Assembly: GCA_905182395.1 (NCBI GenBank)
Contig: CAJJBL010000019.1
Location: forward strand, 1-34,454
DNA: 34,454 nt
Direction: 5' to 3'
DNA from: an alpha proteobacterium SCGC AAA536-G10
GTDB taxonomy: Bacteria; Pseudomonadota; Alphaproteobacteria; Puniceispirillales; Marisalimonadaceae
Shown: piece by piece, positions 1 to 34,454 of the stretch
Layout of the letters: each line of letters begins with the position of its first letter
How positions within the stretch are numbered: position 1 is the stretch's first letter
Program-made: the position numbers and the translations under genes
The notes under the pieces: generated by a model
The model's input: the letters and a program-made list of their open reading frames with translations, nothing else
Database searches by the model: none
What the model was told of the DNA's origin: nothing

Positions 1-30
1 TAAAAAAAATTTCGACTGAATGTAATTTAA

Positions 31-59
31 AGAATAGTCATATCTAGATAAAAGTTCAA
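31..59 (-). promoter_or_regulatory. Possible sigma70-like promoter reading leftward out of the window (TTGAAC - 17 nt - TATTCT on the minus strand)
   Basis: Minus strand reads TTGAAC TTTTATCTAGATATGAC TATTCT, with correct 17-nt spacing, in a noncoding gap. AT-rich background makes chance matches common. Confidence 0.22.
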
Positions 60-135
60 ATAATCAACACATAAAATTAATTGAAGTATTTGTAAATATT
101 AGAATTTTTAAAATTCCATTAAAGTTCAATTACTT

Positions 136-1890
136 TTAATAAAACATTATAAATATTGATAAAACAAAACAAAATAATTTTAAAAATAAGTTTGACTTAG
201 AAATAATAGAAAATGATAGAAATACTAAAGATATCGCAATTTTTACAAAAGCAATTAAAGCCAAAAAAGGGTCACTACTTAACTGTAAAATTGTTTTATT
301 AGCTATCATAGCAAGAGGTATAAAATATAACCCTATTCCCAAACTCATAGAAGTTAACGAAACTTTTAGCCAATTCTCTGACACCATACCAGAGGCTATA
401 AAAACAGCTCCACAAACAGGTGGAGTAATAGTAGATAATAACGCAAACCAAAAAACAAAAAGGTGAACTTGTAAAAGATCTAAACCCATGTCAACTAAAG
501 CAGGGCCTGCTACAGAAACACAGATAACATAAGCAGCTGTAGTTGGAACTTCCATACCTAAGATTAAACAGGCTATTCCTGTTAAAATTAAAGCTAACCA
601 AACATTATTGTTTGAAAATGATATTATAAGAGAAGTTAATTTTATTCCAAGTCCTGTAATAGATAAAACACCAATTATTATAGATGCACAAAGTATAATA
701 GATCCAATAAGAGATATTTGTTTTCCAGATAATACAAATGCAGCAAACAACCTTTTAAATCCTATATGAATACTAAATTTATTTTTAATATTAAAAAATA
801 ATAAAATTGCAGCACATAAAATTGCAATTGCCCCAGAATATTGAGGTGTAAAACCAATAAACATAAAAATTAACAAAATAGAAAAAGGAATAAGAAAAAA
901 AATAGAAGTTATAAGTACGGCCTTTAATGAAGGAAGATTAGATTTTTCAATTGGTTTTAAGTTATAATTTTTACTGTAAAAGTTAATACCAACCCAAACA
1001 GTAAAAAAAAATAAAATTGCAGGCAATAAAGCAGCCAATATAATTTGGTTATATGGAATTCCAGTCAATTCAACCATTACAAAGGCACCTGCTCCCATTA
1101 AAGGGGGCATTATTTGACCACCAGAGGATGCGACTGCCTCAACTGAAGCAGCTAACCTTTTGGGATATCCAAGCTTTATCATAGCTGGAAGTGTCACCAT
1201 ACCAGTAGAAGCCACATTAGCTGAAGCAGAGCCAGATATTGAGCCAAAAAGAGCTGATGAAAGAACAGAAACTTTAGCAGCTCCACCTTTTAATCTTCCA
1301 GCTACAGCAGTTGCTATATTCATAAAACCTAATCCAGCTTCTCCAGAATTTAAAAAAGCTCCTAAAATAACAAAGATTGATACTATTGAAACTGATACTC
1401 CTGTTAGTGTGCCCCATATCCCACCCTCTGCAATAGTTAATGTACCTAAAAAACTATTAATTGGCGTTCCAGCATAGCCAAATTCACCTGGAATGAAATT
1501 TCCAAATAGTCCGTATAATAAAGATACGAAGGTAACTATTGGTAAAGGCCAACCAACAGACCTTCTGGCCATTTCCAAAACTACAACTAATAAAATAATT
1601 GATATAAAAAGCTGAAAATCATTTTCTAAAAAACCATATTGATCCATGAGTAAATCAGAATTAAAAGCTATCCACAAACAGCTCACAAAACCTAATACAG
1701 TAAAAATTAACTCTATAGATAATACCTTAATATCCCTATTATAAAGGAACACCCATGGAATAATAATTGCCATATGTAAAGGTCGAGAAATTAAGTTAGG
1801 TATTAATCCTGAAAAAATTAAAAAAATGTGGAATACAATTGATAAAAAACCAAAAGCAATCCACATTTTCTCATTAATTATTATTTTCAT
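136..1890 (-). CDS. TRAP transporter permease, fused small and large membrane subunits (4TM/12TM, DctQM type)
   Basis: 584 aa, highly hydrophobic; GSISGSASANVASTGMVTLPAMIKLGYPKRLAASVEAVASSGGQIMPPLMGAGAF is characteristic of TRAP large subunits; directly downstream of a TAXI-type binding protein. Confidence 0.93.
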   Translation of the reverse strand: MKIIINEKMWIAFGFLSIVFHIFLIFSGLIPNLISRPLHMAIIIPWVFLYNRDIKVLSIELIFTVLGFVSCLWIAFNSDLLMDQYGFLENDFQLFISIILLVVVLEMARRSVGWPLPIVTFVSLLYGLFGNFIPGEFGYAGTPINSFLGTLTIAEGGIWGTLTGVSVSIVSIFVILGAFLNSGEAGLGFMNIATAVAGRLKGGAAKVSVLSSALFGSISGSASANVASTGMVTLPAMIKLGYPKRLAASVEAVASSGGQIMPPLMGAGAFVMVELTGIPYNQIILAALLPAILFFFTVWVGINFYSKNYNLKPIEKSNLPSLKAVLITSIFFLIPFSILLIFMFIGFTPQYSGAIAILCAAILLFFNIKNKFSIHIGFKRLFAAFVLSGKQISLIGSIILCASIIIGVLSITGLGIKLTSLIISFSNNNVWLALILTGIACLILGMEVPTTAAYVICVSVAGPALVDMGLDLLQVHLFVFWFALLSTITPPVCGAVFIASGMVSENWLKVSLTSMSLGIGLYFIPLAMIANKTILQLSSDPFLALIAFVKIAISLVFLSFSIISKSNLFLKLFCFVLSIFIMFY

Positions 1891-1901
1891 TATAAATAAA
1901 A

Positions 1902-2855
1902 TTACATATGATGCTTAGCTAATTTAGCACCAACTTCTTCATAAAATTTAATAGCTCCTGGATGTATTTTTGTAGAAATATTAGATAACATATCATAAGA
2001 GACACCATTCCACCACTTAGCCGCTTCTCCTAATTTACCTTTGTTTTCCCAATATGATTTAGTTAAACTATAGGCCACATCGTCATTCATATCTGTTATT
2101 GAGTATGCAACAACAGGAAGAGAGGTCGTATTAATATCTTTATTTTGACCAGAATATGTACCTGCAGGAATTACTAGTTTTGTTCTTTTAGAAGTTTTTA
2201 TTTGTTCATCACTTAATGAAACAACGTTAACACCCATAGTTGCTGAAGCTTCAACAACGTTTGGAGCTGGATAAGATCCAGCAGTAACAAAACCATCAAT
2301 TTGTCCATTTTTAAGAGCAGGAACTGCATTTGACAATTCAACTTCTGCAAGCTTAACCTTGCCTTCTAAACCGAAGATTTTAAGGTATTTAGCACCTTCT
2401 TTTGCTCCAAAAGATCCTTTACCTAGTAATATGGTTTTACCTGACATTTCTTCAAAATTTGTAACACCTGATTTTTTTGACATAACAAAATGCATTGTTA
2501 AAGAAGGAATAGGAAATAATGCTCTAATCTCTTTATATCTAGGGTTACCTTTACCTTTAAACATAGCCTTTTCACCAATTGCTAGTTTTACTAGAACTGG
2601 TGGTGTTGTAAAAACATAATTACCTTTTCTACCTATTACTTCTTTAACATTTTGAACTGAACCTTGACTTTCTTCAATAGTAACAATCATCTGGCCATTA
2701 GATGATTTTTTAATTGTTTGAGAGATTTGTACACCCATCTGATAATATGATGAAGTAGATTTTGCTGACTTATAAGTTATACGTGTTTCTGAATTAGCCG
2801 AGTATATTGTAAATATACTAATTAAAATTCCATATAAAAAACTTCTAATATTCAT
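1902..2855 (-). CDS. TAXI family TRAP transporter solute-binding protein
   Basis: 317 aa with N-terminal signal peptide; YYQMGVQISQTIKK and later GKTILLGKGSFGAK, DGFVTAGSYPAPNVVEAS resemble TAXI binding proteins; adjacent to the fused TRAP permease. Confidence 0.92.
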   Translation of the reverse strand: MNIRSFLYGILISIFTIYSANSETRITYKSAKSTSSYYQMGVQISQTIKKSSNGQMIVTIEESQGSVQNVKEVIGRKGNYVFTTPPVLVKLAIGEKAMFKGKGNPRYKEIRALFPIPSLTMHFVMSKKSGVTNFEEMSGKTILLGKGSFGAKEGAKYLKIFGLEGKVKLAEVELSNAVPALKNGQIDGFVTAGSYPAPNVVEASATMGVNVVSLSDEQIKTSKRTKLVIPAGTYSGQNKDINTTSLPVVAYSITDMNDDVAYSLTKSYWENKGKLGEAAKWWNGVSYDMLSNISTKIHPGAIKFYEEVGAKLAKHHM

Positions 2856-2958
2856 AATTTTCTCTCCACTTGATTAATTAATTTAACTATTTAGAATATC
2901 TTAATAAACTATATTATATATATGTATATAAATCTTGTACAAATCATAAATAGAGCTG

Positions 2959-3180
2959 ATGAATAATTTATTAACACCTTTAACAACTATTTTTCAAACT
3001 ATAGAAGATAAAATTACCTTTATAATATTATTATTTGAAGGCTTTATTTTAATTATAATTTTGTTAATTTGTATTTGGATATATGGCTTTGTAAGAAAAA
3101 ATCTTGGAATAGATAAACAAACTAAAGAATTAATCAAAATTAGAAAGTTACTTGAAAAAGAGAATAAAAATGAAAAATAA
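2959..3180 (+). CDS. Small single-pass membrane protein of unknown function
   Basis: 73 aa: one long hydrophobic helix (FIILLFEGFILIIILLICIWIYGFV) followed by a charged KR/E-rich tail. No family recognised. Confidence 0.5.
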   Translation: MNNLLTPLTTIFQTIEDKITFIILLFEGFILIIILLICIWIYGFVRKNLGIDKQTKELIKIRKLLEKENKNEK

Positions 3181-3196
3181 TTTATAAAAATTATTA

Positions 3197-3415
3197 TTAA
3201 AAAGGGAAGCCTGAACCATTTTTACTTTGTCTATATATTTTTAAATCTTTTCCTTTAGCAACGGGGATACAAGTAAATTGAGGAGGGGTTAAACCAACTT
3301 CACGAAGTTCCATACCAGCATTTTGTGATTGAGAAAAACATTCAGCAGCATTTTTATATCTTAATCCACTATCTATAATATCTGAACCAAAAACCCAAAG
3401 AAGTATAAATTCCAT
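3197..3415 (-). CDS. Conserved-looking small hypothetical protein
   Basis: 72 aa with AGGAG Shine-Dalgarno 6 nt upstream of ATG; non-repetitive composition with two Cys. Family not recognised. Confidence 0.5.
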   Translation of the reverse strand: MEFILLWVFGSDIIDSGLRYKNAAECFSQSQNAGMELREVGLTPPQFTCIPVAKGKDLKIYRQSKNGSGFPF

Positions 3416-3433
3416 CTAATTCTCCTAATAATG

Positions 3434-3460
3434 TTAAGGCAAGATGAAATCTTGCCTTAA
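3434..3460 (-). terminator. Perfect 12-bp stem-loop (TTAAGGCAAGAT-TTC-ATCTTGCCTTAA) between hsp20 and the downstream 72-aa ORF
   Basis: Read directly: ttaaggcaagat gaa atcttgccttaa. Lies immediately 3' of the hsp20 stop codon. No clear U-tract, so terminator versus 3'-end stabilising hairpin is unresolved. Confidence 0.55.
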
Positions 3461-3468
3461 ATGTTAAT

Positions 3469-3891
3469 TTATAAAGTTTTTAAAGTTATATTCCTTGGTT
3501 TTCTTTCTTCAGGAATTTCCCTTATAAGAGAGATTGTTAAAAGACCATTTGATAAAGTTGCGTCCTTAACATCAACATATTGCTCAAGGCGAAATTTTTG
3601 TTCAAAAGATCGTTTAGCAATACCTTTATATAAATATTGAATATTTTTATCTTCAACATCAGTTCCAATATTTCCTTTAATAGAAAGAACTCCATCATGA
3701 ACATCAATTGAAATATCTTTGTTATTAAATCCAGCAACAGCAATTGTAATTTCATATTCGTCTTCAGATATTCTAATAATATCATGAGCCGGAAAAGAGT
3801 TTTGCTTCTGAGTTGACATAGTTTCAAGTTCATTAAATAAGTTATCAAATCCAACAAACGAACGTAGTGCAAGTGTAGGTAATATAGTCAT
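3469..3891 (-). CDS. Small heat shock protein, Hsp20/alpha-crystallin family (IbpA-like)
   Basis: 140 aa; DIIRISEDEYEITIAVAGFNNKDISIDVHDGVLSIKGN ... YLYKGIAKRSFEQKFRL ... DATLSNGLLTISLIREIPEERKPRNI matches IbpA/HspH architecture. Confidence 0.95.
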   Translation of the reverse strand: MTILPTLALRSFVGFDNLFNELETMSTQKQNSFPAHDIIRISEDEYEITIAVAGFNNKDISIDVHDGVLSIKGNIGTDVEDKNIQYLYKGIAKRSFEQKFRLEQYVDVKDATLSNGLLTISLIREIPEERKPRNITLKTL

Positions 3892-3897
3892 ATTATT

Positions 3898-3978
3898 CTC
3901 CTTATAAAGCGAGTTATAGCAAACATCCCATTATGGCGATGTTTAATTTTAAGAATGTGACCCTAATGGCATCACATT
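3898..3978 (-). ncRNA. Candidate ROSE-like RNA thermometer in the hsp20 5' UTR (three successive hairpins, last one sequestering the SD)
   Basis: Minus strand: CTCGCTTTATAAGGAG (3898-3913) folds as C-G, U-A, C-G, bulged G, C-G, U-A, U-A with UAU loop, so UCGCU pairs AGGA of the SD. Upstream hairpins: AAACATC...GATGTTT (3921-3944) and AATGTGA...TCACATT (3954-3978). SD is 6 nt before the ATG of an Hsp20 gene. Confidence 0.7.
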
Positions 3979-4047
3979 ACTTAAATTTGTATTGAAAAAA
4001 AAAAATTCAAGACTTAAACTTAAAAAAATAATTTAGAGGGTTAAGTT

Positions 4048-5649
4048 TTGAAAGTTAATAAATTTTTAGACACATTAATTGTTGGAGCAGGATTTGCCGG
4101 CATGTATTCACTTTATAAACAAAAGTTGGATGGCTTTAATGCTGAAATTTTTGAACAAGGTGACGGCGTAGGTGGCACTTGGTATTGGAATAGATACCCT
4201 GGGGCAAGGTGTGATATTGAAAGTATGGATTATTCATATTCTTTTTCTAAAGAGTTACAACAAGAATGGAATTGGAAGGACAAATATGGAACTCAACCTG
4301 AATTATTGGAGTATGCAAATCATGTTTGTAATAAATTTAACCTTAAAGAGAATATCAACTTTAATACAAAAATCATAAAAGCAAAATTCAATAAAAACAA
4401 TAACAAATGGTTAGTCGAAACTAATGATAATCAATTAATTGAATGTAAATACTTTATTCTTGCTACAGGCAATTTATCTACTCCAAATACTCCAAATATA
4501 AATGGTATTAAAAATTTTAAAGGTAATATCTACCATACAGGAGCTTGGCCTAAAAAAATGCCCAATTTTAATGGCCGGACTGTTGGAATTATAGGCACAG
4601 GATCATCAGGAGTTCAGTCAATTCCAATTATCGCAAAAACAGCGAAAAAACTACTTGTTTTTCAAAGAACTCCTAACTTTAGTTTGCCAGCAAGACATTC
4701 TAAATTACCTAAAGAGAAAAGAGATGAATATAAAAGAGATTATGACAAATATAGAAAACTTGCTCAAAACTCATCTTTTGGAATTGCAAAATACCAACCC
4801 CCTACTCAATCAGCTTTTGATGTTAATGATGAAGAAAGAAATAAAATTTATCAAAAAGCTTGGGATGAAGGTGGGCAGGCTATAATGTTTTCATTCACTG
4901 ATTTATTAACTGACCAAAAAGCTAATGAAACTGCTGCTGAATTTGTTAGAAATAAAATAAGAAAAACTGTAAATGATAAAAAGCTAGCTGAACTTTTATG
5001 TCCCCAAGATCATCCAATAGGAACAAAAAGACTTTGTTTAGATAGTAATTATTTTGAAACATATAACAGAGATAATGTTACATTAGTAAATATATCAAAA
5101 CACCCTATCGATGAAATAATTGAAAATGGATTATCAAGTAATCATTCTGAGTATTTATTTGATGACTTAGTTTTTGCAACTGGTTTTGATGCTATGACTG
5201 GAGCTGTTAATGCTATTGAAATATTAAATGATGAAAACGTAACTTTAAAATCTAAATGGAATAATGGTCCTAAAACTTATTTAGGCGTCATGGTGTCTGA
5301 TTTTCCAAATTTATTCATGATAACTGGACCTCAAAGTCCAGGTGTTAAAAGCCAAATGATTTTATCAATTGAACAACATGTAGATTTCATTCACTCTTTA
5401 ATAAAACATACAAAACATAATAATTACAAAGATATATCAGCAAAGACTAAAGAACAAGATGAATGGGTTATTCATAATAATGAAGTAGCAAATAGTACAT
5501 TATATCCTTTAGCTCATTCTTGGTATAATGGAGATAACATTAAAGGTAAAACTAGAAACTTTATGCCTTATGTTGGAGGTGTAAGTAATTATAAAAATAT
5601 TTGCGATCAAATATTAAAAGATAATTACAAAGGATTTGAGTTTTCTTAA
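4048..5649 (+). CDS. Flavin-containing monooxygenase, Baeyer-Villiger type (cyclohexanone monooxygenase-like)
   Basis: 533 aa; GAGFAGMY FAD Rossmann motif, GGTWYWNRYPGARCDIESMDYSYSF, BVMO fingerprint FKGNIYHTGAWP (FxGxxxHxxxWP), second GTGSSGVQ NADP motif. TTG start. Confidence 0.94.
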   Translation: MKVNKFLDTLIVGAGFAGMYSLYKQKLDGFNAEIFEQGDGVGGTWYWNRYPGARCDIESMDYSYSFSKELQQEWNWKDKYGTQPELLEYANHVCNKFNLKENINFNTKIIKAKFNKNNNKWLVETNDNQLIECKYFILATGNLSTPNTPNINGIKNFKGNIYHTGAWPKKMPNFNGRTVGIIGTGSSGVQSIPIIAKTAKKLLVFQRTPNFSLPARHSKLPKEKRDEYKRDYDKYRKLAQNSSFGIAKYQPPTQSAFDVNDEERNKIYQKAWDEGGQAIMFSFTDLLTDQKANETAAEFVRNKIRKTVNDKKLAELLCPQDHPIGTKRLCLDSNYFETYNRDNVTLVNISKHPIDEIIENGLSSNHSEYLFDDLVFATGFDAMTGAVNAIEILNDENVTLKSKWNNGPKTYLGVMVSDFPNLFMITGPQSPGVKSQMILSIEQHVDFIHSLIKHTKHNNYKDISAKTKEQDEWVIHNNEVANSTLYPLAHSWYNGDNIKGKTRNFMPYVGGVSNYKNICDQILKDNYKGFEFS

Positions 5650-5679
5650 ATAAGCTAATTATAAAAATAAGAGTAAATT

Positions 5680-6768
5680 ATGGAAATTTCTAACGTAGAT
5701 GTTAACACTTATAAAATCCCTTTACCTGAACCTGTAGAAGCTTATGCAGCAGGTTTAATGAAAGCTTTTGACTTAATTATTTGCAAAATTACTAATAATA
5801 ACGGAATTCAAGGCGTTGGATATATTACCGTTCATGAAAATCAAGGACTAGCTATTTCACAAATTATCAAAAACAGTTTTAAGCCATTGTTATTAAAACA
5901 AGATCCAAGGTTAATAGAGTTATTATGGAAAAATATGTGGAAAGCAACTCACTATGCTGGACGAGGAGCGCCTGTAAGCTTTGCCATAGCAGCAGTTGAT
6001 GTGGCTTTATGGGATTTAAAAGGCAAATGTCTTAAAGAACCTTTATGGAGACTTTTAGGTGGTCATGATAAAAAAGTTACTGCTTATGCAGGAAATATTG
6101 ATTTAAATTTTTCAAAAGAGAAACTTCTTGATGGTGCTACAAAGTCTTTAGACAAAGGTTTTAAAGCAATTAAAATGAGACTTGGTAGAGAAAGTCTCTC
6201 TGAAGATATTGAAAGGTTAGATGCCATGAGAAATCATCTTCCTGACAACATTATGTTAATGGCTGATGCTAATGAAGCTTGGAGAACAGACCAAGCTGTT
6301 GCAGCCTTTAAAGAGATTGAAAGATTCAAACTAGTTTGGCTTGAAGAACCAATAAAGCCAGATGACTTTAATGGTTATTCATACTTGCGTTCATTAGGCA
6401 AAATTCCAATAGCTGCTGGGGAAAATCTTCACACTCTATCAGAATTCAATCAATTAATAACAGTGAATGGTGTGGATTTTTTAGAGCCTGATTTAACTAC
6501 ATGCGGAGGAATTACTCCATTTATGAAAGTTGCAAAATTAGCGGAAATAAATAACCTTCCAATATGTTCTCATGGCGTACATGAACTTCACGTTCATCTT
6601 TTAGCAGCCTGCCCTAATGCATCTTATTTAGAGTTTCATGCATGGAGAATTGATGACTTTATAGACAGCTCATTAGTTGTTAAAAGTGGTTATACGGAAC
6701 CATCAGAAAAACCAGGACATGGTATAAATTTTGATTATGATAAGCTAAAATCTTACTTAATTAACTAA
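5680..6768 (+). CDS. Mandelate racemase / muconate lactonizing enzyme family (enolase superfamily)
   Basis: 362 aa; AIAAVDVALWDLKGK, FKAIKMRLGR, MADANEAW, WLEEPIKPDD, AAGENL, DFLEPDLTTCGGITPFMKVAKLAE, SHGVHELHVHLLA. Confidence 0.94.
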   Translation: MEISNVDVNTYKIPLPEPVEAYAAGLMKAFDLIICKITNNNGIQGVGYITVHENQGLAISQIIKNSFKPLLLKQDPRLIELLWKNMWKATHYAGRGAPVSFAIAAVDVALWDLKGKCLKEPLWRLLGGHDKKVTAYAGNIDLNFSKEKLLDGATKSLDKGFKAIKMRLGRESLSEDIERLDAMRNHLPDNIMLMADANEAWRTDQAVAAFKEIERFKLVWLEEPIKPDDFNGYSYLRSLGKIPIAAGENLHTLSEFNQLITVNGVDFLEPDLTTCGGITPFMKVAKLAEINNLPICSHGVHELHVHLLAACPNASYLEFHAWRIDDFIDSSLVVKSGYTEPSEKPGHGINFDYDKLKSYLIN

Positions 6769-6784
6769 ATTTCTAATTAGTTAA
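6761..6784 (+). terminator. Possible weak Rho-independent terminator after the MR/MLE-family gene
   Basis: ttaactaa-atttctaa-ttagttaa followed by T-rich tract; stem is almost entirely A/T and overlaps the stop codon. Confidence 0.3.
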
Positions 6785-6857
6785 ATTTTTATGTTTATTT
6801 ATTTTTTTTTAATTATAAATCAAATATCAATTTTTAATTATTATTAAAGAGAATTTT

Positions 6858-7295
6858 ATGGAAAAAATTAAAACTATTAAATCTTATGGCAATGAGATGT
6901 TAAAAAATGCTGAAAGCACTGATGATCAGAAATTTGGATCTTTTTATCTTTCTCGTTTTTTGGGTTTTAATATAAGTTTTGAAGGAGAGTGTTGCTTAGT
7001 TAAATTTATTGCAACACCGCCAATGTTTAACCCGCAAGGTTCTTTGCATGGTGGAATTATTGCAACTGCAATGGATGTGGCTATGGGGCATCTTCTTCAT
7101 CATACGACTGGATCTGGTGTTACATTAGAAATCAATGTTAAATATTTATCTCCTATTATAGGTGGCAACATAACTTGCAAAGGTAGCTTTCTTAGGAAAG
7201 GTAAGTCTATCAGCTTTCTTCAGGCACACATGTATAAAGAAGATGGGAAAATAGCAGCTTATGCAAGCGCCACATGGAAACCTTTAGATATATAA
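6858..7295 (+). CDS. PaaI-family hotdog thioesterase
   Basis: 145 aa; MFNPQGSLHGGIIATAMDVAMGHLL, TLEINVKYLSPIIGGNITCKG, typical hotdog (PaaI/YbgC-like) pattern. Confidence 0.9.
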   Translation: MEKIKTIKSYGNEMLKNAESTDDQKFGSFYLSRFLGFNISFEGECCLVKFIATPPMFNPQGSLHGGIIATAMDVAMGHLLHHTTGSGVTLEINVKYLSPIIGGNITCKGSFLRKGKSISFLQAHMYKEDGKIAAYASATWKPLDI

Positions 7296-7296
7296 A

Positions 7297-8058
7297 TTAG
7301 TTATTTAATTTTCTCATATCACAATACTCTTCTGCAGTCATATAATGATAGGTTACATTTTCATAATTAATCTTTATTGGCTCTGGATCAACAATTTCTA
7401 CATCTATTCCCATAGTAATAGCTTTTCTTAAGGCCATCGAAGTAATGTTAACACTAAAAGAAGTACCAATAAAAATAATTTTACTAGCTGAAGCCATCCA
7501 AGTTTCAGCTTCTGAAATCCTATAAAGCTCTGTATACATTTCATCAAATAATAAAACATATGGTTTTAAAGAAATATTTTTTTCAGGTCTAAAATTTAGA
7601 TTTTTATTAATATTTATATTAAATTTCTTTAGTAATTTTTTTTTTAATAACTCTTGGCTATAATTTTTTGGAGTAATTAAATCATCCCAAGAAGCATCAA
7701 ATGGAGTTTGAATTTCCATTTCATCTTTATAAATAATTACTTTATCCAACCTACCGTGAATTGAAATATAATTTTGATTACCTGCCTTCCCATCTAAACC
7801 ATCAATATTTTGTGTGATTAATTTTTTATCTGATAACCAATAGTGAGCGGAATTAGGTTTTACATCTTTATATGAAGCAAACCTTTTATAATACCATATG
7901 AGAAATTCTTCAGGGTTATTCACATACATTGATCTGGTAGCCATTTCTTGAGGGGTATAGTTAACACTTCCAATCGTCCAAAAGCCATCAGAGCCACGAA
8001 AAGTAGGAATACCACTGCTAGCGCTCACACCTGCACCTGTAATAAATAATTCGGACAA
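7297..8058 (-). CDS. Sir2-family NAD-dependent deacylase-like protein lacking zinc-ribbon cysteines
   Basis: 253 aa; FITGAGVSASSGIPTFRGSDGFW, LITQNIDGLDGKAGN, ISIHGRLDK, KPYVLLFDEMY, IFIGTSFSVN, VDPEP. No Cys between the catalytic His and KPYVLLFDE. Confidence 0.88.
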   Translation of the reverse strand: MSELFITGAGVSASSGIPTFRGSDGFWTIGSVNYTPQEMATRSMYVNNPEEFLIWYYKRFASYKDVKPNSAHYWLSDKKLITQNIDGLDGKAGNQNYISIHGRLDKVIIYKDEMEIQTPFDASWDDLITPKNYSQELLKKKLLKKFNININKNLNFRPEKNISLKPYVLLFDEMYTELYRISEAETWMASASKIIFIGTSFSVNITSMALRKAITMGIDVEIVDPEPIKINYENVTYHYMTAEEYCDMRKLNN

Positions 8059-8174
8059 ATTAAAAAACCTAAAAGATGTTGTTAATAATAAAAAAATTAT
8101 GTACTTAATTTAATATTATTATTAATTATAAAATTTTCAAATCATTAAAATAAGATAATTTCATTGGTGCTTTT

Positions 8175-8462
8175 ATGTTTTTTTTTAAAACTATATTGTT
8201 AATATTATTTTTTTCTAGCCAAGGGTTATCATCTAGTTGGAATTTTAGGTCTAATTTAGATTTAAATCCACCTTATATTAAATGTGTAGAGGCTATAGCT
8301 AATGGAAAAGACATGGGTCCTGTATCACTAAAAAATAGAAAACAATATACGAAGTATTTTTTTGAAAATCATATTTATGAAATAATAATTAATAGTTCCT
8401 TCATGACATGTGTAAGAGTTGACTTAAGCAAAAAACAAAAACCATACCCTTTAAGCAAATAA
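8175..8462 (+). CDS. Small predicted secreted protein, unknown function
   Basis: 95 aa with N-terminal hydrophobic signal-like segment (MFFFKTILLILFFSSQGLSS); two Cys in the mature part. Confidence 0.5.
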   Translation: MFFFKTILLILFFSSQGLSSSWNFRSNLDLNPPYIKCVEAIANGKDMGPVSLKNRKQYTKYFFENHIYEIIINSSFMTCVRVDLSKKQKPYPLSK

Positions 8463-8467
8463 TAACA

Positions 8468-8893
8468 TTACTCATCTAGAATTTCACCGCTACCCCCAAA
8501 GTCTTTAGGAAAATCTTTAAATTTAGGAAGTCCGTCTTTAATTGGCAAAATTGTACTTTCATAATTTATATGAGCGGTAGGTTTGAATTCAAAACTTTCT
8601 AAAATAGAACTATAAACATCTATTACACCATATGTATTTCTATGATCCGTAAATAAATGTCCTCCGCATTTAGTACACCATTTTCTATCATGGCCATCAC
8701 TTAATGAAAATTGATCTATTAATTCTTTGCCTTTTGTAATTTTTAATTGATCAGGTTTAAAAAGAGTTGCTCCACACACAGGGCTGGCAGACCATGAACG
8801 ACAAATCTTACAATGACAAACCATCATTGCCATAGCATCACCATCAACTTCAAGGTTAACCGAGCCACACATACATTTTCCTTTATAAACCAT
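8468..8893 (-). CDS. GFA/CENP-V family protein (glutathione-dependent formaldehyde-activating enzyme-like)
   Basis: 141 aa; GKCMCGSVNLEV, CHCKICRSWSASP, WCTKCGGHLFTDH zinc-binding Cys pattern. Confidence 0.92.
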   Translation of the reverse strand: MVYKGKCMCGSVNLEVDGDAMAMMVCHCKICRSWSASPVCGATLFKPDQLKITKGKELIDQFSLSDGHDRKWCTKCGGHLFTDHRNTYGVIDVYSSILESFEFKPTAHINYESTILPIKDGLPKFKDFPKDFGGSGEILDE

Positions 8894-8982
8894 TACAGCC
8901 TCCTAAAAATTTTAAAAACTACTATCAATATATTAAAAGAAATGTAAAACAACAAGTATACTTTTTAAACAGGAATTAAATT

Positions 8983-9903
8983 TTGAATATAATAGTTTCT
9001 ATAAAAAACTTAAAAAAAATATATAAAAACAACCTTGTTGCTATTAATAATTTAAATTTAGATATTTTTGAAGGAGAAATAATTGCTCTTCTAGGACCTA
9101 ATGGCGCAGGAAAAACAACATTAATATCTACTATATGTGGCCTTTCTTCCATTTCAAGCGGATCAATTAAAGTAAAAAGCTTTGATGTAGTCGATGAGTA
9201 TAGAAAAACAAGAGAAATCATTGGCCTTGTTCCTCAAGAATTAGCTCTTGAGCCATTTGAAAAAGTAATTAATTCTATTAAATTTTCCAGAAGATTATTT
9301 GGAAAAAAAAATGACCCAATATATCTTGATAATCTTTTAAAAAAATTACATTTATTTGATAAAAAAAATGAAACTATAAAGTCTCTTTCAGGTGGAATGA
9401 AAAGAAGAGTTTTAATCGCTAAAGCATTAAGTCACAACCCCAAAATACTTTTTTTAGATGAACCTACTGCAGGTGTTGATGTAGAGCTTAGAAAAGATAT
9501 GTGGGATATAATTAAAGAGTTAAAAAAAGACGGAGTAACCATTATCTTAACTACTCACTACATAGAAGAAGCAGAAATGATAGCGGATAGAATAGGTATT
9601 ATAAATAATGGAGACCTATTATTAGTTGAAGAAAAACAAAGCCTTATAAAGAGAATGAGTATAAAGACCTTAAAAGTTAATTTAAAGAAATCTATAGCTA
9701 AAATACCTAATAAATTAAAAAGTTATAAATTGAAACTTGATGTTACTGGAAATTATTTTTTATATAATTATAAAACAGGGTTAGAAAAAACAGGGATCAC
9801 ATCCCTGCTTTCAGACATGAGTTCAATTGGTATGGAGCTTCAAGATATTCAAACAAAACAAACTTCCTTAGAAGATATTTTTGTTAAGATAATAAAGGAC
9901 TAA
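8983..9903 (+). CDS. ABC transporter ATP-binding protein (ABC-2 exporter type)
   Basis: 306 aa; LLGPNGAGKTT Walker A, LSGGMKRRV signature, ILFLDEPTAGVD Walker B, TTHYIEEAE. TTG start. Confidence 0.96.
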   Translation: MNIIVSIKNLKKIYKNNLVAINNLNLDIFEGEIIALLGPNGAGKTTLISTICGLSSISSGSIKVKSFDVVDEYRKTREIIGLVPQELALEPFEKVINSIKFSRRLFGKKNDPIYLDNLLKKLHLFDKKNETIKSLSGGMKRRVLIAKALSHNPKILFLDEPTAGVDVELRKDMWDIIKELKKDGVTIILTTHYIEEAEMIADRIGIINNGDLLLVEEKQSLIKRMSIKTLKVNLKKSIAKIPNKLKSYKLKLDVTGNYFLYNYKTGLEKTGITSLLSDMSSIGMELQDIQTKQTSLEDIFVKIIKD

Positions 9904-9906
9904 TTA

Positions 9907-10668
9907 ATGAATTTACAAGGTATACTTGCAATTTATATATATGAAATGAATAGATCGTTTAGAACACTAATACAAAGCCTAGTGTCACCAGTTCTTTCTA
10001 CTATGCTCTATTTTATAGTATTTGGATCTGCCATTGGATCAAGAATGGAAATGATAGATGGAGTTTCATATGGAGCTTTTATTGTTCCTGGACTTATAAT
10101 GTTAACTGTGCAGATGCAAAGTGTTGCAAATGCTTCTTTTGGTATTTATTTCCCTAAGTTCATTGGCACAACATATGAATTATTATCGGCACCACTTTCT
10201 TTTATAGAAATTGTTATAGGATATGTCGGAGCTGCCGCAACTAAATCCTTTTCAATAGGCATCATTATATTACTAACATCAAATTTATTTGTGCATATTG
10301 ATATTATTCATCCCTTTTTTATGATCTTTTTTTTATTAATCACATGCATAACATTTAGCTTGCTTGGGTTTATTATTGGAATAATTTCAGATAATTTTGA
10401 ACAATTAAATATAGTACCTATGTTAATAATCACCCCTTTGGTATTTTTAGGTGGTAGTTTTTATACAATAAATATGCTTCCTGAGTTTTGGCAAAATATC
10501 GCTTTATTAAACCCTGCAGTTTATTTAATATCTGGCTTTAGATGGGCTTTTTTTGGAATTGGTGATGTGCCTATTATGACAAGTGTGTTTACTATCTTAA
10601 CTTTCACTATTTTATGTGTTTTAATTATATGGCGTATATTCAAAACAGGTTATAAAATAAAAACTTAA
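9907..10668 (+). CDS. ABC-2 type transporter permease
   Basis: 253 aa; six-helix profile, SYGAFIVPGLIMLTVQMQSVANASFGIYFPKFIGTTYELLSAPLS, FLGGSFYTINMLPEFWQNIALLNPAVYLISGFR. Confidence 0.95.
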   Translation: MNLQGILAIYIYEMNRSFRTLIQSLVSPVLSTMLYFIVFGSAIGSRMEMIDGVSYGAFIVPGLIMLTVQMQSVANASFGIYFPKFIGTTYELLSAPLSFIEIVIGYVGAAATKSFSIGIIILLTSNLFVHIDIIHPFFMIFFLLITCITFSLLGFIIGIISDNFEQLNIVPMLIITPLVFLGGSFYTINMLPEFWQNIALLNPAVYLISGFRWAFFGIGDVPIMTSVFTILTFTILCVLIIWRIFKTGYKIKT

Positions 10669-10702
10669 TTGTAATAATTAAATATAAATTAAAGGTTACA
10701 AT

Positions 10703-11338
10703 ATGAAACTATACAACTTTACTCCTGCAGCAAATGCACAAAGAATTCAAATGTTTTTAATTGAAAAAAATATCGAAATTGAAACAATTCAATTAAACGT
10801 AAGAGAAGATGAGATTTTTAAAGAGCCCTACAATACAATGAACCCTTTTAACTGTATTCCTTTTTTAGAATTAGATGATGGAACCATTATTTGTGAAACA
10901 ATGTCTATATGTAGATACCTTGAAGAACTTTATCCTGAACCATGTTTGTTTGGAACAAACTCTAAAGAACGTGCTCTTATTGATATGTGGAATAGACGAT
11001 TAGAACTTGATGGTTTTTTACCTTTAATACATTCACTAAGAAATAAAACATCATTCTTCATAGGCAAAGTAATTCCTGGAACCCGAAATGAAGTTAAACA
11101 GTTACCAGAGTTAGTCCAACGTGGAATAGAAATGTTTGAAATATTATTAGATAGAATAGACCCACATTTATTAAATAATCAATTTATTTCAGGTAACAAT
11201 TTTTCTGTAGCAGATATCACAGGTCATTTTATGATGAACTTGTCTAAAATTTTAAAAATAGAAATTAAAAATGATTATCCAAACGTTTATAGATGGCAAT
11301 ATGAACTTTCAACAAGACAATCAGTTAACATTAACTAA
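10703..11338 (+). CDS. Glutathione S-transferase family protein
   Basis: 211 aa; MKLYNFTPAANAQRIQMFLIEK, MNPFNCIPFLELDDGTIICETMSICRYLEELYPEP (thioredoxin-fold GST N-domain), helical C-domain with ISGNNFSVADI. Confidence 0.93.
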   Translation: MKLYNFTPAANAQRIQMFLIEKNIEIETIQLNVREDEIFKEPYNTMNPFNCIPFLELDDGTIICETMSICRYLEELYPEPCLFGTNSKERALIDMWNRRLELDGFLPLIHSLRNKTSFFIGKVIPGTRNEVKQLPELVQRGIEMFEILLDRIDPHLLNNQFISGNNFSVADITGHFMMNLSKILKIEIKNDYPNVYRWQYELSTRQSVNIN

Positions 11339-11362
11339 TAAATTACTATTAAAGAATTCAAT

Positions 11363-12121
11363 TTGAACAACTCTTATACAAATTTAGCAATAATTACAGG
11401 TGCTGCAAGGGGGATAGGACTTGCTACTGCTAACCTTTTTAAAGAAAATGGATACAAAGTTGCTTTAGTTGATATAGATGGGGATGAATTAAATAAGCTA
11501 AATACAGATGAAAACATGAAATCTTTTTGCTTTGATATTTCAAAATCAAGTCACCTGGATCAATTGTATGTAGATATATTAAAATGGCATAGTAATATTA
11601 ATGTCTTGGTAAATAACGCAGGAGTTGCTGACTTTGGAAATATTGAAGACACAAGTTTTGAACGTTGGAATAAGGTAATAAACACTAATTTAAATGGTGT
11701 TTTTTTATGCTCTCAAAAAGTTATCCCTTATTTGAAGATATCTAAAGGAAACATCATCAACATAGCTTCAATATCTGGATTAAGAGCTTCAACATTGAGA
11801 GTTGCATATGGAACTTCAAAAGCAGCTGTGATGCAATTAACAAAACAACAAGCAGCTGAACTAGGTGAATTTGGAATAAGAGTTAATTGCATAGCTCCTG
11901 GACCAGTTAAAACAAAATTAGCAATGGCTGTTCACACTCAAGATATTGTAGATGCTTATCACGATGCAATACCATTAAATAGATATGGAACTGAAATTGA
12001 GATTGCTAACGGAATTTATTTTTTAGCTTCAGATAAAGCAAGTTATATAACTGGTCAAATATTAGCTGTAGATGGGGGATTTGAATCTACTGGAGTAGGA
12101 TTACCTTCACTAAGAAAATAA
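11363..12121 (+). CDS. SDR family NAD(P)-dependent oxidoreductase
   Basis: 252 aa; TGAARGIG, NNAG, INTNLNGVF, YGTSK (catalytic YxxxK), ITGQILAVDGG. TTG start. Confidence 0.95.
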   Translation: MNNSYTNLAIITGAARGIGLATANLFKENGYKVALVDIDGDELNKLNTDENMKSFCFDISKSSHLDQLYVDILKWHSNINVLVNNAGVADFGNIEDTSFERWNKVINTNLNGVFLCSQKVIPYLKISKGNIINIASISGLRASTLRVAYGTSKAAVMQLTKQQAAELGEFGIRVNCIAPGPVKTKLAMAVHTQDIVDAYHDAIPLNRYGTEIEIANGIYFLASDKASYITGQILAVDGGFESTGVGLPSLRK

Positions 12122-12168
12122 ATATTTTTTTATAAGATTTATGTTTAATAATTATTTACAATAAGTTT

Positions 12169-13410
12169 ATGAAAATAGTATTAATTATTATAATTTTAAA
12201 TTTATTGTTTATATTCCCTTCGTTCTCAAATTCAATTGAAATAAAATATTCTAAAATTAATGAATTACATAATAATTTTTGTAATAAATTAACAAATAAT
12301 ATTTTATTAAAGGAAAATCATATTTGGTTTATAAAAAACATTAATAAAAATAAATATATAATTGAAAACAAACAAAATAAATTAAAAATTAATATAATTT
12401 TGCTTAAGAGATCCAAGAAAATACAAAAGTTAATTTTCACTTTTTTTAATAAACAAGAAAAGCCAGCTTTTGAAATCAGATCTAATAAAAATTGTGAATT
12501 TAAAACTATTCGCAAAATTATTTATAATCAAAAAAACATTGCTATTGAAATACAATCACAAAACATTGAAACAAATAAAATTGATTATAAAGAAACCTTA
12601 AATCCTAAATTACCTAAAGGAATATCTAATAATAAAAACATAATCGCCTTAATAGATACAGGAGTTAATTACACCCTCCCCCAATTACACAAAAATATTG
12701 CTTTTCAAAATAAAAAATTATTAGGCTATGATTTTTGGGATAACGATAATTTTCCATTTGATCAAGACCCTAGAAATAATCCTTTTTATCCCAGACATCA
12801 CGGCACAACTGTTTTTAGTGTACTATCAAGAGAAGCACCAAAATCAACCATTGCTATATATAGGTTTCCAGCTTTAAATATGTGTAAATTCAAAGAACTT
12901 ATTGAACATATTGCTAAAAATTCAATTAGGATTGTGAATTTATCTATGGGATCATCTAACATAAATGACTGGTTATGCTTTCAAGAAGCCGCTTTGAAGA
13001 ATAATAAAATTATTTTTGTAGTCTCAGCTGGCAATAATGGTTTTGATATAGATAAAAATCCAATATACCCAGCTTCTCTAAAATTAGATAACATTATTAC
13101 TGTAACATCCTCTGACCTTAATGGAAGAGTTGGAAGAGGATCTAATATTGGCAATATATCAATAGACTTTATGCTTCCTGCTGAAAGAGTTGAAGTCATA
13201 GACCATAGAGGAGTTAAAGCTTTTACAGGTGGAACAAGTTATGCAGCTCCAAGATTGACGGCAATGATATCTCGCTTAATAACTGCTAATCCAGGTATTA
13301 GCAATGAAGACATATTAAAAATTCTAAAAAAACGATCCATAAAATCAAATAAAAAAGTTACTAAATATGGATGGATACCTGATCCATTAGATAATTATTT
13401 GTTTAATTAA
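12169..13410 (+). CDS. Exported S8 (subtilisin-like) serine protease
   Basis: 413 aa with signal peptide; catalytic triad motifs IALIDTGVN (Asp), RHHGTTVFSVL (His), FTGGTSYAAPR (Ser); SAGNNG oxyanion region. Confidence 0.92.
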   Translation: MKIVLIIIILNLLFIFPSFSNSIEIKYSKINELHNNFCNKLTNNILLKENHIWFIKNINKNKYIIENKQNKLKINIILLKRSKKIQKLIFTFFNKQEKPAFEIRSNKNCEFKTIRKIIYNQKNIAIEIQSQNIETNKIDYKETLNPKLPKGISNNKNIIALIDTGVNYTLPQLHKNIAFQNKKLLGYDFWDNDNFPFDQDPRNNPFYPRHHGTTVFSVLSREAPKSTIAIYRFPALNMCKFKELIEHIAKNSIRIVNLSMGSSNINDWLCFQEAALKNNKIIFVVSAGNNGFDIDKNPIYPASLKLDNIITVTSSDLNGRVGRGSNIGNISIDFMLPAERVEVIDHRGVKAFTGGTSYAAPRLTAMISRLITANPGISNEDILKILKKRSIKSNKKVTKYGWIPDPLDNYLFN

Positions 13411-14546
13411 TTTTTAAAAGCGTTTTCTATAAACTTCTTAGCCATTGGTAAAGCATCTTTATTATATAATGAAATAAGGCTAAGAACTTTTTCTGACATC
13501 TTTTTATCTTTTGATAATCCAGCAACTTGTACTGCAAGCCTTAATACTTGAGGATCTTCTGGTAAGATTTTTAAAAGTTTAAGAATTATTGGTTTTTCTT
13601 CTTTAATTTTTCTATCTAAATGATAAGATATAGCCAAAGAAAGAAGTGAATTTGGGCTCATTGGATCTAATTTCACTGACCTTTCCAAGAATTTAATAGA
13701 CTTTTCTATATCACCTAATCTTCCGAAAGTTTGGCCAGCCTGATCAATAAGCTGTTTATTATTAGATTTCCAACAATAATCATAAATATTATCGATTAAT
13801 ATAAGATCTGGATTTCTTTGAATATGAAATGCAGTTTCCAAGTTATCTGCACATAATCTTATGAATTTACCAATATTATAAAAATCATCATCATTTTTTA
13901 AACTTATGTTTTTAAAAATACCATTTAAAGCCTGTATAGGGATAACTTCATTGATATTACCGTCACCAGAAGCCAAAAAGCCAATTAGATTACCAACGTC
14001 ATCCAAGACTGCCCCACCACTATTACCTGGAAAGCTTTGGGCTTTAGTATGAATTCTAGACTGAATACTCTCACTAAAAATTGGATAGACTATTATCTTA
14101 TCTTTTTTATATATTCTATTAGATTTTCTACCTTGATCAAACCCGACTACTCTTATCATTCCTTTTGGAGGGATGTTTCCTTTTTGAGAAATAGATAAGA
14201 TTAATTTATCATCAGGTTTGATATCTTTTTTAATAGATAACAAAACAAGATCAACAGGATAATTATGAGGAATTGGAAATGCTTTTTTAATTTCACCATT
14301 GTTAAATCTAATAACAACTTCTGAATAATCTTCAACAACATGCCTATTTGTAACAATAAAATTATTATCAATAATAGTACCACTAGCAATCATCATTGGA
14401 GTTTTAATACCAACAACCTTATCTAACATGTCACATATTTTTTTTATTTCTACACATGCAGATGCATTAGAAAGCAACAAAAAATAAGAAATAAATGATA
14501 TAAAAATAAGTAAATATAATTCTTTATTAAACTTTTTAAAAAGCAT
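13407..14546 (-). CDS. Exported trypsin-like (S1/Deg-type) serine protease with C-terminal TPR repeats
   Basis: 379 aa with signal peptide; TNRHVVED (His), YPVDLVLLSI (Asp), QSFPGNSGGAVLDD (Ser); TPR-like FGRLGDIEKSIKFLERSVKLDPMSPNSLLSLAISYHLDRK. Confidence 0.9.
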   Translation of the reverse strand: MLFKKFNKELYLLIFISFISYFLLLSNASACVEIKKICDMLDKVVGIKTPMMIASGTIIDNNFIVTNRHVVEDYSEVVIRFNNGEIKKAFPIPHNYPVDLVLLSIKKDIKPDDKLILSISQKGNIPPKGMIRVVGFDQGRKSNRIYKKDKIIVYPIFSESIQSRIHTKAQSFPGNSGGAVLDDVGNLIGFLASGDGNINEVIPIQALNGIFKNISLKNDDDFYNIGKFIRLCADNLETAFHIQRNPDLILIDNIYDYCWKSNNKQLIDQAGQTFGRLGDIEKSIKFLERSVKLDPMSPNSLLSLAISYHLDRKIKEEKPIILKLLKILPEDPQVLRLAVQVAGLSKDKKMSEKVLSLISLYNKDALPMAKKFIENAFKN

Positions 14547-15011
14547 TTAAAGCCTCTTTTTAATTAAATACTTATGATAACCTTTAAAAACCAGAACATC
14601 GTGTTGATTAAGAACTGTAGCTTCCATTTCAATAACACCAGTAGTTTTTTGTTCAGTAAGCTTTGTTATTCTTAACTCAGGATATAGTGTATCTTCTCTA
14701 TAAACTGGTTTTAACATTTTACCAAAAATCTCAATCATACCTATTAAGCTATCCTTAACCTCACTTGGAAATGTTCCAGCGCCAGCAGCTGTTTGCATCA
14801 AAACTTGTATGCCATGAGCCAACATATCTGGATGACCTCGTTTTTTACAATATTCAACATCATAATGAATAGGATCATTGTCACCAGAAGCAGCCTGAAA
14901 CATAGAAAAAATACCACTCGTCTGCGTTCTAGATGGTATTAAATAGCTATCATTTAAATTAAAATCTTCAAAATATTTATTAGTCGATAGATTTTTTTCT
15001 ATTTTATTCAT
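14547..15011 (-). CDS. MaoC-family dehydratase (hotdog fold)
   Basis: 154 aa; FQAASGDNDPIHYDVEYCKKRGHPDMLAHGIQVL is the MaoC (R)-hydratase signature. Confidence 0.92.
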   Translation of the reverse strand: MNKIEKNLSTNKYFEDFNLNDSYLIPSRTQTSGIFSMFQAASGDNDPIHYDVEYCKKRGHPDMLAHGIQVLMQTAAGAGTFPSEVKDSLIGMIEIFGKMLKPVYREDTLYPELRITKLTEQKTTGVIEMEATVLNQHDVLVFKGYHKYLIKKRL

Positions 15012-15130
15012 ATTTACAAAATATTCTTCAACTCTTAAAATAGCAAGAAATGAAATTAAAGTTTATTTTTTTAAAAAATTGTGCTGAAATTTATTATAGT
15101 TTTTTTTAATAATAATATTGGAAATCAATA

Positions 15131-15955
15131 ATGAACCGTTTAAATAAAAAAGTTGCTTTAATTACAGGTGGAGCAAAAGGATTAGGAGCGTCTATAGCCA
15201 AACATTTTTACAATGAAGGCGCTAAAGTTATAATTTGTGACAAAAATATTGAACAAGCTTCTGAAACAGCAAAAAAAGTTGATGGTAACGCATACTATAT
15301 GGATGTTTCAAATTCAAAAAATGTAGAAGATGTTTTTTTAGAAATTAAAAATAAGTTTAATAAGCTTGATATACTTGTAAATAATGCGGGTATTAATGGA
15401 TTTGAAAATCGACAGGATTTATTAGATGATAGAATTAAAAAAACAAATCTTCAAAATAAAGAAATTTTTGAAAATAACAAAATTACAAGCCACTTTGATG
15501 TGACCGTAACCATGACAGATAATGAATGGCATGAAATGATTTCAATTCATTTAAATGGTACTTTTTTTTGTACTAGAGAAGCCCTAAAAATTATGAATGA
15601 ACAAACTCAAGGTTGTATTATAAATATGGGTTCAGTTTTAGGAACAACAGGAGGCCCTTCATCTCCTCATTATTCAGCAGCTAAATCAGCTATTCTTGGA
15701 TATACAAGAGCAACAGCAAGAGAACTGGCTTCCAGAAACATAAGAGTTAATGCTATTGCTCCTGGCTACATAGACACTGACATGACAAGTGGACTTGGAG
15801 ATGTTAAAGAATTAGTTAAATCAGCAACTCCAATGAAAAAATTTGGCCAGCCTGAAGATATTGCTTGGGCAGCTGTGTATTTAGCTTCAGATGAAGCCAA
15901 GTTCATCACAGGGCAAACTCTTTCTCCTAATGGTGGATTTGTTATGAGTCAGTAA
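15131..15955 (+). CDS. SDR family oxidoreductase (FabG-like) with an internal insertion
   Basis: 274 aa; TGGAKGLGASIA, NNAG, IHLNGTFFCTREA, YSAAK, IAPGYIDTDM, ITGQTLSPNGG. About 35 extra residues after NNAG. Confidence 0.93.
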   Translation: MNRLNKKVALITGGAKGLGASIAKHFYNEGAKVIICDKNIEQASETAKKVDGNAYYMDVSNSKNVEDVFLEIKNKFNKLDILVNNAGINGFENRQDLLDDRIKKTNLQNKEIFENNKITSHFDVTVTMTDNEWHEMISIHLNGTFFCTREALKIMNEQTQGCIINMGSVLGTTGGPSSPHYSAAKSAILGYTRATARELASRNIRVNAIAPGYIDTDMTSGLGDVKELVKSATPMKKFGQPEDIAWAAVYLASDEAKFITGQTLSPNGGFVMSQ

Positions 15956-15964
15956 AACAATCTT

Positions 15965-16327
15965 TTAATATATAAGAGATTTATCGGTTGAAAGAACTAA
16001 ATCTAAAAGTGTCTTTGGAAGAACTTTTTTTATTAATTTACCTTTTAAATCAGCATCTCTTATACCCCTGTTTTCACAAGACATAGTTGAAACATATAAA
16101 CATACACCTGAATTTTTTAGAACATCCATATGTTCCTTTAGACTACCAGTACCTAAACCAGTTAAATTATTCATCACTGCATCTCTAACCAATTGAACCC
16201 CATCACCAGATAAAAATACTTCTACTTTATGTCCTTCTTCTACAGCCGTTCTAGCTAATAAAAAACCTAACATTGCTTTTGATGTATTGTTTGGACCTGA
16301 AATAATATGAAATAGAATACTTGCCAT
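15965..16327 (-). CDS. DsrE/DsrF-family sulfur-relay-like protein
   Basis: MASILFHIISGPNNTSKAMLGFLLARTAVEEGHKVEVFLSGDGVQLVRD ... GVCLYVSTMSCENRGI; start set to the internal ATG because upstream residues derive from a tandem repeat and use a TTG start. Confidence 0.85.
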   Translation of the reverse strand: MASILFHIISGPNNTSKAMLGFLLARTAVEEGHKVEVFLSGDGVQLVRDAVMNNLTGLGTGSLKEHMDVLKNSGVCLYVSTMSCENRGIRDADLKGKLIKKVLPKTLLDLVLSTDKSLIY

Positions 16328-16340
16328 GATAAGACCAATA

Positions 16341-16386
16341 AATTGAAAATATTTTATACAATTAATTGAAAATATTTTATACAATT
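16341..16386. repeat. Perfect tandem duplication of a 23-bp unit (AATTGAAAATATTTTATACAATT x2)
   Basis: 16341-16363 and 16364-16386 are identical by direct reading. Confidence 0.97.
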
Positions 16387-16464
16387 AAAATAATATTAAT
16401 TATAATTTATTGTACCAATATACTTAAACGGTAAAATATTAAGGATAAAGAAATTTAAATTAAA

Positions 16465-16797
16465 TTAAACTTCGCAAAGATCAGATCTAGTAATAAATCT
16501 CTTTCCTCTTCCGTTATCAAGTGAAAACATTCCTCCTTGACCGTCAACAACATCAATAGTTAATTTTGTATGTTTCCATGCTTCAAATTGCAGCCCACCA
16601 ATATAAAATGGTACACCAGCAATTTCACCCATTTGCACATCATGATCAGCTATCAAAAACTCTCCTTTTGCAAAACACATTGGAGCTGACCCATCACAAC
16701 AACCTCCAGATTGATGAAAAATAACAGGGCCATATTGATCTTGAATTTCTTTAATTAAATTTATTGCCGCTGGAGTTGCCTCAACTTGATTTAGCAT
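16465..16797 (-). CDS. DUF779 domain-containing protein
   Basis: 110 aa; HQSGGCCDGSAPMCFAKGEF ... VPFYIGGLQFEAWKHTKLTIDVVDGQGGMFSLDNGRGKRFITRS; directly downstream of an AldB/ExaC-like aldehyde dehydrogenase, its usual neighbour. Confidence 0.93.
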   Translation of the reverse strand: MLNQVEATPAAINLIKEIQDQYGPVIFHQSGGCCDGSAPMCFAKGEFLIADHDVQMGEIAGVPFYIGGLQFEAWKHTKLTIDVVDGQGGMFSLDNGRGKRFITRSDLCEV

Positions 16798-16818
16798 AAC
16801 AAAACTCCCTTAAAAAGT

Positions 16819-16846
16819 ATGGTGTGCATTAACAAATACACACCAT
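16819..16846 (-). terminator. Intercistronic hairpin (ATGGTGTG...CACACCAT) between ALDH and DUF779 genes
   Basis: 8-bp stem, 12-nt loop, followed on the minus strand by ACTTTTTAA. Could be a partial terminator or processing hairpin. Confidence 0.45.
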
Positions 16847-16856
16847 TATAATTTAA

Positions 16857-18347
16857 TTAGAAAAAACCTAATTTATTTGGGCTGTAACTAACAAGTAAGT
16901 TTTTAGTTTGTTGGTAATGATTTAACATCATTAAATGGTTCTCACGTCCTATGCCGGATTGTTTGTATCCCCCGAACGCTGCATGTGCAGGATAAGCGTG
17001 GAAACAATTTGTCCATACTCTTCCAGCTTTAATAGCACGTCCAAATCGATAGCATGTATTTACATTTCTACTCCATACACCTGCACCAAGTCCATAAAGT
17101 GTGTCATTTGCAATTTCTAAAGCTTCTTCATCTGTTTTAAAAGTGCACACGGAAACAACAGGTCCAAAAATCTCTTCTTGAAAGATTCTCATCTTATTAT
17201 GACCTTTAAAAATTGTTGGCTTTATATAGTAACCACCAGCCAAATCACCAGGCATTTCAGCTACTTCACCACCAATAAGAACTTCTGCACCTTCTTTTTT
17301 ACCTATATCTAGATATGATTTAACTTTTTCATATTGTTCACTTGATGCCATTGCACCAATCATTGTATTAGGGTCTAAAGGATCACCTTGTATAATAGCA
17401 GCCGTTCGCTTTAATGCACGCTCCATAAATTTATCATAAATATCTTCATGAATAATAGCTCTACTAGGACAAGTACATACTTCACCCTGGTTTAACGCGA
17501 ACATTACAAAGCCTTCAATTGCTTTGTCAAAGAATTCATCATCAGCATCACAAACATCCTTAAAAAAGATATTAGGAGACTTTCCACCAAGTTCTAATGT
17601 ACTGGGAATTAAATTTTGACTTGCGTATTGCATAATCATTCTACCGGTAGTTGTTTCACCAGTAAAAGCAATTTTTGCAATTCTTGTACTTGATGCAAGA
17701 GGTTTCCCAGCTTCTAAACCATAGCCATTGACAACATTTAAGACACCAGGTGGCAACAAGTCACCAATTAATTCCATAAGCACCATTATTGATGCTGGAG
17801 TTTGTTCAGCCGGCTTTAATACAACGCAGTTACCAGTTGCTAAAGCTGGAGCTAATTTCCAAATAGCCATAAGAAGAGGAAAATTCCAAGGAATAATTTG
17901 TCCAACCACACCAAGAGGTTCTTGAATTAGATAAGAAACAGTATCATTGTCAATCTCTGCAACTGACCCTTCTTGCGCTCTAATTACTCCAGCAAAATAT
18001 CTAAAATGATCGATTCCAAGAGGCAGATCAGCAGCTGTTGTTTCTCTAATACCTTTTCCATTATCCCATGTTTCAGCTTCAGCTAACATTGGTAAATTAT
18101 CTTCTATTACTTGAGCAATTTTATTAAGAATAACAGATCTTTCTGTAACACTTGTTTTGCCCCATGAATCTTTTGCATCGTGAGCAGCGTCTAATGCTTT
18201 ATTAATATCAGCTTCATTTGATCGAGCAATTTTACATAAGACTTTGCCATTAATTGGCGTTATATTATCAAAAAACTTACCATCAACTGGATCAACAAAT
18301 TTACCATTTATATAGTTTCCATATTTTTCTTTGAATTGAAAAGACAT
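16857..18347 (-). CDS. NAD-dependent aldehyde dehydrogenase (AldB/ExaC-like)
   Basis: 496 aa; [59 protein letters not shown] (catalytic Cys), [22 protein letters not shown]. Confidence 0.96.
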
Positions 18348-18547
18348 TTTATCCCCCTAAAATATACTTGTTTATAAAAATATAAAATAAATTTTAATTA
18401 TATACAAATAGGAAATTATATATTTCTAAAATAGAAACAATAAAGACATATCAAAATATAAACAGAAAACAATTATGGAATAATTAATATTAAAAGCAAA
18501 TCTCACCACTAACTTTTTTAAAACAATAAATATTAAAAAAAGAAAAG

Positions 18548-18623
18548 TGGTGAGCGCGGCGGGATTCGAACCCACGACCCATTGATTAAAAGTCAATTGC
18601 TCTACCAACTGAGCTACGCGCCC
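18548..18623 (-). tRNA. tRNA-Lys (anticodon UUU), CCA end encoded
   Basis: Minus strand GGGCGCGTAGCTCAGTTGGTAGAGCAATTGACTTTTAATCAATGGGTCGTGGGTTCGAATCCCGCCGCGCTCACCA: 7-bp acceptor, anticodon loop CTTTTAA, GGTTCGAATCC T-arm. Confidence 0.97.
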
Positions 18624-18693
18624 TAAGACAAAAATGAAACTATTGGAAAACGCTTGTATAATCAAGTTTAATGTTCATTATTTTATGTTTTTT

Positions 18694-19197
18694 TTAATTT
18701 ATTTTTTTTTTAATTGCTTCAGTTACATTTAAAGGAACAAATGTACTAATATCTCCGCCTAACAAAGCAATTTCTTTGACAAAACGTGACGCAACAAATT
18801 GATTTGTTTCAGAAGAAGTTAAAAAAACAGTTTCAATATCACTAGCTAATCTTGCGTTCATCCCAGCCATTTGAAACTCATAATCAAAATCTGAAACAGC
18901 ACGTAATCCTCTAACAATCATAGTCACAGAATTTGATCTAGCAAAGTTAATAAGCAAACTATCAAAAGTTTTAACTTCTATCTCTCCCAAGTTTCTATCA
19001 CTATTTGGATGTTTTAAGTTTAAAGCATCAACAATTAGCTGTTTTCGTTCTTCAATATTAAAAAAAGGTGACTTACCAATATTTTTAGCAACTCCAACAA
19101 TTAATAAATCACATAAAGAACTAGCTCTATGCATAATATCTAAGTGACCGTTAGTTATAGGATCAAATGTACCAGGATATAAGGCAATTCTTTTCAT
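18694..19197 (-). CDS. coaD: Phosphopantetheine adenylyltransferase
   Basis: 167 aa; YPGTFDPITNGHLDIMHRA, VRGLRAVSDFDYEFQMAGMNARL, FLTSSETNQFVASRFVKEIA. Confidence 0.97.
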   Translation of the reverse strand: MKRIALYPGTFDPITNGHLDIMHRASSLCDLLIVGVAKNIGKSPFFNIEERKQLIVDALNLKHPNSDRNLGEIEVKTFDSLLINFARSNSVTMIVRGLRAVSDFDYEFQMAGMNARLASDIETVFLTSSETNQFVASRFVKEIALLGGDISTFVPLNVTEAIKKKIN

Positions 19198-19213
19198 ATA
19201 ATATCTCTAATTA

Positions 19214-21832
19214 TTAATTTTCTTCATTATTTTCTATAATTTGATCAACATCAATATCTTCATCTTCATCTTCATTATCTGTTAAAAGAGCAACAGAAAC
19301 AACTTTCTCGCCTTCATCAACATCAAATAACCTAACTCCTTGTGTGTTTCTGCCAGCTACTCTAATGGTATTACCTTCACCGCCATTAACACGTATTCTT
19401 ATTAATTTTCCTGAATTAGTTACCAACATTATTTGATCATCTTCAGACACAACATAAGAAGAAACCACAGGTCCATTTCTAGTGGAACACTCAATATTAG
19501 CAACACCTTGTCCACCTCTATTTGTCATTCTGTAGTCTTCAATAGAAGTTCTTTTTCCAAAACCATTTTCAGTAACAGACAAAATATATCTGTTTTCTAG
19601 TTTAGGTATTAACGACATAGAAACAACAAAATCATTTGGCTTTAATCTTATACCTCTAACACCAGAGGAATCTCTGCCTACAAAAACACGAACATCATTG
19701 ACGTCAAATCTAATAGCTTTCCCAAGTTTAGTAGCTAACAAAATATTATCCGTAGCACCACATGTAATAACTGAAACGAGTTCATCATTTTCATTTAACT
19801 TCATTGCAATTTTACCATTTTGTCTAATATTAGTAAAATCACTTAATTGATTACGTCTAGTATTTCCATTTATGGTAGCAAATATAATTTGAAGGTTTTT
19901 CCATGAATCCTCATCTTCAGGCATTGGCATTATTGTATGAATTTTTTCATCTTGATTAATAGGCAGTAAGTTTATCATAGGCTTACCTAAAGCTTGAGGA
20001 GCAGATTCTGGTAATTTATAGCATTTTAATTGGTATACCATTCCAGAAGAAGTAAAAAATAATATTGGAGTATGAGTATTTATAACAAATAATGAAGTAA
20101 CTGTATCTTCATCTCTCATCTTCATTCCAGCTCTACCTTTACCGCCTCTCCTTTGAGCACGATAAGTTGATAGAGAAACTCTTTTAATATATCCCCTATG
20201 ACTAACAGTAACAACCATATCTTCTTTTTGTATTAGATCTTCATCATCTTGATCAACAGCACTGTCATTGATTTCAGTTCTTCTAGGGTCATCTAATCTT
20301 GTTAAAACATCACTGAGTTCAGATTGTATTAAATCTGTAAGTTTTGTTTTATCAGATAATATAATTAAATATTCATTGATTAACTCTGATAATTCGTTTG
20401 TTTCTTTCTCTAACTTACTTCTTTCCATACCAGTAAGTCTTTGAAGTCTAAGTTCTAAGATAGCTTTGGCTTGAATTTCAGAGAAAGAATAATGATCATC
20501 AATTATGAGATGATTAGGGTCATCTATTAGCACAATGAATCGCTCAACTTCTTTTGCAGGCCATGACTTTGAACATAATAATTTTCGAGCTGAATCAGGA
20601 TCAGGTGAAGATTTTATTAACTCTATAATTTCATCAATACTAGTAATAGCGACCATTAACCCAGCTAAGATATGAGCTCTATTCCTTGATTTATTAAGGA
20701 GAAATTTTGTTCTTCTTACTACTATTTCAAAGCGAAACTCAATAAATGCTTTTAGGATTTCAATTAACCCCATTTGCTTTGGTCTTCCATTATCTAAAGC
20801 AAGCATATTCACTGGAAAACTAGTTTGTAACCTTGTATGACGCCAAAGTTGATTTAAAACAACATCTGCTTGAAAATCTCTTTTAATTTCTATGACCATT
20901 CTCATACCATTTCTATCAGATTCATCACGTAAATCAGAAATTCCTTCAATAGTCTTATCTCTTACCAGTTCACCTAATCTTTCTAAAACAAGAGCTTTAT
21001 TTACTTGAAACGGTATCTCTGTAATAATTATCATCTCACGTTCAGCGTTTTTGCCCATTTGAACAATCTCAGCTCTTGAACGCATAATTACGCTACCTCT
21101 TCCAGTTCTAAACGCTTCTCTTATACCAGACCTTCCCATTATTAAAGCTGAAGTAGGAAAATCTGGACCTGGAATAATTTCCATTAATTCTTCCAAGCTT
21201 AAATCAGGATTATCTATTAAAGCCTTACAAGAACGAATTACTTCACCAGGATTATGAGGTGGTATGTTAGTAGCCATACCTACAGCAATTCCACTTGCTC
21301 CATTAACTAACATATTAGGGAATTCTGCAGGTAAAACTGAAGGCTCTGACTGAGATTCATCATAATTAGGAATAAAGTCAACAGTATCCTTATCTATATC
21401 TCTTAACAAGTTCTCTGAAGATTTTGCTAAACGAGACTCTGTATATCGCATTGCAGCTGGAGGGTCTCCATCTACTGAACCAAAGTTACCTTGACCATCA
21501 ACTAGCATTAACCTCATAGAAAAATCTTGGGCCATTCTAACCATAGCATCGTATATAGCAGTATCACCATGAGGATGATAATTACCCATAACATCACCAA
21601 CTACTCTTGCTGACTTTTTGTATGCTTTAGACCAATCATAACCGCCTTCTATCATTGCATAAAGTATTCTTCTATGAACAGGTTTGAGGCCGTCTCTTAC
21701 ATCTGGAAGAGCTCGAGAAACGATCACACTCATAGCATAATCTAAATAGGATTTTTTCATCTCATCTGTAATTGAAATCATTGAATGATTAAGAGGCTTA
21801 TCATTATTTTCTTCTGTCAAAAGAGACTCCAA
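19214..21832 (-). CDS. gyrA: DNA gyrase subunit A
   Basis: 872 aa; [51 protein letters not shown], GyrA-box QRRGGKG, acidic C-terminal tail. Confidence 0.98.
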
Positions 21833-21936
21833 ACAAAAAAGTTAAAAACAGACAATATATATATATATCACTATATAATGTATAGCTTTATAGGACATAT
21901 CACAATATGTATTATTAATATTAAACTAAATTTTAT

Positions 21937-22428
21937 TTAAAAAGGTATTTCATCATCTAAGTCACTAGCAATGTTACTAGAAACTTGATTTTGATTAGGT
22001 TGCTCAAAATTATTTTGGTCAATTGCGTTAGTTTCATTTTGACTATTCATAGAAGTTTCATTTCTTGAGCTTAATAATGTTAATTCACCCTTAAACCTTT
22101 GAATAACAACTTGAGTTGAATATTTTTCTTGGCCTGATTGTTGATCAGTATACTTTGATGTTTGAAGTTGGCCTTCAATATATACAGTACTACCTTTTTT
22201 TAAAATTTGTTCAGCAATTCTTCCAAGGGCATCATTAAAAATTACTACTCTATGCCACTCAGTTCTCTCTCTTTGCTCACCTGTAGCTTTATCTTTCCAT
22301 CTATCTGAAGTTGCTATACTAAGTTTGACAACTTTGTCACCATTTTGCATAGCACTAATTTCTGGGTCACGTCCTAAATTTCCAACCAAAGTAACTTTGT
22401 TAACGCTACCACTCATTTTAAACTCCAT
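21937..22428 (-). CDS. ssb: Single-stranded DNA-binding protein
   Basis: 163 aa; VNKVTLVGNLGRDPE, EWHRVVIFNDALGRIAEQILKKGSTVYIEGQLQT, C-terminal DDEIPF tip. Confidence 0.97.
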   Translation of the reverse strand: MEFKMSGSVNKVTLVGNLGRDPEISAMQNGDKVVKLSIATSDRWKDKATGEQRERTEWHRVVIFNDALGRIAEQILKKGSTVYIEGQLQTSKYTDQQSGQEKYSTQVVIQRFKGELTLLSSRNETSMNSQNETNAIDQNNFEQPNQNQVSSNIASDLDDEIPF

Positions 22429-22571
22429 TTATAAAATTAAAACTAATAACTATGTATAGAACAGTATCTGATTAAAAAAAACAAAAATTTAATCTTTTTG
22501 ATTGACATTTAAAGTATCAAAGTTAACTAAAAGTATAATTAAACAACAGTTTTTATAAAGATTGAAATTAA

Positions 22572-25445
22572 ATGATGTCATCTACTGAAACTAATAACTT
22601 CTTAAAAATTCGTGGCGCAAAAGAACATAATTTACAAAATATTGAAATTGACATTCCAAAAAATAAATTAATCGTTATGACAGGTGTCTCAGGGTCAGGG
22701 AAAAGTTCTTTAGCTTTTGACACTATTTATGCGGAAGGACAAAGAAGATACGTAGAATCTTTGTCAGCATATGCAAGACAGTTTTTACAAATGATGCAGA
22801 AGCCAGATGTAGAGTCTATAGAAGGATTGTCCCCAGCTATTTCTATTGAACAAAAATCAACAAACAAAAACCCTAGGTCGACTGTTGGAACTGTTACAGA
22901 AATTTATGACTATATGAGACTCTTATGGGCAAGAGTAGGAATACCATATTCCCCTTTCACAGGACTTCCCATTGAAAGTCAAACAGTAAGTCAAATGGTT
23001 GATAAAGTTTTTAAAAAAGAAGAAAAAACTAAAATATACCTATTAGCTCCTATTGTAAGAGGGAGAAAAGGTGAATATCGAAAAGAATTTATTGAATTAC
23101 GAAAAAAAGGCTTTCAAAGATTAAGAATTAATGATGAATTGTATGACATTGAAGAACTGCCTGTTCTTGACAGATACAAAAAACATAACATTGAAGTTGT
23201 TGTTGATAGAATAGTTATACAAAAAGGAAACGAACAAGAAAGCAAAGACTTACTCCAAAGACTTGCGGATTCTATAGAAATAGCTCTACAATTATCAGAT
23301 GGTCTTTTATATACATTAGATATAGAGACAAATATAAAAGAGATTTATTCATCAAATTTTTCATGTCCTGAAAGTGGATTTACAATTGATGAAATTGAAC
23401 CACGTATCTTTTCCTTTAATAATCCCGCAGGTGCTTGTGATGCTTGTGATGGTTTAGGTAATGCTGTTGCATTTAATGAAAAACTAATAATACCAGACGA
23501 AAACATGACGTTTCGTGATGGAGCAATAGCACCTTGGTCATTAAATACCAGTAAACTATATATTCAAACCTTAGAATCTTTAGGAAGACATTATAAATTT
23601 GATATTGATACTAAGTTTTCTGACATTTCAAAAGATATTAAACAAAAGTTATTATATGGTTCAGGTGAAGAGAAAATAGAAATAATTTATAATGATGGAA
23701 CAAGAGTATTTAAATCTAACAAAGCATTTGAAGGAATCGTCCCAAGTCTTTCTAGAAGATTAAAAGAAAGTGAAAGTAAATGGGTTAAAGAAGAATTAGG
23801 TAAATTTCAATCTGATGAAGATTGTTTTAAATGTAATGGGAAAAGACTTAAATTAGAAACTTTGTCTGTTAAAATTAATAAACTAGATATATCTGATGTA
23901 TCAAGGTTAACAATTGAAGATGCAAGAGATTGGTTCTTAAATTTAAATTCAATTTTTAATGAACAAGAATTAGCAATTTCTAAACAGGTTTTAAAAGAGA
24001 TAAATGACAGACTTGGATTTTTAACAAGCGTTGGGTTATCTTATTTATCTATTTCTAGAAATAGTGGAACTCTCTCAGGCGGAGAAAGTCAAAGGATAAG
24101 ACTAGCAAGCCAAATTGGATCAGGTTTATCTGGTGTGTTATATGTCTTAGATGAACCGAGTATAGGGCTGCATCAAAGAGATAATGAAAGACTGCTCCAT
24201 ACATTACAAAAACTAAGAGATTTAGGAAATACAGTTATAGTAGTTGAGCATGATGAAGAAGCTATACTTATTGCTGACCATGTAATTGATATTGGTCCAG
24301 GTGCTGGGATAAATGGAGGAAAAGTAATAGCTGAAGGAACACCTTTAGAAATTAAAAATAATAAGGATAGTATTACCGGAAATTACCTTTCTGGTATTAA
24401 AAATATACCCATCCCTAAAAACCGAAGAAAAATTAACCTTAATAAAAAAATTACTATTAAAGGTGCATCAGGTAATAATCTTCAAAATATTGATGTGGAT
24501 TTTCCTCTCGGAATTTTAACATGTGTAACAGGTGTGTCAGGAGGAGGTAAATCTACATTAGTAATTCAAACTCTTCAAAAAAGCTTATCAAAAATATTAA
24601 ATGGTAATAGCGCTATCCCTGCCCCATACAAATCAATAAGTGGAATATCACAGATTGATAAAATAATAGATATTGATCAATCTCCTATAGGTAGAACGCC
24701 AAGGTCAAATCCAGCGACATATACAGGCGCATTTAATCATATTAGAGATTGGTTTGCTGGACTGCCTGAAGCAAAAGCGAGAGGATATTTGCCTGGACGT
24801 TTTTCTTTCAATGTCAAAGGTGGAAGATGCGAAACATGCCAAGGAGATGGCGTTATAAAAATTGAAATGCATTTTTTACCTGATGTTTATGTTAAATGTG
24901 ATCAATGTAAAGGTAAAAGATACAATAGAGAAACACTAGAAGTGAAGTGGAAAGATAAATCAATATCAGACGTACTAGACCTTACTGTTTCTGAAGGAGC
25001 TGAATTATTTAAAGCTGTGCCGTTAATAAATGAAAAATTAGAAACTTTAGAAAGAGTTGGACTTGGTTATATCAAAATTGGCCAACGTTCAACAACACTA
25101 TCTGGCGGCGAGGCACAAAGAATTAAACTAGCAAAAGAATTGTCCAGAAAAGGAACCGGAAGAACAATTTATATCCTTGACGAACCTACTACAGGGTTAC
25201 ATTTTCATGATATTAAAAAATTATTAGAAGTCTTACAGGAACTAGTTGATAATGGAAATACAATGATTGTAATAGAACATAACTTAGATGTCATAAAAAC
25301 TGCAGATCACGTAATAGACTTAGGTCCAGAAGGTGGTGACAAAGGTGGATTTATAGTCGGTCAAGGAACACCTGAAGAATTATCTAAAGTTAAAAATAGT
25401 TATACTGGAATGTTTTTAAAAAAATTATTAAATAACAAACAATAA
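22572..25445 (+). CDS. uvrA: Excinuclease ABC subunit A
   Basis: 957 aa; [60 protein letters not shown]; two ABC signatures [12 protein letters not shown] and [12 protein letters not shown]; zinc module CETCQGDG...[10 protein letters not shown]. Confidence 0.98.
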
Positions 25446-25446
25446 T

Positions 25447-26820
25447 ATGAATGATTTAAAAAAAATCAACATCATTGGTGGAGGATTAGCTGGTTGTGAA
25501 GCTGCTTATCAAATATCAAAATTTGGAATAAAAGTACACTTATATGAAATGAGACCTAAAGTTAATACAGAAGCTCATAAAACAAAATTTTTAGCTGAAT
25601 TAGTATGTTCAAATTCTTTTAGATCTGATGATAAAGAATATAATGCTGTTGGTGTTCTTCATGAAGAATTAAGAATAGCAGACTCTTTAATAATGAAAAT
25701 TGCAGATTTAAATAAAGTACCTGCGGGATCAGCTTTAGCAGTAGATAGAGATGGATTTGCAAAAAATGTACATAGTGAAATTACTAAAAATCAAAATATA
25801 ACTATAATAAACGAGGAAATTCAATCATTAGATAGATTTAATGACGAATTAGTTATAGTTGCTACTGGACCTTTAACGTCAAATAAATTAACTGAATTTA
25901 TTAAAAATAAAACCGAACAAAAATCCTTAGCTTTTTATGATGCTATAGCACCAATAGTTTATAGAGATAGTATAAACATGAAAGTAGCTTGGAAACAATC
26001 AAGATATGATAAAGGTGAAGGAGATGACTATATAAACTGTCCTTTATCAAAAGATGAGTATTATAAATTTATTAATGCTATAATAGAAGCTCCAAAAATG
26101 GAATTTAAAGAATTTGAAAAAACTCCTTTTTTTGAAGGATGCATGCCTATTGAAGAAATCGTTAGAAGAGGGCCTGAAACATTAAGGTTTGGCCCTATGA
26201 AGCCTGTTGGGCTGACTAATCCTCATAAAAATGAAGAACCTTATGCAATAGTTCAACTAAGACAAGATAATTTATCTGGATCTTTATATAACATTGTTGG
26301 TTTTCAAACAAAAATGAAACATGGCGCCCAGAAAGATGTGTTTAAATTAATACCCGGTCTAGAAAGGTCTGAATTTGCTCGACTTGGAGGTCTTCATAGA
26401 AATACGTTTATAAATTCTCCAAAGATTTTAGATACTTATTTACGTTTAAAATCATCTCCGAATATTATTTTTGCTGGACAAATTACGGGAGTTGAAGGTT
26501 ATGTTGAATCTTCTGCTATTGGATTTATTTCTGGATTAGTTGCTGCATTTGACTTTAATAACATGAAGTTAAATTTGCCACCTGAAACATCTGCTCATGG
26601 ATCAATATTAAAACACATAACATTAAATGCTAATCCAGAAACATTTCAACCAATGAATATAAACTTTGGACTTATGCCAGATATAAACCATTATGAATTA
26701 GTAAATGAAAAGAAGAAAAAATATATTAAAGGAAGAGAAAAGAAAAAAATACAAGCTATTAATGCTTTAAAAACTTTTAATGATTGGTACTCAGAAAATA
26801 TTATTGAAAAGATAAACTAA
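25447..26820 (+). CDS. trmFO: FADH2-dependent tRNA m5U54 methyltransferase TrmFO
   Basis: 457 aa; IIGGGLAGCEAAYQISKFGIKVHLYEMRP, AELVCSNSFRSD, FEGCMPIEEIVRRGPETLRFGPMKPVGL, GGLHRNTFINSPKIL, GYVESSAIG. Confidence 0.96.
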   Translation: MNDLKKINIIGGGLAGCEAAYQISKFGIKVHLYEMRPKVNTEAHKTKFLAELVCSNSFRSDDKEYNAVGVLHEELRIADSLIMKIADLNKVPAGSALAVDRDGFAKNVHSEITKNQNITIINEEIQSLDRFNDELVIVATGPLTSNKLTEFIKNKTEQKSLAFYDAIAPIVYRDSINMKVAWKQSRYDKGEGDDYINCPLSKDEYYKFINAIIEAPKMEFKEFEKTPFFEGCMPIEEIVRRGPETLRFGPMKPVGLTNPHKNEEPYAIVQLRQDNLSGSLYNIVGFQTKMKHGAQKDVFKLIPGLERSEFARLGGLHRNTFINSPKILDTYLRLKSSPNIIFAGQITGVEGYVESSAIGFISGLVAAFDFNNMKLNLPPETSAHGSILKHITLNANPETFQPMNINFGLMPDINHYELVNEKKKKYIKGREKKKIQAINALKTFNDWYSENIIEKIN

Positions 26821-26837
26821 GAAATAAAATTTATTAA

Positions 26838-27782
26838 TTAATCTCTTTCATATTCAGGAACAATAGTTTCATCCATAATTTTTTCACCTTTATGTATTTT
26901 AAAAAAAGTTAATAAAGAAACAGCAACAAAAATTGAAGAAAATGTTCCAATAAAAACTCCCCAAATCATAGCTAATGAAAAGTCAGATAATACAGTCCCG
27001 CCAAAAAAGAAAATTATAAATAAAGCAATTAAAGTTGTAATAGATGTCATTACAGTTCTAGATAATGTCTCATTTATAGATTTATTATATATAAAATAAT
27101 GATCTTTTGATTTATATCTTCTTAAATTTTCTCTTACACGATCAAAAATAACCACAGTATCATTAATAGAATAGCCAGCTGTTGTTAAAATAGCAGCGAT
27201 AGTAGCTAAATTAAACTCAAGTTGAAGTATAGAAAAAAGGCCAATTGTAGAAAAGACGTCATGTGTCAAAGCTATTATAGCAGCTATAGAAAACTGCCAT
27301 TCAAATCTAAACCATATATAAAGCATAATAGATAACATAGCTAAAGAAACAGCCAGCAAGCCTGCCATTTTCAATTCTTCACCAACAACTGGTCCAACAA
27401 ACTCTGATCTTCTAATAGAATAATTATCTTTTGTAAGTTTTTTTAAATTCTCTATAACTTTAATTTGTTGTTTTTCATCACCATCTTGTTTTTGAATTCT
27501 TACTAAAAAATCAGTTTCTTTTCCAAATTTCTGAATAGAAGTTTCTCCAGCATTTAATGAAGAAACCTTATTTCTCAAATCATCAATATTAAATAAAGCA
27601 ACGTTATTACTTCTTAACTCTAATAATATTCCTCCTTTAAAATCAATGCCATAATTTAAACTGTTAAACAAAAGACTAAATAATGAACCTAAAATTATCA
27701 AAGATGAAAAAACAAATGCAATTTTTTTAAATTTTAAAAAATTAAAATTTGTATCAGAAGGAATTAATCTTAAATATTTCAT
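26838..27782 (-). CDS. secF: Protein translocase subunit SecF
   Basis: 314 aa; YGIDFKGGILLELR, RRSEFVGPVVGEELKMAGLLA, GYSINDTVVIFDRVREN, TSITTLIALFIIFFFGG. Confidence 0.97.
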   Translation of the reverse strand: MKYLRLIPSDTNFNFLKFKKIAFVFSSLIILGSLFSLLFNSLNYGIDFKGGILLELRSNNVALFNIDDLRNKVSSLNAGETSIQKFGKETDFLVRIQKQDGDEKQQIKVIENLKKLTKDNYSIRRSEFVGPVVGEELKMAGLLAVSLAMLSIMLYIWFRFEWQFSIAAIIALTHDVFSTIGLFSILQLEFNLATIAAILTTAGYSINDTVVIFDRVRENLRRYKSKDHYFIYNKSINETLSRTVMTSITTLIALFIIFFFGGTVLSDFSLAMIWGVFIGTFSSIFVAVSLLTFFKIHKGEKIMDETIVPEYERD

Positions 27783-27793
27783 TTTTAATAACC

Positions 27794-29356
27794 TTAATAA
27801 AAGATTTTTTTAATATCTTTTTTCTTCACATAAAACAAAACAAGATATTTAGTTATAATTATAGCAGTAAACATTGAGGTTATAATTCCAATCATCAATG
27901 TAACAGAAAAACCTTTTATAGGACCACTACCAAAAGAAAACAATGCAATAGCCGCAAATAATGTAGTCAAATTAGCATCAATAATTGTAGATATAGCTCT
28001 TTCAAATCCAGATTCAATGGCATCAAATACTTTTCTGCCTAACTTAAACTCTTCTTTAATTCGTTCAAAGATCAATACATTCGCATCGACAGCCATTCCC
28101 ATAGTCAAAACAACACCGGCAATACCAGGAAGTGTAAGTGTAGCTTGTAAAAGACTTAAAAGAGCAATAATAAAAATTATATTACAAAACAATGCGATGT
28201 TAGCAAAAATACCAAAACTTCCATATGAAATAAACATAAATATCATAACTGCTACTATGCCAATAATACTTGCCATTTTACCGGAAGATATCGAATCGCT
28301 TCCTAAACCAGGGCCCACAGAGCGTTCTTCTAAAATTGTCATAGGTACAGGCAAAGCGCCTGATCTTAATACTAAGGCTAAATCATTAGTTTCTTCTAAT
28401 GTGAAATTACCAGTAATTTGACCATTAGAAAAGATTTGAGATTGTATTGTGGGAGCACTAACAACTTTACCATCTAATACTATAGCAAATTCTCTTCCAA
28501 TATTTTTTCCTGTAACTCTTCCAAACTTTTTTCCACCTAACGGAGACAATTGAAAAGAAACTGAAGGACTATTATTTCTATCAAAACTAGTGCTTGCATC
28601 TTGTAACATTTCACCTGAAACCATTACTTTTTTATTTATCATATAAAAACGATCAGATATTTTATCATCCATTAATAAGGCATAACCAGGTGGAGGATTA
28701 TCTCCAGCTTGCACTTCTTCAGAAACAATAGATGGATGAGCCAATTGGAATGTTAACTTAGCAGTTTTACCTAATAACTTTTTAATACGGCCAGGATCTT
28801 CAAGGCCGGGTAATTGAACAATTATACGATCAACGCCTTGTTGCTGAATAGAAGGTTCATTAGTTCCCGTTTCATCTATTCTTCTTCTAACAATTTCTAT
28901 GGCTTGAGCCATAGTAGATTTAACAATTTTATCTTTTTCTGTTTTTGAGAATTCAATCTGAAATAAGTTGTTTTCTTTCGTTATTAATAAGTTTTTATTT
29001 GTTTTAAGTATAAGATCTCTTATTACTTTATCTGTATCTAAATTTCTCTTTTTAAACACAATTCTATTATCAAAAATCTTTAAATTATTATAAGCAATTT
29101 TATTTTTTCTAAAAGAAACTCTCAAATCACTCATAAGATTTTGTAATTTTTCTATAAAAACAACATCCATATCAGCCTTAAGTAAAAGATAAGAACCACC
29201 TTTTAAATCCAACCCAAGATTAATGGTTTTTCCTGGTAAAAAATTAGGTGCATCAGAGTTACTTAAGTTAGATATAAAATTAGGTAAGGCATAAACAAAA
29301 CCTATTATTACACTAAAAAAGACTAGTAGTAATTTAATTTTAGATATTTTTTTCAT
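27794..29356 (-). CDS. secD: Protein translocase subunit SecD
   Basis: 520 aa; INLGLDLKGGSYLLL, EIVRRRIDETGTNEPSIQQQGVDRIIVQLPGLEDP, RSGALPVPMTILEERSVGPGLGSDSI, GMAVDANVLIFERIKEE. Confidence 0.97.
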   Translation of the reverse strand: MKKISKIKLLLVFFSVIIGFVYALPNFISNLSNSDAPNFLPGKTINLGLDLKGGSYLLLKADMDVVFIEKLQNLMSDLRVSFRKNKIAYNNLKIFDNRIVFKKRNLDTDKVIRDLILKTNKNLLITKENNLFQIEFSKTEKDKIVKSTMAQAIEIVRRRIDETGTNEPSIQQQGVDRIIVQLPGLEDPGRIKKLLGKTAKLTFQLAHPSIVSEEVQAGDNPPPGYALLMDDKISDRFYMINKKVMVSGEMLQDASTSFDRNNSPSVSFQLSPLGGKKFGRVTGKNIGREFAIVLDGKVVSAPTIQSQIFSNGQITGNFTLEETNDLALVLRSGALPVPMTILEERSVGPGLGSDSISSGKMASIIGIVAVMIFMFISYGSFGIFANIALFCNIIFIIALLSLLQATLTLPGIAGVVLTMGMAVDANVLIFERIKEEFKLGRKVFDAIESGFERAISTIIDANLTTLFAAIALFSFGSGPIKGFSVTLMIGIITSMFTAIIITKYLVLFYVKKKDIKKIFY

Positions 29357-29392
29357 AAAAAAAACGCTAAGAGTTGAATATAATTAATTAAA

Positions 29393-29752
29393 TTATTTTT
29401 TTGATTTAGGTTTTATTTTTTCAACTACTTTTTTGAGTTTTTCATCGCCTCTGACTTCAGATATCATTTGCCTAGCAATATCAACAATAACTCCAGATGA
29501 TATCTCTACACTAACAGTTTCTGAACCTTCTGTAGCTTTAGAAATTACTCCAAAAATACCACCAGCAGTTAAAACCTTGTTTCCACGTTTGAGATTTTCA
29601 ACCAAAATTTTATGTTGTTTAACTCTTTTTTGTTGAGGCCTTATAAGAAGAAAATAAAAAATAATGAAAATTAAAACAAAAGGCAAAAGACCTTGAATAG
29701 AAAATCCACCAGCTCCACCAGCTGCTGATTGAGCGAATGCATCTGAAATCAT
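29393..29752 (-). CDS. yajC: Preprotein translocase subunit YajC
   Basis: 119 aa; FVLIFIIFYFLLIRPQQKRVKQHK, GNKVLTAGGIFGVI; upstream of secD. Confidence 0.96.
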   Translation of the reverse strand: MISDAFAQSAAGGAGGFSIQGLLPFVLIFIIFYFLLIRPQQKRVKQHKILVENLKRGNKVLTAGGIFGVISKATEGSETVSVEISSGVIVDIARQMISEVRGDEKLKKVVEKIKPKSKK

Positions 29753-29878
29753 AAAAACTCTCCAAGAAAAAATTAAAAATATATTTCTAGTTTATATAAA
29801 AAAAAAGTTATAAACACCATAGATAAATTTTATTTATTATATATATTACAAATTTCACTAATTATTAGGTCTATTATC

Positions 29879-30742
29879 ATGATTAATAAAAGCACAAATG
29901 ACATTCTTATAAGAATAGCTGATGCTTTAGATAGGTTAGCTCCTTCAGAAAAAAAAATAAATAACTTAGATGACGGTGACGGATTTATATATGATTCTAA
30001 AACAGGTTTGATTAGACCTATTAATAATATTAATAGAATTCCTATTGATTTGCTTCAAGGCATTATGCCACAAAAAAAAATACTTTTAGAAAACACTTCT
30101 AATTTCTCCAATAATTTACCTGCAAATAACGCTTTATTATGGGGAGCTAGAGGTACAGGAAAGTCTTCTTTAGTTAAATCTGTTCATGCTCAAGTACTTA
30201 AGGAAACAAGCTCTAAATATCTTAAGTTAGTTGAAATTCATAGAGAAGATATTGGTGATTTGCCTGAATTACTGTATTTATTATCTAAATATCCAAAGTA
30301 TAAGTTTATATTATTATGTGATGATTTGTCTTTTGATGCAGGAGAGAATACTTATAAAAGCCTTAAGGCTGCATTAGACGGTGGGATTGAAGGAAAGCCT
30401 AATAATGTAATTTTTTATGCAACATCTAACAGACGTCATTTAATGCCAAGAGATATGATGGAGAATGAAAGATCGACATCTATAAATCCATCAGAATCTG
30501 TTGAAGAAAAAGTTTCATTATCTGATAGATTTGGTCTTTGGATTGGTTTTCATAATATATCTCAAGATATTTATTTAGAAATAATTTTTGCTTATGTTAA
30601 AGAATATAAAATTCCTATGGAAAAAGAGAAATTAAAAGCTAAAGCTCTAGAATGGTCTATAACTAGAGGAGCTCGTTCAGGAAGAGTTGCATGGCAGTTT
30701 ATTCAAGATATTGCAGGAAAAAGTAAAACCCAAATTATTTAA
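29879..30742 (+). CDS. DUF815-type AAA ATPase
   Basis: 287 aa; WGARGTGKSSLVK Walker A, FILLCDDLSFD Walker B-like, TSNRRHLMPRDMMEN; typical alphaproteobacterial neighbour of yajC and nlpD-like genes. Confidence 0.9.
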   Translation: MINKSTNDILIRIADALDRLAPSEKKINNLDDGDGFIYDSKTGLIRPINNINRIPIDLLQGIMPQKKILLENTSNFSNNLPANNALLWGARGTGKSSLVKSVHAQVLKETSSKYLKLVEIHREDIGDLPELLYLLSKYPKYKFILLCDDLSFDAGENTYKSLKAALDGGIEGKPNNVIFYATSNRRHLMPRDMMENERSTSINPSESVEEKVSLSDRFGLWIGFHNISQDIYLEIIFAYVKEYKIPMEKEKLKAKALEWSITRGARSGRVAWQFIQDIAGKSKTQII

Positions 30743-31627
30743 TTAACGTAAATACTTTAATGGATCAACCGGATTTCTTTTGTATCTGATTTGGAAATGA
30801 AAACTTTTATTGTTTTCAGAACTATAGGCTATAGTATGACCTTTTAATATATCATCTCCTTCTTTTACATTAAAACTTCCTAGCTTTGAATATGCAGTTA
30901 ACCAACCATTTGAATGTTTGACCAAAACTAAGTTTCCAAATTTTTGAATTTGTGAACCAACAAATACAACTTTTCCACTTAAAGATGCATAAATAGGAAT
31001 TGTACTTTTCGTACTAATATCAATGCCATCATAGTGAAGACCAAGTCCAAAAGCACCAAAATTTTTAGTTACTTCTCCTTTAACAGGCCAAATAAATTTA
31101 GGCGCACCACTTGATCTATTTGATTGTAGAAGAACAGTATTATTGTTTACTTTAGCGCTTTTATGATCATTTTTCTTTAAAATTTCGTCAATTATTGAAT
31201 AATTTTTTTTCCTTGGAATTTTAATTTTATTTCCTGCAATTAACTTGTAAGGTTTTCTTAACTTGTTTACAGTTATAATATCAGGTTTATTAACAGCGAA
31301 TTGAATTGACAAGCTATTTAAGGTGTCATTTTCTTTTACAATATAAATATTATCACTTCTTAAAAATAAAATTTGTTTGTTTTTTAATTTATAAGGTTTT
31401 ATTAAATTATTATCGTTTATAATATCTTTAGGAATAACTTTATATTTATTAGCTATAGAATAGATAGTTTCATTGCCTTTAACAAAAATCATTCCATTCA
31501 TGGGAATATTATATACATTTTTGTTTATTTTTTTTTCATGAATAATAGTTGTATTTTTTTTAATTAAAGGAATATTAAGACAGCCCCCTAAAATTAAAAA
31601 TATAAATATGAATATTATTTTATACAA
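30743..31627 (-). CDS. LysM and M23-domain lipoprotein (NlpD/DipM-like)
   Basis: 294 aa; lipobox LGGC, two LysM repeats, C-terminal LytM/M23 FGAFGLGLHYDGIDISTKSTIPIYASLSGKVVFVG...FHFQIRYKRNPVDPLKYLR. Confidence 0.92.
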   Translation of the reverse strand: MYKIIFIFIFLILGGCLNIPLIKKNTTIIHEKKINKNVYNIPMNGMIFVKGNETIYSIANKYKVIPKDIINDNNLIKPYKLKNKQILFLRSDNIYIVKENDTLNSLSIQFAVNKPDIITVNKLRKPYKLIAGNKIKIPRKKNYSIIDEILKKNDHKSAKVNNNTVLLQSNRSSGAPKFIWPVKGEVTKNFGAFGLGLHYDGIDISTKSTIPIYASLSGKVVFVGSQIQKFGNLVLVKHSNGWLTAYSKLGSFNVKEGDDILKGHTIAYSSENNKSFHFQIRYKRNPVDPLKYLR

Positions 31628-31677
31628 AATTATTACCAGTAAAGTTTTTTATATTCTTACTTAAAAAAGATATAAAT

Positions 31678-32322
31678 TCAATCATAATTAGTTATTAAAG
31701 GGACAAAGCTAACTTTACCTAGATCATCCCATAAATCGTCTTTTCTATTGTTTCTTATAGTTATTTTTTTAAGTCTTTGTTCTTTATCTGGCGAACCTAC
31801 TGGAGCTATGCATGTTCCATTGACTCTAATTTGATTTAATATTCTATCGTCTAGCTTTTCAATCGCACATGTAATAATTATATGATCAAAAGGGGCTAGT
31901 TTTGGCCAACCCAAGAAACCATCTCCGACTTCAGATATAATATTTGTTAACTTTAATTTTTTAAAACAAAGTTGAGCATTGACCAATAAGGGTTTTAATC
32001 TTTCAATTGAGTAAACTCTTCTGGAAAGCAATGATAAAATTGATGTCTGATAACCAGAACCAGTTCCAATTTCAAGGATGATTTCATTGCCTTTTAATGA
32101 TAATGCTTGTGTCATTAAAGCAACAATATAAGGCTGACTTATTGTTTGCTCAAAACCTATTGGTAAAGGATTATTTTGATAAGCGTAAGAATGGAAATTA
32201 GAAGGTAAAAAAATTTCTCTAGGAGTCGCCTCTATAGCGGACAAAACTTTATTACATGAAATTCCCATAGATCTAAGATCCATTATTAAATTAGCTTTTT
32301 GAATATGACTTTCTAATATCAT
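31678..32322 (-). CDS. pcm: Protein-L-isoaspartate O-methyltransferase
   Basis: 214 aa; TPREIFLP, NNPLPIGFEQTISQPYIVALMTQAL, ILEIGTGSGYQTSILSLL. Confidence 0.95.
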   Translation of the reverse strand: MILESHIQKANLIMDLRSMGISCNKVLSAIEATPREIFLPSNFHSYAYQNNPLPIGFEQTISQPYIVALMTQALSLKGNEIILEIGTGSGYQTSILSLLSRRVYSIERLKPLLVNAQLCFKKLKLTNIISEVGDGFLGWPKLAPFDHIIITCAIEKLDDRILNQIRVNGTCIAPVGSPDKEQRLKKITIRNNRKDDLWDDLGKVSFVPLITNYD

Positions 32323-32324
32323 TT

Positions 32325-33095
32325 TTAATTATTTTTATTGATCAAAAAATTAAGATTATCAAAATTTGTTAAGTCTATAGTTAAAGGTGTAATAGAAATC
32401 TTGTTATTTTTTATAGCATACAAATCAGAGTTAATACTAAAATCATTACTAATTAACATTTTTCCAATTTCAAAATATTGATTATTTCTATCTAAAAAAA
32501 TTTCATCTGAACGTTTTTGATTAGATAATTTTGTAAATAAAAAATCTTTTCTATTAAAATTAATAGAGTTTGGAAAGTTAACATTAAAAAGCATTGTTTG
32601 CTCTATATCATCAAGATTAATTATATAATTTATGATTTGCAAACCAAAGTTTTTTACATAATCATAGCTTTTAAGACTGTCTGTTCCAGCTACTTGACTC
32701 AAAGCAATAGACTTAACACCCCTTAAAGCACCTTCCCAAGATGCTGCAACAGTTCCAGAATAGGATACTTCATCTCCAATATTTCCACCTGCATTAATAC
32801 CACTTAAAATAAGATCTGGTTTATTATTTTTCATTATATGATTTAAAGCAAAAATAATACAATCTGTTGGAGTACCTTCAATAACCCATTCATATTTATT
32901 GTTTTTTATAAATTTAATTTTCCTATTAAGGCTTATAGATCGACCTTTAGCAGATTGATTATCTTTAGGTGCAACAATAAAAACATTGTCTGAAAGATTC
33001 ATAGCAATATTTTTTAATAAATTTATACCAATTGAATCGAAACCATCGTCATTAGTAATTAATATGTTATTTAATTTTTTTATATTAGTAAGCAT
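32325..33095 (-). CDS. surE: 5'/3'-nucleotidase SurE
   Basis: 256 aa; ILITNDDGFDSIGI, VFIVAPKDNQSAKGRSISL, GTPTDCIIFALNH, DLILSGINAGGNIGDEVSYSGTVAASWEGAL. Confidence 0.97.
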   Translation of the reverse strand: MLTNIKKLNNILITNDDGFDSIGINLLKNIAMNLSDNVFIVAPKDNQSAKGRSISLNRKIKFIKNNKYEWVIEGTPTDCIIFALNHIMKNNKPDLILSGINAGGNIGDEVSYSGTVAASWEGALRGVKSIALSQVAGTDSLKSYDYVKNFGLQIINYIINLDDIEQTMLFNVNFPNSINFNRKDFLFTKLSNQKRSDEIFLDRNNQYFEIGKMLISNDFSINSDLYAIKNNKISITPLTIDLTNFDNLNFLINKNN

Positions 33096-34381
33096 TACAA
33101 AATTTCAATTTTTTTAAGACCTTTCATATAAGGTATCAAAACATCAGGTATTAATACGGAACCATCTTCTAGTTGATAATTCTCTAAAACAGCTATCATA
33201 GTTCTTCCAATAGCTAAGCCTGAACCATTTAATGTATGAAGAAAATTAATTTTATTAGTTTCTTTATCTTTAAATTTAGCATTCATTCTTCTAGCTTGAA
33301 AATCTCCACAATTAGAACAAGATGATATTTCTCTATAAGCTCCCTTTCCATTATTTTCGCCTGGGAGCCATACTTCTAAGTCAAAAGTTTTTCTTGAAGA
33401 AAAACCTACATCTCCAGAACATAATTTCATAATTCTATATGGCAGTTTAAGATTTTGAAGAATACTCTCAGCACAACTAACTAATCTATTTAATTCATCA
33501 GCAGAATTCTCAGGCTTAGTAATAGAAACCATTTCAACTTTAGAAAACTGATGCTGCCTTATCATTCCCCGAGTATCTTTACCTGCGGCACCAGCCTCAG
33601 ATCTAAAGCATGGAGTATTAGCAACAAATCTTAATGGCAATTCTTTTTTTTCTAATATTACATTACTAACAATGTTTGTTAAGGGAACTTCAGCTGTAGG
33701 AATCAACCATCTGTTATCAGTTGTACAGAATAAATCTTCAGAGAACTTTGGAAGTTGTCCTGTTCCTAACAAAGCTTCTTTCCTAACAAGAAGTGGAGGT
33801 GAAATTTCTTCAAAGTTATAATTATTAACATGAGTATCAATCATATAAGAGGATAAAGCACGTTCGAGAAGAGCAAGAGTTCCTCTCAGAAGAACAAACC
33901 TCGAACCTGAAATTTTGACGCCAGTTTTGAAATCCATTTGACCAAGGTTTTCTCCTATAGAAACATGGTCCAAAGGAAGGAAGAGAAAATCTGGAATTTT
34001 ACCCCATTCTTTTATTAATAAATTATCATTCTCATTATTACCATCCGGAACATCTTCATCAAGAAAGTTAGGAAGTTCACTCATCACTAAATTTAGTTTT
34101 TCTAAATTACTTTTAATTTTTTCATCTAATGTTGTTAATTGAATTTTAAGACTTGAAACATTTTTTTGTAATTCAGAAGCATTTTTACCTTGAGAAATCA
34201 TCATACCAATATTTTTAGAATCTATATTTCTTTTTTCTTGAATATTTTGAATTAGAGTTTGATCATTTCTAATTAAAGTATCAATTGAAATTATTTTAGA
34301 AGATATTGACTTTAAACCTCTTCTAAACATTAATTGATCAAATTCTTGTGGGTTCTCTCTTATAAACTTAATATTATGCAT
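33095..34381 (-). CDS. serS: Seryl-tRNA synthetase
   Basis: 428 aa; coiled-coil N-domain, LLGTGQLPKFSEDLF, WLIPTAEVPLTNIV, TPCFRSEAGAAGKDTRGMIRQHQFSKVEMV, GDVGFSSRKTFDLEVWLPGE, REISSCSNCGDFQARRM. Confidence 0.98.
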   Translation of the reverse strand: MHNIKFIRENPQEFDQLMFRRGLKSISSKIISIDTLIRNDQTLIQNIQEKRNIDSKNIGMMISQGKNASELQKNVSSLKIQLTTLDEKIKSNLEKLNLVMSELPNFLDEDVPDGNNENDNLLIKEWGKIPDFLFLPLDHVSIGENLGQMDFKTGVKISGSRFVLLRGTLALLERALSSYMIDTHVNNYNFEEISPPLLVRKEALLGTGQLPKFSEDLFCTTDNRWLIPTAEVPLTNIVSNVILEKKELPLRFVANTPCFRSEAGAAGKDTRGMIRQHQFSKVEMVSITKPENSADELNRLVSCAESILQNLKLPYRIMKLCSGDVGFSSRKTFDLEVWLPGENNGKGAYREISSCSNCGDFQARRMNAKFKDKETNKINFLHTLNGSGLAIGRTMIAVLENYQLEDGSVLIPDVLIPYMKGLKKIEIL

Positions 34382-34399
34382 TTTTAACTCTTTTTGAAA

Positions 34400-34454
34400 T
34401 TACTTTTTACTCATGAATTTTGATAGTAATATTGATATTTCATACAAAACTATA
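34400..34454 (-). CDS. tatC: 3' end of probable Sec-independent translocase TatC (truncated at window edge)
   Basis: Minus-strand frame reads ...IVLYEISILLSKFMSKK*, matching the LLYE(I/L)S(I)xL end of TatC; tatC-serS-surE-pcm order is common in Alphaproteobacteria. Not in the supplied ORF track. Confidence 0.6.
   Translation of the reverse strand, partial: IVLYEISILLSKFMSKK

Follow-up and report, generated by a model that had tools for sequence, protein, structure and literature searches.

Does the leader of hsp20 in an AT-rich marine alphaproteobacterium contain an RNA thermometer, and how does it relate to ROSE elements, the commonest known class of RNA thermometer? In the literature found, ROSE elements come from rhizobia, enterobacteria, pseudomonads, and similar bacteria. 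The question is raised by the window, that is, the whole stretch of 34,454 nucleotides analysed here, in which a preliminary description had read the region upstream of hsp20 as a ROSE-like thermometer. This reading is supported by the invariant pairing of the anti-Shine-Dalgarno (anti-SD) with the Shine-Dalgarno (SD) sequence, the covarying upstream hairpins, the position of the promoter, and sub-threshold ROSE matches. It is very likely that the 5' leader of about 95 nt acts as a ROSE-like RNA thermometer in which hsp20 translation would be blocked until heat melts the hairpin closest to the gene (hairpin III).

The hsp20 leader and its promoter

3469-3891, minus strand: hsp20 open reading frame, 140 aa, IbpA-like small heat-shock protein; presumed regulated gene of the leader
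3886-3945, minus strand: sub-threshold match to Rfam ROSE_3 (RF02523), 22.4 bits against a gathering score of 43
3898-3913, minus strand: hairpin III, CUC[G]CUUUAUAAGGAG, 6 bp with a 3-nt loop; proposed thermosensing hairpin
3920-3945, minus strand: hairpin II, UAAACAUC[G]CCAUAAUGGGAUGUUUG, 8+3 bp, bulged G at 3937
3954-3978, minus strand: hairpin I, AAUGUGAU[G]CCAUUAGGGUCACAUU, 8+2 bp, bulged G at 3970
3984-4011, minus strand: probable RpoH (sigma-32) type promoter, -35 element CTTGAA at 4006-4011, weak -10 element at about 3984-3992

The start codon of hsp20 is the ATG at 3889-3891 (minus strand). Its product was assigned to the Pfam family HSP20 (PF00011, E = 3.8e-17), and the top NCBIfam models were IbpA and IbpB, both under the curated cut-off. 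The element of the window, like those of its relatives, thus belongs to the 5' UTR of a (small) heat-shock gene.

As mRNA, the leader reads UUUAAGUAAUGUGAUGCCAUUAGGGUCACAUUCUUAAAAUUAAACAUCGCCAUAAUGGGAUGUUUGCUAUAACUCGCUUUAUAAGGAGAAUAAUAUG, and its minimum-energy fold consists of three hairpins, I, II, and III. The 6-bp bulged-G hairpin of the preliminary description, with UCGCU over the SD AGGA 6 nt before the ATG, was confirmed by both fold and coordinates. Its outer pairs are C-G, U-A, and C-G, followed by the bulged G at 3910 and the inner pairs C-G, U-A, and U-A, and this pairing (C-U-C-[G]-C-U-U / A-A-G-G-A-G) covers the SD. The anti-SD UCGCU occupies 3912-3908 and the SD AGGA(G) 3902-3898, the latter ending 6 nt 5' of the ATG. 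The two further stem-loops proposed upstream were present at 3920-3945 and 3954-3978. Their bulged Gs (3937 and 3970, respectively) had been absent from that description. Hairpins I and II share an outer stem, a single bulged G on the 5' side, and then CC facing GG, and the relative position of the bulged G matches that in hairpin III.

The minimum free energy of the leader was -21.1 kcal/mol (z = -1.98), which is moderately unusual. Two separate bulged-G hairpins of at least 5+2 bp occurred in 8 of 5000 dinucleotide shuffles, the real ones having 8+2 and 8+3 bp.

The -10 element is poor in the window and clearer in relatives (CTTGAA ... CCCATATC). Nearly all SAR116-type and order-level leaders carry a CTTGAA or ATTGAA box, in many followed by CCATAT or CCCATATC, and the arrangement stops just 5' of hairpin I. 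Among the three-hairpin leaders of both groups, all except L009 and L025 have TTGAA at 115-132 nt 5' of the start codon. The arrangement CTTGAA ... CCATAT corresponds to the RpoH promoter pattern. Since the sigma-32-type promoter ends at hairpin I, the transcript should contain all three hairpins. A transcription start downstream of 3913, named beforehand as a result that would speak against a thermometer, is therefore argued against by the sigma-32-like sequence 5' of hairpin I, weak as its -10 element is in the window. With an RpoH-type promoter and a translational thermometer, control would probably be double, RpoH acting on transcription and the thermometer on translation.

Another promoter type was observed in family f12, where the element-bearing hsp20 leaders L158, L159, L161, and L166 have a sigma-70-like TTGACA ... 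TATATT promoter and no CTTGAA box. It overlaps an inverted repeat of the TTGACATAATGTCAA type, perhaps a repressor site.

Conservation and covariation of the hairpins

A scan of the genome collection with the Hsp20 protein of the window yielded 35 loci, of which 31 had 70-96% protein identity and belonged mostly to the SAR116 cluster. The window and these 31 relatives gave 32 leaders, which were aligned with plain MAFFT without forcing (alignment A1). All three bulged hairpins were recovered by RNAalifold in these SAR116-type leaders, and 96.5% of pair cells were standard pairs. Two-sided changes were found at 10 of 23 pairs, in 73 cells. When the 3' partners were slid by 1-3 columns, only 35-50% of cells were paired, with 2-17 double changes, and none of 500 shuffles reached the observed score. 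A second alignment, of hairpins II and III with 39 sequences, contained 10 double-changed pairs and 96 double-changed cells compared to 10-34 with slid partners. The comparative evidence from these aligned sequences is decisive for a predicted structure beyond chance.

The changes were distributed unevenly over the hairpins. In the 32 leaders, hairpins I and II showed two-sided changes at 5 of 7 and 5 of 10 pairs, respectively, and hairpin II reached 9 of 10 in the two-hairpin alignment (helices 1 and 2 together). Hairpin III is near-invariant, with 99.5% of its cells paired; as the SD is fixed, hardly any covariation on both sides is seen there. Its sole variable pair among the 32 leaders changes from C-G to U-G, yielding the UCGCU and UUGCU forms, and a compensatory change from U-A to A-U occurred in 4 distant leaders. 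One or the other form, imperfectly paired with the SD, was present in every aligned leader. The conserved U(U/C)GCU motif that had been proposed thus holds in the relatives, its Y shifting from C to U opposite G, and the upstream hairpins covary. The pairing of UYGCU with AGGA and the bulged G, whose conservation in relatives had been in question, show no variation among the 32 leaders of SAR116 type and are found again across the order and the class. The single bulged G of the SD hairpin, as predicted by folding, is invariant in both leader alignments, and a bulged G was retained in essentially every hairpin of the leaders (L116 was left out of the hairpin counts). The leader also has the one to three extra hairpins 5' of the SD hairpin that are typical of the class, in the form of the covarying hairpins I and II.

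The divergent FMO-like gene of the window uses the same intergenic region as hsp20, so that the conservation could in principle be that of a bidirectional promoter at the DNA level, or the hairpins could be chance products of AT-rich DNA. The compensatory changes at 10 pairs contradict this explanation, as does the low shuffle frequency, and the element is kept where the divergent gene differs. In L023-L031, an enolase-superfamily gene replaces the FMO-like gene as divergent neighbour, and the ROSE-like element still accompanies hsp20. The probability of a DNA-level or chance origin is accordingly taken to be negligible.

Known ROSE elements and the response to temperature

ROSE_3 was the top Rfam match of the window, at the correct position and strand and over its full length, and RF00435 gave no match in the window up to E = 10. 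In the scan with the Rfam ROSE models, suggested in the preliminary description as a check for ROSE and ROSE_2, each of ROSE, ROSE_2, and ROSE_3 matched hsp20 leaders of the group, with every score under its cut-off. The gathering scores of RF02523, RF00435, and RF01832 were reached neither by the window nor by any of 40 related loci. The leader is therefore filed as ROSE-like and not as a member of the curated Rfam families. Its predicted anatomy is that of a ROSE-like thermometer, with ROSE_3 as the nearest family. Other weak Rfam matches (PK-SPCSV, BjrC68, sau-31, and similar) were regarded as chance or unrelated.

Like ROSE_3, and in the same layout as the short ROSE-like thermometers of Pseudomonas ibpA (PMC3669281), the leader has a bulged upstream hairpin, then ACUCGCU facing AGGAG with a bulged G, an IbpA-type gene, a probable sigma-32 promoter, and an AUGACU start context. 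It differs from ROSE_3 by its AT-richness, an extra bulged-G hairpin, and a shorter and weaker SD hairpin. With ROSE of rhizobial hsp genes (RF00435) it shares the position in an alphaproteobacterial hsp20 leader, several hairpins including a first one with a bulged G, and U(U/C)GCU paired with the SD around a bulged G, whereas the SD helix of that model is far longer. The distant relative L032 scored 35.3 of the 45 bits required for RF00435. The CUCGCU/AGGAG core is also that of ROSE_2 (RF01832, enterobacterial ibpA), which relatives L003, L005, and L009 matched at 22-25 bits (cut-off 65), although its flanking helices are unlike those of the window. In ROSE-like elements as described in PMC11342760, a U(U/C)GCU motif is imperfectly paired to the SD and a bulged G is predicted. 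Among them, the element 5' of ABC transporter genes such as oppF, for which a crystal structure exists, has a UUGCU motif and a bulged G facing the SD as in the window, but the regulated genes differ from hsp20 (PMC11342760). In tested two-hairpin ROSE elements of Pseudomonas, the SD hairpin is thermosensory by itself, and deletion of the bulged G, either singly or combined with a second change, led to repression with induction largely lost (PMC3669281).

The predicted free energy of hairpin III at 37 °C was -2.2 kcal/mol and fell to -6.0 kcal/mol after in silico removal of the bulged G. The consensus SD hairpins of ROSE_3 and ROSE_2 were predicted at -7.8 and -4.6 kcal/mol, respectively, and the weaker hairpin III of the window would suit a lower switching temperature. 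For 32 leaders and 31 control genes, SD opening was computed with ViennaRNA between 5 and 47 °C. Folding across temperatures, which had been put forward as a further check, did give an SD opening that increases with heat, in the window reaching 2% at 42 °C as against 0.1% at 15 °C. The window leader was, however, no outlier against the 31 other genes. Thermal folding was therefore rejected as independent proof of a thermometer and excluded from the evidence.

That calculation, which cannot tell the leader from ordinary ones, would equally suit a conserved leader whose structure reduces translation or whose 5' hairpins make the mRNA more stable, with no temperature switch in the natural range. 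In Pseudomonas, hairpin I remains folded on heating and may contribute to mRNA stability (PMC3669281). Such a static leader is nonetheless unlikely, as the weak bulged-G pairing over the SD stays unchanged where other pairs drift, and the same element stands before rpoH and dnaK besides hsp20, which points to heat regulation.

For the preferred thermometer reading, we infer SD sequestration by hairpin III from the comparison of leaders and the temperature dependence of the leader from homology with tested ROSE elements. Transcription would probably start just 5' of hairpin I from the RpoH-type promoter. At normal sea temperature, the anti-SD UCGCU would pair with the SD AGGA, as conservation and comparative evidence support, and this pairing would block ribosome binding. 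The bulged G would leave hairpin III marginally stable, so that warming would melt it and free the SD, as in the tested elements. Hairpins I and II are more stable; they would probably remain folded throughout the working range and may aid correct folding of hairpin III and/or shield the 5' end.

Distribution across the class and wider meaning

A covariance model built from the 32 leaders (R1) matched in 62 of 151 relatives, and all examined matches with E < 0.03 were directly 5' of an Hsp20 gene, including in families with larger, GC-richer genomes. Matches before a flagellin gene (L122) and in unrelated sequence (L120, L123, L124) had E above 0.04 and were considered chance. The two-hairpin model (R2) was run on 386 alphaproteobacterial genomes drawn evenly from the class. 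Among the matches listed, 18 came from other orders and lay outside the training set; of these, 13 were before hsp20, 2 before rpoH, 1 before dnaK, and 2 before something else. As both models hold no knowledge of proteins and still reach the start codons of heat-shock genes, they provide strong functional support.

Almost all leaders have the bulged-G GCC ... GG core common to hairpins I and II, where there is no SD. The bulged-G GCC/GG hairpins might therefore be the recognition unit of an RNA-binding protein or other regulator, with SD pairing secondary. Hairpin I, however, is lost from many class-level leaders that keep II and III, and the first hairpin of all three Rfam ROSE models also has a bulged position, so that bulged-G hairpins belong to the ROSE layout. 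A regulator site is consequently seen as highly improbable compared to a ROSE-like thermometer.

HSP20 genes were also searched in sixteen related genomes in which R1 had found nothing. Other hsp20 paralogs, in L220 and L224-L226, were without the element, L222 and L223 had weak versions of it, and hairpins of the GCAUUGCUUUAAGGAGGAUGC type missed by the model were visible by eye in L219 and L221. The element thus follows a subset of hsp20 genes and not all. Hairpin II of L091-L111, which come from other families of the order, often holds a second SD/anti-SD copy (CUUGCUUU..AAGGAGA), an arrangement resembling a duplication of the thermosensor hairpin.

The genome of the window contained one clear model match, and no ROSE element was found at its own rpoH. 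A redoxin-like gene of the same genome (G000:C16:12716-12782, L119; R1 28.4 bits, R2 21; FYRGLHCP motif, UUCGCUUUUAAAAGGA before the start) was considered as a second site. The hairpin is absent from the sister genome and other relatives, and no second element is therefore claimed.

Directly 5' of a diverged rpoH, a ROSE-like two-hairpin leader was observed in L167, L171, and L173 (genomes G507, G229, and G338; equal to L207, L206, and L205, respectively), three genomes of one alphaproteobacterial family. Promoters of the TTGACA-N17-TATTAT type were found in L167 and L171. In L175 (G271, 99% complete), a UCUUGCUUAUUAUAAGGAGA hairpin occurs 5' of dnaK (start at about 1566). The sole TIGR02392 match of this genome is RpoD-like, so it may be without RpoH.

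The leaders of the window and its relatives are new members of the ROSE-like class, which is itself already known. Since they covary strongly in SAR116 and in other alphaproteobacteria with small genomes, they carry this class into bacteria that are abundant in the ocean and have few transcriptional regulators, and they supply a seed alignment missing from Rfam. They also offer a testable claim on how such cells sense warming. More tentatively, the streamlined alphaproteobacteria of the ocean (SAR116 together with several families whose AT-rich genomes measure 1.1-1.6 Mb) may use a single family of tandem bulged-G ROSE-type leaders for much of their heat-shock control, placed on hsp20, in some families on rpoH, and on dnaK in a genome without recognisable rpoH. 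RNA melting might then replace part of the protein circuit, with a weak SD hairpin tuned to sea temperatures. This wider picture as a whole is regarded as doubtful. No report of an RNA thermometer in SAR116 or of a marine hsp20 ROSE element was found among open-licence papers, and earlier predictions may exist. The Pelagibacter RNA survey (PMC2704228) mentions no heat-shock leader.

Adjoining hsp20 in the window, a 72-aa open reading frame (3197-3415, minus strand) without a Pfam match is kept in 31 of 31 SAR116 relatives at 61-99% identity. In two distant relatives, the mmgR/suhB sRNA family was matched below threshold directly 3' of hsp20 (L033:2445-2511 and L035:2432-2508).
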